64,000 nt of DNA, taken from the NCBI GenBank assembly GCA_003990705.1, contig AP018318.1, positions 2,793,501 through 2,857,500 of the forward strand. The letters are read 5' to 3'. The translations under genes and the position numbers were made by a program. The first letter of the stretch is position 1, and every line of letters starts with the position of its first letter. Source of the stretch: Nostoc sp. HK-01. Its GTDB lineage: Bacteria; Cyanobacteriota; Cyanobacteriia; Cyanobacteriales; Nostocaceae. This document shows, piece by piece, positions 1 through 64,000 of this stretch. The notes under the pieces are model-generated. The model worked only from the letters and a program-made list of their open reading frames with translations. It had not been told where the DNA came from and did no database searches.

Positions 1-123
1 TAATGCAAAGCGCCTTTTGCGTTTAAATATTGGGAAAAAATTATCATATTTTGAGTCAATAGAGGGAAATAAATCATTACACTGAGAGGTAGATGCCCTG
101 CTGGGATTGACCGTCCTATACAA

Positions 124-1326
124 ATGATGACTAAACAAACTCACAGAATTTTAATCCTTGGTGGAGGCTTTGGTGGTCTCTACACCGCGTTGCGCTTAAG
201 CCAGTTACCTTGGGAATCTCAGCAAAAACCCGAAATTGTACTGGTAGATCAAAGCGATCGCTTTCTATTTTCCCCCTTACTCTACGAATTGCTCACAGGT
301 GAACTGCAAACTTGGGAAATTGCCCCTCCCTTCGCCGAACTCCTCCAAGGCACAGGTGTACGCTTTTACCAAGCAGTAGTATCAGGAATTGATACCGACC
401 AACAACGAGTACAATTACAAGATGGGCCAGAAATTGCCTACGACCGCTTAGTACTGGCTTTAGGTGGAGAAACACCACTAGATATGGTTCCTGGTGCGAC
501 TTCCTACGCCCTACCGTTCCGCACCATCAATGATGCTTACCGTCTGGAACAACGACTGCAAATTTTGCAAGAATCCGATGCTGATAAAATTCGGATAGCG
601 ATCGTTGGTGCTGGTTACAGTGGTGTTGAACTAGCTTGTAAATTAGCCGACAGGCTGGGCGAAAAAGGCCGTTTGCGCTTAATTGAAATCAGCGACCAAA
701 TCTTACGCACCTCCCCAGAGTTTAACCGTGAAACTGCCAAAAAAGCTTTAGACGCAAGGGGTGTATTTATTGATTTAGAAACCAAAGTTGAATCGATTAG
801 CGCAGATACCATCTCCCTAGAATACAAAAATCAAATCGATACAATTCCTGTAGATTTAGTTATTTGGACTGTAGGTACACAAGTAGCACCTGTAGTTAAA
901 AACTTACCTTTCAAGCAAAACCAGCGCCATCAAATCACGACTACACCAACCTTACAAGTTCTTGACCACCCAGAAATTTTTGCCTTGGGCGATTTAGCCG
1001 ACTGTCGTGATGCGGAAGATCAACAAATTCCCGCCACAGCCCAAGCAGCTTTTCAACAAGCTGATTATACTGCGTGGAATATCTGGGCTTCTTTGAGCGA
1101 TCGCCCATTGTTACCCTTCCGCTACCAAAAACTAGGAGAAATGATGGCGTTGGGAACAGATAACGCTACTTTGACTGGTTTAGGAATCAAACTAGATGGT
1201 TCTTTAGGTTATGTTGCGCGTCGTCTAGCCTATCTGTATCGAATGCCGACTTTAGAACATCAACTCAAAGTTGGTTTTAATTGGCTAGTCCGTCCTATTA
1301 TAGAGACACTTTCTCAGTCAATCTAA
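124..1326 (+). CDS. Type II NAD(P)H dehydrogenase (NDH-2), FAD-dependent
   Basis: This is a 400-residue flavoprotein of the NDH-2 family, which passes electrons from NAD(P)H to quinone at the membrane without pumping protons. Residues 9-20 hold the FAD-binding GGGFGG loop, and residues 158-170 hold a second dinucleotide loop (GAGYSG) for NAD(P)H. IWTVGT near 248 and FALGDLADC near 290 are the conserved motifs closing the FAD fold. Length matches the family. Two ATG codons in tandem (124 and 127) could start it. It stands alone, with the next gene 135 bases downstream. Which of the several cyanobacterial NDH-2 paralogues it is cannot be told. Confidence 0.88.
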   Translation: MMTKQTHRILILGGGFGGLYTALRLSQLPWESQQKPEIVLVDQSDRFLFSPLLYELLTGELQTWEIAPPFAELLQGTGVRFYQAVVSGIDTDQQRVQLQDGPEIAYDRLVLALGGETPLDMVPGATSYALPFRTINDAYRLEQRLQILQESDADKIRIAIVGAGYSGVELACKLADRLGEKGRLRLIEISDQILRTSPEFNRETAKKALDARGVFIDLETKVESISADTISLEYKNQIDTIPVDLVIWTVGTQVAPVVKNLPFKQNQRHQITTTPTLQVLDHPEIFALGDLADCRDAEDQQIPATAQAAFQQADYTAWNIWASLSDRPLLPFRYQKLGEMMALGTDNATLTGLGIKLDGSLGYVARRLAYLYRMPTLEHQLKVGFNWLVRPIIETLSQSI

Positions 1327-1339
1327 ATCTCATACCATT

Positions 1340-1388
1340 TTAGATTTTGGACTTCGGCTGCGCTCAGTCGAACGATTTTAGATTGATT
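1340..1388. repeat. Short palindromic intergenic repeat
   Basis: Between the NDH-2 and HAD genes, the segment around GACTTCGGCTGCGCTCAGTC is flanked by two copies of TTTTAGATT. This kind of sequence is dispersed in many copies in Nostoc-type genomes. No coding potential is evident. The call rests on recognising the type, not on a count in this genome. Confidence 0.35.
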
Positions 1389-1461
1389 GGGGGTTCTTCA
1401 TCAGTGCCTTTCTTGTTTTGCATTGGTATCACCTTCAAAATACATAATCACAAACAGTTTG

Positions 1462-2112
1462 ATGGAACGACCGAAAGTTATTTTTCTGGATGCTGTCGGC
1501 ACAATATTCGGCGTAAAAGGCAGTGTGGGCGAAGTATATAGTCAGATAGCCAAAGAATTTGGTGTAGAAGTTTCTGCGGCCAGATTAAATCACGCATTCA
1601 TCCAAAGTTTTAAAGCCGCACCACCACCAATATTTTTAGATGCAGAACCAGCAGATATCCCTCAACGAGAATTTGATTGGTGGCGGATAATCGCCCTCAA
1701 TACCTTTGAGACGGCTGGTTTTCTCCAGCAATTTTCTGACTTTTCGGCTTTTTTTAGCGAACTTTATATTCACTTTGGGACTGCTGAACCTTGGTTTATC
1801 TATGCTGATGTTTTGCCATCGCTGATGAACTGGCGGCATTTGGGCATTGAATTAGGAATCATATCTAACTTTGATTCTCGAATTTATTCAGTGTTGCAAA
1901 GTTTAGGTATTAGTGATTATTTCACTTCGGTGACAATTTCTACCCAAGCACGCGCTGCTAAACCTGATACCCAAATTTTTGCCGTTGCTTTAGAAAAACA
2001 CGATTGTTTACCAGAAGCAGCATGGCATATTGGTGACAGTATTATCGAAGATTATCAAGGGGCAAAAGCTGCGGGAATGCGGGGGATTTGGATCAATCGG
2101 GATAAAAAATAG
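1462..2112 (+). CDS. HAD-superfamily hydrolase
   Basis: A 216-residue haloacid-dehalogenase-like hydrolase, probably a small-molecule phosphatase. Motif I is FLDAVGTIF with the nucleophile Asp at residue 10. The usual second Asp of DxD is Val here, which is seen in some subfamilies but lowers confidence in phosphatase chemistry. Motif II is IISNFDSR, motif III the Lys in AAKPDTQ, and motif IV GDSIIEDYQGAKAAG. I chose the ATG at 1462 because the longer upstream reading (from 1387) lacks family similarity and runs through the intergenic repeat. A stem-loop follows the stop. Substrate unknown. Confidence 0.8.
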   Translation: MERPKVIFLDAVGTIFGVKGSVGEVYSQIAKEFGVEVSAARLNHAFIQSFKAAPPPIFLDAEPADIPQREFDWWRIIALNTFETAGFLQQFSDFSAFFSELYIHFGTAEPWFIYADVLPSLMNWRHLGIELGIISNFDSRIYSVLQSLGISDYFTSVTISTQARAAKPDTQIFAVALEKHDCLPEAAWHIGDSIIEDYQGAKAAGMRGIWINRDKK

Positions 2113-2138
2113 AATGTCTGCTAGAGACAAATTGCATC

Positions 2139-2176
2139 ACGGGGATGGCTTATTACTCATGATTCATCCCCGTTTA
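2139..2176 (+). terminator. Stem-loop after the HAD gene
   Basis: ACGGGGATG at 2139-2147 pairs with CATCCCCGT at 2165-2173 around a 17-base loop, 26 bases past the HAD stop. The following T-rich run is weak (TTAAATTT), so this is a plausible rather than strong intrinsic terminator. Confidence 0.45.
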
Positions 2177-2503
2177 AATTTAGTGCAGAGGATAAGATTT
2201 ACTATGTTCTAGATTCAGATAGCAATCCTGACATATCTAATACTCGTCCTGAAAAAATATTACATTGTTCTGACATTTGTTTACGTTTGGTATCATCAGT
2301 CCAAATACTATCGAAAGTTAATTTCCATCGTGCTATTTGGACTTGAATATTAACCACAGTTTCACTCTTATCCCTCTAACTTATATTTAGTAAAGCTGAA
2401 ACAAAAAGCGATCGCCTTTTGCCCTGACTAGCAATCCTATATAAAAAAATATCCCCAACTTTTTAAATAAGTCGAGGATATAAACCTAATATATTGAACC
2501 AAG
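2177..2503. other. Gene-free convergent spacer
   Basis: This AT-rich spacer lies between the HAD gene (plus) and the NUDIX gene (minus). It contains one HIP1-type octamer near 2408. I see no open frame with coding character and no RNA gene. Confidence 0.5.
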
Positions 2504-3049
2504 CTACAAAAAAGGACGTGCTAAGAAAAAGCTGGCGATTGATTTAGCATCTACGGGTTCGCCTTGTAAAATCGCTGTTTCCAGTTCCTCTGGTGTCATG
2601 AGAACAGTTTCAATATCTTCGTCTTCGTCTTGTTTGGGTGGTGTTTCTAACTTTTCTAAATCTTGGGCGAGAAAAGCATAAATAATTTCATCAGAATATC
2701 CAGGCGCAAGGAAAAACTCTCCTAGTTTGCGCCATTTTTGGGCGCTATAGCCTGTTTCTTCCTCAATTTCACGCCTGACTGTTTCTTGCGGATCTTCATT
2801 GCGTTCTAAAGTACCCGCGGGAAATTCTAAGATTCTTCCTTGAACGGCGAAGCGATACTGACGCACGAGTACCAGTTTTCCTTCATTGGTCACAGGTACA
2901 GCTAACGCCCCACCTGGGTGACGAATACATTCCCATTCGCCTTCCGATTTATTTGGTAAACGCAAGCGATTGACTTCAAAATCAAATTTGCGTCCTTTAT
3001 GAAACAGACGTTGTTTTAATAACTGCGGTAATTCTCTACCTAATGGCAT
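2504..3049 (-). CDS. NUDIX hydrolase (ADP-ribose pyrophosphatase-like)
   Basis: A 181-residue NUDIX hydrolase. The NUDIX box reads G(x5)E(x7)REIEEETG in the segment GTLERNEDPQETVRREIEEE, with all metal-binding Glu residues present. An upstream strand-rich region (GALAVPVTNEGKLVLVRQYR) is typical of the ADP-ribose pyrophosphatase branch, which cleaves ADP-ribose or related nucleoside diphosphate sugars. It lies 73 bases downstream of folK on the same strand and is probably co-transcribed with it. Substrate within the NUDIX family cannot be set from sequence alone. Confidence 0.85.
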   Translation of the reverse strand: MPLGRELPQLLKQRLFHKGRKFDFEVNRLRLPNKSEGEWECIRHPGGALAVPVTNEGKLVLVRQYRFAVQGRILEFPAGTLERNEDPQETVRREIEEETGYSAQKWRKLGEFFLAPGYSDEIIYAFLAQDLEKLETPPKQDEDEDIETVLMTPEELETAILQGEPVDAKSIASFFLARPFL

Positions 3050-3122
3050 AGTTATAGTTTTATCTTTTCAAAATCAACGAACAAACACTGTTTGTCGTTT
3101 GTGGGATCAGGATTTTGTGTGT

Positions 3123-3710
3123 TTATTGGTAGTGACTTGAATTGCTCTTCAGTAAATGTACATCAGAACAGTCTACATCTTTTACCAACTGTTTGATCGT
3201 GTATCCGGAAACTGGCTCAATCCAATCTGGAGCAATTTCGGCTAGGGGAACTAAAACAAATGCTCGCTCGTGCATCCGGGGATGGGGTATTTGCAGGGTT
3301 GGGGTGTCGAGAATTACTTGATCGTACAACAACAAGTCTAAATCAAGCGATCGCGGCCCCCACCTTTCTTGCCGCACTCGCCCAAATTGCTGTTCTGTGG
3401 CTAACAAGGTCTCTAGCAATAACTGCGGTGTCATGTCAACTTGCAAGATTGCGCAGCCATTAATGTAATCTGGCTGCGGTGGCCCTACTGCTTTAGTTAT
3501 ATACCAATTGGATGTTGCTTCTAATTGCATTGTTGGTATAAAGCTTAACTGGGCGATCGCTGCTTCTAAGATTTTTCGAGAATCACCAAGATTACTACCA
3601 AGTGCTACAGCTATCCGCCCAGACCTTTTATCACTAAGAGATTCTTGTCCACTATCATGAGGATGATTGATTATATTTTGCTCCCCATTGAGACCGGATA
3701 GTTTTAACAA
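3123..3710 (-). CDS. folK: 2-amino-4-hydroxy-6-hydroxymethyldihydropteridine pyrophosphokinase
   Basis: FolK (HPPK) transfers pyrophosphate from ATP to hydroxymethyl-dihydropterin, the step before dihydropteroate synthase in folate synthesis. The 195-residue protein has an N-terminal extension of about 30 residues, then ALGSNLGDS. The family signature RWGPRSLDLDLLLYD is complete, including the magnesium-binding Asp pair, and PHPRMHERAFVLVPL follows. A Met at 3710 opens the longest reading. A shorter start closer to the GRIAVALGSN core is possible but no other Met is available. It heads a likely two-gene unit with the downstream NUDIX gene. Confidence 0.92.
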   Translation of the reverse strand: MLKLSGLNGEQNIINHPHDSGQESLSDKRSGRIAVALGSNLGDSRKILEAAIAQLSFIPTMQLEATSNWYITKAVGPPQPDYINGCAILQVDMTPQLLLETLLATEQQFGRVRQERWGPRSLDLDLLLYDQVILDTPTLQIPHPRMHERAFVLVPLAEIAPDWIEPVSGYTIKQLVKDVDCSDVHLLKSNSSHYQ

Positions 3711-3951
3711 TTTTTCTTTAAAGAATTAAATAAAATTACCGACTGAATCTTGACAAAATTCACGTACTAATTATGAGAATAATATTTTCTGTAGCAATGA
3801 ATTCAGTTAATTATTTATAGGATAATATACTAACACGAACGTAGTTAATTAACCCCTCAAAAGTCTTTTAGGCGGTTAATCTGCGATTAATTGGAGCAAG
3901 GAACTAACGTGGGGAATCACACCTCCTGGTTCAAGCAACAACCAACAAAGT

Positions 3952-6333
3952 TTGAGTGACTCTGACAAGGAGGAACCGCGATTGTCGCCTGGTAATCAAT
4001 ATAAAAATGAGGAATCCACTGCCGAGAGCTTACCCCCAACCAAGGTGGGAAAGGTGAGGCAACTATTTGGCCGGATGGGTAATGTTTCATCGGGAATAGT
4101 TACCATATTTACCAGTAGGGAAAAGCCGTTTTATCGTCGTTTCTGGTTTTGGGCAATATTAACTGTCGGTAGTGGCGTAGTTGCTGCGAAATACGTCATT
4201 ACTTCAATAGATAAAACTTTGCCAGATAAATCAGAACTACAAGCTTTTGTCCGTGAGCAAACATTAACAATTAAAGCCGCTGATGGTAATATCCTCCAGC
4301 AACAAGGAGAAGCTACCAGAGAGCAACTTAAAATAGAACAAATCCCCGATAAATTAAAAAAAGCTTTTATTGCCTCAGAAGATCGAAGATTTACAGAACA
4401 CAACGGTGTCGATCCCCAAGGGATTGTCAGAGCAGGTTTGAATAACTTGCGATCGCAAAATGTGGTAGAAGGTGGTAGCACCATCACCCAACAATTAGCC
4501 CGAATTCTGTTCTTAAAACAAGAAAAAACCATCTGGCGCAAACTCAAAGAAGTCCGTCTCGCCCAGAAAATAGAAGCAGAATTTACTAAAGACCAAATTT
4601 TAGAGCGCTATTTAAATTTGGTGTATTTAGGCTCAGGAGCTTATGGTGTAGGTGATGCAGCTTGGGTTTATTTCAGTAAGCCAGTAGACCAACTGACCTT
4701 AGCCGAAGCAGCCACAATTGCTGGTTTGGCTCCCGCCCCAAGTTTATATTCTCCCGAACAAAATCCCGCAGCTGCTAAACAACGGCGTAATTTAGTATTA
4801 CAACGGATGCGGGAAGATAACATTATTACCGCCGCTGAAAGTCAAGCCGCGGCTCAAGAACCATTAATTGTCAAAAGTAGTTTGCCTAAAAGGCTACAAG
4901 TCGAGTCACCCTACTTTACCAGTTACGTTCAGCAAGAATTGCCCAAGTATGTGTCTGCTGATGTACTGGCGGTTGGGGGTTTAACAGTAGAAACCAGTTT
5001 AGACCCGAATTGGCAAAAAGCAGCCGAAGCCGCAGTCACAAAAGTATTACGTAATCAAGGGCGTTGGGAAAACTTTAAGCAAGCTGCTTTGGTGGCTATA
5101 GACCCCCGCAGTGGGGAAATTAAAGCAATGGTGGGGGGTAAAGATTTTGGTAAAAACCAATTTAATCGTGTCACCCAAGCCAAGCGTCAGCCAGGCTCAA
5201 CTTTTAAAGGATTTGTCTACGCCACGGCGATCGCAACAGGGAAAAGCCCTTACGATACCTATTTAGATGCGCCCTTTATCGTCGATGGCTACGAACCAAA
5301 AAACTATAGCGAAAAATTCCGGGGCTTGATGAATATGCGAGATGCCCTCACTCGCTCTGTGAATATAGTTGCATTGAAAGTATTGCTAGATGTGGGATTT
5401 GCGCCAACGATTAAACTAGCCCACGATATGGGGATTAAATCGGAACTCAAACCCAATTATTCTCTAGCCCTTGGCTCCAACGAAGTCAACCTTTTAGAAT
5501 TAACCAGCGCTTACGGCAGTTTTGCCACTCAAGGATTACACGTAGAGCCGCATGGTATTCGTCGCATCCTCAACCGCCAAGGCCAAGTTATCTGGTCAGC
5601 CAATTTTAAATCACAGCGAGCGCTTGATGCTGATAGTGCCGCAATCATGACTTGGATGCTGCGTAACGTTGTTGTCGAAGGGACTGGTGCAGCTGCTCAG
5701 TTAGATAATCGACCTGTAGCTGGCAAAACAGGAACCTCTGATGAAGCCAGGGATTTGTGGTTTATTGGCTACATACCCCAAGCAGTGGCGGGAGTTTGGT
5801 TAGGTAACGATGACAACCGCGCCACCTATGGTAGTAGTAGTAGCGCCGCTTACACTTGGCACGAATTTATGGAAAAAGCCATAGAGGGAATGACTGTGGA
5901 AAAATTCCCGGAAAGGCCAAAGTTAGATGGTCGCAAAGGCACAATTAAAGCCCAACCTATCAAACCGAAGAAAATCCTCAACAGATCTAGTTCTAGTGAC
6001 GATAATGATGAGGTGAATTCCAGTGATGCTGATGATAGCGGCTCATCCAGAAGAAGACGCAGACGTAGTTACCAGCAGCAAGACAATAATACTGAGACAC
6101 CCAGAAGACGGCGGCGCTTTCGCACTGTAGAAAATGATTCTAGTGCCTCAGCTACAGAACCATCCCCCCGTTCTCGCCGAAGATCTAGACAAGTTGAATC
6201 AGAATCTCCTACACCTAAAAGGTCTAGACATTCTTCACCGTCAACTAGTAATAGTTCTGGTTCTTCTGGTTCGGGTTCAGCATCAACACCCAGTTGGCGG
6301 GATAGACTGAAACCAGGTTCATCTTCACAATAG
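3952..6333 (+). CDS. Class A penicillin-binding protein (PBP1A-type)
   Basis: A bifunctional peptidoglycan synthase of 793 residues. A membrane anchor lies near residues 62-85. The GT51 transglycosylase follows (EDRRFTEHNGVD, GGSTITQQLAR, LNLVYLGSGAYGV, AGLAPAPS), then the transpeptidase with catalytic Ser416 in GSTFK, SVN near 465 and the KTG motif at Lys592. From about 660 the tail is disordered, rich in Ser and Arg clusters, and outside the catalytic fold. The start shown is TTG at 3952. No in-frame ATG exists before residue 42, and the frame stays open upstream to about 3878, so the true start is uncertain. The next gene begins 10 bases after the stop. Confidence 0.9.
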   Translation: MSDSDKEEPRLSPGNQYKNEESTAESLPPTKVGKVRQLFGRMGNVSSGIVTIFTSREKPFYRRFWFWAILTVGSGVVAAKYVITSIDKTLPDKSELQAFVREQTLTIKAADGNILQQQGEATREQLKIEQIPDKLKKAFIASEDRRFTEHNGVDPQGIVRAGLNNLRSQNVVEGGSTITQQLARILFLKQEKTIWRKLKEVRLAQKIEAEFTKDQILERYLNLVYLGSGAYGVGDAAWVYFSKPVDQLTLAEAATIAGLAPAPSLYSPEQNPAAAKQRRNLVLQRMREDNIITAAESQAAAQEPLIVKSSLPKRLQVESPYFTSYVQQELPKYVSADVLAVGGLTVETSLDPNWQKAAEAAVTKVLRNQGRWENFKQAALVAIDPRSGEIKAMVGGKDFGKNQFNRVTQAKRQPGSTFKGFVYATAIATGKSPYDTYLDAPFIVDGYEPKNYSEKFRGLMNMRDALTRSVNIVALKVLLDVGFAPTIKLAHDMGIKSELKPNYSLALGSNEVNLLELTSAYGSFATQGLHVEPHGIRRILNRQGQVIWSANFKSQRALDADSAAIMTWMLRNVVVEGTGAAAQLDNRPVAGKTGTSDEARDLWFIGYIPQAVAGVWLGNDDNRATYGSSSSAAYTWHEFMEKAIEGMTVEKFPERPKLDGRKGTIKAQPIKPKKILNRSSSSDDNDEVNSSDADDSGSSRRRRRRSYQQQDNNTETPRRRRRFRTVENDSSASATEPSPRSRRRSRQVESESPTPKRSRHSSPSTSNSSGSSGSGSASTPSWRDRLKPGSSSQ

Positions 6334-6343
6334 TTAACTTTTC

Positions 6344-6940
6344 ATGACTGCTGAGTTACCATCACTTGCTGCATCTGAGTTTGTCGCCACGTTAACCCAA
6401 GCTGGCAAAGATAGCGATCGCCCATCAGCTAAAGTAATAGTTGATGCTCTGTTACAAGCAGAAAAAACCGCCAAACAGCAACGAATTAGCTATACTTTTG
6501 ATTCTCTTGTCGGCACATGGCGACTGTGCTTTGCCACCGGAACACGTAAAGTGAGACAGCGCGGCGGCATAATTTTGGGTAAAGGCTTTTATTGGCCTAA
6601 ATTTACGCCAACTTATCTTTCCTTTAGTGAAGCAACATCAGCCAAAGCAGAAATTAGCAATCAGGTGAAACTAGGGTCTGTGTTTTTGAAACTCACAGGC
6701 CCAGCCAAATATTTAAGCAAAAAAAACCTATTGGCATTTGATTTTACCCACATCCAAATTAGTCTTTTTGGTCGTGTTATTTACAATAAGCCTCTAGGTG
6801 GTAATAAATCACAAACAAAAGATTTTGACAACGAACCCATCGCTAAATTGCCATTCTTTGCGTTCTTTTTAATTACAGAAGATTTTATCGCCGCCCGTGG
6901 CCGGGGAGGTGGACTAGCACTGTGGTTTCGAGAGAGATAA
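6344..6940 (+). CDS. PAP/fibrillin-like lipid-associated protein
   Basis: A 198-residue protein resembling the plastid lipid-associated (PAP/fibrillin) family of cyanobacteria and chloroplasts. These are lipocalin-like proteins linked to thylakoid membranes and plastoglobules. Supporting features are the N-terminal GTWRLCFATG strand, the central beta-rich stretch, and the C-terminal FFLITEDFIAARGRGGGLA segment typical of this family. No signal peptide is visible. It starts 10 bases after the PBP gene and is probably co-transcribed. The assignment is by resemblance. A precise role is not known. Confidence 0.6.
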   Translation: MTAELPSLAASEFVATLTQAGKDSDRPSAKVIVDALLQAEKTAKQQRISYTFDSLVGTWRLCFATGTRKVRQRGGIILGKGFYWPKFTPTYLSFSEATSAKAEISNQVKLGSVFLKLTGPAKYLSKKNLLAFDFTHIQISLFGRVIYNKPLGGNKSQTKDFDNEPIAKLPFFAFFLITEDFIAARGRGGGLALWFRER

Positions 6941-6955
6941 TCTGAGCTAAATCAA

Positions 6956-7288
6956 CTATCTATCCCAACTATTATTACGGTACTTTTTGTAACGTCCATA
7001 ATGATTTCCCTGGTCACGGCGCGAATTGTCCTGCCGCCCATAACCTTGATTTCGGTTAAAATTACCACGTCGCTCATCAGGTAACTGACGACGATTTATC
7101 CGCCCCCGACTATTTTGTTGACGATTAGTTTGATTAATTATTTGGATAATTGTATTGTTATCTCCATTAATCGCCGCTGTTTGGTTGGCTCCTTGATTAC
7201 TGTTAACCTCGGCTAACGTAGGAGAAGCAACCAGCCCAAAAGTTGCAACTGCTGTTAAAAGACTAAAAATAAATTTTTTCTTGCTCAT
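6956..7288 (-). CDS. Small secreted Q/N/R-rich protein with curli-like motif
   Basis: A 110-residue protein with a signal peptide ending around SPTLA. The mature part begins with NQGANQTAAINGDNNTI, an Asn/Gln-rich stretch reminiscent of a curlin or beta-helix turn, then becomes rich in Arg, Asn and Gly with a C-terminal Tyr/Arg tail. The ATG at 7288 is preferred because GAAGG lies 10 bases upstream. ATG 7297 and TTG 7309 are in-frame alternatives. It shares the Q-x-A-A-I-x-G-D/N-x-S/N-x-I motif with the gene at 8481. Function unknown. Confidence 0.65.
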   Translation of the reverse strand: MSKKKFIFSLLTAVATFGLVASPTLAEVNSNQGANQTAAINGDNNTIIQIINQTNRQQNSRGRINRRQLPDERRGNFNRNQGYGRQDNSRRDQGNHYGRYKKYRNNSWDR

Positions 7289-7471
7289 CTTCGCCATACC
7301 TTCAATCAACTTATTGAATAACCACCAACATCTAAAATTTGGTGGGGCTTGTACCCTTTAAATTACAAATTCGTAATTATTGAGCCACCAGATTTATCTT
7401 TATCAAGCCAAAATCTCACATCCCAAATTGTTTAACGGGTTCAAGCCTGCACCTAAATAAACTGATAGATT

Positions 7472-7873
7472 TCAGCGGCGGAAATTACGAGGTCTAGTTA
7501 AAGATGGGTCATAGGCTGGGTTGTAAACATCCACTTTCACCCCAACAGGAACCTTAATAGTCGGCCCATTTATCCCTGTACCACCTCTACCACTATTAAT
7601 GCGTTGTCTGCTGGTGCGTTGTTGGTTTGCTCTTCCACTACCTGTATAAACTTGGGTACCAACTTGTGTAATTGTGTTTCCTGAGCATCGGCCTTGATTT
7701 TGCAAATCCACATTATTACTCTGTCGAGAAGGCTGTCTAGAGCCACGAACAGCCACTTGCACAGAAACGTCGGTCATCACACACTGTGCAACCACAGAAT
7801 CAGTCAAAGCAGGTGATATCGCTAATAAAGTACTGCTCGATAACCATCCAAGTAATAAAATTTTGGATCTCAT
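7472..7873 (-). CDS. Small secreted Q/R-rich protein
   Basis: A 133-residue secreted protein. The signal peptide (MRSKILLLGWLSSSTLLAIS) probably ends at VVA before QC. The mature region is rich in Gln, Arg, Ser and Gly, with two Cys. The ATG at 7873 is fixed by a strong ribosome binding site (AGGAGGTAAGT directly before ATG). The same GAGGTAAGT leader precedes the gene at 8481, suggesting shared ancestry. No known domain recognised. The C-terminal VKVDVYNPAYDPSLT is likely a short strand segment. Confidence 0.62.
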   Translation of the reverse strand: MRSKILLLGWLSSSTLLAISPALTDSVVAQCVMTDVSVQVAVRGSRQPSRQSNNVDLQNQGRCSGNTITQVGTQVYTGSGRANQQRTSRQRINSGRGGTGINGPTIKVPVGVKVDVYNPAYDPSLTRPRNFRR

Positions 7874-7905
7874 ACTTACCTCCTGGTCAATATCAACGGT
7901 AATTA

Positions 7906-8238
7906 CTATCGACATACAGTTGTCGAAGTGGTGCTTTGAGTAACGCTTCTACCTGAGTAACTGTTTTGACGTTTGGTATAGCTAGACGTGTAGCGACGAC
8001 AGGGTGCTTGCCGATAATATCTTCGCAGACGACGACGGGAATAAGCATCTGATGGAGTATAGTAACTATCTGTTGATTGATCCCTGTCTTCTTCAGAAAT
8101 GATTTTGACCCCATTATCGGAATCAACAATTGTTGTACCGTCATCAGTACGAATCTCAACTCTGGATGCGCTGGCTGCACTTGGCAAAACCATCAGCGCT
8201 AAGAAAACTACTAATGGTAAAGACTTTTTCGCTATCAT
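7906..8238 (-). CDS. Small secreted Ser/Arg/Tyr-rich protein
   Basis: A 110-residue protein with a clear signal peptide (SLPLVVFLALMVLPSAASA). A short strand segment (VEIRTDDGTTIVDSDNG) follows, then a tail rich in Ser, Thr, Tyr and Arg with two Cys. ATG 8238 is chosen with GGAG 10 bases upstream. A TTG at 8244 is less likely. It lies 32 bases upstream of the gene ending at 7472 on the same strand and is probably co-transcribed. No family recognised. Confidence 0.58.
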   Translation of the reverse strand: MIAKKSLPLVVFLALMVLPSAASASRVEIRTDDGTTIVDSDNGVKIISEEDRDQSTDSYYTPSDAYSRRRLRRYYRQAPCRRYTSSYTKRQNSYSGRSVTQSTTSTTVCR

Positions 8239-8342
8239 GATCAAATTTCTCCATAGTATGGAGCAAACAAGCTTTTTGATGCTGATTTAGTTCAAAAAGC
8301 CCAAAAATTTTAAACTTGATTAACTCAATAATTAGTTTATAG

Positions 8343-8368
8343 CTCCCAATCTTATTTAAGATTGGGAG
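8343..8368 (-). terminator. Perfect hairpin downstream of the gene at 8481
   Basis: A 12-base inverted repeat (CTCCCAATCTTA, two bases, then its complement) lies 113 bases past the stop of the 8481 gene. It has no long T-run in the minus direction, so it may be a terminator or an RNA-stabilising hairpin. It also separates that gene from the secreted pair at 7906 and 7472. Confidence 0.4.
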
Positions 8369-8480
8369 TTTCAGAGACCATTTATAAAGTGAATACCTAG
8401 ATAGGATATATTCCCTAAAGCCGTAACACACCCTACTGGAATTTTATTTTTACTTTATAAATAACCGCTTAGTACTCAGA

Positions 8481-8831
8481 CTATCTCCGACGCTGATCAC
8501 GACGAATAGAGTTTCTTTGTATGTTAATTATTCTAGAGCGTTGGCCAATTCTACTGCCATCACCTACAACGCCAGCAGATTGGCCTGTGTATTGACCATT
8601 GTCTTGATTGACACGTCCGCCAGAACGCCTACCTCTAATGCGCTGACGACTGTTTTGGATATTGATTTGATCTGCTCGTTGATAAATTTGGCTGTCATTG
8701 CCTACAATAGCAGCGTTTTGCTCGACAGTCTGAGTACTTGTCTGGTTAGTCTCGGCGTGAGCAGGTAAGGAAGCCAATCCTAAAGCTGCAACAGAGAAGA
8801 TGCTTACCAGATAACGTTTTATCAATATCAT
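8481..8831 (-). CDS. Small secreted protein with duplicated curli-like motif
   Basis: A 116-residue secreted protein with a signal peptide ending LPAHA. The mature part contains two related units. Residues about 38-62 read QNAAIVGNDSQIYQRADQIN and about 84-106 read QSAGVVGDGSRIGQRSRIIN. Each unit is followed by INIQ and an Arg-rich stretch. The pattern, with regularly spaced Gly, Asn/Ser, Ile and Gln, suggests a repeating beta-strand turn as in curlin or solenoid proteins. This is inference. A strong GAGGTAAGT Shine-Dalgarno precedes ATG 8831. It is the best-organised member of the local family. Confidence 0.65.
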   Translation of the reverse strand: MILIKRYLVSIFSVAALGLASLPAHAETNQTSTQTVEQNAAIVGNDSQIYQRADQINIQNSRQRIRGRRSGGRVNQDNGQYTGQSAGVVGDGSRIGQRSRIINIQRNSIRRDQRRR

Positions 8832-9216
8832 ACTTACCTCAATTTGTTAATTTTTGAGTGCTGTCAAAGAAACACTTTTCTGCACAAAAAATGTGCAAAA
8901 TTAAGCGCAAGCTTTCTATCTGATGATTTTATATCTTACATGAATAGTTTCTCTGTAATTTAGAATAATTTAGTTTTTTATATGTCTATATATTTATATG
9001 AGTTAAAAATAATGATTGGGGGAGTAAATCTAGCAAGGTATAAAAATCTCTCTAGTTCTAGCCTTGAACAATGATTATAAAATAAAGTATAGAAAAAGAC
9101 TAGAAAATAAAGTAATTACTGGTACTTTATTTAAACCTTGATTTTGCCCAAAATGAGATTTTTTAGCTTTTATCCCCCAGACTTACTGGCTAATAAAGTT
9201 TTTGCAGTTGCTGAAT
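8832..9216. other. AT-rich intergenic stretch
   Basis: This stretch lies upstream of the secreted-protein gene at 8481 and downstream of the Crp/Fnr gene. It is very AT-rich and presumably carries the promoter of the small secreted protein. I see no gene. AAAGTAATTACTGGTACTTT near 9107-9126 is an imperfect palindrome. Confidence 0.4.
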
Positions 9217-9807
9217 TTAAATTTCATAATACCAAATGTCTTCTTCTCGCACAACGATGCGATGGAGAGATAGACGGTCAATTAAACCTTCTTCTTCAAA
9301 TTGCCCTAAAATCCGAGTGATGGTTACGCGGGTAGAACCAAGCATTTCTGCGAGGTCTTCGTGAGTTAACCGCATATCTATTAAACGTCCTTGTTCAACT
9401 TGTGAACCAAATTTTTTTGATAACCATGCTAATAGTTTAATCAGCATAGTATCAACTTTTTTATAACTACGAATTACCATCAATTCTTCAGCTTGTTGAA
9501 TATGTGCTAGTAGCGTCTCTTGCGCTTGATACCAATTTTCCATGAGCAAGCTTTTGACTTCTACTTTGGTTAAGCACTCCATCTGATAAGGTTCCATTTT
9601 TGACAAGACTTTACCGATGATATCTCCAGGCCCCCATAGTCCTAGAGCAACTGTTGTACCATCTTCTAAATAAGTAAAAGTACGTACGAAGCCTTTTTCA
9701 ATTTGCCAAAGAACATTTTGCTGGTCTGGCAGGAATGACCGTCTGGTAAAATGCTGTTTGGCGTTCTTCGCCGGTGCGTTAGATAAGCTTGAGTGTAAAG
9801 ACACCAT
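9217..9807 (-). CDS. Crp/Fnr-family transcriptional regulator
   Basis: A 196-residue regulator with an N-terminal cyclic-nucleotide-binding-type beta roll (GFVRTFTYLEDGTTVALGLWGPGDIIG), a dimer helix, and a C-terminal winged helix-turn-helix (LTHEDLAEMLGSTRVTITRI) that closely resembles the NtcA/Fnr recognition helix. The beta roll lacks the RxS signature of cAMP binding, and no Cys cluster for an iron-sulfur centre is present, so the effector is unknown. ATG 9807 is preferred. Longer starts at 9849 or 9858 remain possible. It is not NtcA itself, judging by overall sequence. No operon partner. Confidence 0.82.
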   Translation of the reverse strand: MVSLHSSLSNAPAKNAKQHFTRRSFLPDQQNVLWQIEKGFVRTFTYLEDGTTVALGLWGPGDIIGKVLSKMEPYQMECLTKVEVKSLLMENWYQAQETLLAHIQQAEELMVIRSYKKVDTMLIKLLAWLSKKFGSQVEQGRLIDMRLTHEDLAEMLGSTRVTITRILGQFEEEGLIDRLSLHRIVVREEDIWYYEI

Positions 9808-9858
9808 GATTATAGTACGATTTTTCGACGTATTAACCGTAGTATACATATAGATCAA

Positions 9859-10159
9859 GCTAAATGAACTTCTAAGTATAGAAAAAATCTGCTCTAGGAT
9901 AGAGCCAAAAAAGCCTCTTAATGCTGTTATGAGGCTGATAAGTAACTAGCAAAAATTAATGCGTGTAAATATTTTCTTCCCAAGGTATGGGCGAATGGAT
10001 GTTCGCCCATACTGGGGTTTTTACAAAAATCAAATCCGACGGCTACAGGTTAATTGAGAGTTTTGCTGACAATGCCGATCTTCCACTACTATTAAGTCTT
10101 CAGGGTTAGCAGTAGTCTGCATCAGCTTTCCCAAGCCTATTTTTAAGAATGTTATTACT
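9859..10159. other. Gene-free stretch with two hairpins
   Basis: This holds a short hairpin (AGCCTC and GAGGCT near 9915-9935) and a strong one at 9985-10012 with a T-run on the plus strand. No gene in the plus direction ends here. A small plus-strand transcript is possible but unproven. Confidence 0.35.
9985..10018 (+). terminator. Strong hairpin with no visible upstream gene
   Basis: GTATGGGCGAA at 9985-9995 pairs with TTCGCCCATAC at 10002-10012 around a 6-base loop, followed by TGGGGTTTTT. It has the form of an intrinsic terminator on the plus strand, yet no plus-strand gene precedes it. On the minus strand it lies 150 bases past the SDR gene and could end that transcript, though without T-run. 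Confidence 0.4.
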
Positions 10160-10933
10160 TTAATTATGCCGATGAACGAGAGTGGCACTAGCTTGATTTA
10201 CTGGCATGAGTATGACTTCATTAATATTGACATGGGGCGATCGCGTGGTGCAGAAAAATATCACATCAGCGATATCATCAGGAGTTAAGGGGTTTACACC
10301 TTGATATACTCGCTTGGCGCGTTCTGCATCGCCATGAAACCGCACCTCACTAAATTCTGTTTCCACCATCCCAGGATCAACGGACGTTACACGTACAGGA
10401 GTACCTAACAAGTCTTGTTTCAAACCTTCCGAAATTGCTTTGACAGCAGCTTTGGTTGCACAGTAGACATTACCACCAGGGTAAGTTTGATGTCCGGCGA
10501 TGGAACCAAGATTTACTATATGACCGTGACCGCGCTTGACCATTCCCGGAACGACATAGCGGCTGAGGTACAGTAAACCTTTAATATTGGTATCTATCAT
10601 TTCTTCCCAGTCTTGAAAGTCGCCTTCGTGTAGCTTATCTAAACCGCGACTTAAACCGGCGTTGTTGATGAGAATGTCTATATTCGACCATTCGGGAGGT
10701 AGGTTAGCAATGGTAGATTCTACCACCGGGCGATCGCGCACATCTAGTTGTAATAAATGAGTTGCTGTCCCAAACTCTTGATTGAGAGTATTGGCTAACT
10801 CTTGCAACCGTTCCAGCCGCCGCGCCGCTAAAATCAACTTTGCACCAGCACCAGCAAAAACTTTGGCACAAGCAGTACCAATTCCACTGCTTGCACCAGT
10901 AATTAACACAATTTGATTTTGTAGGGAAATCAT
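10160..10933 (-). CDS. Short-chain dehydrogenase/reductase
   Basis: A 257-residue classical SDR oxidoreductase. The cofactor loop GASSGIG is at residues 13-19, with Arg residues after the second strand (AARRLERL) suggesting NADP(H) preference. NNAG follows, and the catalytic pair is Tyr157 and Lys161 (YCATK). Sequence overall resembles the YdfG-like group acting on 3-hydroxy acids such as serine or malonic semialdehyde. That substrate is inference. Monocistronic in appearance, preceded by a heptamer-repeat spacer. Confidence 0.85.
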   Translation of the reverse strand: MISLQNQIVLITGASSGIGTACAKVFAGAGAKLILAARRLERLQELANTLNQEFGTATHLLQLDVRDRPVVESTIANLPPEWSNIDILINNAGLSRGLDKLHEGDFQDWEEMIDTNIKGLLYLSRYVVPGMVKRGHGHIVNLGSIAGHQTYPGGNVYCATKAAVKAISEGLKQDLLGTPVRVTSVDPGMVETEFSEVRFHGDAERAKRVYQGVNPLTPDDIADVIFFCTTRSPHVNINEVILMPVNQASATLVHRHN

Positions 10934-10934
10934 T

Positions 10935-11012
10935 GTTAGTCAAGAGTCAATGGTCAAGAGTCAATGGTCAATGGTTAAGAGCCAAAGAGTCAAGTACAAA
11001 CCAATGACAAAT
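10935..11012. repeat. Short tandem heptamer repeats (STRR type)
   Basis: Repeated GTCAAGA/GTCAATG heptamers between the SDR gene and the NTF2-like gene, ending in AATGACAAATGACAAA. Such short tandemly repeated repetitive sequences are a known hallmark of heterocystous cyanobacterial genomes. Non-coding. Confidence 0.75.
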
Positions 11013-11022
11013 GACAAAGCGC

Positions 11023-11058
11023 AAAGTCTGAGCGCCGGAAGCCGGCGCTCAGAACTTT
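11023..11058 (-). terminator. GC-rich perfect hairpin
   Basis: CTGAGCGCCGG at 11028-11038 pairs with CCGGCGCTCAG at 11042-11052 over a 3-base loop, and the flanks AAAGT/ACTTT extend the stem with one bulge. It lies 19 bases downstream of the exported NTF2-like gene (minus strand). It may end that transcript or be a dispersed palindrome. Confidence 0.5.
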
Positions 11059-11076
11059 GTAAGAGAGGACTAACGA

Positions 11077-11916
11077 CTAATTTTTGACTACTCGCAAACG
11101 CTGACTCACCATTGTGATCCCTTCACCCCGAACAATCACAGCTGAAATCCAGTGATTACCAGGAGTTGCAGGTGCGCGTCCAACTTTAAAAATTCCGCCT
11201 GATGTGAGTAATTGCAAATCTAAGGATGAGGGAGCGAGATATTTTTCTACTTTAACTGGTTCTTCTGTGGCTGTTCCTAGGAGAAAATCATCTCCTAATG
11301 GTTCTTTAACGATCGCATCAAAACTGTATTGTTGTCCTACTTTTACTTGTTGGGGTAATTTAATATCAAGTTGGGGCGGTTGATTACCAGAGGTAATTAA
11401 AGTACGTTCCCCTAAAATATCTTGACTCACAATTTTGCCGCCAGCAATTCTTTGACGAGATGTGATTGTTGCATTCAGCGCCAATTTATTAGCGTTAGTC
11501 GATGGTGCGCTAGAAATGTTAGTCACTGTTTCGGCAATAATGGTATTACCTTCAGATTTCCAAGATTGTAGCTTTGTGGTGTAGCGTAACTGGGGATATT
11601 CTTTCCAAAGAGTCAGTAGGGCTTTTTCCAAGTTTGTCCGGTTTAACCCATCTCCATTGGTAAAATTAGGACTATAGAATTGGAGTACGGCTTTAGCGTT
11701 GCCTTTACTAGCAGCTGTATCAATTTGTGTTAGTAAATTGTTTAGTTCTGCGGGTGCCTTTGGGGGAGTTGCAGCTTGCACATGGTGTAAACTGCTAGTT
11801 AAACTCAGTGTCAGCAGTGATAATAACAGCCAACTTTGAGTCGAAAAGCTGGGTTGGCGTTTGAGGAATACAGCAATAATGTTAGTCATTGGTAACAGTT
11901 TACTGATTTTATTCAT
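11077..11916 (-). CDS. Exported NTF2-like protein
   Basis: A 279-residue protein with a hydrophobic signal region (SWLLLSLLTLSLTSSLHHVQ), cleaved near VQAA. Residues about 55-165 look like an NTF2/DUF4440-type cone fold, where NLLTQIDTAASKGNAKAVLQ and an FYSPNF segment are typical. The C-terminal part is a second beta-rich domain (LPQQVKVGQQYSFDAIV), perhaps Ig-like. The first ATG is used. ATG 11889 would shorten the N-terminus by 9 residues. It is divergent from murG with only about 55 bases between them. Function unknown. Confidence 0.65.
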   Translation of the reverse strand: MNKISKLLPMTNIIAVFLKRQPSFSTQSWLLLSLLTLSLTSSLHHVQAATPPKAPAELNNLLTQIDTAASKGNAKAVLQFYSPNFTNGDGLNRTNLEKALLTLWKEYPQLRYTTKLQSWKSEGNTIIAETVTNISSAPSTNANKLALNATITSRQRIAGGKIVSQDILGERTLITSGNQPPQLDIKLPQQVKVGQQYSFDAIVKEPLGDDFLLGTATEEPVKVEKYLAPSSLDLQLLTSGGIFKVGRAPATPGNHWISAVIVRGEGITMVSQRLRVVKN

Positions 11917-11973
11917 GAACGTAAGGAAATTGTTTTATCTTAATGAAGCTAGGCGCTAAACGGTAGAGGTTTG

Positions 11974-13044
11974 ATGACAAACGCACCGATAAAATTACTC
12001 ATAGCTGCCAGTGGGACTGGTGGACATTTGTTTCCAGCGATCGCACTGGCAGAAAAACTGCCAGACTATGAAATTGAATGGTTGGGTGTGCCGAATCGAC
12101 TAGAAACGCAACTTGTTCCCAAACAGTACCCCTTGAATACTATTCCAGTTGAAGGGTTCCAGCAAGGTTTCGGACTCGCATCTCTAAAGATTTTGGCTAA
12201 ACTCATTGGTTCGATTATAGAAGTTCGACGAATTCTCAAACAGGGCAAATTTCAGGGCGTATTTACGACAGGCGGTTATATTGCGGGGCCTGCGGTGATT
12301 GCGGCGCGTTCTTTAGGTTTACCTGTAGTTTTTCACGAATCTAATGCTTTACCAGGAAAGGTGACACGCTTTTTTGGCCCTTGGTGTAATGCAATGGCGC
12401 TGGGATTTGACGCAGCAGCCAAGTATTTACCCAAAGCCAAAAATGTCTGTGTTGGTACACCAGTGCGATCGCAATTTTTAGCGGCAGAAATCCCCCCGCT
12501 AGATTTAACTATCCCCGATAATGCGCCGTTAATTGTGGTTTTTGGTGGTAGTCAAGGCGCAGTGGCTGTGAATAAATTCGTCCGTCAAGCTGCGAGTGCT
12601 TGGTTAGACACTGGTGCTTATATTGTGCATTTAACAGGCGATCGCGATCCCGATGCAGGTATTTTTAAACATCCGCAATATATAGAGTTACCCTTTTATG
12701 ACAATATGGCGGCGCTGTTGCGGCGTGCTACTTTAGCAATTAGTCGTTCTGGTGCTGGTAGCTTAACAGAATTAGCCGTGTGTGGCACACCCGCAATTTT
12801 GATCCCTTACCCCTTTGCGGCGGAAGATCATCAATCTTACAACGCAGATGTATTTACCAAAGCTGGCGCAGCAATTACAGATAAACAATCAGAGTTAACA
12901 GCCGAAAAATTGCAAACTCAAGTTTTACAGTTATTGCAAAATCCTGCCGAGTTAACCAAAATGGGGGAAAATGCCAAAGCGATCGCCGTTCCTGATAGCG
13001 CTGATAAATTGGCTTCTTTATTGCGAGAAGTGCTGGAAAGTTAA
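11974..13044 (+). CDS. murG: UDP-GlcNAc:lipid I GlcNAc transferase
   Basis: MurG adds N-acetylglucosamine to undecaprenyl-PP-MurNAc-pentapeptide on the inner face of the membrane, making lipid II. The 356-residue protein has the N-terminal GTGGHLFPAIAL glycine loop, the acceptor-site motif ATLAISRSGAGSLTELA, and the UDP-binding GGSQGA and PYPFAAEDHQ motifs of family GT28. ATG 11974 is preferred over an adjacent TTG at 11971, with GGTAGAGG just upstream. A clear intrinsic terminator follows, so it is a single-gene unit. Confidence 0.95.
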   Translation: MTNAPIKLLIAASGTGGHLFPAIALAEKLPDYEIEWLGVPNRLETQLVPKQYPLNTIPVEGFQQGFGLASLKILAKLIGSIIEVRRILKQGKFQGVFTTGGYIAGPAVIAARSLGLPVVFHESNALPGKVTRFFGPWCNAMALGFDAAAKYLPKAKNVCVGTPVRSQFLAAEIPPLDLTIPDNAPLIVVFGGSQGAVAVNKFVRQAASAWLDTGAYIVHLTGDRDPDAGIFKHPQYIELPFYDNMAALLRRATLAISRSGAGSLTELAVCGTPAILIPYPFAAEDHQSYNADVFTKAGAAITDKQSELTAEKLQTQVLQLLQNPAELTKMGENAKAIAVPDSADKLASLLREVLES

Positions 13045-13056
13045 ACAATTTAGTAG

Positions 13057-13084
13057 AAAGACACGAAATTTCGTGTCTTTTTTA
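13057..13084 (+). terminator. Intrinsic terminator of murG
   Basis: Perfect 12-base inverted repeat (AAAGACACGAAA at 13057-13068 and its complement at 13069-13080) followed by a run of T, 12 bases past the murG stop. Confidence 0.85.
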
Positions 13085-13136
13085 TATATGATGACACTCA
13101 AAATCTGTCAGGGGACGTTCTGATAAATTTGCAGGT

Positions 13137-13718
13137 TTATAGCCAGTATTTTGGATAAGTCCTTTCCTTGGCTAGATTATTAAAAATTACAGCGCACAAC
13201 ACAAGGATAATAGAACCTTCTAATACAGGGGTGAAAAGAAAGTGCCAAGGAGCTTTAGTCATCATAACAACTAATACAACTGCACCTGAAGGTGGATGCA
13301 AAGTAGCAGTTAATTGCATGATTCCAATAGCAGTAGCAACAGCCATTCCCATTGCCCAAGGTTCTGAACCAAAAAGATGCAGCACAATTAGGCTGACAAT
13401 AGCCGCCAAACAATTACCACCAATCACATTCCGCGGTTGAGCCAAAGGACTATCAGGTACACCAAAAATCAAAACGCTAGTAGCACCAAAAGGAGCAATT
13501 AGTAAAGGAGAATTAGTTTTAACAGAAAGATAAGCTGTTAAAGCTATGCCAAAAAAACTCCCGCACCAACTCCAAAAAATATGTTTGTGATGAGGAATCT
13601 CTAAAGTAACAGAGCGTCTACTTGCACGAATTTTAAACCAGTAGCCATGTAGTAATTTATAGTGAAAATTTTTGATATATGTATGATTAATTTGTCTTTT
13701 TGGTAAAAAACTTTTCAT
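13137..13718 (-). CDS. HPP-family membrane protein
   Basis: A 193-residue integral membrane protein of the HPP family. The defining LHPPSGA motif is at about residues 143-149, and four or so hydrophobic helices follow a basic N-terminal tail of about 45 residues. APFGATSVLIFG and QPRNVIGGN are further family motifs. HPP proteins of cyanobacteria and chloroplasts have been reported to carry nitrite. Whether this one does is inference. It stands alone and convergent with murG. The very basic N-terminus (KRQINHTYIKNFHYK) is longer than needed for the fold. Confidence 0.78.
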   Translation of the reverse strand: MKSFLPKRQINHTYIKNFHYKLLHGYWFKIRASRRSVTLEIPHHKHIFWSWCGSFFGIALTAYLSVKTNSPLLIAPFGATSVLIFGVPDSPLAQPRNVIGGNCLAAIVSLIVLHLFGSEPWAMGMAVATAIGIMQLTATLHPPSGAVVLVVMMTKAPWHFLFTPVLEGSIILVLCAVIFNNLAKERTYPKYWL

Positions 13719-14061
13719 GGTTAATTATAAAAAATAAAAGAAACTAGCCTTAATCTAAAATGTTGCTTTTCTCTAAATAAATGTTAGGTAAGAATTTACA
13801 TATATTTCAAAATTTGGGGAGACATAAACTCAAGTAATTTAAAAAGTCATGATTTCATGACATTAATTTTTAGAATACCCCCTAACCATGTCAATAAAAC
13901 TTTAAAAAGATATAAATAACTGATATTAAATATTAGATAAAATTATATTTTAGAAAAAAATAATCAGAAGTCTGTTTTTCTGGGAAAGAATTGTATTAAT
14001 GAAAAAGCTTGGAATTACTTTATCTCAACTCCAAGCTTCATCCTCAGCACAACATTCTCTA
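13719..14061. other. AT-rich intergenic stretch
   Basis: This precedes the HPP gene (promoter side) and follows the GH116 gene. Apart from the terminator-like stem at 14005-14038 I see no gene or repeat. Base composition is strongly AT-rich. Confidence 0.4.
14005..14038 (-). terminator. Terminator of the GH116 gene
   Basis: AAGCTTGG at 14031-14038 (minus sense) pairs with CCAAGCTT at 14005-14012 over an 18-base loop, then TTTTTC in the minus direction, 24 bases after the stop codon. Confidence 0.55.
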
Positions 14062-16467
14062 CTATCTATTCATCACTAAATAAATCCCCCAAATCGCCAT
14101 TGCGCGGAGATAAGTACTAGCGCGGAAAGTCCCTGCTGCGGTAATCGCTTCTGGTGTGCGGAATTGCAAACCATTTTCATAAATTTGCTGTACTACAGCT
14201 TGCGTTAGCCGCAAAGCTTCATCTTGCATTCCCATTTGTACCAGAAACGCCGCTAGTCCAAAATTGATTCCTGTCCAAACTTCTAAAGGATGGGTAGCCT
14301 TGGGGTTTTCTGGTGAACCATCGGGAAGTACACCATTCGCCGCACCAAATTCACCATTTTGGAATTTCAAGAAACAAGCATCATACACAGTCTTCAGGGC
14401 AGATAAAGCGCGATCGCTCGGTACAATATCCGGTAGTTCTAGTAATCTGGCATAAAACTGCCCACATAATTGATCTGCCATCACCACAGCAGAACCACTG
14501 CCACTATCTAACCTGTAATATTGTCCATTCCACAACTTGTCCTGATAAATTGGGAGAGATTGCGCTAACCAACCCTCGTAAATAGACTTCTGTTTCTCTT
14601 TCTCTGCATCTCCCTGGTTCGTTATTAAAATATCACTAATTGCGATCGCTGCCTCCAAAGCTGCCAACCACAAACCACCACAATAAGCACTCACCCCCAA
14701 CAACCGCCAATCATCAAAAGTTTGATCTGGTGCGCCTGAATTTTCAGGAATTCCATCACCATCTTTGTCGAAAGTTTTCAGGTAGTCGAGAGTCTGCACA
14801 ACTGCATCCCAACAATCTGCTAAAAACTCGACATCATCACCACCAGTTAGCAGAAAATCTCGGTAAACTTGCAAGACAAAATCGCAACTTAAATCTTTCC
14901 ACAAATTACAGTCTTGATAGCAGGTGTAATTAGTCTTATCCCAGACATGTTCATTGGGTGCGCCTAAATCGTGGGGTGTAGCACCAGCAACTTTACGGGT
15001 GGCGGTTGTTGTATCTGCACCAATGGTGTAGTAGTAGCCAATAATCCGTTGATGGTCATCACTTTGGGGAATTCCCCGTGCAAAAGCCCGCATCACCGAC
15101 TTTTCTAATTCGGGGAATAGTAGCAGCAACCCAAAGGAACCATATAACCGCACATCTAAACTTTCATACCAGCGGTAATCTAAACATTCCAACACGGCAA
15201 ATTGGCCGATAGGGTCAATTTTTGATGCTGCGCTCCAGAGAGTACCACCACTAGTTAAGTCGTATAATTCGTTAAATAGCGCCATTTTGAACCAATCTGG
15301 CAAATCTTCGTGGTTGAGAATTGGGGCTTGCCAACTTTCAATTTGCGATCGCCATGTTTGATAATTTTTTAAAGCAGTAGTCGCTATTTCCCAGGCTTTA
15401 CTACCATCTTTACCAAAAAAATCTGTATATCTACGGTAATAATTTACTCCCGCGGCAAATTCTGTTACTGGGAAATCCCAAGCCAAGACAAAGGGAATTT
15501 CTAGAGTTTCCCCTGGTTGGAGAGTGAAGCGAACTGCGATCGCACTTCCTAAGCGTTGATTTTCTGTCGCTGGATTTGTATCTAGATAATTAGGTAAAGA
15601 ACCATTACTCGCAAAGCTTTGCCATACTTCATCACCTGTACCTTCAGGATGCCATTTGCTGTGGTGAAAAACTTCTACTTGGGGATGTTTCAAGGTGGCA
15701 ATACACCAACTCCCATCACCTTCCTGCACAGGTGCAGTAATTCCCCCCCTTCCTAAAAAGCAACCAAAATATTCGGAATTTTCTACTACTTGATTGTAAT
15801 TGCCCTGACTTTCACCCCAGCGCGGCTGATACTCATAAACTGGGCTACCATCATCGCGGATCTTGACTTCTGGCGACTTCAACGCATTAGTAAACCAGCC
15901 CACCATATTTTCCCAAGTCAGCATAATGCTGAGAGTAATCGGTGCATTGCTGGGGTTATACGCCTTCCACAAAAACACCGCCACCGGATAGCTAGTTTCT
16001 TGATAATTATTTGCCCAAATTGGCGAAAATTGCTCACAAGTTAGCTGTGCTTGAAACACATTTTCATACACAAACCAACTGCGCGGGTATAAAGCATGAT
16101 ATGTCCCTGTGGAAGTTGACTCACTACTGGCTGGATACCATTGCCAAGCATTGAGACTGCCATCTTCTGGTGATTGAGTAGATAAAGCGTAGGCTTGAGA
16201 AGATGTGCCGTTCGACTCAAACACACTAAATTGACAAACCGGCACATTTTTGAAGATATGTTCACCGCCATCGATGTGCCACAGGTTAAAATCTCCCCTA
16301 GAAGAACGCCCAATGCAACCTGCACCAAAACCACCCAAAGGCATCCCGTGCCAAGGGCCATCATCAAGATTACTGGCATAGCGGACGGTATAAGGTTTGT
16401 CCCAGCCTAAACCAATGGGACGATTCCAAGTGCAGGAGGGGATTTTTGGGGAGTGTTGATTTGTCAT
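14062..16467 (-). CDS. GH116 family glycosidase (GBA2/bile-acid glucosidase-like)
   Basis: An 801-residue protein of glycoside hydrolase family 116, which removes beta-linked glucose (glucosylceramides in animals, glucosides in microbes). The N-terminal beta-sandwich contains GMPLGGFGAGCIGRSSRGDF, and the C-terminal helical barrel holds the catalytic residues. Glu400 in ALFNELYDLTSGG matches the family nucleophile. The PDQTFDDW motif at 580-587 provides the acid/base Asp, preceded by DKDGDGIPENSGAP and followed by GVSAYCGGLWLAALEAA. No signal peptide, so probably cytoplasmic. A terminator-like hairpin follows. The natural substrate in cyanobacteria is not known. Confidence 0.88.
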   Translation of the reverse strand: MTNQHSPKIPSCTWNRPIGLGWDKPYTVRYASNLDDGPWHGMPLGGFGAGCIGRSSRGDFNLWHIDGGEHIFKNVPVCQFSVFESNGTSSQAYALSTQSPEDGSLNAWQWYPASSESTSTGTYHALYPRSWFVYENVFQAQLTCEQFSPIWANNYQETSYPVAVFLWKAYNPSNAPITLSIMLTWENMVGWFTNALKSPEVKIRDDGSPVYEYQPRWGESQGNYNQVVENSEYFGCFLGRGGITAPVQEGDGSWCIATLKHPQVEVFHHSKWHPEGTGDEVWQSFASNGSLPNYLDTNPATENQRLGSAIAVRFTLQPGETLEIPFVLAWDFPVTEFAAGVNYYRRYTDFFGKDGSKAWEIATTALKNYQTWRSQIESWQAPILNHEDLPDWFKMALFNELYDLTSGGTLWSAASKIDPIGQFAVLECLDYRWYESLDVRLYGSFGLLLLFPELEKSVMRAFARGIPQSDDHQRIIGYYYTIGADTTTATRKVAGATPHDLGAPNEHVWDKTNYTCYQDCNLWKDLSCDFVLQVYRDFLLTGGDDVEFLADCWDAVVQTLDYLKTFDKDGDGIPENSGAPDQTFDDWRLLGVSAYCGGLWLAALEAAIAISDILITNQGDAEKEKQKSIYEGWLAQSLPIYQDKLWNGQYYRLDSGSGSAVVMADQLCGQFYARLLELPDIVPSDRALSALKTVYDACFLKFQNGEFGAANGVLPDGSPENPKATHPLEVWTGINFGLAAFLVQMGMQDEALRLTQAVVQQIYENGLQFRTPEAITAAGTFRASTYLRAMAIWGIYLVMNR

Positions 16468-16631
16468 CGCCTGATGTTACAGCGTGCGGTTACGCTAAGG
16501 AAGCTTAACGCGATGTGTAATTTTTCTCAAGTTTTTTCTCCCAGGTCAAATGACTTCCTTTAGGAAGATGAACTGTCAAGCTAGTACGTCTAAATTAATC
16601 ACGGATGTCTGCTTAAGCACTAGGACATTTC

Positions 16632-16665
16632 AAGGCTTAACCTGTTGTTAAGCCTTTTTTTTTGG
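16632..16665 (+). terminator. Orphan intrinsic terminator 1
   Basis: AAGGCTTAAC at 16632-16641 pairs with GTTAAGCCTT at 16647-16656 around a 5-base loop, continuing straight into nine or so T residues. It is a textbook form, but no open frame precedes it on the plus strand. The upstream 130 bases may be a small RNA. Confidence 0.65.
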
Positions 16666-16816
16666 GAAATTTAGTGCGATCGCTTTCATCTTCGATAGCT
16701 ATTTGCAATAAACGAATCAAATTTATGCAAAAAACGCATGAATGCGGATGCAATAAATTCCAACAAATGCGATTCTCATTGTTGTAGGAATAGGTTGATG
16801 CTGATAGAGATAGATA

Positions 16817-16846
16817 CCCCTGGCAAAAACCGGGGGCTTTTTATTG
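16817..16846 (+). terminator. Orphan intrinsic terminator 2
   Basis: CCCCTGG at 16817-16823 pairs with CCGGGGG at 16830-16836 (one G-T pair) over a 6-base loop, followed by CTTTTTATT. No gene precedes it. The interval from terminator 1 (about 150 bases) could be a second small transcript. Confidence 0.55.
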
Positions 16847-17028
16847 GCTAGAAAAGTCAGGATTTACTCACAAAGGTGAGTAGCCAAAATTAAGTGTTAA
16901 AGCCTATTTATCCAGTAAATATTTAGTAGTGTGTGTTACAGCAAAGGGTCACGCACCACTACAATGATCAAGATTGTTAGTTTGTCAGTAAATAGATTTT
17001 AGATTTCTGTATATTTCAGTAATTCAAC

Positions 17029-17068
17029 GTTATTTACCAACTTTTTCCGTGTTAGGTTGGTAAATAAC
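17029..17068 (+). promoter_or_regulatory. 13-bp perfect inverted repeat before modA
   Basis: GTTATTTACCAAC at 17029-17041 is exactly complementary to GTTGGTAAATAAC at 17056-17068, with a 14-base loop, ending 21 bases before the modA start. There is no T-run, so it is not a terminator. It could be an operator for a dimeric regulator or an RNA hairpin controlling translation. No known molybdate-riboswitch architecture is evident. Confidence 0.5.
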
Positions 17069-17089
17069 AGATGAATTGAAAAACTGCTA

Positions 17090-17908
17090 ATGAGTCCTAA
17101 ACGCATTTTAGCTTTTAGTTGTTGGTTATTGTTTGCTTGCCTGTTAGTTATTGGTTGTAATCAAGCAAATACACCCAACTCAGCCACAAGTGCTAGTCCA
17201 ACAGCCCAAATAAGCACTTTAACTATTTCAGCCGCAGCTAGTCTCAAAGATGCACTCGAAGCAATCAAACCAATTTACAATCAGGCAAAACCAAACATTA
17301 ACCTAGCCTACAACTTTGGTTCATCGGGTGCTTTGCAGCAGCAAATCGAACAAGGTGCAAAAGTTGATGTTTTCATCTCCGCCGCCACTAAACAAATAGA
17401 TGCACTGGATAAAAAGGGTTTGTTAGTTGATGGTACTAAGAAGAATTTATTGCAAAATCAACTAGTATTAATTGCCCCACAAAATTCTACAAAGATATCA
17501 GATTTTCAAGATTTAACTTCGCCTCAAATTAAGAAAGTTGCTTTAGGTGAACCCAAGAGTGTACCTGCGGGACAATATGCTCAACAAGTTTTGACTGCGT
17601 TAAAACTTGCTGACAAAATTAAAAGTAAATTTGTTTATGCTAAAGATGTACGTCAAGCTTTGAATTATGTAGAATCCGGTAATGTTGATGCTGGGTTAGT
17701 TTACCTTTCCGATGCAAAAAGTACTGCAAAAGTCAAAATAATAACCACTGCACCAGAAAACAGTCATTCTCCGATTGTCTATCCTATTGCAGTACTCAAA
17801 AGTAGTAAAAATATTGATGTATCTAAAGATTTTGAGCAGTTTTTATCTAGTAATAATGCAGCTAAAAGTGTATTTGAAAAACAGGGTTTTGTCTTAGCTG
17901 GAAGTTGA
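17090..17908 (+). CDS. modA: Molybdate ABC transporter, substrate-binding lipoprotein
   Basis: ModA captures molybdate or tungstate outside the cell membrane and hands it to ModB. The 272-residue protein has a lipoprotein signal with Cys23 in LLVIGC. The mature part shows ModA motifs ISAAASLKDALEAI, NFGSSGALQQQIEQGA, DVFISAA, and DVRQALNYVESGNVDAGLVY. It is followed after 43 bases by the fused permease-ATPase gene, which completes the importer. Molybdate is needed for nitrogenase and nitrate reductase in this type of organism. Confidence 0.93.
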   Translation: MSPKRILAFSCWLLFACLLVIGCNQANTPNSATSASPTAQISTLTISAAASLKDALEAIKPIYNQAKPNINLAYNFGSSGALQQQIEQGAKVDVFISAATKQIDALDKKGLLVDGTKKNLLQNQLVLIAPQNSTKISDFQDLTSPQIKKVALGEPKSVPAGQYAQQVLTALKLADKIKSKFVYAKDVRQALNYVESGNVDAGLVYLSDAKSTAKVKIITTAPENSHSPIVYPIAVLKSSKNIDVSKDFEQFLSSNNAAKSVFEKQGFVLAGS

Positions 17909-17951
17909 TAGAAAAATACATCTTGGATAAAAGATAGATATTTGATAAACT

Positions 17952-19763
17952 ATGCCACAGGATTTATCACCTCTTTGGATATCTCTGAAAACTTCATTAT
18001 TAGCCACATTTATTACTTTTTTTGTCGGCATAGCTGCGGCTTATTGGATACTCAGTTATCGCGGTAAAGCGAAATCTTTAATTGAGAGTATCTTTGTTGC
18101 ACCACTGATTTTACCCCCAACAGTTGTCGGTTTTTTGTTGTTGTTATTTTTTGGCAAAAATGGGCCTGTGGGGAAACTTATGGAGCCTTTTGACTTGACG
18201 ATTGTCTTTACTTGGTATGGTGCAGCGATCGCCGCGACTGTGGTTTCTTTTCCACTCATGTATAAAACTGCATTAGGAGCTTTTGAACAAATTGATAGTA
18301 ATTTGCTGCGGGTGGCGAGAACCCTAGGCGCAAGTGAATCAACAATCTTTTGGCAAATTAGTTTACCTTTAGCCTTACCGGGAATTTTAGCAGCGACGAC
18401 CTTGGCTTTTGCCCGTGCGTTGGGTGAATTCGGTGCAACGTTAATGCTGGCGGGGAATATTCCCGGACAAACCCAGACGATTCCAATGGCGATTTATTTT
18501 GCTGTGGAAGCAGGCGCAATGGATGAAGCTTGGTTTTGGGCGATCGCAATTATGATCATTTCATTATCGGGAATTTTTGCGGTCAATTTTTGGCAGGAAT
18601 TTAAACAACAAGGAAGACGCAAGGAAGTAGGAACAAGAAAACAAGAAAGACGATTGACTAAATCTTATTCTGCTTCTGCACCAACTTCTGAAATAGGACT
18701 GTTTGTAGACATTGAAAAAAAATTGCCCAGTTTTCATTTGCAAGTTTTCTTCAGTAGCGATGAGCAACCACTAGGCTTGTTAGGCGGTTCCGGCGCAGGT
18801 AAAAGTATGATTTTGCGTTGCATTGCGGGAATTGAAACGCCAACTAGAGGGCGGATAGTTTTGAATGGTAGAGTTTTGTTTGATTCTGAAAAGGGAATTA
18901 ATCTACCCAGCCGCGATCGCCGCATTGGTTTTTTAGTCCAAAATTATGCTCTATTCCCAAATATGACAGTGGCGGAAAACATCGCCTTTGGCTTACCGCA
19001 AGGATTATCTGCGTCAAGTGTGCGCGGACAAATTGAAGAACAACTCATAGCGATGCAATTGCAAGGATTAGGCGATCGCTATCCCCATCAACTTTCAGGT
19101 GGTCAACAGCAGCGGGTGGCTTTAGCTAGAGCTTTGGCGAGTCAGCCAGAGGCTTTACTTTTAGATGAGCCGTTTTCCGCCCTTGATACTCATCTGCGTA
19201 GTCAATTAGAACAGCAAATGACAGCAACTTTAGCCGATTACCAAGGTGTGGCTTTGTTTGTGACTCATAATATGGATGAAGCTTACCGAGTTTGTCCAAA
19301 TTTATTGGTATTGGAAAATGGTGAAGCCGTACATCAAGGTTCTAAATATGATGTTTTCGAGCATCCTGCTAGTGTGAGTGTTGCTCAATTAACTGGTTGT
19401 AAGAATTTTTCTTGCGCTGTCTTTCAAGGAACCCAAAAAATACAAGCACTGGATTGGGGTTGTCACCTCGAAGTTGTCCAACCAATTCCTGATGAACTAT
19501 CTCACGTTGGTATTCGCGCTCATCAACTGATATTTTCCCTTGATTCAACTCAAGTTAATACCTTTCCCTGTTGGCTAGTGCGAACAAGTGAAACACCTCA
19601 TCGAATAACGTTATTTTTAAAACTACATACTGCTCCCAATAATCCCCAAGACTATCATCTGCAAGCGGAGGTTTTCAAAGAAAAATGGGTGCAGATTAAA
19701 GACCAACCTTACCCTTGGTATGTGCGTTTAGACCCCTTACGGTTAATTTTGATGGAAAACTAA
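17952..19763 (+). CDS. modBC: Molybdate ABC transporter, fused permease-ATPase (ModBC)
   Basis: One 603-residue chain combines ModB and ModC. Residues 1-215 are the permease, with about five membrane helices and the coupling loop (ARTLGASESTIFWQISLPLALPG). A charged linker (about 215-240) follows. The rest is the ATPase: Walker A GGSGAGKS with Lys284, signature LSGGQQQR, Walker B ALLLDEP, and a C-terminal regulatory part of about 150 residues related to TOBE/MOP regions. The linker DNA (GGAAGACGCAAGGAAGTAGG region) is purine-rich. Fused modBC genes are known in cyanobacteria. Confidence 0.92.
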   Translation: MPQDLSPLWISLKTSLLATFITFFVGIAAAYWILSYRGKAKSLIESIFVAPLILPPTVVGFLLLLFFGKNGPVGKLMEPFDLTIVFTWYGAAIAATVVSFPLMYKTALGAFEQIDSNLLRVARTLGASESTIFWQISLPLALPGILAATTLAFARALGEFGATLMLAGNIPGQTQTIPMAIYFAVEAGAMDEAWFWAIAIMIISLSGIFAVNFWQEFKQQGRRKEVGTRKQERRLTKSYSASAPTSEIGLFVDIEKKLPSFHLQVFFSSDEQPLGLLGGSGAGKSMILRCIAGIETPTRGRIVLNGRVLFDSEKGINLPSRDRRIGFLVQNYALFPNMTVAENIAFGLPQGLSASSVRGQIEEQLIAMQLQGLGDRYPHQLSGGQQQRVALARALASQPEALLLDEPFSALDTHLRSQLEQQMTATLADYQGVALFVTHNMDEAYRVCPNLLVLENGEAVHQGSKYDVFEHPASVSVAQLTGCKNFSCAVFQGTQKIQALDWGCHLEVVQPIPDELSHVGIRAHQLIFSLDSTQVNTFPCWLVRTSETPHRITLFLKLHTAPNNPQDYHLQAEVFKEKWVQIKDQPYPWYVRLDPLRLILMEN

Positions 19764-19824
19764 CACTTTTGCTTCGCTACTGATCTAAGCGCAGCCATAC
19801 CCACAGGGCTTTACAGCACTATCA

Positions 19825-21642
19825 CTAACGATATTGCTTGGCTTGGGTTTCATATAAATAGGCATAACGACTACCCAACTTGATTAGTTCATCGTGAGTG
19901 CCACTTTCCATAATTGTGCCGTTTTCCATGACATAAATGCGATCGGCCATCTTAACTGTAGATAAGCGATGACTAATTAAAATTGCTGCTTGATTTTGGA
20001 TCAATTGACGGAATTTTTCAAACACTTCATATTCCGCTTTTGGATCCATTGCACTAGTAGGTTCATCTAAAACTATCAACTGAGAATCTCTTAAAAATGC
20101 CCGCGCTAAGGCTATTTTTTGCCATTGACCAATACTTAATTCTTCACCTTGGTCAAATAATTTACCCAAAATTGTGTCATACCCTTTGGGTAATTTAGTA
20201 ATCACATCATCTGCACCAGAACGACGCGCCGCAGTCATAATACTTTCTCGATTAGCGGGCAATTCAATGTTAGCTAACCAAATATTTTCCTGGGCTGTAA
20301 AATTATATTTAGCGTAGTCTTGAAAAATCACGCTGATGTCTCGGCGTAATTCAGCAATTTTATAGTCTCTAATATCAACACCATCAATAGTGATGCTACC
20401 AGCAGTTGGATCATACAAGCGACATAGCAATTTAATTAAAGTTGTTTTTCCCGAACCATTTTCACCAACTAGTGCTACTACTTCTCCCGGTTTGATGTTC
20501 AAATTGATATGATGCAGTGCTTGACGGGTTGTAGTAGAGTATTGAAAACTAACATCATGAAACACAATACCTGTCTGCATTGGTCGCGGTATTGGTTTGG
20601 CATTTACCGGATCAATTAATCTGGGTTTAAGGTCAAGAAACTCGTAGAGATTACCTAAAAATAAATTATCTTCGTAAAGTGCCGAAATGTTAGCTAATAA
20701 ACTTTTAATATCGTTCTGTCCTCGTTGTAGTGCTTGATAATAAAGCACCAAATCACCCAAACGTAGAACTCCGTTGATAGCTTGATAAATAATTAAAGCA
20801 TAAATAGCAAATATGAGAATACCAGCGATCGCCTCGGCTGCAAAGTTAGCTATAAAGCGGCGGGTAAAAATTTTCAGGCTTTCTTTATATATTTGTCTGC
20901 GGATGCGAAGATACCAATTACTAAAGTAGTGACCTAAATCAAATAAGCGAATTTCTTTAGCAAATTGGTCTGATGTCAGCATCCAAGCTAAATAAAAACC
21001 TTGACGTTGCATCGGTGTCCATTTGCGCTGCCAATCATACATAATGCGGCTATATTTGACCCGCACTAACATTGCTGGTAACGCAGCCACAAATAAAACA
21101 CCCAGAATTCCCCAATGGAGTGTTAGTAACAAACCAATCATTGCTACTAAAGAAATACTATTTTGCCCAATCTGTGCTAAACGATTGAGAATTTGCGGTG
21201 GTCGATAAGGTGCTTCTTGTTGCGCTCTTTGTAAGGTATCGTAGTATAAAGAATTTTCGTAATACTCTAGGTCAGCCTCAATAGATTTAGCGTTAATAAT
21301 TCCTTGCATATAGTCAGTTACCCGTTGAGAATGGGCAGTGGTGACTAGTTCTGTTAAGGAGTTAGCCAGAGTGGTTAATAAAGTCACTCCACCAGCGATC
21401 GCAATTAAGACTAAGACATTACGAAATGCGGCTGCTTTGTCTGCTAGGCTCAGGTTGGCAGCTACCGCATCAATAATGAGTTTCGAGAGATAAATTGAGA
21501 TTACTGGTAAGATACCTTGAATAGTCAGTAAGACTACACGGGCGATCGTCCAACCAGGGCTACTTTGCCATACTAAGCGCAATGCAGGCAAAAGTCGCAG
21601 AGTATTTTGCAGCTTATCTCGAATTTTTTTGCCTAGTTGCAT
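19825..21642 (-). CDS. Lasso-peptide cluster ABC exporter (D protein)
   Basis: A 605-residue half-transporter: an N-terminal six-helix exporter domain (about 1-330) and a C-terminal ATPase with Walker A GENGSGKTT, a variant signature LSIGQWQK and Walker B LIVLDEPTSAMD. There is no N-terminal C39 peptidase, as expected where a separate leader peptidase exists. It lies last in the minus-strand lasso cluster, 58 bases after the kinase gene, and by context would export the mature lasso peptides and give self-protection. The export role is inferred from position. The ABC exporter fold is certain. Confidence 0.85.
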   Translation of the reverse strand: MQLGKKIRDKLQNTLRLLPALRLVWQSSPGWTIARVVLLTIQGILPVISIYLSKLIIDAVAANLSLADKAAAFRNVLVLIAIAGGVTLLTTLANSLTELVTTAHSQRVTDYMQGIINAKSIEADLEYYENSLYYDTLQRAQQEAPYRPPQILNRLAQIGQNSISLVAMIGLLLTLHWGILGVLFVAALPAMLVRVKYSRIMYDWQRKWTPMQRQGFYLAWMLTSDQFAKEIRLFDLGHYFSNWYLRIRRQIYKESLKIFTRRFIANFAAEAIAGILIFAIYALIIYQAINGVLRLGDLVLYYQALQRGQNDIKSLLANISALYEDNLFLGNLYEFLDLKPRLIDPVNAKPIPRPMQTGIVFHDVSFQYSTTTRQALHHINLNIKPGEVVALVGENGSGKTTLIKLLCRLYDPTAGSITIDGVDIRDYKIAELRRDISVIFQDYAKYNFTAQENIWLANIELPANRESIMTAARRSGADDVITKLPKGYDTILGKLFDQGEELSIGQWQKIALARAFLRDSQLIVLDEPTSAMDPKAEYEVFEKFRQLIQNQAAILISHRLSTVKMADRIYVMENGTIMESGTHDELIKLGSRYAYLYETQAKQYR

Positions 21643-21700
21643 ATTTAAAATGGCGATCGCAGTAAAGAATGTGCAAATGTCAACTCTAATTTCTTAGACT

Positions 21701-22588
21701 TTAGATTGTAACGGGAGATAGGTTCCCTTGAACAAGGTCATTTTCTACTAACTTCACCAACTCAGGGAGTGCCGCTAACGAACGTTGCCGCCGTAAACTA
21801 TAAATCGGCACTTGTTTAACTACACTCATACATTGCCTAAAATGTTCTTTGAGAAATTCTGGCGCAGTCAGGGCCTGCATTTCTCTAGAGTGTCGGACTA
21901 ATTCTCCAAAGCTTTGTTTTGCTTCTAAAGGAACTATTTCTGCGTGAGTTCCCCAACCTAAAACATAAATTTTTTTCAGAGGTACAGATTGTTGAAAGAA
22001 GCCGTCTTGCAATCGATGAACACGCTTCACAGTTTGGGAATTTAGTAAAGGTAAGCTTTCTGGTACATGGCCAAAAGAAGCCACCGCATCTGGCCATAGC
22101 TTAATTTGCGGAAACCCAGGAATTACTAGCGATTGTTTTTCACCAACTTGAATTGCCAAAACATCATCTGTCAAAATACTGTAGCCATGAGCGTGAAAAC
22201 ATTCTGCTAAAGTTGACTTACCAAAACCTGAGTCAGCCATAAAGGCCACTGCACTACCATCAATGACTACACTACTAGCATGAAGTACAAGCAAGCCCCT
22301 CTGTCTTAGCAATACACAAATAATCACACCCACCAGAAAAGTCCGGATTATATCCTCATCAACACCTGGGTTGGGGTCAATAACAATTTCTTTACCGTCT
22401 TTCACCAACACCATACCGAATTCGGCAATTGTAGCTAATAGATAGTTACCACCATCACTACGCTTTTGTGGTGGTTCATTTAGCTTACCCAAGCGGATAA
22501 CTACATCCGCTGGTTTATCACTGGGGATGAGTTCAGGTAAGGGTAATTCGGAGTGAATGCCTAAGTTATATGCAGTGTAAACGTACAT
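21701..22588 (-). CDS. HPr-kinase-like lasso-peptide tailoring kinase
   Basis: A 295-residue protein with an HPr kinase/phosphorylase-like domain: LHASSVVIDGSAVAFMADSGFGKST with the P-loop at residues 119-126, and a DD pair at 141-142 (ILTDDVLAI) equivalent to the catalytic acidic residues. The N-terminal 90 residues are a separate strand-rich domain. No HPr partner or sugar genes are nearby, so catabolite repression is unlikely. Such kinases occur in lasso clusters of the paeninodin type, where they phosphorylate a C-terminal Ser of the precursor. Here the target would be one of the three adjacent precursors, by inference. Confidence 0.8.
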   Translation of the reverse strand: MYVYTAYNLGIHSELPLPELIPSDKPADVVIRLGKLNEPPQKRSDGGNYLLATIAEFGMVLVKDGKEIVIDPNPGVDEDIIRTFLVGVIICVLLRQRGLLVLHASSVVIDGSAVAFMADSGFGKSTLAECFHAHGYSILTDDVLAIQVGEKQSLVIPGFPQIKLWPDAVASFGHVPESLPLLNSQTVKRVHRLQDGFFQQSVPLKKIYVLGWGTHAEIVPLEAKQSFGELVRHSREMQALTAPEFLKEHFRQCMSVVKQVPIYSLRRQRSLAALPELVKLVENDLVQGNLSPVTI

Positions 22589-22868
22589 CTAAATAATATT
22601 GCTGGATGACTACTAAAAAACTATTTTTTGTTATGCAAAACTCAAGTTTACTAACGCTGTTATGTTGACAAATGTCTGACAATCTGTAACAAAGGAAGCC
22701 ATCAGGAAAACTATTTCCTGATGTTTCGATCATCTGATTTAACTTTGAAAGTAGTCCTAAAAAGCTCTATTTTCTAGGACTACTGAGCTTTATCTTAGTT
22801 CTAGAGTATATTTGGGTGTAATGGTAAAAGTAGTTAGTACTATTACACTAATAACTTGTCTAGAACTA
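22589..22868 (-). other. Spacer with two hairpins between precursor A1 and the kinase
   Basis: This 280-base spacer holds CATCAGGAAA/TTTCCTGATG (22700-22723) and GTAGTCCTA/TAGGACTAC (22751-22783). Neither has a T-run in the minus direction. They may act as partial terminators or mRNA stabilisers, letting the precursors be made in excess over kinase and exporter. No gene is visible. Confidence 0.45.
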
Positions 22869-23054
22869 TTATTGGGGAATAAGTACTCCATCTACGGAAC
22901 CGCTTCGTCCTATGAGTTCACCAGGAAGAGATGGACTATTAGGATCAGTACCGATTTGGAAAGTATCCTTTGGGCCGGGTTTACCAAAAGCATGGGTAAC
23001 GTTTTCAACACTACCGTAGTTTGTTAATTTGGGAGCTTCGTAAGCTTTTTTCAT
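22869..23054 (-). CDS. Lasso-peptide precursor A1
   Basis: A 61-residue precursor starting at the ATG preceded by AGGAGACCC. The leader MKKAYEAPKLTNYGSVENVT matches the lasso pattern with Tyr5, Pro8, Leu10, Gly14 and Thr20. Thr at position -2 places cleavage after His21, giving a core that begins AFGKPGPKD with Asp at core position 9, right for a nine-residue macrolactam ring. The core then runs 31 more residues (40 in all), including GRSGSVDGVLIPQ. A longer in-frame upstream reading to 23123 is rejected because it passes through the junction repeat. Confidence 0.85.
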   Translation of the reverse strand: MKKAYEAPKLTNYGSVENVTHAFGKPGPKDTFQIGTDPNSPSLPGELIGRSGSVDGVLIPQ

Positions 23055-23100
23055 TGTTTGGGTCTCCTGTTGGTTTTGTTTATTTCTTACTAAACTAGAT

Positions 23101-23211
23101 GTTGGCTTTGAGACATTCACCAAATCAGTCTAGGTAGGAGCAGGCTAAAGCCGCACTGCCCCTAGTCAGACTTATGGTTTTAATGGGGATATAATTCAGA
23201 TCAAGAGCAAG
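23101..23211 (-). repeat. Junction repeat, copy a
   Basis: First of three related blocks in the precursor array. It contains TAGGTAGGAGCAGGCTAAA and CTGCCCCTAGTCAGACTTAT, which can fold into a stem. It lies between precursor A2 and A1, and is the most diverged copy beyond the stem (the part like the cyclase 3' end is poorly kept). Confidence 0.75.
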
Positions 23212-23221
23212 TATTAAATAT

Positions 23222-23422
23222 TTATCTTCCTCGAGAGCTACCTACAGGAATGATTATTCCATCAGCCGCAGAACCACTCAGCCCTAGTACTGAACCAGGA
23301 ATAGGAGTAGGATTATTTCCAATGAAGATAGTATCCGCCGAAGCATCGTCACCAAAAGCATTAGTAACATCTTGAACACTGCCGTAGTTTGTTAATTGAG
23401 GAGCTTTGTAAGCTTTTTTCAT
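23222..23422 (-). CDS. Lasso-peptide precursor A2
   Basis: A 66-residue precursor. The leader MKKAYKAPQLTNYGSVQDVT again keeps Tyr5, Pro8, Leu10, Gly14 and Thr20. The predicted core starts AFGDDASAD with Asp at core position 9 (additional Asp at 4 and 5). It is 45 residues long and ends VGSSRGR, unlike the other two. It shares the middle PTPIPGSVLGLSGS with A3. AAGAGACAG serves as ribosome binding site. It lies between junction repeats a and b. Confidence 0.84.
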   Translation of the reverse strand: MKKAYKAPQLTNYGSVQDVTNAFGDDASADTIFIGNNPTPIPGSVLGLSGSAADGIIIPVGSSRGR

Positions 23423-23550
23423 ATTTTCTGTCTCTTGCTTGCTTCGTTTATCTTTTGCTGGAATATATAGCCGTAGTCATTTAGGGTAGGTCAATATTGA
23501 TTACTCAAAGCCTGATAGCTAATGGCTTGATACTCAGCACTTTGCCATAA

Positions 23551-23660
23551 ATATTGGCTTGGAGATCCTGCCCAATTTAGTCTAGGTAGGAGCAGGCTAA
23601 AAATGCACTGCCCCTAGTCAGACTTATGGTTTGTTTTGGTTATGATTTAGCCAAAGAGCG
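23551..23660 (-). repeat. Junction repeat, copy b
   Basis: The stem arms are at 23580-23595 and 23608-23623 (GTCTAGGTAGGAGCAG against CTGCCCCTAGTCAGAC; two strong helices around a 3x3 internal mismatch). To its right the sequence resembles the last codons of the cyclase gene (ACCATAAGTCTGACTAG and AGCCAAAGAGCG in plus orientation). This copy separates A3 from A2. Confidence 0.75.
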
Positions 23661-23705
23661 TATGCGAGAAATTACCAATTTGGTATTGCTCCATTTTTCT
23701 TTGTC

Positions 23706-23885
23706 CTAGTTGGGAATGAGTACCCCATTTTGGGAACCACTGAGTCCAATAGTTGAACCAGGAATAGGAGTAGGATTACTTCCAATTAGGAAGGTATCTC
23801 TTCCACCTGAGTGACCAAAAGCATTGGTAATATTTTGAACACTACCGTAGTTTGTAAGTTGAGGAGCTTCGTAAGCTTTTTTCAT
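23706..23885 (-). CDS. Lasso-peptide precursor A3
   Basis: A 59-residue precursor read directly from the minus strand (59 codons and TAG). The leader is MKKAYEAPQLTNYGSVQNIT, followed by Asn21 and a predicted core starting AFGHSGGRD, again with Asp at core position 9. The core is 38 residues and ends GVLIPN. AGGAGACTTAACA precedes the ATG. It is the first precursor after the cyclase gene in transcription order. It is too short to be noticed by common length cut-offs. Confidence 0.84.
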   Translation of the reverse strand: MKKAYEAPQLTNYGSVQNITNAFGHSGGRDTFLIGSNPTPIPGSTIGLSGSQNGVLIPN

Positions 23886-23928
23886 TGTTAAGTCTCCTGT
23901 TGTTTTTGTTGATTTGTTACTGGACTAG

Positions 23929-24037
23929 ATATTGGCTTTGAGATATTCACCAATTCAGCCTAGGTAGGAGCAGGCTAAAAATGCGCTACCCCTAGTCCGA
24001 CTTATGGTTTATTTGGTTATGGTTCAGCCAAAGAGCG
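23929..24037 (-). repeat. Junction repeat, copy c (overlaps cyclase 3' end)
   Basis: Third copy, with TAGGTAGGAGCAGGCTAAA and CTACCCCTAGTCCGACTTAT. Its right part includes the last codons and stop of the cyclase gene (stop at 23992). This identifies the source of the fragments in copies a and b. Confidence 0.78.
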
Positions 24038-26022
24038 AGTGTTAAAGCTTTCCAACCTGGAATTGTTGAATCATCATTTACATCCTCTGTTGTAGATATA
24101 AGATTGTCGTAGTATCTGCGGAGCGTGTTGAGATCCACAAATTCTTGAAGATTATTGGCATCATTGGTAATTACTTCATCTAACAGCTGCCGATCAAAAT
24201 GCAATAACCCACGCTGAAAGTTGGGTGTCATATTGGTTTTGCCACCACGCCACTGTACTTCTTGGGGAAGAATACCTTCTAAACCTCGCCGCATCACTAG
24301 GCGAGACCATCCTTGATTGAGTTTTTGTTCTGGTGGTAAAGATAGGCAAAATTCAATCAAGCGTTTATCCATAAAGGGATGACGTGACTCTAGAGAAAAT
24401 GCGGCAGAACATAGGTCGCCCAATTCCAGTACTGTGGTGAATAAGGCGGAATTTAAGGTACGACATTGTTCCTCTCTCACTGTGATAGCTGGATTTTGGT
24501 CTTGATCATGAGATGGTGTTAGAGGATTTATCCCGACTTGTTTAGCGAAGTGAGGGTTGATTAAAGAAGTGACTTGAGGTTGATTTTGTTTGTGACCGCG
24601 GAGCGATCGCCAAATCTTCAAGATATATTGAGGAACTAAGGGTTTAATTCCGTAAGTGACGAACAATTTCCGCCTCGAAACTCGAAAATGCTGACTAATT
24701 TGCAACGCAGTTCGCACAAAAGTGAGCATTTTTCTCTGTTTGACTAACTCCTGTAAGTAGGGAATGGCATATCCGTAGAAAATGGCTGCCAATGAGGTAT
24801 CAAAGTGTTGAGATATGGCTTGAGCTTCTTGGATAAATGTCTGCCATTTTCCTTGACGCGCTAACTCCGCAAAATAGGTTATACCGTGAGATACTGTTGT
24901 ATCACCATCAAAACCATCTAGGGAAATGCGTATACCTGCTTGTTGAGCAGCCCGATTTAATCCCCATACCAGAAAATGGCTAGGCCCAATAAAGGGTTCT
25001 TCCATGTATTTATAGTAGTCCTGCCATTCCGATAGAGGGCCTGATTGATCGGCGTGGACATAATGGGGGATAAATCCGCCCTGGTTTAATACAGGGTTAA
25101 TATATTGACGTTCGTCGCACTCTGGAACTTCTTCAAAAATATTTGAGAAAGTGTGCAGTTGTGCGCCTTTTTCTTGCAATATATCTCTGGCTACACAAGC
25201 AATGGAAGATGAGTCTAAGCCACCACTCAAGTGACAACTAACAGGAAATGCACTGCGTAAGCGACAACGAACTGCTTCAGTAAACACCTCTCGGAAAGCT
25301 GCTGCATATTCTGCATCTGAGTTTAGTCTTAACTCTTGACCCACTTTTAAAGACCAGTAGGCGTGAGATTGTAATCCACCCGTGTAACTCACTGTCATTG
25401 TGTGAGCCGGAGGTAATCTATAGATATTTTTATAGGCAGTAATAGATTTATCTTCTGTAAATGGGTGTAAATGGTTGGCGATCGCAATTTCATTCACCTT
25501 GTTCGGCACTTCTGGTAAACTCAAAAGCGCTTTCATTTCCGAAGCAAAGTAAAATTGCTGTCCAGGTTGATAGTAATAATATAAGGGTTTGATGCCAAAA
25601 TGATCTCTGGCACAGAATAATATCTGCTTCTGTTGATCCCAGATCACAAATGCAAAATCACCCAATAATTTGTTTGGACATTGCTCACCCCATTTTGCAT
25701 AAGCCGCCAGTACTAACTGGCTATCTGTGATTTTTTCGGGTGGGCAATTATCAATGGATAATGCAGATATTAGTTCATCTCGGTTATCTATACGGATATC
25801 TGCTGTAATGACTAACTCGCCATTATGATCAACTAACGGTAATTTCTCTAGCAGCGATTCTGGAGTACTCCACAGCATCCGATGACCTAGACCAATTGCG
25901 CCAGAACACCAGACATCTGCACCATCAGGCCCCCGATGAGCGATCGCATCTACCATCACAGCCAGCTTTTGTGGCTCAACTGACTGACTATCTAGATTGT
26001 AAATGCCAACTATACCACTCAT
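23992..26022 (-). CDS. Lasso macrolactam synthetase (asparagine-synthetase-like C protein)
   Basis: A 676-residue homologue of AsnB that in lasso pathways adenylates the ring Asp/Glu side chain and closes the macrolactam with the core N-terminus. The N-terminal part (1-210) is a class II glutaminase-like fold starting MSGIVGIY. The nucleophile Cys2 of true glutaminases is Ser here, consistent with not using glutamine. The synthetase part contains the ATP pyrophosphate loop SGGLDSS at 266-272. It starts 3 bases after the B2 gene's stop and is followed by the precursor array. Confidence 0.9.
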   Translation of the reverse strand: MSGIVGIYNLDSQSVEPQKLAVMVDAIAHRGPDGADVWCSGAIGLGHRMLWSTPESLLEKLPLVDHNGELVITADIRIDNRDELISALSIDNCPPEKITDSQLVLAAYAKWGEQCPNKLLGDFAFVIWDQQKQILFCARDHFGIKPLYYYYQPGQQFYFASEMKALLSLPEVPNKVNEIAIANHLHPFTEDKSITAYKNIYRLPPAHTMTVSYTGGLQSHAYWSLKVGQELRLNSDAEYAAAFREVFTEAVRCRLRSAFPVSCHLSGGLDSSSIACVARDILQEKGAQLHTFSNIFEEVPECDERQYINPVLNQGGFIPHYVHADQSGPLSEWQDYYKYMEEPFIGPSHFLVWGLNRAAQQAGIRISLDGFDGDTTVSHGITYFAELARQGKWQTFIQEAQAISQHFDTSLAAIFYGYAIPYLQELVKQRKMLTFVRTALQISQHFRVSRRKLFVTYGIKPLVPQYILKIWRSLRGHKQNQPQVTSLINPHFAKQVGINPLTPSHDQDQNPAITVREEQCRTLNSALFTTVLELGDLCSAAFSLESRHPFMDKRLIEFCLSLPPEQKLNQGWSRLVMRRGLEGILPQEVQWRGGKTNMTPNFQRGLLHFDRQLLDEVITNDANNLQEFVDLNTLRRYYDNLISTTEDVNDDSTIPGWKALTLALWLNHNQINHKSD

Positions 26023-26025
26023 GAT

Positions 26026-26457
26026 TTATATCCCTGCAAAAGACGGCAATGGAGTAAAGCGTGAGAGATCAGGAAGATAGCCGATGACTACTTGTCCTTG
26101 AGTTTCAATCCAAGCATGAGCTTCTAAGTTTCCAGCTTCGCCTTTAACGACTCCGATACGTAATTCGGGTGAATAACCATAGCGAGTCATTAATATTTGG
26201 CAAGTTAAAGCCCTCGCTAGGCATTTAGCTCCACCAGGGGTGTAACGTGTGCTAATGTTGATCGCCCAAACAATTTTATTTAAAGAAACTGGTTTTAGAC
26301 TGGAGTTTGGCTGACTGTGTTGATTTATGAGTTTTCTTAAAGTATTAAAGGATAGTAACCGCATTCCTAGCCGCACTAATCCCAGTAACATGAACGTACT
26401 TAATAAAAATTGGCGATCGCTGTTGGTTAGTTGCAGTATTTTAAGCAGACGTTTCAT
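26026..26457 (-). CDS. Lasso leader peptidase (B2, transglutaminase-like)
   Basis: A 143-residue B2 protein that cleaves the precursor leader. The cysteine-protease triad of the family can be seen: Cys79 in GGAKCLARAL, His114 in EAHAWIE and Asp130 in YLPDLSRF. The N-terminal helical part precedes it. It overlaps the B1 gene by 17 bases and nearly touches the cyclase gene, so B1-B2-C form one tight operon. A split B1/B2 arrangement is usual in Firmicutes- and cyanobacteria-type lasso clusters. Confidence 0.9.
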   Translation of the reverse strand: MKRLLKILQLTNSDRQFLLSTFMLLGLVRLGMRLLSFNTLRKLINQHSQPNSSLKPVSLNKIVWAINISTRYTPGGAKCLARALTCQILMTRYGYSPELRIGVVKGEAGNLEAHAWIETQGQVVIGYLPDLSRFTPLPSFAGI

Positions 26458-26746
26458 TCTTAATTTCTATCAATCCTTTCGCTGCTAAGTCTTCTAGCAA
26501 ATCTGAAATATCAAGTTTACATACCTCTGCTTCTACTTCATATTCTGCTAAGATTGCATCTTGAATTTCTTTGATAGTCTTAGGTGATTGAATGAAATTC
26601 CATATACTAGCGCCTACTTGATTCAGTCCATAATAAGCACCAGATTTAATATCAAGTATGACCACTTCTCCTTGTAATTCTGAACAAATTTGTTCTCTTG
26701 AGGCTACGACACTAACATTTTCAGATGAACTTAATTTTGTAAGCAT
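26441..26746 (-). CDS. Lasso B1 protein (PqqD-like leader-recognition element)
   Basis: A 101-residue protein with the PqqD/RRE fold: LQGEVVILDIKSGAYYGLNQ and a following SIWNFIQ helix, then two helices (EIQDAILAEYEV and LDISDLLEDL) and a final strand (GLIEI). It would bind the YxxP part of the precursor leaders and bring them to B2. First gene of the cluster in transcription order. The promoter must lie in the AT-rich region 26747-26950. Confidence 0.88.
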   Translation of the reverse strand: MLTKLSSSENVSVVASREQICSELQGEVVILDIKSGAYYGLNQVGASIWNFIQSPKTIKEIQDAILAEYEVEAEVCKLDISDLLEDLAAKGLIEIKNETSA

Positions 26747-27355
26747 TCTTCTAGTATAATCACTGGTTTTTAATTGTTTATACTAAAATTAATTTATAAC
26801 ACCTTGTGGAAATTACTGTTACGTAAAAGTGATATCTTCATCCTTTGTTTTAAAAATAGCTGACTTTATAAAGTAATTGTGAAGTAATATAATATAGTCG
26901 TATAGCCTTGCTCTCTGTAGTTAATTCATCTACTGAATTATAAATGTTCAACGGCATATTAAAGTAATAAATACATCAACTAGCAGTTAAGTAATTTAAT
27001 GACTAAAAAGTTTCGTATGTTCTCAATTACTCAGGATACACATGTTGAGATACAACGAAATTCACATTTTTGACTGGACAAAAAGGCAAAAAATGACTAT
27101 AAGTATACAACGAGAAAAATTATACTTATAATCTTATCTATACAATGACAAAAATAATATTTCAAAATTATTTACCTTAAGTCAATATATCTTTTGAAGG
27201 ATATCTCAACTCAAGGTGAGAAGTATCGATAATTTAAATGGGCTTGCCAAGAAAGCAATTGACCTTTTTGGACAGAATAACAAACAAAAAGTTCCCTAAG
27301 CCGGAGATGAATTCTTCAGCCCACCCAGAATAATTACTTAAGCTCAAAACCTATG
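26747..27355. other. AT-rich intergenic region upstream of the lasso cluster
   Basis: About 600 bases of AT-rich sequence between the tRNA and lasso B1. It should hold the cluster promoter on the minus strand (a TATATT-like hexamer is near 26890, weak evidence). No frame of coding quality is seen. I find no clear operator. Confidence 0.4.
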
Positions 27356-27429
27356 TCGGGATGACTGGATTCGAACCAGCGGCCCCTTCGTCCCGAACGA
27401 AGTGCGCTACCAAGCTGCGCTACATCCCG
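27356..27429 (-). tRNA. tRNA-Pro (CGG)
   Basis: On the minus strand the acceptor stem CGGGATG pairs with CATCCCG, the D stem is GCGC, the anticodon stem is CTTCG/CGAAG with loop TTCGGGA (anticodon CGG, Pro), and the T arm GCTGG TTCGAAT CCAGT is standard. Discriminator base A. The 3' CCA is not encoded (ACA follows). Confidence 0.93.
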
Positions 27430-27616
27430 CTAAAAATAGCAAACATCTTTATTATGATACCACAAATGTCTTGCAAAAGCGAGTAGGCAGAGAAACTGGA
27501 AAATCAGCAGATATTGAACTGTATGAGGCAGAAGAACAAAATGAGCAATGACAACTATATATATAGATTGCTTGCTACGATTAGATTTGTATAACTTTCA
27601 GTGGTAAAAGTGGATT

Positions 27617-28531
27617 GTGACTGTTAACCAAAAGCCAGACTGGTTGCGAGTAAAAGCGCCTCAATGGGAGCGCGTCGGTAACGTTAAAGAAATTTTGCGG
27701 GATTTAGCACTCAATACGGTTTGTGAGGAAGCGTCCTGTCCGAATATTGGTGAGTGCTTCAATGCAGGTACTGCCACTTTTTTGATTATGGGGCCAGCTT
27801 GTACCCGTGCTTGTCCTTACTGTGATATTGATTTTGAGAAAAAGCCGAAACCTTTAGACCCCACAGAACCAGCTAGATTAGCAGAAGCAGTTCGCCGTAT
27901 GAGGCTGAATCATGTCGTAATTACTTCTGTCAACCGAGATGATTTACCAGATGGCGGTGCTTCTCAGTTTGTGGAGTGTATTAGTGCGGTGCGTAGTGTC
28001 TCACCTCAGACCACAATTGAGGTATTAATTCCTGATTTGTGTGGTAACTGGAATGCTTTGGAAATAATTCTCCAAGCTAATCCAGAAGTACTCAACCATA
28101 ATACAGAAACGGTTCCACGGCTTTATCGTCGGGTGCGTCCCCAAGGAAAATACGATCGCACTCTCGAATTATTGCAGCGGTCTCGACAAATTGCACCTTG
28201 GGTATACACTAAATCTGGCATCATGGTGGGCTTGGGCGAAACCGATAGCGAAATCCGCCAAGTCATGCAAGACTTACGCGCCGTCGATTGTGACATTTTG
28301 ACAATTGGGCAATATCTCCAACCCAGTCAAAAACATTTGCAAGTTGATGCGTTTATTACCCCAGAACAATTTGCTGCTTGGCAAGCATTTGGTGAAGAAC
28401 TAGGATTTTTACAAGTTGTTTCTTCTCCCTTAACCAGAAGTTCATATCATGCTGAACAAGTTCGAGAGTTAATGGAACGCTATCCCAGAAAAGTGCTGAG
28501 TGCTGATAAATCAGTTATCAGTCATCAGTAA
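27617..28531 (+). CDS. lipA: Lipoyl synthase
   Basis: LipA inserts two sulfur atoms into octanoyl-protein to make lipoate, using radical SAM chemistry. The 304-residue protein has the auxiliary cluster ligands Cys36, Cys41, Cys47 and the radical [11 protein letters not shown] motif (Cys62, 66, 69). The C-terminal RSSYHAEQ Ser ligand region is present. Start is GTG at 27617. Oddly, the last residues (SVISHQ) come from DNA that matches the nearby GATAACTG repeat in inverted form, so the C-terminus has probably been extended by a repeat. Confidence 0.95.
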
Positions 28532-28546
28532 ACAGGGAGTAGACTT

Positions 28547-28568
28547 GATAACTGATAACTGATAACTG
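28547..28568. repeat. Tandem GATAACT heptamers
   Basis: Three copies of GATAACT between lipA and gpsA. The inverse (CAGTTATCAG) occurs at the end of lipA, about 28512-28521, so a stem could form over the junction. Confidence 0.7.
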
Positions 28569-29501
28569 TTGAAAGTGGTGCAAGAAACTACCATTGCAAT
28601 TTTGGGTGCAGGTGCTTGGGGTGCAGCTTTAGCAAATCTAGCAGCAGCCAATGGTCATAGGGTGCGAATATGGTCGCGTCAAGGGACAGAAACGCTCCAA
28701 GCTGTTGTTCAAGATGCTCAAATCGTGCTATCTGCTATTTCCATGAAAGGGGTAAGAACTGTAGCCTCACAAGTACAATCTTGCCCCCTTTCACCAGAAA
28801 CAATTTTTGTCACAGCAACCAAAGGGTTAGAACCACAAACCACTGCTACGCCGACGCAAATTTGGCAAGCCGCATTTCCTAATCATCCAGTGGTTGTATT
28901 ATCTGGGCCGAATTTATCAGCAGAAATTCAAAAATCATTACCAGCCGCAACTGTAGTAGCCAGCAACATTTATACGGCGGCTCAAAAAGTGCAGTTGGTA
29001 TTTTCTTCACCGCGTTTCCGGGTTTATACCAATCCCGATCCTCTAGGTGTGGAATTGGGGGGAACACTGAAAAATGTTATGGCGATCGCAGCTGGTGTAT
29101 GTGATGGCTTACAATTGGGAACCAACGCCAAAGCTGCTTTAGTCACTCGTGGACTTACAGAAATGGTTCGCATCGGCAATTTTTTAGGTGCGAAAACGGA
29201 AACTTTTTATGGTTTGTCAGGTCTGGGAGATTTGTTAGCCACTTGCAATAGTCCTTTAAGTCGTAACTACCAAGTCGGCTATCAAATGGCTTGTGGTAAA
29301 ACCCTGACAAATATTCTTGCTAATTTGCCAGGAACTGCCGAGGGAGTCAATACTTGCCAAGTTTTGATGCAATTAGCCCAGCAACAAAATATCTATATGC
29401 CCATCACTGAACAAGTTTATCGCTTACTTCAGAGTGAAGTTACGCCTCAACAAGCACTTGATGAACTCATGTTGCGGAACATCAAGCCAGAGTATCACTG
29501 A
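28569..29501 (+). CDS. gpsA: Glycerol-3-phosphate dehydrogenase [NAD(P)+]
   Basis: GpsA reduces dihydroxyacetone phosphate to sn-glycerol-3-phosphate for membrane lipid synthesis. The 310-residue protein has the Rossmann loop ILGAGAWGAALA, SGPNLSAEI, the catalytic Lys region ELGGTLKNVMAIAAG, and the GLSGLGDLLATC substrate segment. Start is uncertain: TTG 28569 is used, with GTG 28575 and 28578 also in frame. No ATG exists near. The tandem repeats reach right up to the start, which probably hides the ribosome binding site. Confidence 0.92.
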   Translation: MKVVQETTIAILGAGAWGAALANLAAANGHRVRIWSRQGTETLQAVVQDAQIVLSAISMKGVRTVASQVQSCPLSPETIFVTATKGLEPQTTATPTQIWQAAFPNHPVVVLSGPNLSAEIQKSLPAATVVASNIYTAAQKVQLVFSSPRFRVYTNPDPLGVELGGTLKNVMAIAAGVCDGLQLGTNAKAALVTRGLTEMVRIGNFLGAKTETFYGLSGLGDLLATCNSPLSRNYQVGYQMACGKTLTNILANLPGTAEGVNTCQVLMQLAQQQNIYMPITEQVYRLLQSEVTPQQALDELMLRNIKPEYH

Positions 29502-29607
29502 TATTAGTCATTTGTCATAGGTCATTTGTCAATGGTTAAAAGCCAGAAGAAAGTCTTAACGAAACTTATTTAATAGCCCAGTATGAAATATTGGCTAGTA
29601 TTTTTAC

Positions 29608-29638
29608 TCGGTACGGGCTGAACGCCCCGCTACCGCTA
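29608..29638. repeat. Dispersed palindromic element, copy 1
   Basis: CGGTACGGGCTGAACGCCCC followed by GCTACCGCTAG. Its reverse complement closely matches the segment at 39572-39602 (GGTAGCGGGGCGTTCAG core identical). It is a dispersed repeat of this genome type. Confidence 0.6.
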
Positions 29639-29660
29639 GAAGTATGAAATTTCATACTTC
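29639..29660 (+). terminator. Perfect palindrome after gpsA
   Basis: GAAGTATGAAA at 29639-29649 is followed directly by its reverse complement, then ATTGGCTTTTCTTTTTACC. It is T-rich but not contiguous, 137 bases from the gpsA stop. A possible terminator. Confidence 0.45.
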
Positions 29661-30159
29661 ATTGGCTTTTCTTTTTACCTCCACTTCTAAAAAATCCTGA
29701 GACAGAAAATACTAAATCGTCAGGAAATTACTTTTAGAGCCATGTAGATATGACTAACCAGATGTTAAACATAACTTTACTCAAAGATGTTTATACCAGT
29801 TAGAAAAGTAACATTTATCACTTATTAAGTTGAAATACTGACTAGGTAGCTCAGAAATTAAAGCCTATCTGTAGATTTGAATAGCTATTGGTTCAATCAA
29901 ATGTTCAGCTGCTGAAGGATTTCGGCATTTAATGTTGGAAACACTAGTGCAGTTTTTGAAAAAAAATTGTATTGGAATCCTCTACCGTGTTATTTCATCT
30001 TGAATCACGGGAACAATAGCAACAGTTGATTTTGATTAGCTGACCCTTCGGGTTCTATTTCCAGAACCCATTCGGGGAACGCAGTCGCCTAGATTGGGGA
30101 AACCCTTCTACAGCGCTGACTCACCGTAATCTATTGTTACCTGGAGCCATTGAGACGAT

Positions 30160-31410
30160 ATGCCAGCAACATCTTTTTACCCGGATGCCGCCTACAATTC
30201 CCAAAAGTCCCGCCAGGTTTTAGACCCAGATCTCACGGTTGACGACGGTGATTTGTCGGTCGAAGATCTCCAAGATTTGGAGATAGTTTCTGTTGATCCT
30301 GCTAGTTTTGGTGCCAGCACTAACCGCCGCAGTACAGACCTGGTACGTCTATACCTCCAGGAAATTGGCCGAGTCCGGTTGTTGGGGCGTGATGAAGAAG
30401 TTTCAGAAGCTCAAAAAGTTCAGCGCTACCTACGGATGCGGACAGTACTAGCCAATGCTGCCAAGCAAGGAGATGCTGTAGTCTCGCCCTATCTACGATT
30501 AATTGAAGTTCAAGAACGTTTAGCATCTGAACTTGGCCACCGTCCATCTTTAGAAAGATGGGCTGCTACTGCTGGTGTGCAGTTGTCAGATCTCAAGCCA
30601 ACTTTGTCAGAAGGCAAACGCCGTTGGGCGGAAATTGCCAAGATTACAGTAGAAGAATTGGAGCAAATTCAGTCTCAAGGACTGCAATCCAAAGAACATA
30701 TGATCAAGGCGAACCTGCGTCTTGTGGTTTCTGTTGCTAAGAAATACCAAAATCGTGGTTTGGAATTATTGGATTTAGTTCAAGAAGGAACTCTTGGTTT
30801 AGAAAGAGCCGTAGAAAAATTTGATCCAACTAAAGGTTATCGCTTTAGCACTTATGCTTACTGGTGGATTCGTCAAGGGATTACAAGAGCGATCGCTACT
30901 TCTAGTCGCACTATTCGCCTCCCGGTTCATATTACAGAAAAATTAAATAAAATTAAAAAAGCGCAACGCAAAATTGCTCAAGAAAAAGGTCGGACTCCTA
31001 CCTTAGAAGACTTGGCAATTGAATTAGAAATGACACCATCTCAAGTTAGAGAAGTGTTGTTAAGAGTTCCTCGTTCTGTTTCTTTAGAAACCAAAGTTGG
31101 TAAAGACAAAGATACAGAGTTAGGAGAATTGCTGGAAACCGATAGCGTGACTCCAGAAGAAATGTTAATGCGAGAATCTTTACAAAAAGACTTGCAAAAT
31201 CTGTTAGCTGATTTAACTACCCGTGAACGAGATGTAATTCTGATGCGGTTTGGTTTAGCTGATGGTCATCCTTATTCTTTAGCCGAAATTGGCCGCGCCC
31301 TTGATTTATCACGGGAACGGGTACGCCAAATTGAATCAAAAGCTTTGCAAAAGCTCCGCCAACCCAAGCGCCGTAACCTGATCCGTGACTATTTAGAGTC
31401 TCTGAGTTAG
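30160..31410 (+). CDS. sigC: Group 2 RNA polymerase sigma factor (SigC-type)
   Basis: A 416-residue sigma-70 family factor. An acidic N-terminal region (DLTVDDGDLSVEDLQDLEI) precedes region 1.2 (STDLVRLYLQEIGRVRLL), the core region 2 (RLVVSVAKKYQNRGLELLDL and YAYWWIRQGITRAI), region 3 (RTPTLEDLAIELEM) and region 4 with the -35 reading helix (SLAEIGRALDLSRERVRQIE). The regions are complete. The group 2 call and the name sigC rest on overall resemblance and on furA lying directly downstream, as I recall from Anabaena. It is preceded by a long leader. Confidence 0.85.
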   Translation: MPATSFYPDAAYNSQKSRQVLDPDLTVDDGDLSVEDLQDLEIVSVDPASFGASTNRRSTDLVRLYLQEIGRVRLLGRDEEVSEAQKVQRYLRMRTVLANAAKQGDAVVSPYLRLIEVQERLASELGHRPSLERWAATAGVQLSDLKPTLSEGKRRWAEIAKITVEELEQIQSQGLQSKEHMIKANLRLVVSVAKKYQNRGLELLDLVQEGTLGLERAVEKFDPTKGYRFSTYAYWWIRQGITRAIATSSRTIRLPVHITEKLNKIKKAQRKIAQEKGRTPTLEDLAIELEMTPSQVREVLLRVPRSVSLETKVGKDKDTELGELLETDSVTPEEMLMRESLQKDLQNLLADLTTRERDVILMRFGLADGHPYSLAEIGRALDLSRERVRQIESKALQKLRQPKRRNLIRDYLESLS

Positions 31411-31470
31411 TTAATAGTCAATCAGTTAATAGTCAAGGGTCAATGGTCAATAGCAAACAAAATTCTAACT
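31411..31470. repeat. STRR heptamer repeats after sigC
   Basis: Tandem variants of GTTAATAGTCAA and GGGTCAATGGTCAATAG directly after the sigC stop. Non-coding. Confidence 0.65.
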
Positions 31471-31761
31471 ATAGATTGTTGACTTTGGACTTATTTTTCT
31501 GGAGAAAATTGCTTTGATCTCTTCGGCTAGAATCTTTCTCAAGCTTATAAATAATCTTTTGCAGCTAGAGAAACTGACCCTTTGTTTCCCTACTTCTGAA
31601 GGTAGTTTGAAGATGGCGATCGCTAATCTAGAATTGCCTTAAGAGTTTGGTTTACAATGTTTGAGCATTTAATAAATATTGTCAATAAGCTTTAGTTGTT
31701 GCAAATTGCTCACAACATTTGTTATATTCTCAACTAATAAGCTTTGTTGAGAAAAATTAGT
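31471..31761 (+). promoter_or_regulatory. furA upstream region
   Basis: About 290 AT-rich bases between sigC and furA. Near 31664-31690 (AGCATTTAATAAATATTGTC) it resembles a loose AT-rich iron box, which would fit Fur autoregulation. The match to a consensus is weak. No reading frame is present. Confidence 0.35.
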
Positions 31762-32217
31762 ATGACAGTCTACACAACTACTTCACTCAAAGCAGAATTA
31801 AATGAAAGAGGCTGGCGTTTAACACCCCAGCGCGAAGTAATTCTACACATTTTTCAAGAACTTCCGCAAGGTGAACACCTCAGTGCGGAGGATCTGTATC
31901 ATCGTTTAGAAACCGATGGTGAAGGTATCAGTCTCTCAACCATCTATCGGACATTGAAGCTGATGGCACGGATGGGAATTTTACGGGAATTAGAATTAGG
32001 GGAAGGCCATAAACATTACGAAATTAACCAACCTTACCCGCACCATCACCATCATTTAATTTGTGTTCGGTGCAACAGCACCATCGAGTTTAAAAACGAT
32101 TCGATTTTAAAAATTGGTGCAAAAACTGCTCAAAAAGAAGGATTTCATCTGCTTGACTGTCAAATGACAATTCATGCAGTATGCCCCAAGTGCCAACGGG
32201 CATTAATGCCACTGTAG
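31762..32217 (+). CDS. furA: Ferric uptake regulator FurA
   Basis: FurA is the iron-responsive global repressor. The 151-residue protein starts MTVYTTTSLKAELNERGWRL. It has the winged-helix DNA-binding region (AEDLYHRLETDGEGISLSTI and YRTLKLMARMG), the His-rich metal site (PHHHHHLICVRC), and two Cys pairs, CVRC and CPKC. Sequence is very close to Anabaena FurA as I recall it. ATG 31762 is used; the upstream TTG at 31744 is not needed. The convergent gene downstream (32389-33537) may yield an antisense RNA over furA. Confidence 0.95.
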   Translation: MTVYTTTSLKAELNERGWRLTPQREVILHIFQELPQGEHLSAEDLYHRLETDGEGISLSTIYRTLKLMARMGILRELELGEGHKHYEINQPYPHHHHHLICVRCNSTIEFKNDSILKIGAKTAQKEGFHLLDCQMTIHAVCPKCQRALMPL

Positions 32218-32388
32218 CACTGGGGCAGGATAACCAAAGAATTTTGGATTTTAAATTTTGGATTTTGGATTGATCAATTAGCCAATCTAGGACTCAATGG
32301 GTGATAGACCAAAATAAATCTAAAATTGGCAGAGTTATCGGAGGGAAGTAACGGCTTGGGGATTCACATTGATAAATATAAGCGGATG

Positions 32389-33537
32389 TTAAAAGCGTCC
32401 GCTTCTAATATCACTGAGACTGACACCGTAAAATTCCTGAGCTTGCTTAATTGCTTTTTTTGTATCGTCGGCCATAACACCGTTAAGCTTCCCTTTATAA
32501 AAGCCCTTGTCTCGCAGTCGTCGTTGAATTTCTAAAACACTAAAGTCACTCTTCGGCGCATTGTTCACCTTGCTATATAGCCTAGCTCTGGTAGTGGGGC
32601 CAGCAATTCCACTGGCGGCTAAGTAATTATCTGTTTGAAAGCGACGTACCGCATCTGAGGTATAAGAACCAAAGTAGCCATTTGGCTCTCCCTGTAAATA
32701 TCCGGCTTTAATTAATTGTTCTTGCACAATTCTGACAGCTTCACCGCGATCGCCCATACGAAGATTGTCTCGATCAGCTGCTCGTTTTGGCGGAGTATCT
32801 TCACCAAAACCTACACCTCTTCCTGGCAATTTGCTAAGAGTTGCAGGGCCAACAATCCCATCAACATTTAGCTTATAAGCATCTTGGAAACGCTTCACAG
32901 ATTCTTCGGTAATTGGGCCAAATATCCCTGTAGAATTCCCGTAGTAATAACCTGCTACCCGCAAGCGTTCTTGTAGAACCCTCACTTCTTCCCCTTCATC
33001 ACCTTTCATGAGGTATTGAGAATTGCTGCGCTTGGTGGCTTGGGTTGTGGTTTTTTGGACTGGTGTACTAGCAGCCGCAACTTTAGTTGTTTGAGATGTC
33101 CGCACAACTGTTGGTTTTTTTGCTTGGCTATTTGCTGATGATTTACGCCAGTTATCTAATTTTTGGAGTGTGGTGGCTCCCATCACCCCATCAATTGGTA
33201 AACCCGCAGCTTTTTGGAAGCGTCTGACAGCTTCTTCGGTGGGAAAATCGTAAACTTGGGTGATTTGTGCTTGATAAAAGCCTGCTTGTTGCAACTTTTG
33301 TTGCAGATTTCTGACAGAAGGGCCTTGATCTCCTCGTTCTAGAGCCAAGACACTATTGACACTACTGAGAATAGACAAGGTAAGCGCCAGAGGTAACATA
33401 TACTTCCAAGCCTTACCAGAAAGTTTCCTCCAGTCTGGTGCTGAGGCTTTGTCTAACAAATCACTCAGCAACACCAAGTCACTGGATTCACAGTCTTCAT
33501 AGGCAAATGCTAGGTGCAAATATGCAAGGTTGTCCAT
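32389..33537 (-). CDS. Peptidoglycan-binding repeat protein
   Basis: A 382-residue protein with four peptidoglycan-binding (PG_binding_1) repeats at about 70-130, 180-240, 260-315 and 325-375 (for example GDQGPSVRNLQQKLQQAGFY and GDEGEEVRVLQERLRVAGYY). A Ser/Thr-rich linker of about 35 residues lies between repeats one and two. Around residues 45-65 is a hydrophobic stretch (MLPLALTLSILSSVNSVLAL) that could be a signal-anchor. It corresponds in position to the gene next to furA in Anabaena, whose transcript extends antisense into furA. It starts 17 bases after cobN. Confidence 0.85.
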   Translation of the reverse strand: MDNLAYLHLAFAYEDCESSDLVLLSDLLDKASAPDWRKLSGKAWKYMLPLALTLSILSSVNSVLALERGDQGPSVRNLQQKLQQAGFYQAQITQVYDFPTEEAVRRFQKAAGLPIDGVMGATTLQKLDNWRKSSANSQAKKPTVVRTSQTTKVAAASTPVQKTTTQATKRSNSQYLMKGDEGEEVRVLQERLRVAGYYYGNSTGIFGPITEESVKRFQDAYKLNVDGIVGPATLSKLPGRGVGFGEDTPPKRAADRDNLRMGDRGEAVRIVQEQLIKAGYLQGEPNGYFGSYTSDAVRRFQTDNYLAASGIAGPTTRARLYSKVNNAPKSDFSVLEIQRRLRDKGFYKGKLNGVMADDTKKAIKQAQEFYGVSLSDIRSGRF

Positions 33538-33554
33538 AGTTCATTCCTACACCA

Positions 33555-36500
33555 TTAATATTGATCTGGGATGTATTTTTCTTCGATGGCTGCTTCAGCT
33601 TGATGTACTAAATTTCTTAAATTTTCTAGTGTCAGTATATCTACATCCTCCCATAAACCGCGCTTGTGTGCTTCAAGTAATCGTTCAGCAATATCACGCA
33701 ACGCATGAGGATTATTGTACTGAATAAATTCTGAAATGGTTGTATCAAATAAATAAGACTCTGCTATACCTTGATACATATAGTCTTCTACGCATTTAGT
33801 TGTGGCATCGTAGGCAAATAAAAAATCAACGGTTGCTGACATTTCAAAGGCACCTTTATAACCGTGGCGCATAACTCCGGCAATCCACTTAGGATTGATT
33901 ACACGCGAACGATACACCCGCGCAATTTCTTCTTTGAGTTGGCGAATGCGTGGATTAGTGGGAATAGAATTATCACCAAAATAAATTTGCGGATTCTTAC
34001 CTTGCAGAGAACGGGCGGCAACTGTTAAACCACCTTGAAATTGATAATAATCATCAGAATCCAGCAAGTCGTGTTCGCGGTTGTCTTGGTTGTGCAGGAC
34101 AATTTGCATTTGCTGTAAACGCTGCTGGAATGCTTCTGGTGCAGCGACTCCTGTAAGTTTGCCTTTGTCTTGGGTGGAAGTAATGCTGGTGTAGGCGTAA
34201 CAACTCCAGTTGATATAAGCGCGGGCTAAATCTTGGTCATCAGTCCAATTTTGCGATTCAATTAAACCTTGAATTCCTGCGCCGTAAGCCCCTGGTTGGG
34301 AGCCAAAAATGCGATATTGCGATCGCTCTTTTGCCTCTTGTTCTGTTAAACCTTGTGTTACCCAATACTCTGTATCTTGTTGAACTTGCACCGCCAAGGG
34401 GTTTTCTGCTGGAGATTCATCTAAAGCGGCGACTGCTATGACTGCTTGTTCAAATAAATCAATTAAGTTGGGGAAAGCATCGCGGAAAAATCCAGAAATT
34501 CTTAAGGTGACATCCACACGCGGACGACCCAAAATCGATAACGGTAAAATTTCAAAATCGACGACTCGTCGCGCTGCACCATCCCAAACAGGCCGCACAC
34601 CCAACAATGCTAAAGCTTCGGCAATGTCATCACCGCCAGTTCGCATTGTAGCTGTACCCCACAAAGAAAGTCCGAGTGTTTTGGGATACTCTCCATGTTC
34701 TTGTGTGTAAGATTCAATTAAGTTCTCGGCGGCTTTTCTGCCAACATCCCAGGCGGTTTCTGTGGGTAAGGCGCGGATGTCTACTGAGTAAAAGTTTTTG
34801 CCAGTAGGGAGGACTTCTGGTCTGCCGCGTGTGGGCGAGCCGGAAGCGCCACTGGGGACGTATCCGCCATCAAGTCCGTGGAGTAAGTTGGTGATTTCGG
34901 CGGGGGTTTGTTGGAGGGCGGGGAGGAGTTTTACTTTTATCCAGTCTAGGGTGGTGGTGAGGGGGGAAGGCGGAAGGGTGGGGAGTTGTTCTACTAGTTC
35001 GGCGGCGTGTTCTTCTAGGAGTTCGACTACATCGCCGATGGTGCGACAGGAGTTAAGTTTCGCGCATAGGAGCCACTGCGTTGGGCGGGTTTCCCGACTT
35101 GTAGACGCGCTCTGCGCGGCTTCTCGCAGAGTAGCAAGTGGCGTGCGCAAAGTCACACAGTTGGATTTGGGGAGGGTGAAGGGGGAGCTAAATTCGTCGG
35201 TGAGGGGGTCGATGTCTAATCCCCAGGCTTGGGCTAGGGCGCGGGTAATACCGATGGAATAGCGGTTGGGGATACGGGCGATCGCAACTATTAAGTCTCG
35301 CAGTTGTCTACCTTGAGGACATTGCCCAAATATATGCAAGCCGTCGCGGATTTGGGCTTCTTTGAGTTCGCATAGATAACCATCTAATGAGTTTAATATT
35401 GATAGTTCAAAGTTGAAGATTGCTTCTTTGTTTTCTAGTCCTAAATCTAGGTGCAGGTTTTCTTTGATGACTAATTCGCGGATGCGATCGCGGATTGCTG
35501 GTAATCGTGAAGGGTCTAAACTTTCGGCTTCGTAAAATTCATCAATTAAATTTTCTAATTGTTGCAATGCCCCATACAATTCTGCACGGGTCATTGGGGG
35601 TGTGAGGTGGTCGATAATCACCGCTTGGGCGCGGCGTTTGGCCTGGGAACCCTCACCCGGATCGTTGACGATAAATGGGTATAAATGGGGCATTGCACCA
35701 AAAGCAACTTCGGGATAGCAATTGCTGGATAAAGCCAAACTTTTCCCTGGTAACCATTCCAGGTTGCCATGTTTGCCGACGTGTACCACCGCATCAGCAC
35801 CAAAGCATTCTCTGACCCAGTAATAAAAAGCTAAATAAGTATGGGTTGGTTCTAAATCTGGGGCGTGATAATTCAAGCTAGGGTCAAGGTCATAACCCCG
35901 CGCTGGCTGAATACCTATGAAAATATTGCCGAGTTGGATTCCAGGAATGGGGAATGCTTCTTGACTCCCGACTCCCCACCGTTCATTAATACCTTGCTTG
36001 ATTGTTTCTGGTAATGAGGCGAAATATTTCTGATATGCTTCACTTGAAAGACTTTGCCGAACTGGTCGTAACTCTCTGGCTTCTGGATCATTGGTAACAC
36101 CATCTGTCAAAAATTGGATTAATTCGTTACCATCTGTTGGTAAATTATCTAATTCATAACCAGCAATTTGTAAGGCTTTGAGGATTTCTACACAACTAGC
36201 TGGTGTATCTAAACCAACACCATTGGCGAGGCGACCGTCGCGGTTGGGATAATTAGCCAAAATTAGGGCAATGCGGCGTTTTTGGGGTGGTTTAGTCCGT
36301 AAGCGTACCCAATTAGCGGCGAGTTGAGCGACAAAATCAATGCGATCGCTCACTGGTTCATAAACGACTACATCCGTTTCTAGATCAGGGTTACGTGTTT
36401 CCAAAGCTTTGAAGGACACTGCACGGCTGATAATCCTGCCATCTACCTCTGGTAGTGCCACATTCATAGCAATATCACGGGGTGATAACCCTTGAGACAG

Positions 36501-37439
36501 TGACTCCCACTGTTCAACGAAACCACCACTCAGGATTACTTGTAACACTGGCACATCTAAGTTTTGCCACAGTTCTGTTTCAGGTGCTTCTGTATCTAAA
36601 CGCGCTAAGGAAAAACTGGTGGTATTTAAAAGGATGGCGATTTGTTCTGCATCTTTGGGTTGGAAAAATTCGTTCAATTCATCTTGCACACTGGGGTCAC
36701 GTAATGAAGACACAAAAACTGGTATAGGTTGTAAGTTTCTCTCAACTAAGGCTGTACATAAAGCATCAATCACCTTAGTATTTCCCGATAGGTAATGAGC
36801 GCGGTAGAAGAGAATACCGACTTTGGGCAGGGGAGCAGGGGTGAAAATTTCCTTAATATCTCCCTTATCTCCCCACTCACCACTCTCCCTACTCCATTCA
36901 TACAACCCAACACGGGGGACAATTTGCGGTGGTAGAGAATTAAAGGATGTGTTTGAGCAACTATCAGCAATAAATTTCAACGCATTCACAAAATTATTAA
37001 CACCACCTTCGCTGAAGTATTGCCATACTTGGTTCACAATATCGACAGAAACAGTAGATTGAGAGACTAATTCCGGGTCAAGCGCGTCATCTCCTGGCAT
37101 TACAATTAAGGTGGTACCGTTACGTTGTACAATTTCCTGCACCACTTCTAAACCATAAGCCCAGTATGCACGTCCGCCTAAAAGACGTAAAATAATTACC
37201 TCAGCAAGTTCCAAAACTTGCTCGCTATAAGCATCAATACTGATTTGTTGTTGTAACTGCAATAAGTTAGCGACTCTTAATGCAGGAAAATTTGTCGGTA
37301 ATTTGGTAACTGCTGCTGCCAAAGTTTGAATGTCAGTATCCGCAGCCGTAATAAACACAAACGGCGCTGGAGTTTGTTCTACAAAAATTAAACCTTCTGA
37401 CTGATTCCACCCGACTGATTTAGCATTTATCCGGTGCAT
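33555..37439 (-). CDS. cobN: Cobaltochelatase subunit CobN (CobN/ChlH family)
   Basis: A 1294-residue large chelatase subunit. Motifs include VVHVGKHGNLEWLPGK, LEPTHTYLAFYYWVRE, and SLWGTATMRTGGDDIAEALA. It resembles CobN-type proteins rather than ChlH, since the ChlH N-terminal features are not evident, but the boundary between the two is not certain by eye. CobN inserts cobalt into hydrogenobyrinate diamide in the late pathway to cobalamin. Two unusual segments exist. One at 35060-35152 is a palindromic repeat read in frame, and one at about 36825-36900 is a purine/pyrimidine-skewed low-complexity stretch. The gene ends 17 bases before the peptidoglycan-binding gene. Confidence 0.87.
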   Translation of the reverse strand: MHRINAKSVGWNQSEGLIFVEQTPAPFVFITAADTDIQTLAAAVTKLPTNFPALRVANLLQLQQQISIDAYSEQVLELAEVIILRLLGGRAYWAYGLEVVQEIVQRNGTTLIVMPGDDALDPELVSQSTVSVDIVNQVWQYFSEGGVNNFVNALKFIADSCSNTSFNSLPPQIVPRVGLYEWSRESGEWGDKGDIKEIFTPAPLPKVGILFYRAHYLSGNTKVIDALCTALVERNLQPIPVFVSSLRDPSVQDELNEFFQPKDAEQIAILLNTTSFSLARLDTEAPETELWQNLDVPVLQVILSGGFVEQWESLSQGLSPRDIAMNVALPEVDGRIISRAVSFKALETRNPDLETDVVVYEPVSDRIDFVAQLAANWVRLRTKPPQKRRIALILANYPNRDGRLANGVGLDTPASCVEILKALQIAGYELDNLPTDGNELIQFLTDGVTNDPEARELRPVRQSLSSEAYQKYFASLPETIKQGINERWGVGSQEAFPIPGIQLGNIFIGIQPARGYDLDPSLNYHAPDLEPTHTYLAFYYWVRECFGADAVVHVGKHGNLEWLPGKSLALSSNCYPEVAFGAMPHLYPFIVNDPGEGSQAKRRAQAVIIDHLTPPMTRAELYGALQQLENLIDEFYEAESLDPSRLPAIRDRIRELVIKENLHLDLGLENKEAIFNFELSILNSLDGYLCELKEAQIRDGLHIFGQCPQGRQLRDLIVAIARIPNRYSIGITRALAQAWGLDIDPLTDEFSSPFTLPKSNCVTLRTPLATLREAAQSASTSRETRPTQWLLCAKLNSCRTIGDVVELLEEHAAELVEQLPTLPPSPLTTTLDWIKVKLLPALQQTPAEITNLLHGLDGGYVPSGASGSPTRGRPEVLPTGKNFYSVDIRALPTETAWDVGRKAAENLIESYTQEHGEYPKTLGLSLWGTATMRTGGDDIAEALALLGVRPVWDGAARRVVDFEILPLSILGRPRVDVTLRISGFFRDAFPNLIDLFEQAVIAVAALDESPAENPLAVQVQQDTEYWVTQGLTEQEAKERSQYRIFGSQPGAYGAGIQGLIESQNWTDDQDLARAYINWSCYAYTSITSTQDKGKLTGVAAPEAFQQRLQQMQIVLHNQDNREHDLLDSDDYYQFQGGLTVAARSLQGKNPQIYFGDNSIPTNPRIRQLKEEIARVYRSRVINPKWIAGVMRHGYKGAFEMSATVDFLFAYDATTKCVEDYMYQGIAESYLFDTTISEFIQYNNPHALRDIAERLLEAHKRGLWEDVDILTLENLRNLVHQAEAAIEEKYIPDQY
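35060..35152. repeat. Palindromic repeat inserted in frame in cobN
   Basis: The segment GCGTTGGGCGGGTTTCCCGA followed by CTTGTAGACGCGCTCTGCGC and GGCTTCTCGCAGAGTAGC is of a type dispersed between genes in Nostoc genomes. It is read through in cobN as residues around LREAAQSASTSRETRPTQW, a compositionally odd insertion between two family regions. Confidence 0.6.
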
Positions 37440-37575
37440 AATCCCGCCTTACCGTCTTAAACTGTTGGTTATAACCCGATTCAAAAACATTCCACCCTAG
37501 CACAACCAGTTGCTCAAAGAGAGGTTATCTCTCCAAGTCACTGGCTCCTCATCCCCTTTTACCTGACCTTTGAAA

Positions 37576-39564
37576 ATGCTTAGTTCACCTGATTTGAGCT
37601 TTTCTCAAAATTTGCCTTTAGTTGTATTTAATCAGCTTGGGGAATTGTTACAGCAAATGGCTCAATCTGTGGAAAATTCTGTGCTAGTGCTGACAGAAGC
37701 TGTACTGGCAAGGATTATCATATCTGAAGAATGGCAAGGTCAAAGATTCACATTAGTGGTTTCTGATCAGTTTAGTGCGCTTTTGTTAGGAACCTGTGAG
37801 CAAGGGAACAGGGGAGCAGGAGAGGCAGAGGAGCAGGGAAGCAGGGGAGCAGGGGGAGAATTTATAACTCAGCATTCACAACTCTCTACTTCCTACGCCC
37901 CAATCAGCACTAGCTTGACTTTTAGTTCAGAAGCGATCGCCTCCTTTGTTGGCAAATTGAAGGATTTGTTTGCAAGTGATTCTGATACGCGTCACAATCT
38001 GGAATTCTACAGTCAAATTGTCCGCCCTAATGATGCTACGCTTCAAAGTCAATTCACGCTATTGTTATTAGAATATCTGCTGCCACACAAGAATCAGGCA
38101 GTGACAGAAGCTTTAAGCGCAAATCAGGGCGAAAATTTCTGTCAAGCAATTGAAATTGCTTTGCAAAAACAAATTTCTCAAGAAAAATTATTAAATCAAG
38201 TTACAACTCAGATCCGCAAAAGTTTAGATTTGCCAGTCATTATGGCAACAGCGATCGCCCAAGTACGTGATTTTTTGAAATTAGACAGGTTAGTAATATA
38301 TAAATTTGAAGGGTCAAGGGTCAATACCCAAAACTTAACGCTTAATCAGCAAAATCATTCTCAACCCTCTATACAAGACTGGTACAAGTATGGGGGTTGT
38401 ATAGTTTATGAAGCTAAGGCGACAGATGCGATTTCTTCGGTGTTAGATTATTCAGAAACAAATTGCTTTACACGCAATTCTGCTTGTTGGGATAAGTATC
38501 GCCAAGGTTTTACCTTAGTGGTTGAGGATGTGGAAAAAACTTATGCTCTGGAAGAGTGTTTGTTAAATTTTCTCCGCACTAACCATGTCCGTGCAAAGCT
38601 GGTAGCACCAATTATCTTTGAGGAAAAACTTTGGGGGTTGTTAATTGCTCATCAATGTGAAAGTCCTCGCCAGTGGAATGAAAACGAACGAAATTTATTG
38701 ACTTCCATTGCAGAACAATTGGCGATCGCCATTCATCAATCTGAGTTAATGCGATCGCTCACTCAAGAAAAACAAACTCTCGAACAACGGGTGCTAGAAC
38801 GCACAATGGCTTTACGTGATGCTTTATTAGCAGCTGAAGCCGCTAGTCGTTTACGCAATGAATTTCTCGCTACCATTAGCCATGAATTGCTTACGCCGTT
38901 AACTTATGTTATCGGGATGTCTTCTACATTGTTACGCTGGCCTATCGGTGAGTTGAGCCAACGACAGCGAGATTATCTGCAAACCATCCACGACAGTGGC
39001 GAACATTTATTAGAAATGATTAATGACATCCTTGATTTATCACAAATCGAGGCTGGCAAAACAGCTTTAAATATTAATGAATTTTCTTTAGCACAAATGG
39101 CAGAAAATGCTATTGCAATCTTAAGAGATAAGGCCACTAACGAAAAAGTTAATCTTAAACTGGATTTACAAATTGATCCAAGGCGCGATCGCTTTAGTGC
39201 TGATGCTGAACGCATAGAACAGATTCTCTGGAATTTGTTAACTAATGCCATTAAATTTACACCTGAAGATGGCAGTGTGACTTTGAGAATTTGGGTAGAA
39301 GATCATACTGCTGTTTTTCAAGTTGAAGATACGGGAATTGGCATTGCTGAAGAGCAATTACCATTAATGTTTGAGAAATTTCAGCAGCTTGATACACCAT
39401 ATCGTCGCCGTTATGAAGGTACTGGACTTGGTTTGGCATTAACTAAACAACTTGTAGAACTGCATCGTGGTCGAATTGAAGTAGAATCCACAGTGGGTAT
39501 CGGCTCTATTTTTACTGTTTGGATACCTACTCGGTCAGCAAAAGTGCTAAGTACTGAGTCCTAA
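37576..39564 (+). CDS. GAF-domain sensor histidine kinase
   Basis: A 662-residue sensor kinase. An N-terminal region of about 200 residues of unknown fold is followed by a GAF domain (about 210-390; VIMATAIAQVRDFLKLDRLV, YALEECLLNFLRTNHVRAKL and APIIFEEKLWGLLIAHQC), a coiled-coil (EKQTLEQRVLERTMAL), the dimerisation/phosphoacceptor domain with His436 in ATISHELLTPL, and the ATPase with NAIKFT, DTGIGI and GTGLGLAL boxes. A Cys just before the GAF-like HQ segment is not clearly a bilin site. Two repeat-derived stretches lie in the coding sequence. No response regulator is adjacent. Confidence 0.86.
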   Translation: MLSSPDLSFSQNLPLVVFNQLGELLQQMAQSVENSVLVLTEAVLARIIISEEWQGQRFTLVVSDQFSALLLGTCEQGNRGAGEAEEQGSRGAGGEFITQHSQLSTSYAPISTSLTFSSEAIASFVGKLKDLFASDSDTRHNLEFYSQIVRPNDATLQSQFTLLLLEYLLPHKNQAVTEALSANQGENFCQAIEIALQKQISQEKLLNQVTTQIRKSLDLPVIMATAIAQVRDFLKLDRLVIYKFEGSRVNTQNLTLNQQNHSQPSIQDWYKYGGCIVYEAKATDAISSVLDYSETNCFTRNSACWDKYRQGFTLVVEDVEKTYALEECLLNFLRTNHVRAKLVAPIIFEEKLWGLLIAHQCESPRQWNENERNLLTSIAEQLAIAIHQSELMRSLTQEKQTLEQRVLERTMALRDALLAAEAASRLRNEFLATISHELLTPLTYVIGMSSTLLRWPIGELSQRQRDYLQTIHDSGEHLLEMINDILDLSQIEAGKTALNINEFSLAQMAENAIAILRDKATNEKVNLKLDLQIDPRRDRFSADAERIEQILWNLLTNAIKFTPEDGSVTLRIWVEDHTAVFQVEDTGIGIAEEQLPLMFEKFQQLDTPYRRRYEGTGLGLALTKQLVELHRGRIEVESTVGIGSIFTVWIPTRSAKVLSTES

Positions 39565-39571
39565 TTTATTA

Positions 39572-39602
39572 GTGCTGTTGGCGGTAGCGGGGCGTTCAGT
39601 CC
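39572..39602. repeat. Dispersed palindromic element, copy 2
   Basis: GGCGGTAGCGGGGCGTTCAG and the following TCCGTGCTG match the reverse complement of the element at 29608-29638. It lies in the gap between the histidine kinase and the nanE-like gene. Confidence 0.6.
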
Positions 39603-39641
39603 GTGCTGAAAGAACAAGTTTTGACTATTGACTATTAACCA

Positions 39642-40334
39642 ATGACAAATGAAAACTCAATTACAACCCTAAAACAAGGACTAATTGTATCTTGCCAAGC
39701 GCCTGTTGATTCACCTCTGCATCAACCAAAAATTATAGCTGCAATGGCACAGGCTGCTGTTAATAATGGGGCTGTTGGTGTCCGCATCGATACACCAATT
39801 CATATCAATGCTGTCAGAGAGGGCGTGAAAGTTCCGATTATTGGTTTATGGAAGCAAATCATCCCTAAGTATGATGTATACATTACACCTCAGTTTGATC
39901 ATGCTGCTGCTGTTGCTCAAGCTGGAGCCGATATAATTGCGATCGATGCGACAACAAGGCATCGTCCTGGTGGTGAGACAGTAGTAGATATAATTACCCG
40001 CATTCATCAGGAATTAGGCAAACCAGTTATTGCTGATGTGGATACAATTGAGTCAGCTAAAGCCGCCGCCGCCGCAGGTGCAGATATTGTGGCAACAACT
40101 CTTTATGGTTATACTCCCAAAACTAATAATGATTCTCCGCCTTGTTGGGAACTGCTGACGCAAATGCTAGAGGAGTTAAAGATTCCGGTAATTTGTGAAG
40201 GAGGTATTTCTTCACCACAAATGGCACGTCATGCTTTAAATTTAGGTGCTTATGCTGTTGTAGTCGGAACTGCAATAACTGGTATTGATTTGCAAGTGAA
40301 GAATTATCAACGAGTTATGCAGAACGGCGGATAA
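39642..40334 (+). CDS. nanE: N-acylmannosamine-6-phosphate 2-epimerase-like protein
   Basis: A 230-residue TIM-barrel protein of the NanE family, which converts N-acetylmannosamine-6-P into N-acetylglucosamine-6-P. Typical segments are LIVSCQAPVDSPLHQP, GAVGVRIDTPIHINAVRE, VPIIGLWKQ, IDATTRHRPGG and VICEGGISSPQMARHALNLG. No sialic acid genes occur nearby, so the role in this organism may be in amino-sugar recycling. The gene appears single. The spacer before it carries a dispersed palindromic element and an STRR-like end. Confidence 0.82.
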   Translation: MTNENSITTLKQGLIVSCQAPVDSPLHQPKIIAAMAQAAVNNGAVGVRIDTPIHINAVREGVKVPIIGLWKQIIPKYDVYITPQFDHAAAVAQAGADIIAIDATTRHRPGGETVVDIITRIHQELGKPVIADVDTIESAKAAAAAGADIVATTLYGYTPKTNNDSPPCWELLTQMLEELKIPVICEGGISSPQMARHALNLGAYAVVVGTAITGIDLQVKNYQRVMQNGG

Positions 40335-40437
40335 TATTGAATACTATTTCACGGAATTCCTGATCCTGCTAATTGCAACATCTCGTTGAATTTTAGATTT
40401 GGAAATGGGGATTACTCGCCATCCCCACTCCCTAATT

Positions 40438-41385
40438 TCAATACCCTGCTTGCTTGTTTACCACATTGCGTAAAGGCTGATCAGTGTGGTAGCGGTGGAA
40501 GTTATCAAGAAACAGTTCCACTGAACGCTGTTTAACTTTTGGGGAATGACCAGAACAGTGAGGGGTAATGAAAAGATTTGGAACCGACCACAAAGGACTT
40601 TCTGATGGTAAAGGTTCGGTCACTACTGTATCTAAAGCAGCCCCAGCAATCCAACCTTCGGTGAGTGCTTTGATTAATGCTGGTTCGTTAACTACAGCAC
40701 CACGGGCAATATTAATTAAGTAAGCATGAGGTGGTAGCGATCGCAATACTTCCTCATTGATTAAATTTTGAGTTTCTGCGGTGAGTGGTGTCGCAACTAC
40801 GACATAATCTGCTTCCCCTAGGTGCGATCGCCATCCATCCACACCCACCACTTTGTCAAAATTTGCTAGTTCTTGGGGATGACGGCGAGTACCAATAATT
40901 TTCATCCCAAAAGCTTTAGCGCGGGCGGCGATCGCTTGACCAATCCCGCCAGCGCCAATAATTAACAAAGTAGCATCCGTCAATTCTTGAATCGGAAAAC
41001 CTCTTTTCCATTGGCGTTCAGCTTGCAAAGCTTGCAAATCTGCCAGATTCTTAGCATGGGCAAGTATATAAGTTAAGACAAATTCGGCAATGGGAATCGC
41101 ATGAACTCCTGCACCATTGGTGAGGATGAGGTCGCGTTCTAAATAAGTCGGAGTCAAAATATGATTTACCCCTGCATTCGGCGCATGATGCCAACGTAAT
41201 GCGGGTGCTGCTGCTAATACACGATGCAAAACAGGGCTTTTCAGAAAAAACCAACTTAAATAAATCTCGGCATCAGTCACATCATGATCAAGATTGCCAT
41301 CACTATCAACCAGTACAACTTTAGTATCTGATGGTAGATGTGGCTCAATTTCGGCAGCGATTTCGATAGGCAAAATGATCTTCAT
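40438..41385 (-). CDS. D-2-hydroxyacid dehydrogenase
   Basis: A 315-residue NAD(P)-dependent D-isomer-specific 2-hydroxyacid dehydrogenase (glyoxylate/hydroxypyruvate reductase type). The NAD loop is LIIGAGGIGQAIAARAKAFG. The catalytic Arg is in NIARGAVVNEPAL, Glu in VTEPLPSESPLW, and His in ITPHCSGHSP. It lies 55 bases downstream of ssuB on the same strand and may belong to the sulfonate transcript; that is uncertain. Substrate not defined. Confidence 0.85.
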   Translation of the reverse strand: MKIILPIEIAAEIEPHLPSDTKVVLVDSDGNLDHDVTDAEIYLSWFFLKSPVLHRVLAAAPALRWHHAPNAGVNHILTPTYLERDLILTNGAGVHAIPIAEFVLTYILAHAKNLADLQALQAERQWKRGFPIQELTDATLLIIGAGGIGQAIAARAKAFGMKIIGTRRHPQELANFDKVVGVDGWRSHLGEADYVVVATPLTAETQNLINEEVLRSLPPHAYLINIARGAVVNEPALIKALTEGWIAGAALDTVVTEPLPSESPLWSVPNLFITPHCSGHSPKVKQRSVELFLDNFHRYHTDQPLRNVVNKQAGY

Positions 41386-41440
41386 CTTAAGTTACCGAAT
41401 TACAGGGTTATTTTCGTTTGGGCTTCAATTTCTCTGAAAC

Positions 41441-42214
41441 TTAATAACTACCTAACTGCAATAACTGTTTATACGCATAGCTACCTTCCCGATTCATTAC
41501 TTGGTCAAGAATCGTTTCTCTGATGCTAACAAATGCTTCATTACCCCTATCTCTGGGGCGTGGAAGATTGACAGGTAAATCTAAAGCAATTCTGCCATCT
41601 TCAATCACAATCACGCGGTCAGCTAATGCTACAGCTTCTTCGACATCGTGAGTTACTAAAAAAGCTGTAAACTGCTGCTCTTGCCACAATTTTTCAATCA
41701 ACCGCTGCATATCAATCCGAGTCAGCGCATCCAAGGCTCCTAAAGGCTCGTCTAATAACAATAAGCGGGGTTGACTGACTAATGCTCTAGCTAAAGATAC
41801 CCTTTGTCTTTGTCCACCAGAGAGTACAGATGGCCATTCTTCGCCTCTATCTTGTAATCCCACTTGTTCTAGCGCCCACTGCGCCTTTTCACGCCAACCA
41901 TCTTGTAATCCTAGCCCTACATTTTGAATGACGCGTTTCCATTCTAGCAATCGTGGGTCTTGGAACATAACTCTGACGGAACTACTCAGTTTCCGCAATG
42001 GTTCGCCATCTAACAGAATCCCGCCAGCACTAGCTTTTTCCAACCCTGACACAAGGCGTAATAAGGTACTTTTACCGCAACCACTACGCCCGACAATAGC
42101 AACAAATTCTCCTGGTGATACTTCTAAATTAATAGAATTTAAAACAGTTTTTTTGCCAAAAGCTTTTGTCAGATCCAAAATACTTAGTTGTGTTCCTTGT
42201 GGTTGATAACTCAT
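41441..42214 (-). CDS. ssuB: Sulfonate ABC transporter ATPase (SsuB-like)
   Basis: A 257-residue ABC ATPase of the nitrate/sulfonate/taurine group. Walker [10 protein letters not shown], signature LSGGQRQR, Walker [13 protein letters not shown] and the D-loop are complete. By its neighbours (ssuC, ssuD) it energises uptake of alkanesulfonates as sulfur source. Downstream of ssuC by 45 bases, same strand. The ATPase may also serve the binding proteins at 48944 and 51227, since no other permease or ATPase is near them. Confidence 0.88.
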
Positions 42215-42259
42215 AATATCTCCTGACTACATTGTTATTTTGTGTTAGCTTGATTCTGC

Positions 42260-43084
42260 TTAAGCATTTTGATAATTAGGATGCCAAGCTAACCATTTTC
42301 TTTCTAAGAATCTAGCAGTAGCATCTGCTAACTTACCCAGTAGGGCATAAATAAAAATACTCAAAACTACGACATCAGTTTGCATAAATTCACGGGCATT
42401 CATCGCCATATAACCTAAGCCAGAATCAGCGGCAATTGTTTCGGCAACAATTAATGTCAACCACATAATTCCTAAAGAAAAGCGGACACCCACCAGAATT
42501 GAAGATAATGCCCCTGGTAAAATAATTTGCCACAAAAGTTGTACTGGTTTTAATCCATAGACTCGTCCCATTTCTATCAAGCCTGGGTCAACGCTACGGA
42601 TGCCATGAAATGTATTTAGATAAAGAGGGAAAAACACCCCCATAGATACAAGAAATAATCTAGCTTGATCACCAATGCCAAACCATAAAATTACTAGGGG
42701 AATTAATGCCAAATTGGGAATTGTCCGCAGCATTTGCAGTGAACTATCTAATAGTTTTTCTGCTAGGGGAAAAATCCCATTAAGTAATCCCAAACTAAAA
42801 CCAATACTGCCACCAACTAAAAAACCAGAAATGGCACGTCCAGCACTGATGCCTATATGTTGAAATAATTCTCCGGTTGCAGCTAATTTAAATGCTGTAA
42901 TTACTACACCGCTTGGTGCAGGTAAAATGCGATTAGAAAGTAGACCAGTTCTTGATGACAATTCCCAAAGCACTACTACTAAAATTGGGACAATCCAAGG
43001 GACTATTTTTTGGATTTGCTGATTTTGGAGTAATTCATTGAGCGAGATGCTGAGATTTTTGGTGTTTTTTAAGGTAATAGTCAT
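42260..43084 (-). CDS. ssuC: Sulfonate ABC transporter permease (SsuC-like)
   Basis: A 274-residue membrane permease with about six helices, the conserved cytoplasmic loop ([20 protein letters not shown]) that contacts the ATPase, and N-terminal [20 protein letters not shown] typical of SsuC/TauC. Its start overlaps the end of ssuD (ATGA overlap), so translation is coupled. It completes the importer with ssuB. Confidence 0.88.
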
Positions 43085-44214
43085 GAGGCACTCGTTAGTT
43101 GTTTAGCAAATTTTTCACTGGCAATAGAAGTCAATATTGGTTGTGTGTTTAGTGTTGGTTCACTCTGCAAAGGCAAGTGAGGGAATAATAATTCGGCAGT
43201 ACGATAAGCTTCTTCTAGGTGGGGATAGCCAGAGAAGATGAAGGTTTCTATACCCAGTTGTTGATACTCCAACATTCTGGCGGCAACGGTATTGGGATCA
43301 CCCACTAAAGCTGTACCCGCGCCACCACGCACTAAGCCAATCCCAGCCCAGAGGTTGGGGCTAATTTCTAAGGTTTCCCGACTGCCATTGTGTAGCTGTG
43401 TCATACGTTGCTGCCCTTCGGAGTCGGAACTAGCAAAGGCTTTTTGGGCTTGAGCGATCGCATCTTCATCGATATATTTAATTAACTCGTTGGCTGCATC
43501 CCAAGCGGCAGACTGAGTTTCCCTCACAATTACATGCAGGCGAATACCAAAACGCACTTTTCTACCTTGTGCGGCTGCTAGTTGTTTAACTTCAGCAATT
43601 TTTTGGGCTACTTGTTCAGGCGGTTCTCCCCAAGTTAAGTAAGTATCTATATGTTTGGCTGCAACTCGCTTTGCCGCTGCTGATGAACCGCCAAACCACA
43701 GCGGTGGATAGGGTTTTTGGACGGGCGGAAATAACAGTTTACCGCCTTGAATATCGAGATATTTACCTTGAAAATCAACTGCCTCGCCACTAATGATTCC
43801 CCGCCAAACTGTGAGGAATTCATCAGTTAAGTCGTAGCGATCGTCATGGCTCAAATGTAAGCCATCTCCTGCTAATTGCTTTGGTTCTCCACCAGTGACA
43901 ACATTAATTAACAATCGCCCATGTGACATTCGATCAAATGTTGCGGCCATACGGGCAGCAAAGGTGGGCGAACTAATGCCGGGACGAATTGCTACTAGGA
44001 ATTTCATCCGCTTGGTGACAGAGATTAATGAGGCCGCAGTTATCCAAGCGTCTTCGCAAAAAGGGCCTGTGGGTAACAAAGCTCCCGTATAACCCAAGTT
44101 ATCTACAGCTTGGGCAATTTGCTGTAAATATTCTGGAGTCGCATCACGTCCTCCAAGTTGTGTTCCTAAATAATGTCCGTCACGCGCCGTGGGAATAAAC
44201 CAAAGAATTTGCAT
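43081..44214 (-). CDS. ssuD: FMNH2-dependent alkanesulfonate monooxygenase
   Basis: SsuD splits alkanesulfonates into aldehyde and sulfite using reduced FMN and oxygen. The 377-residue protein is a luciferase-like TIM barrel with [38 protein letters not shown] and [20 protein letters not shown], in agreement with the SsuD family. No SsuE flavin reductase is seen beside it. First gene of the unit ssuD-ssuC-ssuB, with a short palindromic motif 34-51 bases ahead of its start. Confidence 0.92.
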
Positions 44215-44247
44215 TATTGTTATTAAGACTACATAAAACTACTGTAA

Positions 44248-44265
44248 ATCGGTAGAGTTACCGTA
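44248..44265 (-). promoter_or_regulatory. Candidate operator of the ssu operon
   Basis: On the minus strand TACGGTAACTCTACCGAT is partly palindromic (CGGTA/TACCG). It lies just upstream of ssuD. The ACGGTAA core recurs at 46585 and 46763, both near the divergent sulfur genes. A binding protein such as a CysB/Cbl-type LysR regulator is only conjecture. Confidence 0.4.
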
Positions 44266-44337
44266 TTTTATAGTCATGATTTTACAGGAAATTATGGAAA
44301 AAGCAAGTCCCAATTTGACAAATTCTGATTTTCTGCT

Positions 44338-46002
44338 CTAGAAACTAAAGGTAGTCCGTAGCGCACCTACCCAAATAGCATTGTTAGCATCGTTATGTTC
44401 TGGACTGGTAATCACATAAAAAGTTGGTGTCACCCGCACATTGTCATTCACACGAAATGTATAGAAAGCTTCTAAATGTAAAGACGTATCGGGATCTTCT
44501 CGACGTGCTGCGTTTGCTCTTGGTCGATAATCGTTGCTGGTAACTTTCGGCGGTACACCAACAATAAATCCACCGACGTTACCCTCTTTAAATAAGTCTG
44601 GAAAAGCCAAGGTGAGTGCGCCATTTATTATTGTCGCATCATTATTAGGGCCACTTTCTTGATGAGCTAGTGTATAACCAAACCAACCACCGACAACAAA
44701 GCGGCGACTTGCTCTCCAGTTAAATTGCAGCCCAAAATTATCGGTTGAGGTGGAGTTTTGCTCAAACGGATTTCTAGCGAAAGCACTACCTGTACCACCA
44801 GTTAGGTTAAACCCAGTTCTAGTCCCAAAATATTTATGTACGTAAGCAAGACCAACATCTAACTGACGGCTAGGCGATATGGTCAGTTGACTAAATATGA
44901 TGTTATTGGCATCAGCAAATCCGTTACCTTCACCACTGGCTCTACTTGCCTGAGTGTTATCTGCTGTGTAAGCTAAACTCAATTGCACTTGATTGCTAAA
45001 TTTATATCCTAAAGCCGCACCCGCACCGTCAAAACCAGGTCTATAAACGGTCGGGTTAAAGGTGGCAAATCGAGAAACAGCGCCATTTAAACCGCCAATA
45101 GAAGAGTTTAAGGTTGGAGCATAGATAGCTGGTTGCAATGCCCTCGGCCCTACCCAAATAGTGGCATTTTTACTAAGGGGAAAACGGTAGACTAACTGGC
45201 TCAGATATACTCCTTCCTCAGTACCCTGATCAAATGTAAAGCGGGTCATGGCTGTGCCAGTACTGTTGGTCAAGTTAGGAATAGTGTTGGATGATAAGAT
45301 AGTTGAGAGTTGATCTTTACCCGTGAAGCTGGTTTGTAAGATTAACCGAGAGCGATAACCAAAAACGGTTTGAGTATCATCTTTGGTATCATTAGCTGGG
45401 CGATTATTGGCGCGATCGCCAAAGGTGTCAGCTACTATAAATACGGCATCACCTAGTAGTTTGGTAGTGGTAGAAAACTGATTGGCTTCTACTTCCGCAG
45501 TCCGCGCTTCTAAGCTATCTAGTCTCGCGCGTAATTGTTGTAGTTCTGGGGCAAATTCGGCTTGTAGCTTTTGTAAGGTCTCTAAATCTTCTTTTTTAAC
45601 TAAATCAGCCGTATTAGAAGCAATTAATTCACTGAGGCGGTCAAGTGCTGCATTTAACCCAGCGGCAAATTCATAGCGAGTTAAAGCACGATTCCCTTTG
45701 AATGTGCCATCTGGATAGCCGGCGATCGCACCGTAGCGCTCAACTAAAGATTGTAATGCCTGAAATGCCCAATCTGTCGGTCTAACATCAGATAGTTGCG
45801 ACACTGATGTGACTTGTCCTGTGATTTCGGTTGGTGAATTAGCCGATTCTTGGTCTTGAGTAACTACAGGCTTAGGCGAAATAATTTTTGTTGGTACAGT
45901 CTCCTGTGTTGTAACATCTGCATTCGCTACTGAAGGTAAAAATAAAAGTCCATAAAAAACTGTAGGGATAACTAGCAAATAGTTCCACAAAAACTTAGAC
46001 AT
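44338..46002 (-). CDS. SLH-domain OprB-type porin
   Basis: A 554-residue outer membrane porin typical of cyanobacteria. Signal peptide (LLVIPTVFYGLLFLPSVANA), then one SLH domain (DVRPTDWAFQALQSLVERYG to ALTRYEFAAGLNAALDRL) that anchors it to the cell wall, a coiled coil (EDLETLQKLQAEFAPELQQL), and a carbohydrate-selective-type OprB barrel ending in a terminal Phe (TTFSF). The ATG at 46002 is preferred, with GAGAAA upstream, over an ATG 13 codons earlier. Position beside ssuD suggests uptake of sulfonates across the outer membrane, by inference. Confidence 0.9.
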   Translation of the reverse strand: MSKFLWNYLLVIPTVFYGLLFLPSVANADVTTQETVPTKIISPKPVVTQDQESANSPTEITGQVTSVSQLSDVRPTDWAFQALQSLVERYGAIAGYPDGTFKGNRALTRYEFAAGLNAALDRLSELIASNTADLVKKEDLETLQKLQAEFAPELQQLRARLDSLEARTAEVEANQFSTTTKLLGDAVFIVADTFGDRANNRPANDTKDDTQTVFGYRSRLILQTSFTGKDQLSTILSSNTIPNLTNSTGTAMTRFTFDQGTEEGVYLSQLVYRFPLSKNATIWVGPRALQPAIYAPTLNSSIGGLNGAVSRFATFNPTVYRPGFDGAGAALGYKFSNQVQLSLAYTADNTQASRASGEGNGFADANNIIFSQLTISPSRQLDVGLAYVHKYFGTRTGFNLTGGTGSAFARNPFEQNSTSTDNFGLQFNWRASRRFVVGGWFGYTLAHQESGPNNDATIINGALTLAFPDLFKEGNVGGFIVGVPPKVTSNDYRPRANAARREDPDTSLHLEAFYTFRVNDNVRVTPTFYVITSPEHNDANNAIWVGALRTTFSF

Positions 46003-46584
46003 GGGTTGTTTCTCGCACAATCTGGATTTATGTTCTGGCAAAAGGTAATAGAACCTGATTTAAGAGCAAACATGGATATAGAACATTCCTGTAATTTCTC
46101 TTTTCCAGTTTGCTTGATTGAAATATTTACTTGTTAGTTATCAATCTACTTCTTCTTGAATTCACAACAGATTCTTGATAGCTACTATCTCTGATTAGTA
46201 AGAGCTATCTTTTGGAAATTCTCTAGCCTAACTTGATTCTGGCAATATTCTTTGATTTTATGAGTCATTTAATTCAACTACAATGAGTAAATCAAAGAAT
46301 ATTGTTGATGACTAATTTTTTCAGATTTTATAGTGTATTTGTCAAGCTAAATTTTTGAATTTTTATGCGAATTTTATGACAAATCAACAGTGGCTTGATA
46401 TCAGCATGTATTTTTTATTGAAAATTTTTAACTGGCATAATTCAGTTTGTAAATCTGGTGATATTATCTCGGAATATCTACTTACTAGCGGTTTCCCTTA
46501 ACTCAGCTATTCTTTGAGTCAGATTAGCCCTGATGTAGAAATAGCCTTAATTGTGGTCTATCGTTGATGATAGATGAATAAACA

Positions 46585-46597
46585 ACGGTAAACCGAT
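46585..46597 (+). promoter_or_regulatory. ACGGTAA motif, second site
   Basis: ACGGTAAACCGAT at this position combines the same half-sites as the ssuD-upstream motif (ACGGTAA and ACCGAT) without the 4-base spacer. Function is inferred only from the shared sequence. Confidence 0.3.
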
Positions 46598-46648
46598 AGA
46601 TATTATGTTGTTAAGGATTACTCTTGTGATGTTTGCATAAACTAATGT

Positions 46649-46730
46649 AAAAAGCAAGCCCTTTTTATAGGCATAAAGATTGCTTCATATAACGTTACTT
46701 AGAAATTGATTTAAGAGGCTTGCTTTTTTT
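46649..46730 (+). terminator. Long-loop stem with T-run
   Basis: AAAAAGCAAGCC at 46649-46660 pairs with GGCTTGCTTTTT at 46717-46728 (12 pairs, 56-base loop), ending in T residues. It may end a short leader transcript upstream of the flavoprotein gene, as an attenuator or small RNA terminator. No reading frame lies in it. Confidence 0.4.
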
Positions 46731-46762
46731 AGAGAACCATGAGAGACTTCGTTATGGTTAAA

Positions 46763-46790
46763 CTACGGTAAACTGGTCAAGTTACCGTAG
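46763..46790 (+). promoter_or_regulatory. Inverted repeat upstream of the flavoprotein operon
   Basis: CTACGGTAA at 46763-46771 and TTACCGTAG at 46782-46790 are exact complements around 10 bases. The centre is about 140 bases before the start of the flavoprotein gene. Symmetry and repetition at the ssu side suggest an operator for a dimeric regulator. Confidence 0.45.
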
Positions 46791-46915
46791 TAATTTAAAA
46801 GCAAATCTGTTGGCAATCAGCCACAAAAACTGACAAGCTAAGGCTGTTAGTAAGCAGTTAGGCAAATAGGGAAAAATTTTCTCCGGTGTGCAGCTATCGA
46901 AGGGAGAGAACGTTA

Positions 46916-48541
46916 ATGTTGAAGACGTTAGTAAATAATTTTGCACTCAATTTACAAGCAGATGTACTTGTAATTGGTGGTGGCCCAGCAGGTACATGGG
47001 CTGCGTGGAGTGCTATGTCTGGTGGGGCGAGGGTGGTATTAGTAGACAAAGGCTACTGTGGCACGTCGGGATGTGCGGCGGCCTCTGGTAATGGAGTTTG
47101 GTATGTGCCACCCGAAGCAGAAGCGCGAGAAAATGCGATGGCGAGCAGAGAATCATTGGGGGGATTCTTAGCCAATCGCAGTTGGATGAAGCGTGTTTTG
47201 GATCAGACATTTACGAACGTCAACTTATTAGCTGATTGGGGTTATCCTTTTCCCACTGATGATCAAGGTAAACCATATCGGCGATCGCTCCAAGGCCCAG
47301 AATATATGCGGCTAATGCGGCGACAAATTCAACGCGCTGGAGTAAAAATATTAGACCACAGCCCCGCCTTAGAACTGCTAGTAGATGAAGAAGGCAAAGT
47401 TGCAGGCGCAACTGGGATTAACCGTCAAACTAGTGAAAAATGGAGAGTAATATCAGGAGCAACCATCATCGCCACCGGTGGTTGTGCATTCTTGAGCAAA
47501 GCGTTAGGGTGCAACATCCTAACTGGGGATGGTTACTTGATGGCAGCAGAAGCAGGTGCCGAAATGTCGGGTATGGAGTTTTCCAATGCTTACGGCATCT
47601 CTCCTGCCTTTTCCTCAGTCACCAAAACCCTCTTCTACAACTGGGCTACCTTTACCTACGAAGATGGCACGCCAATACCCGGCGCAGGTTCCCAACGTGG
47701 ACGTTCTGTCATTGCTGAAACCTTGCTGCAACAGCCAGTTTACGCCATTTTAGATCAAGCTTCCGAAGAGATGCGCTCATCTATGCGGTTAGCACAGCCC
47801 AACTTCTTCTTACCCTTTGACCGAGCGCGAATAGACCCATTTACCCAACGTTTCCGCATTACCTTACGCCTAGAAGGTACAGTGCGCGGTACAGGGGGAA
47901 TTCGGATTATTGATGAAACCTGCGCCGCTTCTGTACCAGGACTCTATGCAGCTGGTGATGCTGCTACCCGCGAACTAATTTGTGGTGGGTTTACAGGTGG
48001 TGGTAGCCATAATGCAGCTTGGGCAATTTCCTCTGGTTACTGGGCAGGCAATTCTGCTGCCGAGTATGCCTTAAATTTAGGACAGCAAGCAAATCAACTT
48101 CGGGTTCGCGGTGTGGGTGAAGCAGCGTTGCAACCAAAAGCGGAAAACGCTTCTAGCCCAAACATCAACGAATTTATCCAAGCAGTACAAACTGAAGTCT
48201 TCCCCTACAATCGCAATTATTTCCGCACAGAAAAAGGCTTATCCGATTCTCTTTCCCGCCTTGATAACCTGTGGCAAATTATCCGCGATACCCAAATAGA
48301 AGACAGTCAACTCATCCGAGCGCGAGAAGCCGCCGCAATGGTAGCTACAGCAAGATGGATGTACAACAGTGCCTTGGAACGCAAAGAAACACGGGGTATG
48401 CACAAACACCAAGACTATCCTCAACAAGATGCTAATCAACAGCATTATCTAATTAGCGGTGGTTTAGATCAAGTTTGGGTAAAAACTCAACCATTCAGCA
48501 ACACCAATAAATCTTTATTAACAACAGGAGCAGCAGCGTGA
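46916..48541 (+). CDS. AprA-like FAD-dependent oxidoreductase
   Basis: A 541-residue flavoprotein of the fumarate reductase/AprA group. The FAD loop ADVLVIGGGPAGTWAAWSAM opens it, with TSGCAAASGNGVWYV and GTVRGTGGIRIIDETCAASV later; GLYAAGDAATRELICGGFTGG closes the FAD fold. It is followed with a 4-base overlap by a 2[4Fe-4S] ferredoxin, the arrangement of an alpha/beta enzyme such as adenylylsulfate reductase. The context of sulfonate genes suggests a sulfur-related redox step, but the substrate is unknown. ATG 46916 is chosen, with GGGAGAG upstream; the GTG at 46886 is less likely. Confidence 0.75.
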   Translation: MLKTLVNNFALNLQADVLVIGGGPAGTWAAWSAMSGGARVVLVDKGYCGTSGCAAASGNGVWYVPPEAEARENAMASRESLGGFLANRSWMKRVLDQTFTNVNLLADWGYPFPTDDQGKPYRRSLQGPEYMRLMRRQIQRAGVKILDHSPALELLVDEEGKVAGATGINRQTSEKWRVISGATIIATGGCAFLSKALGCNILTGDGYLMAAEAGAEMSGMEFSNAYGISPAFSSVTKTLFYNWATFTYEDGTPIPGAGSQRGRSVIAETLLQQPVYAILDQASEEMRSSMRLAQPNFFLPFDRARIDPFTQRFRITLRLEGTVRGTGGIRIIDETCAASVPGLYAAGDAATRELICGGFTGGGSHNAAWAISSGYWAGNSAAEYALNLGQQANQLRVRGVGEAALQPKAENASSPNINEFIQAVQTEVFPYNRNYFRTEKGLSDSLSRLDNLWQIIRDTQIEDSQLIRAREAAAMVATARWMYNSALERKETRGMHKHQDYPQQDANQQHYLISGGLDQVWVKTQPFSNTNKSLLTTGAAA

Positions 48542-48867
48542 TTGAGTTAGTCAGCGCGTCACGCTGCATTCAGTGTAATCTCTGCGTTAACGTTTGCCCT
48601 ACTAACGTGTTTGATGCTGTACCTGATGCACCGCCAACAATCGCACGTCAAAGTGATTGTCAAACCTGCTTTATGTGCGAATTGTACTGCCCCGTTGACG
48701 CTCTTTATGTAGCACCAGACACCGAGCTACAAACCTCAGTCAACGAAGCAGAGTTGGCGGAAGCAGGTTTACTTGGTAGTTACCGCAAAAATATCGGTTG
48801 GGGAAAAAAACAAACTTCCAGCGCCAAAACCGATCAAACATTTCAAGTTTTAAAACAGATGAAATGA
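48538..48867 (+). CDS. 2[4Fe-4S] ferredoxin-like protein (AprB-like partner)
   Basis: A 109-residue iron-sulfur protein with two cluster motifs, CIQCNLCVNVCP and CQTCFMCELYCP, each with the four Cys needed for a [4Fe-4S] cluster. Start is GTG at 48538, overlapping the flavoprotein's stop by 4 bases, so expression is coupled. A C-terminal tail of about 40 residues lies outside the clusters. It likely transfers electrons to or from the flavoprotein. Confidence 0.85.
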   Translation: MIELVSASRCIQCNLCVNVCPTNVFDAVPDAPPTIARQSDCQTCFMCELYCPVDALYVAPDTELQTSVNEAELAEAGLLGSYRKNIGWGKKQTSSAKTDQTFQVLKQMK

Positions 48868-48943
48868 GGAGAAAACAATATTCAGAATCCTGAATGATTG
48901 CTCCTAACGTCTGAATTTCTATGCCACAACGGAGAAAATAGAT

Positions 48944-49954
48944 ATGTTGTCGTTTGCAGTAGGGACTGGTTTTATCAGTCAAAGAAAAATATCAACTGTA
49001 GTTGTTTGTTTCCTGCTGCTACTAACAACAGCGTGTAGTCAAGGGAGTAATAATTCTAGAGTCCAAGCTGAAAATGTTAGCCCTACCACAACTACCTTAC
49101 GCATAGGCTATGTGGGTAGTGCAGAACCTACAGGGCCACTAGGTTGGGCAAAAAAACAGGGAATATTAGAACGAGAACTACAAAAATCTGGATTTCAAAA
49201 CGTTACCTTTGCCAGATTTGGTAACGGGCCAGATTTAAATGAGTCTCTGGTTGCAGGACAGATAGATGTGGGTTTTTTAGGGGATACACCAGCTATAGTT
49301 TTGAAAGCTAGGGGTATTCATACCAAGTTGTTGCGAATTACTCAATTTAATAACACTGCTTGGCTAGTAGCGAAAAAAAATGGGGCAAATTCTTTAACTG
49401 AGCTTAAAGGACAGAAAGTAGCTACCCAAAAAGGTTCATATATGCACCGTTATCTACTGGGTCTACTAGATCAGACTAAACTTGCTAAAGAAGTCAAAGT
49501 TGTCCACTTAATGAGTACTGAGGCCAAGTCTGCTTTAGAACGTGGTGACATTGCAGCTTATGCAACTTCTAGCGATATGGGGCCTTTTCTCAAATCCCAA
49601 GGGTTTCCGGTGATTGATTCATCAGCAGATCACAATGGTTTGTCGGGGACATCATTAGTGGTCGCAACGGACAAGTTTCTCGCCCAAAAGCCGGATTTTC
49701 CTCAGAAATTCAACACAATCCTGACAACATCCGTCAAAGATTTAAAAGCTAACTCCGAAGAATATTACAAATATCACGCTCAGATTAGTAAATATCCAGT
49801 CAAAATTATCAAGACATCGTACCCACTTAATCAAGTTCCTGAAGAACCATTTCCATCTGAAGGAGTGAAACTCTTAGAAGGTACGAAAAATTTTCTGGTA
49901 TCGCAAAAGTTAGCGCAGTCAGACTTTGCTTTATCAGATTGGATGGTGAAATAA
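48944..49954 (+). CDS. Sulfonate-type ABC substrate-binding lipoprotein (1)
   Basis: A 336-residue periplasmic binding protein of the SsuA/TauA/NrtA class. A lipoprotein signal ends LLLTTAC. The mature part shows RIGYVGSAEPTGPLGWAKKQ, VAGQIDVGFLGDTPAIVLKA, and ELKGQKVATQKGSYMHRYLL. It lies 76 bases after the ferredoxin gene. No permease or ATPase follows, so it may use SsuBC. The ligand is not predictable, probably an organosulfonate. Confidence 0.82.
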   Translation: MLSFAVGTGFISQRKISTVVVCFLLLLTTACSQGSNNSRVQAENVSPTTTTLRIGYVGSAEPTGPLGWAKKQGILERELQKSGFQNVTFARFGNGPDLNESLVAGQIDVGFLGDTPAIVLKARGIHTKLLRITQFNNTAWLVAKKNGANSLTELKGQKVATQKGSYMHRYLLGLLDQTKLAKEVKVVHLMSTEAKSALERGDIAAYATSSDMGPFLKSQGFPVIDSSADHNGLSGTSLVVATDKFLAQKPDFPQKFNTILTTSVKDLKANSEEYYKYHAQISKYPVKIIKTSYPLNQVPEEPFPSEGVKLLEGTKNFLVSQKLAQSDFALSDWMVK

Positions 49955-50044
49955 TTTCGCATCATTTCTAGATCCGCAAGAATTTCCACCCGCTTTTTTA
50001 GACTATTTAGAGCAAGTTGCACACGGCGTGAATTAGGAAATAGT

Positions 50045-50094
50045 AAGTCAAAAGTAAAAGATTTCTTTGCCTTTTCTCTTTTTACTTTTGACTT
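50045..50094. repeat. 15-bp inverted repeat
   Basis: AAGTCAAAAGTAAAA at 50045-50059 and its exact complement at 50080-50094 frame a 20-base loop. It could be a terminator-like stem after the binding-protein gene or a Nostoc-type dispersed repeat. No T-run follows. Confidence 0.5.
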
Positions 50095-50178
50095 CAATAC
50101 AGTTGTCTACTCGTTAACTCTAGGGTGGACATGATTAAATGTCCATCCTATTTTCCTAACTTGAAAGGAAATTTTATC

Positions 50179-51003
50179 ATGGTACAAGCATTAAAAACCC
50201 TTCCTAATTATGACCCAACCTTATTTGAAGGTGCCGCAGAAGGTTACGCTCAGTACAGAACGAAATATCCACCTGAGTTATTTGATAAATTAACAGAAAT
50301 ATTTAAGCTTAATGGTCAAGGCAGACTTTTAGATTTAGGTTGTGGCCCAGGATTAATTGCTATTCCTTTGCGGACTCAATTTGCCGAAGTAATTGCGATA
50401 GATCCCTCTTCAGAAATGTTGGAAGAAGCGCAACGTCAAGCAGCAGCAGTGGGAGCAAATAATATAACTTGGCTAGAACAAGGAGCAGAACTGATTGACT
50501 CTAGTTTAGGGGAATTTAAATTAGTCACAATCGGGAGAGCTTTTCATTGGATGGAGCGAGAATTAGTATTAGAAAAAATTTATGAGCTACTGGCTGATGA
50601 TGGTGGGATAGCACTGATTAATACTAACGAAAACCCCTGGTCAAGTAACCTTCCGTGGAAACAAGCCGCTATTAGTGTTGTGAAAAAATGGCTAGGTGAA
50701 GAACGTCGGACTGGAAAAAGAGGACAAGGTGTTCGTAAACCAGTAGATCCGCCGCATGAAGTGGTAATTGCTAATTCTGCTTTTGCTCGTCAAGAAGTGT
50801 TTGAAGTTCCATTTCAAAAAACTTGGACAGTCTCTAGTTACCTTGGCTATTTATACACTACAGCTTTTGCTTTAAAGATTTTCTTTAGTGATAATGCTCC
50901 AAAATTTGAAGCAGATTTACGAGCAGCATTACTAGAAGTTGAACCTTCCGGAGAGTTCAGCGAGGAAATCACCGCTAATATTTTGGTAGCTTGGAAGAAT
51001 TAA
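50179..51003 (+). CDS. SAM-dependent methyltransferase (class I)
   Basis: A 274-residue class I methyltransferase. The SAM-binding loop is LLDLGCGPGLIAIPL, followed by EVIAIDPSSEMLEEAQ and an aromatic WMERELVLEKIYELL. Start is ATG 50179 with GAAAGG upstream; an upstream ATG at 50125 would add 18 unsupported residues. Located within the sulfonate region between two binding proteins, it may act on a sulfur compound, but no specific substrate is seen. Confidence 0.78.
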   Translation: MVQALKTLPNYDPTLFEGAAEGYAQYRTKYPPELFDKLTEIFKLNGQGRLLDLGCGPGLIAIPLRTQFAEVIAIDPSSEMLEEAQRQAAAVGANNITWLEQGAELIDSSLGEFKLVTIGRAFHWMERELVLEKIYELLADDGGIALINTNENPWSSNLPWKQAAISVVKKWLGEERRTGKRGQGVRKPVDPPHEVVIANSAFARQEVFEVPFQKTWTVSSYLGYLYTTAFALKIFFSDNAPKFEADLRAALLEVEPSGEFSEEITANILVAWKN

Positions 51004-51113
51004 TCTACAAATTTAAAATTACGCAAGAAAAGTGGGTTATTTCTATTCCTTACCGCAAATTTTTCAAGGTTGCCTCCTAAAAGTTGATTGAGTTTTCAGT
51101 CCCTCATCGAGTC

Positions 51114-51134
51114 AGAGTGGGTAATACCCACTCT
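51114..51134 (+). terminator. Hairpin after the methyltransferase gene
   Basis: AGAGTGGGT and ACCCACTCT are almost continuous (3-base loop), 110 bases after the stop, followed by CTTTCC. The T-rich tail is poor, so termination is only possible. Confidence 0.4.
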
Positions 51135-51226
51135 CTTTCCTAAATAAAATATTTAAATTGAGTTATAAATTCTCAAAGTAAATAACTACAAATTTTTCTA
51201 TCCATATTTTTTCCGTAAAAGAGCTT

Positions 51227-52303
51227 ATGCCAGGTTTACCAACAAAATTTAATTTTTGGCAACGTTTAAAAATAGCCCGTCGTTCTCTACTATTTGTAGT
51301 TGGTTACTGTTTGGTACTATCAACTACTTTGCTGAGTTGTAACGCATCTTCTAATAATACTCAACAGCAAGTAGCCGCACCAAGTAATACTGCAAAACAA
51401 GTAGTAAGAATTGTCCGGTCAAAGCAACTTTCTGCACTAGCAGTTTTAGAAAAGCAAGGTAATTTAGAAAAAAAATTAGAACCATTGGGTTTTAAAGTAG
51501 AGTGGCCGGAATTTGCTGCTGGGCCGCAACAGTTAGAGGCTCTCAATGCCAACGGACTTGATATTGCTTCTACAGCAGAATCACCTCCAATATTTGCACA
51601 AGCAGCAGGAACACCTCTTGTGTATCTAGCTACTACATCTTTTAGCGGTAAAGCTGTCTCGCTGTTAGTTCCCACAAACTCTCCTGTGAAAGCTATTGCT
51701 GACTTAAAAGGTAAAAAAGTTGCTTTCCAAAAAGCATCAATTGGTCACTATCTTTTAGTTAAAGCATTAGAATCAGTAGGACTAAAATTAAGTGATGTGC
51801 AGTCAGTTTTCTTACCACCTCCAGATGCTAATGTAGCTTTTAGTCAAGGTAAAGTTGATGGTTGGTTTATCTGGGAACCATTTGTTACTAGAGCCGAACA
51901 AAAGAAAGTTGGTCGTGTGTTGGTAGATGGTGGTAATTTGCGAGATACAGGCAATTTTTACTCGACTACAAAACAGTTTTATCAAGCACATCCTGATGTG
52001 ATTAAAGCATTTTTAGAAGAGCTTGAAAAAGCAGATCTTTGGACTAAGGAACATCGTGAAGAAGTAGCGCAGTTATTAGCTCCAGTTACTCAGCTTGATG
52101 TACCTACTCTCGAAATTATGCACGCTAAGTATGACTATGGTCTGCGACCAATTACTGAGCAAGTGATTGCTAAACAACAAGAAGTTGCTGATAAATGGTA
52201 CAGCTTGGGTCAAATACCTAAGAAAGTGAATGTCCGAGATGGATTTTTGACTCCCGAAGAATACGCCAAAATCACTCCCTCGGATGTGTTAGCGAAAAAG
52301 TAA
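51227..52303 (+). CDS. Sulfonate-type ABC substrate-binding lipoprotein (2)
   Basis: A 358-residue SsuA/TauA-like binding protein. Lipoprotein signal (YCLVLSTTLLSC), then QLSALAVLEKQGNLEKKLEP, NANGLDIASTAESPPIFAQA, IADLKGKKVAFQKASIGHYL and QGKVDGWFIWEPFVTRAEQK, all typical of aliphatic sulfonate receptors. It is followed by the tauD-like gene after 31 bases. Its ligand may be taurine by that context, but SsuA is also fitting. Confidence 0.85.
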   Translation: MPGLPTKFNFWQRLKIARRSLLFVVGYCLVLSTTLLSCNASSNNTQQQVAAPSNTAKQVVRIVRSKQLSALAVLEKQGNLEKKLEPLGFKVEWPEFAAGPQQLEALNANGLDIASTAESPPIFAQAAGTPLVYLATTSFSGKAVSLLVPTNSPVKAIADLKGKKVAFQKASIGHYLLVKALESVGLKLSDVQSVFLPPPDANVAFSQGKVDGWFIWEPFVTRAEQKKVGRVLVDGGNLRDTGNFYSTTKQFYQAHPDVIKAFLEELEKADLWTKEHREEVAQLLAPVTQLDVPTLEIMHAKYDYGLRPITEQVIAKQQEVADKWYSLGQIPKKVNVRDGFLTPEEYAKITPSDVLAKK

Positions 52304-52334
52304 GAAAGTTTCTAGTTAAAAGTGAGGAGATGTT

Positions 52335-53198
52335 ATGCCAACATTAACGTTAACAGAAGTAAAAGTTACGCCGCTTGATGCGCCTTTGGGTGCGGTAGTA
52401 ACTGGTTTGGATGCTAGTCAACCTGTTACACCAGAAGTAATTTTACAACTGAAACAAACTTTGCGCGATCGCCACATTTTAATCTTCAAAAATCAAACGC
52501 TGACAGATGAGCAACTGTTGAATTTTGCATATTACTTTGGCGACTTATATGTACCACCAGATGATGTTCCTGTGTTGGCTTCTCAACCAGGTGTCACTCC
52601 TGTAGTGATTAACGTTTCTAATGTTGATGGTGGTTATACAGGTACGGGAGAATTAGCCTTCCATTCCGACCACCATTGGACTCCACGTCCTTCTGCTGGT
52701 TCGTTGCTTTATGCGTTGGAAGTTCCCAGCCAAGGTGGTGATACTTATTGGTTAAACCTAAATTTGGCTTATGAAACTTTGGATGAAGCAACTAAACGCC
52801 GAATTGCAGATTTACAGTTAATTACCTACAATCCATTTTTACGCGATCGCAATTCACCTAAAACCAAATATCGTCTTGACCGCAATACTCCGTTAATTAG
52901 TCCTGTGTTCCCCCATCCTTTGGTTAGAACACATCCTGAAAGCGGTAAGAAAATTCTTTATTTGGACTACGCCACAGAAGTTGAAATTGTCGGTTTAGAA
53001 CCAGAAGAGGGCGCAGAACTCATCGAACAGTTGCGACAGCATTTAAATCAGCCTCAGTTTTATTACCAACACAAATGGTCTGTCGGCGATATTGTTTATT
53101 GGGACAATCAAGCTACTTTACACTACCGTCAAGCGTTTGATGCAAATGAGCGCCGAGTCATGAAGCGCGTTAGCCTTGCGGGTAGCCGTCCTTTCTAG
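52335..53198 (+). CDS. tauD: TauD/TfdA-family alpha-ketoglutarate dioxygenase
   Basis: TauD releases sulfite from taurine using oxygen, Fe(II) and 2-oxoglutarate. The 287-residue protein has the iron-binding HxD at His110 and Asp112 (FHSDHHWTP) and the distal His263 (LHYRQAF), with the 2-oxoglutarate-binding Arg near 275. Length and order fit. A strong terminator follows. With the preceding binding lipoprotein it suggests uptake and desulfonation. Related enzymes act on other sulfonates or sulfate esters, so taurine is not certain. Confidence 0.86.
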   Translation: MPTLTLTEVKVTPLDAPLGAVVTGLDASQPVTPEVILQLKQTLRDRHILIFKNQTLTDEQLLNFAYYFGDLYVPPDDVPVLASQPGVTPVVINVSNVDGGYTGTGELAFHSDHHWTPRPSAGSLLYALEVPSQGGDTYWLNLNLAYETLDEATKRRIADLQLITYNPFLRDRNSPKTKYRLDRNTPLISPVFPHPLVRTHPESGKKILYLDYATEVEIVGLEPEEGAELIEQLRQHLNQPQFYYQHKWSVGDIVYWDNQATLHYRQAFDANERRVMKRVSLAGSRPF

Positions 53199-53229
53199 AT
53201 TTTAATTTCCCAGGTACTGCGTGATTTTT

Positions 53230-53260
53230 TTGGAGTAGCACAACCTACTCCAATTTTTTA
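53230..53260 (+). terminator. Intrinsic terminator of the sulfonate unit
   Basis: TTGGAGTAG at 53230-53238 pairs with CTACTCCAA at 53245-53253 over a 6-base loop, followed by six T residues, 31 bases after the tauD stop. Confidence 0.88.
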
Positions 53261-53488
53261 TTTATCTAAGCCAAGTGACACTTTTTATCAAATACTGTTC
53301 ACCTTAATTGATATTTATTTTCTAAAAGTATATTGTTCTTAACAGAAGCCATATCTTACAAAAGCTGAATTTTCCTAAAAATCACAACTAAAAAGAGTCT
53401 TGTAGCTGTGAAAAAGCAACTCAGTCAGAATTTTTGGCTTGATATTTGTAAAAGGTCATTATAAGATTACAGAGTTTAGTGATAATAG

Positions 53489-54994
<1,506 letters not shown>

Positions 54995-55045
54995 TGAATA
55001 ATATTGTGTTCTAGTTATGGCAGTTGCTGAATAGATTCTTATCAT

Positions 55046-55075
55046 GGTAAGAGCGTAAATCTTTGCGCTCTTACC
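55046..55075. terminator. Hairpin between convergent genes
   Basis: GGTAAGAGCG at 55046-55055 pairs with CGCTCTTACC at 55066-55075 over 10 bases. Located between the TonB-like gene and the last gene of the minus-strand cluster, it may act in both directions. Confidence 0.6.
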
Positions 55076-55101
55076 TTTGCATTGTGTGGTTTTTGCAGTT
55101 T

Positions 55102-55656
55102 TCACCGAGGATGTTTGAGACAAGGAGATTGCCCATCGGTGGAAGATTCATCACCATAAATTGCTAAAGTATGATATCCAGGATCAGAATCTGTATAAAG
55201 TACTCGAAAAGTGTATAGCTTACTTTTACCTTGCCCTTCTGTAATCACTGTTAAAAGTGTTTTATCTGTGTTTGGCAGTCCAGGAATTTTTAGTTTAGGA
55301 ATACGCCTCATTTGAATGACATTGGCGGCGGAGTTTTTACAATCTCCTGAATTAAAATTTTGATTTTGCCCAAATTGGGTACAGACTGGCCCATCAAAAT
55401 CTATAGTTACTTGTGATGGGTCATTTAACCAAACTTTTTTAATTGTTTCGCCAGCTGGTAAAAAGCTTAAATTTGTACCCTGTACATAAGAAACTGTGAT
55501 AGTTGGCACTACGCCACTTAAACCTTGTGCTTGACAGGAAAGCATAGAACGCAAAACTACATTCTGAGCTATAGCTCGGCCAGCCAATAATATAATTCCA
55601 GATGAAATAATTACGGAGGCCAGAGAGAGGAAATTAGGGGCGTTGGCATTTTTCAT
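55102..55656 (-). CDS. Exported protein, possibly VirB9/TraK-like
   Basis: A 184-residue protein with a signal peptide (IISSGIILLAGRAIAQ). The mature region is strand-rich: PAGETIKKVWLNDPSQVTI and KTLLTVITEGQGKSKLYTFR. These fit an N-terminal secretin-like VirB9/TrbG/TraK region, where an exported protein couples to VirB10, but the match is weak. Three Cys are present. It is last in the minus-strand secretion cluster, 34 bases after the virB10 gene. Confidence 0.45.
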   Translation of the reverse strand: MKNANAPNFLSLASVIISSGIILLAGRAIAQNVVLRSMLSCQAQGLSGVVPTITVSYVQGTNLSFLPAGETIKKVWLNDPSQVTIDFDGPVCTQFGQNQNFNSGDCKNSAANVIQMRRIPKLKIPGLPNTDKTLLTVITEGQGKSKLYTFRVLYTDSDPGYHTLAIYGDESSTDGQSPCLKHPR

Positions 55657-55690
55657 GACTGCGATCGCTAAACTAAGTCAAGATTAAAAA

Positions 55691-57259
55691 TTAAAACTGT
55701 AGTTGTTGATTAACGTATACCTCAACTTCTTTACCAGCAGCTATAAACCACACGTTAGTTTGTTGGGTTAATTGGGCAATTGCCTGTTGATTGCGTTGGG
55801 AAATTTGGGGAATTACAGAGTTAAACCCACCTTCTAATACCCCAGCTAAAAGGTTACGTCGGGGATTAGTATTACTTACAATCGTACCTGTAGCAGTTGT
55901 TGTGACAACTTGAGCCTCTGTACGGTTAAATAACTCTGCGGCTTTACCAATACCACCCAAGACAAATAACCCTAAATCCATGCTTGCAATAGCTCCACTG
56001 GCATTAGGAAATTTATTTGCTATTAAAGGTCTACCTCTAACACCACGAATAATAATCGCATTTTTGGGTAAGTTTGTTTCTGTCAAAACACCATCTTTTT
56101 GAGAGACAATTTTTGTGACATTTAACTGTAACAAACCTTGATCAGACAGAGATTTAATTTCCGCCAATAACTCAGTTTTTGCCGGAATCGCAACTTGACC
56201 ATCGATAGATTTTAAAGGTTGTTTTAATTGAATGACAAAGACATTTTTATCTTCATCATCATCTTTGTCATTACCTCTGGTTCTAGTAGTTTCTCCAAAA
56301 ATGGCTGTAGCTACCACAGCCTTAGTACTAGTACCCACAGCTACAGTTTTCGGGCCTTGAGTTTGTCCTGGGCTAAGTCCAGGATTAGTCTGAGGTTGTG
56401 GTTGTGTTACTTCTGGCGAGGTCACAGTATTGTTGTTGTTGGCTGGAGGAACTTGACTGATATTCACTCCGGATGTTCCAGTTGTCGAAACCTGACCATA
56501 ACTGCCTAATTTAGCTAACTTTGCCCATTCTTGCAGCGGATCTGGTGGAGTAGGTGGAGTGTTAACTACTGGTTGTGGTGGTGGTGAAAATTCTGGTACT
56601 GTGCGATTTTCGGGGATAGCTGGTACAACAGCAGGCCTTTCTATAGCCGGATTAATTGGACGGGGAATATACACTACCTGGGCTGGTGTTTGCACTGCTG
56701 GGCGAACATTTCTGACTGTGGCTATGCGATTAGGTCTGGTATCTACTGACGAAACTAATCTGACTGGATTTCTGAGACTTTGTTGAGAGGCTGCTACTTC
56801 ATCTGCTTGTTCAGCGAGAGCTAATTTTGTTTTTAAATCGTCAATTTCTTGTTGTAAATCTTGCTGGCGGGTAGTAGTGGCGGTTGTGGATGGAGTGGGA
56901 ACGGAAACAACATTACTTTTTGACTTTTGACTGCTACCACTCATAAGTTGAGATAAAAAACCACCAGCTAATAAAACTACTACTAAGGTGGCGGAGCCGA
57001 CTAAAGTTAATTTGGCAAAAGGATTCGCAGATAGAGGTTGGGTTTGTTTAATTTCTGGCGGTTCAGCAGTCAAAGCCTCTGGAATGTCTGTCTCTTCTGT
57101 GGCTTCGACATTCACAGTTTTTGATTCGTCTTCAAAACCTACTAATCTAGCGATTTTTGATTCCCAATCGGCAGATTCTGTTTGTTTTTGTGAATCAGTC
57201 TGAGGGCGATTCACAAGATTTTGAGAAGAAAGTTCTGAAGAAATGGAATAAGAAGTCAT
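55691..57259 (-). CDS. VirB10/TrbI-like protein
   Basis: A 522-residue T4SS core-complex protein. Short cytoplasmic N-terminus, membrane helix at about 82-107, Pro/Gln-rich periplasmic stretch, and a C-terminal beta-barrel region (NVFVIQLKQPLKSIDGQVAI, IPAKTELLAEI, VLTETNLPKNAIIIRGVRGR) as in the VirB10/TraB family, ending VYVNQQLQF. In type IV secretion it spans inner and outer membranes. Neighbours in virB order support it. Confidence 0.78.
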   Translation of the reverse strand: MTSYSISSELSSQNLVNRPQTDSQKQTESADWESKIARLVGFEDESKTVNVEATEETDIPEALTAEPPEIKQTQPLSANPFAKLTLVGSATLVVVLLAGGFLSQLMSGSSQKSKSNVVSVPTPSTTATTTRQQDLQQEIDDLKTKLALAEQADEVAASQQSLRNPVRLVSSVDTRPNRIATVRNVRPAVQTPAQVVYIPRPINPAIERPAVVPAIPENRTVPEFSPPPQPVVNTPPTPPDPLQEWAKLAKLGSYGQVSTTGTSGVNISQVPPANNNNTVTSPEVTQPQPQTNPGLSPGQTQGPKTVAVGTSTKAVVATAIFGETTRTRGNDKDDDEDKNVFVIQLKQPLKSIDGQVAIPAKTELLAEIKSLSDQGLLQLNVTKIVSQKDGVLTETNLPKNAIIIRGVRGRPLIANKFPNASGAIASMDLGLFVLGGIGKAAELFNRTEAQVVTTTATGTIVSNTNPRRNLLAGVLEGGFNSVIPQISQRNQQAIAQLTQQTNVWFIAAGKEVEVYVNQQLQF

Positions 57260-57283
57260 GGTATATAGTTTTGGTGATAATGT

Positions 57284-57964
57284 TTAAGAACAATTTTTGT
57301 CTTTTATGTCACATATATTGTAAATTTCTAATCTCGCTTCGCCAAGGCGGTAAGCAGCTAAATGCCAAGACAGTGGTTTGTCTGGTAATGATGTTAATGC
57401 TTCATCGACGACTCGGACTAAAATTTGTTTATTAAAAGGACTTGATTGTCCTAGTTTGTCATAATTGGTAAAACTTAATTGATGAGCATACATCTCTAAT
57501 TTCCAAGCTCCATCTGCTATTTTAGTAGGCTGGGAAATACTATCAATTACTAATACATATTCACTTCCTTTATTAATATTTTGGAATTGTGAGCCTGATT
57601 TTAAATTTGTCAGTTCTAAAAGTAATTTTTGTTTTATGTTATTAGATACCATCTGAGAACTAATATCCCAAGCTGTTTGCGGTGGTTGTTGTTCTGACCA
57701 AGTAAGCATGAGGCTTATGGTTTCCCCAACAAAGCGCCGAATTGTTTCGGGATATCTTTCAATGCTTGGTTTAGGATCTACTGTGATAGCTTGACCGTCT
57801 ATAAGTTGTACTAAACTTTGTGGTGTTAATTGTTGTTTCAGCGCCTGTAACATTGACCCATGAAACATTAATAGCAGTAAGGCAAATACATTTAAGCCGA
57901 ATGTGGCGACGGCAAATAAAGGTAAAATGTTGCTTTTTTTATTTTCTGTTTTGAGTATTTGCAT
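57284..57964 (-). CDS. VirB8/TraE-like inner-membrane protein (copy 2)
   Basis: A 226-residue protein with one N-terminal membrane helix (LFAVATFGLNVFALLLLMFH) and a periplasmic part with LVQLIDGQAITVDP, RFVGETISLML and FNKQILVRVVDEAL. It shares the layout and several motifs (Q-x-I-D-G, FV-x-x-x-S/T and F-N-K-x-x-L-V-R) with the gene upstream at 57985, so the two are paralogues. Fold of VirB8/TraE is inferred from topology and position. Confidence 0.6.
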   Translation of the reverse strand: MQILKTENKKSNILPLFAVATFGLNVFALLLLMFHGSMLQALKQQLTPQSLVQLIDGQAITVDPKPSIERYPETIRRFVGETISLMLTWSEQQPPQTAWDISSQMVSNNIKQKLLLELTNLKSGSQFQNINKGSEYVLVIDSISQPTKIADGAWKLEMYAHQLSFTNYDKLGQSSPFNKQILVRVVDEALTSLPDKPLSWHLAAYRLGEARLEIYNICDIKDKNCS

Positions 57965-57984
57965 GAATACTATTTATATAAAAG

Positions 57985-58812
57985 TTACCTAAGAAAACTA
58001 CTGATTGGTTTCTTATTGAGACATTGATTAGTTTTATCTTCTGGGTTATTGTATTCATCTATCAAACATAAATTCCGAATTTCATAAATTTCTAATTTGT
58101 CTGTGCGCGTGCTATATATAGCTTTTTGTAGGTCTGTACTATTTTCATTAAGAGGATAGGGAAAATAATCCACTGCACGAACTAATAAATCTTTATTAAA
58201 TGCTGTGACTCTTCGACGATTGTCAGAACGTTTGGTTTGCACTAAGTCAGCTACCATCCCGACACGCCATTTACCAGGAGCAATTTTTTGAGGCGGATAG
58301 AGGCGTTTGATGATTAACTGGGCGGTGATGCTTTGGCTGGTGTTGTTAGCAAAGACTTCTGGTGGTGTTAGTTCGGCGATCGCACTTAATAAACCTTTAC
58401 GAAAATCTTCAGCAATAGCAAAACTAGCTATCCATGTACTAGTTGTCACGTTTCTATTACCACCTTTGACAGTCCGCACCTGTATTCCTAGATCGGGTTT
58501 AGGTTTAGCGACTTCTTCAATAGTTTGAGGAGGTAAGTTTCCTGACCAGTTAAACATGGTGGTCATGGTTTTACTGACAAATCTGCTAATCGTTTCGGTG
58601 TCCCTTTCTAAGTCATCAGTGGCGCTAGGTGACTTACCATCAATCATCTGTACAAAGTTAGGTGGTTTTCTCAGACTCAGTTGGCGGATATTTAAGCCTT
58701 GAATAATAAATAAAATTAACACTAATATTTGCAAACTGAAAGTAGCGATCGCAAAAGTTGTCAATACACTTCCTGTTTGTTTTTGCTGTCTTTTTTTAAG
58801 TAAATTGACCAT
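57985..58812 (-). CDS. VirB8/TraE-like inner-membrane protein (copy 1)
   Basis: A 275-residue protein with an N-terminal membrane helix (FAIATFSLQILVLILFIIQG), then FVQMIDGKSPSATDDLERD, ETISRFVSKTMTTMF and AFNKDLLVRAVDYFP. It resembles copy 2 along its length. A two-copy VirB8 is unusual; either they form a mixed complex or have divided roles. Spacing to copy 2 is 20 bases, so one transcript. Confidence 0.6.
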   Translation of the reverse strand: MVNLLKKRQQKQTGSVLTTFAIATFSLQILVLILFIIQGLNIRQLSLRKPPNFVQMIDGKSPSATDDLERDTETISRFVSKTMTTMFNWSGNLPPQTIEEVAKPKPDLGIQVRTVKGGNRNVTTSTWIASFAIAEDFRKGLLSAIAELTPPEVFANNTSQSITAQLIIKRLYPPQKIAPGKWRVGMVADLVQTKRSDNRRRVTAFNKDLLVRAVDYFPYPLNENSTDLQKAIYSTRTDKLEIYEIRNLCLIDEYNNPEDKTNQCLNKKPISSFLR

Positions 58813-58831
58813 ACGATCACCTGCTAAGAAT

Positions 58832-59875
58832 TCAGATTCGATTCTTCACCAAAGTTTCAGTATTACTAATAGCGCTAAAAACTGCAAACCCTCCGGCCGC
58901 AGCTAAAAACAACGATAACAAAGGTGCTAAAATTCCTAAAAAGATAATAAACCACATTAAATCAGGGCTGGCATTGATATCTTGTCCTGGCCCGTTAATA
59001 ATTACTGCTGCTGTCAATGCTGCTACAATATTAAACGAAATTTTGGCAATTCCCGCCGCTAAAAACCCTGTCATCCAAGCAAAAATCGGCTTTCCTGCCC
59101 CAGGTAATAATGAAGCGCCTACGGCTATGGGGCCTAAAGCTGCTATCAATAACATCGTAGCTTCTAGTAAATTTTGAAAAGCATATTGTAGTGAAATTAA
59201 AAAGTTTTTAATAGTTGTTTGTCCTGTATTGCCTAACAGTGCATTAAATGCGGTATCAGTAATAATTCCTGTACCAAATTTAATTTGATTAACTTGATTT
59301 TCTAATCTATCTATCCAAGTTCTATTACCGTATCTATTTCTATATTCTTGCCATAGGTCATCAATTTGTTCAGTTGCTTTATTTAAACAGTCAGTTTGTT
59401 GTTGACCAGTAAGTGCTTGACAAGGACGCAGCAACGAACCTGCAACTTCTTCCGCTACACTCATGTTGATTGCTTGCTGATAAGTTTGTTCTGTATCTGC
59501 TGTGGTAACTACTTGCTGATTCACTACATTGATAAAATTTCTCACCCCTAAAGTGAGGTTAGAAAGCACGCTTCCACCGCCAGGGTTACTTAATAACACT
59601 ACGACAACAAACGGCCAAATTAAGCCCGATATGGGGCGAGAATATTCACTATAAATTACATCCTTTAGCCATTGCACCATAAAAAATAACAGCGTACCAA
59701 CAGCAAAGAACACACCTAAATTTGTGATCGCTCCATATAAGTTATTACTAGTGTTATTTTGTAATAAATCTACCCATTGTTTGTCCCAACTTTCAGCGAT
59801 ACTTTTAGCTGTTGTTGCTCCATTTTCAAGGGTATCTGTAATGCCTGGAAAAGCTTGTAAAATATAAAGCTGCAT
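58832..59875 (-). CDS. VirB6/TrbL-like multi-pass membrane protein
   Basis: A 347-residue membrane protein. The N-terminal part has two helices (NLGVFFAVGTLLFFMVQWLK and LIWPFVVVVLLSNPG), followed by a soluble section with Cys pairs, then about four helices including a small-residue-rich one (LLIAALGPIAVGASLLPGAG) typical of VirB6/TrbL. It lies between the virB5-like and virB8-like genes, the normal position. Confidence 0.62.
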   Translation of the reverse strand: MQLYILQAFPGITDTLENGATTAKSIAESWDKQWVDLLQNNTSNNLYGAITNLGVFFAVGTLLFFMVQWLKDVIYSEYSRPISGLIWPFVVVVLLSNPGGGSVLSNLTLGVRNFINVVNQQVVTTADTEQTYQQAINMSVAEEVAGSLLRPCQALTGQQQTDCLNKATEQIDDLWQEYRNRYGNRTWIDRLENQVNQIKFGTGIITDTAFNALLGNTGQTTIKNFLISLQYAFQNLLEATMLLIAALGPIAVGASLLPGAGKPIFAWMTGFLAAGIAKISFNIVAALTAAVIINGPGQDINASPDLMWFIIFLGILAPLLSLFLAAAGGFAVFSAISNTETLVKNRI

Positions 59876-59904
59876 TTTAATTTACATTTTTTTATGATTA
59901 GTGA

Positions 59905-60708
59905 TCATGGTTTGCGCCCAAACAAATCTATTTGAGCCGAAGTGCGTAAAAGTCTGGCTGCTTCTGCTGCTGAATCAACCCGACGAGCGCGGTTAGTTTC
60001 TTCAACTTGCTGAGAAATATTCGCTAAATTTAAATTTGAGTATTGTATTGTTTGGTTTGTTTGGATGGTTTGAGCGAGATTTTCAGCGTTAATTTTTGCT
60101 TGCTCTTGGAGGATTTTAATAGTTTGTAGTTGAACATTCGATTGGCATAAGCTTGGATTCATTAAACTGTCTGGTGTAGGTACACCCGTCTGACCCATAC
60201 TTCCTTTAACTACTGAACACGCAGTATCTAAGATTGACTTTGTAATATTGAAAGGATCTTCAGCATCTTCAACTGACTTAGCAATTATCTCTATACTTCT
60301 TTCCGTATCTTCTAATTTCGTTTTTAGCCGTACTTGTCCTTCTCTACCCAAAACACCAGATACAGCACCACGAGTAACTATGCGATTTAGTTCGTTACTA
60401 ACCCCGGCACCATTGACTGCTGAATTATTCTCATATCTTCCTGATATGGAGTTAATTACAATCTCGTCGCGTACTTGTTTACCAGCAGCAACTGGATCTG
60501 GTAGATTCAATTCGCCACTGGAATTACTGAGCGCACCTTGAGTTCTAATATCTAGTGGTCGGAAAGTTTCATTCACATTACTTCTGAGATAGTTTTGTAA
60601 ATCTACAGAGTAGTATTGAAAATCAGTCCAGACTTTGCCTAGTTGTGCCATTGCGGGCAGAATTAATAAACTAGAAAAAACTAATGTTAATAAAGTTGTT
60701 TTTCGCAT
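59905..60708 (-). CDS. Secreted VirB5/TrbJ-like protein
   Basis: A 267-residue protein with a signal peptide (LLTLVFSSLLILPAMA). The mature part is mainly helical, and its C-terminal region (LQTIKILQEQAKINAENLAQ to SQQVEETNRARRVDS) forms a coiled coil. Such exported helical proteins sit after VirB4 in T4SS clusters (VirB5, TrbJ). Name is by position and topology. AGGTAAAAG precedes the ATG. Confidence 0.55.
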   Translation of the reverse strand: MRKTTLLTLVFSSLLILPAMAQLGKVWTDFQYYSVDLQNYLRSNVNETFRPLDIRTQGALSNSSGELNLPDPVAAGKQVRDEIVINSISGRYENNSAVNGAGVSNELNRIVTRGAVSGVLGREGQVRLKTKLEDTERSIEIIAKSVEDAEDPFNITKSILDTACSVVKGSMGQTGVPTPDSLMNPSLCQSNVQLQTIKILQEQAKINAENLAQTIQTNQTIQYSNLNLANISQQVEETNRARRVDSAAEAARLLRTSAQIDLFGRKP

Positions 60709-60742
60709 AAACTTTTACCTACATATAAGATTAATTGCTAAT

Positions 60743-63490
60743 TTATCCACTCCGCAAAGAGGCTAATAACTGACGAGCAAAGATAGAAATTGCTTCGTAT
60801 TTATCACTATGTTGTTGCATTGCTTTTCTCCGAGCAGTTTGCTCATTGGGGTTGTTAGCAACTACTGCTAATTGTTCGTAACCTGGATAGTAACGGCAAA
60901 ATGTATAAATGCCGTTATCATCTAATAACCATTGGCTGTAAACTCCTTCTTTGCGCGGGAAAAAGCTTTCAGAAGCATTACGGGCAATAATATCGCGGGG
61001 ATATTTCAAAATACTGACGAAGCTATCAACTGCAACTGGTTGAATTCGACCGATGAGTCTGGTTGACAAGTTTTGTAGAATTTTGGATGAGGCTTTGGAT
61101 TTAGCGATAGTATCGGGGTCTTGGGCTGATAAGATAACTCGAATCCCGGCTTTGGCACCGTTGGCACAAATTCTGCCTACTAAGTCGGCAATTTGGTCAA
61201 ATTCAAACAGAATTGGCGCTTCATCAATAAAGAAGATAGATGCTGGGCTACTTAAGGCGCGGCGCAAGGCGGCGGAATAGGCGCTTAAGGAGAGGACGGC
61301 TGCATCTTCGTTGTCAGCAAGGTTGCGGAGGGCGAAAACCAGCAGTTGAGCATCGGTGGGAAAGCTGGACGGTGAGGAAATCGCTTGTCCTACACGGCTA
61401 GATAGCCAAAACCGCAAGCGTAGTTGAATTTGACTAAGTGCATCTTCAACTCGACCACTCACAGAATCAAGACGCAGATGTTCTGGTGAACAGAAATAGA
61501 GAAAATCTTTTAAAGTTGGGGTTTTTTGCCATTCTGGGCTGCCAAATCCGCCGTTGATGGCGAGGCGATATCGTTCTTGAATACCTTCATCAGCAAAGAA
61601 GGCTCCCAATGCTAGGTTGAGGAGGGAACGCACTGTTTGAGAGAGGAGTTGATTTTCGGTAGATGAGCCTAAGACCATTGTCATTAAGGCTGATTCGAGA
61701 AAGGCGACATAATCCAGGAGGCGATCGCGTTGTTCTTCGGGAGAGAGCGATCGCAAATCTGGTTGTTCAAATAAGTTATTCGATTGTTTGGAAATATCAA
61801 AGTATGCCCCATTCCCTTCCATAAACTCGGTATAGTCGGTGAAGGTGGATGACCCGTCTGGTTTAGGGAAATCTAAGGCTACAACCGGAATATTATGAGC
61901 TAAAGCTTGGGTTAAAATTCCCGATACCAACACTGATTTCCCGGCGCGTGTAGTAGCAAACAGCGCTAAGTTTTTGTGTTGGTTAAACATATCTAAATGT
62001 ATGGGTGTGCCGCCTTCTTCTGCTACTAATTCAAAGCCATATTTATCTCCGGCTTTGGTCATCACTAAAGGCATTAATCCTGGCACTTCACTAGTTAAAT
62101 ATAACTGTCTGCGGTTAAAGGGTTTGACTAACAATCCTTCCCAAACTATCGGTAAAGATTGCAGCCAAACTTTCCAAGCATATTCTGTTTCTCGAATTAC
62201 CTGGGCTGGACGTTGAAAACAGTTTTCAATATATCTAATGGCTTCATCTAATTTTGCTTGGGTGGGACGATGCACAAAAATGGCAATTCCCGCGTGAATT
62301 GGTACGGCTCCTTCATACAATTGTTCTTGGGCGGCGACCGATTTTTTTAATTTTAGTTGGGCGTTGACATCAATTGTTTTACTTTTTTCTTGTGCCAAAA
62401 GTGCTGAGACATTTGATTGTTTCAATACCCTTTGTAATGTTGTTTTGACAATTGCAGGATTAGCGGCTGTTAACTGGCAAAAAATTTCTGTATCCACTAC
62501 AGTTTCTCTCGCCAGGAGTTCCCATAAGTACCGCAGTTGCGAAAATTTATTCGGCCAACCACCTGGTTTTTCCAGAAAAGCCATCGCGCCGATATAATGA
62601 TTGTTGATGTTCACCCAGCGGCGATCGGCACAAGGGACACTAGATTCCATCAGCAAGGTTGTACTGTGGATGTTCTCAACCAGCAATTTACTACTAGCTA
62701 AATCAGAATTAACTTGTTCGTGTAATCCAGTCTCATCTAATGTGAGTAATTGGGGAATTTCTATGGGTGGTGTATCGTTAAATCTCAACCAGACTTCTTC
62801 CCAAAGTTCCTCTGCATTTAAGGGTTTAATATCTAACCCCATCTTGTTAGATAATATTTGTTCCCAACGGCAAAAACCTTGTTTATAAGCGTCGGTAATA
62901 ACAGTTTCAATCCGTTGATTTTCTATTTCTTCAAGTTCACCTTTAAATTTTAACCACCACGATTCTGCTCTAGCCAATAGTTTTTCAATCCAATCATCGG
63001 CATTGGTAGAATTTGGTTCTACAGTATAAGTTACATATATCCGCAGAAATTTTGGCTTACGAATTCCAGAAGTAGTCAGTTCTCTAATTCTGGCTCGTTC
63101 TGCCATAACTAAATATTTAATATCATTCGATGGAGAACGTTTGATTAAATCTGCTAGTTCTTGTTGTCGGTGTTTATCTGAACTAAAAGACCCTATATGT
63201 AAGGTCATTCTTTCACCTTCAGGTATATCTTTTAGTCCAGATTCAATATTATTAAAAATAGTATTTATTTGTTCAGATCTTAAAGTGGTATGGATGCCTT
63301 TACATTCAAAGCCAAAGACAAAGCAAAATCTATCTCGCTGAGTTCCTTTCGCCAAAATATAAGCGCCAAGATCACGTCCATCTACTCCAATGCGTAGCAT
63401 TGTTGCTAGGTGTAAAGCATCTTCAAATGGCGTTAATCTACTTTCGTTTCCTGGGGTACCGATGCTTTTTTTTCCGATTTTTTGCTTCAT
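60743..63490 (-). CDS. VirB4/TraC-family secretion ATPase
   Basis: A 915-residue ATPase that powers pilus assembly in type IV systems. The N-terminal half (VirB4/TraC helical and strand domain) is followed by the motor: Walker A TTRAGKSVLVSG with Lys518, Walker B SIFFIDEAPILF, and the late motif GAKAGIRVILSAQDPDTIAK. ATG 63490 is preferred (GGAAA upstream), overlapping the preceding gene by 53 bases. The central ATPase is the most certain member of the cluster. Confidence 0.83.
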   Translation of the reverse strand: MKQKIGKKSIGTPGNESRLTPFEDALHLATMLRIGVDGRDLGAYILAKGTQRDRFCFVFGFECKGIHTTLRSEQINTIFNNIESGLKDIPEGERMTLHIGSFSSDKHRQQELADLIKRSPSNDIKYLVMAERARIRELTTSGIRKPKFLRIYVTYTVEPNSTNADDWIEKLLARAESWWLKFKGELEEIENQRIETVITDAYKQGFCRWEQILSNKMGLDIKPLNAEELWEEVWLRFNDTPPIEIPQLLTLDETGLHEQVNSDLASSKLLVENIHSTTLLMESSVPCADRRWVNINNHYIGAMAFLEKPGGWPNKFSQLRYLWELLARETVVDTEIFCQLTAANPAIVKTTLQRVLKQSNVSALLAQEKSKTIDVNAQLKLKKSVAAQEQLYEGAVPIHAGIAIFVHRPTQAKLDEAIRYIENCFQRPAQVIRETEYAWKVWLQSLPIVWEGLLVKPFNRRQLYLTSEVPGLMPLVMTKAGDKYGFELVAEEGGTPIHLDMFNQHKNLALFATTRAGKSVLVSGILTQALAHNIPVVALDFPKPDGSSTFTDYTEFMEGNGAYFDISKQSNNLFEQPDLRSLSPEEQRDRLLDYVAFLESALMTMVLGSSTENQLLSQTVRSLLNLALGAFFADEGIQERYRLAINGGFGSPEWQKTPTLKDFLYFCSPEHLRLDSVSGRVEDALSQIQLRLRFWLSSRVGQAISSPSSFPTDAQLLVFALRNLADNEDAAVLSLSAYSAALRRALSSPASIFFIDEAPILFEFDQIADLVGRICANGAKAGIRVILSAQDPDTIAKSKASSKILQNLSTRLIGRIQPVAVDSFVSILKYPRDIIARNASESFFPRKEGVYSQWLLDDNGIYTFCRYYPGYEQLAVVANNPNEQTARRKAMQQHSDKYEAISIFARQLLASLRSG

Positions 63491-63815
63491 GATTAATTTC
63501 CAGCAAGCTTTGATAACGAGCAAAGCCTCTAGTCCAAGTGGGAACTCCGATAAATTTACTTAAAAAACGCCAACTCCTACCACCAGATAATATCCACCAA
63601 GTTGCTATTCCCCAACCTGCTATTAAAAATGTCCACAACCATTTTTGAAATTCATCAGCGAATAAGCCACCAAAAACACCATTGACAATAAAATATGCAG
63701 TTAGGGCAATTACTAACCAAGGAAAAATTTGATCGGCAGGAATTGGCCCTAATGACGGTTGTGCGCCTAAAATTTGATTGACTGGACGAAAATCTTGCTC
63801 CCGTTCTTCAGACAT
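63438..63815 (-). CDS. Small membrane protein (VirB3-like position)
   Basis: A 125-residue protein with two membrane helices (PWLVIALTAYFIVNGVFGGL and WLWTFLIAGWGIATWWILSG) and a strongly basic tail (AKNRKKKHRYPRKRK). ATG 63815 is preferred; TTG 63830 would overlap the upstream gene. Located between the VirB2-like and VirB4 genes, it has the place of VirB3/TraL. The family itself is not recognised with certainty. Confidence 0.52.
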   Translation of the reverse strand: MSEEREQDFRPVNQILGAQPSLGPIPADQIFPWLVIALTAYFIVNGVFGGLFADEFQKWLWTFLIAGWGIATWWILSGGRSWRFLSKFIGVPTWTRGFARYQSLLEINHEAKNRKKKHRYPRKRK

Positions 63816-63819
63816 AGAA

Positions 63820-64000
63820 TTAGCTACCAATTATGAAGCCTGTCATAACATCGGCAATTGTGACAGCTAAGACAACTAATAAAGGGGTTCTGGCAATACT
63901 TTGCCAATCTTCGTCTTTCCGCACTGCGTTAATTACCCCAATCAACGAAACTGCAATATAAAGCAAGTAAATGCCTCGCAAGACGTTAAATATTAAACTA
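63820..64000 (-). CDS. Partial membrane protein (VirB2-like position), cut by window edge
   Basis: The last 59 residues of a gene that begins beyond the window. It reads SLIFNVLRGIYLLYIAVSLI, a basic/acidic loop (NAVRKDEDWQSIARTP) and a final helix LLVVLAVTIADVMTGFIIGS before TAA. Two helices with a short loop fit a VirB2-type pilin precursor. Its stop is 4 bases before the next gene. Confidence 0.5.
   Translation of the reverse strand, partial: SLIFNVLRGIYLLYIAVSLIGVINAVRKDEDWQSIARTPLLVVLAVTIADVMTGFIIGS

Follow-up and report, generated by a model that had tools for sequence, protein, structure and literature searches.

The stretch of Nostoc sp. HK-01 DNA analysed here (64,000 nucleotides; referred to as the window) had been read, from its letters alone, as holding a full lasso-peptide set: B1, B2, C, three precursors, a kinase and an exporter. 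We found all eight genes on the minus strand, between positions 26746 and 19825, with a conserved RNA hairpin preceding each of the three precursor genes. The features are listed below in minus-strand order.

26441..26746, minus strand: B1, PqqD-like RiPP recognition element, 101 aa (NCBIfam NF033536, 80.2 bits, a tiny margin over the cut-off of 80; Pfam PF05402, 73.7 bits, cut-off 23.4)
26026..26457, minus strand: B2, leader peptidase, 143 aa (NCBIfam NF033537, 112.6 bits, cut-off 33; 57-row alignment)
23992..26022, minus strand: C, AsnB-like lasso cyclase, 676 aa (NCBIfam NF033535, cyanobacterial lasso cyclase, 1047.9 bits, cut-off 525)
23949..24009, minus strand: RNA hairpin 1, overlapping the final codons of C, upstream of A1 (fold z -2.26)
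23706..23885, minus strand: precursor A1, predicted 21-aa leader, 38-aa core and ring Ala1-Asp9, motif Ser30 (codon 23735-23733) (NF033528, 48.5 bits, cut-off 33)
23571..23630, minus strand: RNA hairpin 2, upstream of A2 (fold z -4.72)
23222..23422, minus strand: precursor A2, predicted 21-aa leader, 45-aa core and ring Ala1-Asp9, motif Ser30 in GSAAD (NF033528, 43.5 bits, cut-off 33)
23118..23179, minus strand: RNA hairpin 3, upstream of A3 (fold z -4.13)
22869..23054, minus strand: precursor A3, predicted 21-aa leader, 40-aa core and ring Ala1-Asp9, motif Ser32 in GSVD (NF033528, 43.3 bits, cut-off 33)
21701..22588, minus strand: K, HprK-like kinase, 295 aa, with His103, Lys124, Asp141 and Asp142 (residues, profile and predicted fold)
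19825..21642, minus strand: D, MsbA-like ABC exporter, 605 aa (Pfam PF00005, 120.8 bits; NCBIfam TIGR02203, 291.9 bits, under the cut-off of 602)

The sequence-only reading had assigned the cluster to the lasso families and had named a family search as its check. When this search was run with NCBIfam, B1 (barely), B2, C and all three precursors exceeded the curated lasso cut-offs. The operon is a complete lasso-peptide cluster of the cyanobacterial (lasso_cyano) kind, which is already known to NCBIfam. Around the cluster, scans for promoters (26 versus 23.9) and terminators (7 versus 6.0) stayed at chance level, and the sole match to known RNA families at gathering thresholds was a tRNA (27356-27429).

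The catalytic residues of McjB are Cys-His-Asp, and B2 had been read as a transglutaminase-like peptidase of this type. The reading held for Cys79 and His114, which were present in 57/57 aligned rows, and failed for the Asp, since Gly126 stands at what we take to be the place of the catalytic Asp of McjB. All 57 rows have Gly at this position (His+12), whereas 32 other cyanobacterial rows divided into 8 with Asp, 20 with Gly, 1 with Glu and 3 unread there. Another residue may have taken the role of the Asp, which the usual place lacks, so that the peptidase mechanism of B2 is putative; even so, B2 scores over the cut-off of its curated model. A plasmid search with B2 returned two distant relatives and nothing else. 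In C, Ser2, presumably at the position of the Cys in glutamine-using AsnB, was kept in 66/68 aligned rows.

For comparison, we fetched 60 loci, 58 from the family of the window (Nostocaceae) and two from its order; they are not a random sample, because they were picked from matches to the precursor or cyclase models, mostly the best-scoring. Relatives' precursors came from a pool of 121 ORFs (101 distinct), of which 94 were kept, the window's own three being excluded. Two loci from outside the cyanobacteria, L011 and L012, had their rows left out (a third, L013, yielded none), and five ORFs were excluded as non-members (L105_16089, L105_16386, L112_1008, L122_8059 and L128_18735). The leaders of the two from L105 are lasso-like; these ORFs are some 8 kb away from the cluster precursor and have no Asp9. 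The ORF filter required YxxPx[LVIFM]xxxG followed, at a distance of 4 to 11 residues from the Gly, by a Thr, so these leader residues were selected rather than tested among the relatives, while Asp9 and the tail Ser played no part in the selection.

In the window, Tyr5, Pro8, Leu10, Gly14 and Thr20 were present in all three leaders, and all three cores begin with AFG and have Asp at core position 9, exactly as first described. The precursors show the YxxPxL leader, the Thr(-2) and the Asp/Glu within core positions 7 to 9 that are used as lasso criteria. A cut after residue 21 and a nine-residue ring, both predicted earlier, are supported by the family models and by the relatives' precursors: the ring Asp lies at core position 9 in 90 of the 94 and at position 10 in the other 4 (90/96 for Asp9 if the two L105 ORFs are counted), and core positions 4 to 8 are variable, unlike Asp9. 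As for A3, it starts at ATG 23054, preceded by AGGAG, and a longer ORF with a TTG start is unnecessary.

The predicted cores of A1, A2 and A3 have 38, 45 and 40 residues, within the range of 26 to 58 (median 43) seen in the relatives, whereas a total of 33 residues is stated for the longest-tailed lasso peptide in a 2026 review (PMC13352647). The calculated monoisotopic masses of the three cores minus water are 3716.891, 4321.198 and 4030.080, or 3796.857, 4401.164 and 4110.046 with one phosphate added. They end in Asn, Arg and Gln, not in the C-terminal Ser of paeninodin-like lassos, and such a Ser was found in only 8/94 relatives' cores. No Cys occurs in the window cores; two occur in 44/94 relatives. 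The unusual core length, like the tail Ser motif and the hairpin described below, had been overlooked by the sequence-only reading.

The most constant tail column is a Ser, found in 87/94 aligned rows within [Gly/Asp]-Ser-x-[Asp/Asn]. The strict motif [GD]Sx[DN] is present in 75/94 tails and missing in 19, against a mean of 11.1 and a maximum of 21 in 500 shuffles (which treat the relatives as independent); one tail has no Ser at all, with a Cys at the motif place. With a looser motif, found in 80 precursors, the Ser lies between core positions 23 and 44 and is followed by 4 to 27 residues, and hence a fixed cut is not obvious. At this Ser, all four TCN codons and AGT are used (n=80); therefore, it is the amino acid that is conserved and not the DNA. 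The motif occurs both with and without the Cys pair. In A2 (GSAAD), its spacing is one residue longer. Since NF033528 has 35 positions, covering the leader and ring region, the tail motif falls outside this model, and although the precursors and cyclase of the window exceed the cut-offs of NF033528 and NF033535, neither a kinase site nor a hairpin is given in the family description. Judging from the aligned precursors, the novelty of the cluster would be its tail, with a conserved internal Ser and a last residue other than Ser.

The presence of an HPr-kinase-like protein was borne out by the His-Lys-Asp-Asp set of K, in which His103, Lys124 and Asp142 were found in 66/66 rows and Asp141 in 64/66, with the same spacing as H148-K169-D186-D187 of the tested lasso kinase BsfK (PMC10368454). 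The Pfam HprK match was weak (E 0.0035, under the cut-off), whereas in a search with a profile of 12 K homologues solved HPr kinases ranked first (E 4.6e-06). The predicted fold is of the HprK/PEPCK kind; in a structure comparison (VIA-align), the 50 matches listed were all from PEPCK, the sister family, with no HprK among them.

K was present in all of the fetched loci but one (59/60), and that one is devoid of lasso genes. Among 31 B2-bearing loci, 9 were without K; of these, a single cyanobacterial locus (L189) had a precursor readable as a control, and its core has no Ser. In the kinase tree, tail types group together, with 8 changes against a shuffled mean of 17.1 (0/200 shuffles as low), but it is not an independent proof, since tail type and kinase clade are inherited together with the whole cluster. 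In the main kinase clade, 4/58 rows had no tail label; L164, outside this clade, has a tail unlike the others, which carries the looser label only. We propose, from these sequence comparisons, that K phosphorylates the internal tail Ser before B2 and C act.

Kinases of this type have been described beside lasso genes. The tested paeninodin-like kinases (PadeK, ThcoK, SyanK and PsmK) have the same HprK-like His-Lys-Asp-Asp set but act on a C-terminal Ser, whereas the conserved Ser of the window is internal; the same source describes the purpose of the phosphate as unresolved (PMC9266682). BsfA/BsfK of Bradymonas sediminis shares with the window an HprK-like kinase, a C-terminus that is not Ser and split B1/B2, and differs in its site (Ser3 of the ring), its residue -2 (Ile, not Thr) and its Gly1-Asp8 ring (PMC10368454). 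An exceptionally long tail is also known from pandonodin (33 aa), which is however of class IV, has a tail disulfide and falls short of the 38 to 45 aa of the predicted window cores, which have no Cys (PMC13352647).

The hairpin in its exact pattern was found in this genome at the three A genes only. A genome-wide repeat was considered and rejected, as matches with up to 3 mismatches numbered 34, compared with 30 in the reversed control. Paired cells reached 93.1% versus at most 46.3% when the pattern was slid. Covariation was weak: across 12 of the 28 distinct elements, two pairs had both partners changed, and pair types were fewer than in shuffles. The support for the hairpin is its fold stability, pairing and conservation.

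Taken together, the explanation that we favour, if only by a small margin over its being wrong, is a lasso operon in which K phosphorylates the tail Ser, B2 and C mature the precursors, D exports them and the hairpin aids the precursor mRNA. B1 would bind the YxxPxL...G leader and present the precursor, and K would phosphorylate Ser30, Ser30 and Ser32 of A1, A2 and A3, most likely on the whole precursor with the help of B1. B2 would next cut after residue 21, one residue past Thr20, and C would activate Asp9 with ATP and link it to the Ala1 amino group. We infer that the resulting nine-residue ring surrounds a tail of 29, 36 or 31 residues, and that this order of steps applies to all three products, which D would export. 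The hairpin upstream of each precursor gene probably increases the precursor mRNA, or protects it, relative to that of the enzyme genes.

It is possible, though we consider it unlikely, that the tail motif has a non-kinase role, for example by forming a plug, touching C or marking a protease site at the C-terminus, and that the mature product has fewer than 38 residues or the Ser plays a structural part, with K targeting another residue. The variable core length would suit a removable follower, and the 33 residues of the longest-tailed peptide in the review point the same way; against this, no second peptidase was recognised among the cluster genes (ORF list, Pfam, NCBIfam), and the motif accompanies either type of exporter, those with 39-43% and those with 74-98% identity to D. 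The motif could instead serve C, B2 or folding.

More doubtful is an unthreaded branched ring or a linear phosphorylated product resembling the LPPs, which have an RRE, an HprK-like kinase, an MsbA-like exporter and a YxxP leader as the window does, and one core of 45 residues; the threading of long tails may also be difficult. However, LPPs are described with no cyclase and with an SpI-type peptidase standing in for B2 (PMC13381572), whereas the window has both B2 and a curated cyanobacterial lasso cyclase, and its Asp9 is almost invariant among relatives. Phosphorylation of a ring or leader residue by K seems very improbable, even though the two tested kinases with a site other than the C-terminus target core residue 3, BsfK at ring Ser3 (PMC10368454) and LppK at Ser3 of the linear 45-residue core (PMC13381572). 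In the window this residue is Gly, as it is in 85/94 relatives, with Ser in just 1/94; the ring of A3 has no Ser or Thr (likewise in 12/94 relatives), and the Ser that the window has at leader residue 15 is shared by no more than 32/94.

If phosphorylation of the internal tail Ser is true, two kinds of phosphate site, the C-terminal Ser and core Ser3, would be joined by a third. The Ser motif in most tails offers a direct and cheap handle on the kinase site and may provide peptide engineering with a short tag for the kinase, while the cluster may open a route to lasso peptides of more than 33 residues. The product had been called not described. No description of it was found among the best-ranked papers, where no isolated cyanobacterial lasso peptide was met and such genes were predicted or mentioned only, but the cluster type is in NCBIfam and a 36-residue cyanobacterial lasso peptide has already been predicted (PMC9332814). 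Lasso peptides have been called underexplored in cyanobacteria (PMC9967302). We give about even weight to a widespread cyanobacterial lasso lineage with peptides longer than any we found described and an HprK-like kinase reading an internal tail-Ser motif. The lasso_cyano precursor model (NF033528) scored above its cut-off in 63/217 genomes of the Nostocaceae.

The lasso-peptide cluster noticed in the sequence-only reading was confirmed, and the interpretation given there is supported in part. All eight of its genes lie on the minus strand (positions count within the window), and B1, B2, C and the three precursors exceeded the curated NCBIfam lasso cut-offs, B1 by a narrow margin. In operon order, the cluster comprises:

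26441-26746, minus strand, B1 (PqqD-like RRE), first
26026-26457, minus strand, B2 (leader peptidase), second
23992-26022, minus strand, C (AsnB-like lasso cyclase), third
23706-23885, minus strand, precursor A1, after C
23222-23422, minus strand, precursor A2, after A1
22869-23054, minus strand, precursor A3, after A2
21701-22588, minus strand, K (HprK-like kinase), after A3
19825-21642, minus strand, D (MsbA-like ABC exporter), last

A 603-aa ORF at 17952-19763, which by its sequence resembles a molybdate permease fused to its own ATPase, adjoins a ModA-like protein at 17090-17908. The source genome comprises 7.5 Mb in 8 contigs, and the nearest named relatives found were Nostoc strains; the K of Nostoc sp. 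LEGE 06077 has 96% identity to the window's.

As a lasso cluster it is ordinary, a member of an established and curated kind, since 63 of the 217 genomes in the window's family have a hit above the cut-off of the precursor model NF033528 (90 match at E <= 0.001) and 17 of 386 genomes drawn across the phylum have one above that of the cyclase model. A cyanobacterial lasso peptide of 36 residues has been predicted before (PMC9332814). Neither an isolated cyanobacterial lasso peptide nor a phosphate inside a lasso tail is reported in the text covered from PMC9332814, PMC9266682, PMC13352647, PMC10885120, PMC10368454, PMC11420955, PMC9967302, PMC11392904, PMC8600333 and PMC13381572. What is new in the cluster is the predicted length, the internal tail Ser as a likely kinase site, the Gly-type B2 and an RNA hairpin.

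For comparison, 94 distinct precursors were drawn from 9 cyanobacterial loci and 60 further loci, after filtering and dropping of rows. Thr lies exactly six residues past the leader Gly in all 94 (the filter admitted 4 to 11), and the core start was set two residues past this Thr. Core residue 1 is Ala in 34, Ile in 19, Val in 16 and Phe in 10. Asp, on which the filter did not select, occupies core position 9 in 90/94 while positions 4 to 8 vary, which supports the nine-residue Ala1-Asp9 ring proposed earlier. In the other four (L006_6048, L081_2599, L098_8036 and L126_9860) it is at position 10, which would imply a ten-residue ring. Two extra ORFs with a lasso-like leader (L105 16089 and 16386), about 8 kb beyond that locus's own precursor, belong to no cluster recognised.

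The predicted cores of A1, A2 and A3 have 38, 45 and 40 residues (26 to 58 among the 94, median 43), whereas pandonodin, the longest-tailed lasso peptide named in a 2026 review, has 33 in all (PMC13352647). The tails differ in length and sequence save at one spot, where Ser is kept in 87/94 aligned rows; the residue before it is Gly in 79 and Asp in 12, and the next conserved column after it has Asp (72), Asn (15) or Ser (7). In its strict form, [GD]Sx[DN], the motif is present in 75/94, whereas 500 shufflings of the tails gave 11.1 on average and 21 at most. Its Ser is encoded by both TCN and AGT codons (n=80; TCT 29, TCA 21, TCC 16, TCG 10, AGT 4), which argues that selection acts on the amino acid. 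Two Cys are present in 44 cores (e.g. L079, L118), one in 1 and none in 49; the two-Cys cores likely form a disulfide loop in the tail.

The known paeninodin-type kinases act on a C-terminal Ser (PMC9266682), whereas the window's cores lack one, as do all but 8 of the 94. Two other tested kinases target core Ser3 (PMC10368454; PMC13381572), a residue that is Gly in the window. Because, in addition, the A3 ring has no Ser or Thr and the tail Ser is the sole core hydroxyl residue common to nearly all relatives, this internal Ser is the likely site of K. The Ser-free core of L189, the single kinase-lacking locus with a readable precursor, agrees with this, as one case only. A quick kinase tree with 73 members was built from the window's K and the 72 K ORFs, out of 84, that have an adjacent precursor; scored by majority labels with a looser motif, it required 8 changes of tail type against a shuffled mean of 17.1, and none of 200 shuffles was as low. 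A motif-bearing precursor is adjacent in 54/58 of the main clade, and a neighbouring group of five kinases has adjacent precursors without the motif; within this group all precursors end in Ser in L111 and L177, and one does in L168. The label of L122 was spoiled by a stray ORF, and L164 carries the loose motif label yet falls outside the main clade. Such a pattern can also arise when whole clusters descend together.

B2 had been read as a Cys-His-Asp peptidase. Its Cys79 and His114 are kept in 57/57 rows, but the place 12 residues past the His, which we take to be that of Asp194 of McjB, is Gly in all 57. PMC11420955 confirms the McjB triad itself, though not the residue numbers. Among 32 B2 rows from other cyanobacterial loci, 20 have Gly at the place in question, 8 have Asp and 1 has Glu, with 3 unread; cyanobacterial B2 therefore seems to come in two subtypes, and the one in the window belongs to the Gly type. 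Plasmid-borne B2 of Halopiger and Antarctobacter also have Gly there. The B2 match of L179 (G159 C29) contains two in-frame stops, so that cluster may be decaying. Glutamine-using AsnB requires Cys at position 2; as C has Ser2 instead (66/68 rows), its glutaminase part is probably idle.

A stem-loop of 60 nt lies upstream of each precursor gene:

24009-23949, minus strand, hairpin before A1, fold z -2.26, overlapping the end of C
23630-23571, minus strand, hairpin before A2, fold z -4.72
23179-23118, minus strand, hairpin before A3, fold z -4.13

No exact match other than these three copies occurs anywhere in the genome. The same element also lies ahead of precursors at 14 of the 60 fetched loci, some with K only 49 to 67% identical, but not every precursor has it: it is missing at the middle one in L101 and at the second one in L097. 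Of the 28 distinct elements, 12 were scored; paired cells make up 93.1% there and no more than 46.3% when slid, and both-side changes occur in only two pairs. The A2 and A3 hairpins sit in repeats (D1, D4) and the A2 copy has a relic of the end of C, which suggests that the unit of end of C, hairpin and precursor was probably duplicated. The hairpin likely sets message level or stability of the precursor genes.

Five related clusters (L165, L166, L167, L169 and L172, from G101, G127, G278, G030 and G376, respectively) have K, B2 and D, with no C homologue at the threshold used; all except L172 also have B1 and two precursors, whose cores (..VGGSGGF.TT.. or near) lack Asp or Glu at positions 7 to 9. 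Two glycosyltransferases are encoded in L165. These clusters may make a linear phospho- and glycopeptide, a cyanobacterial counterpart of the LPP family but with B2. Plasmid pHALXA01 of Halopiger xanaduensis (L196) has consecutive PqqD, B2 and AsnB genes and, close by, an ABC transporter and a nucleotidyltransferase, which suggests a possible archaeal lasso cluster.
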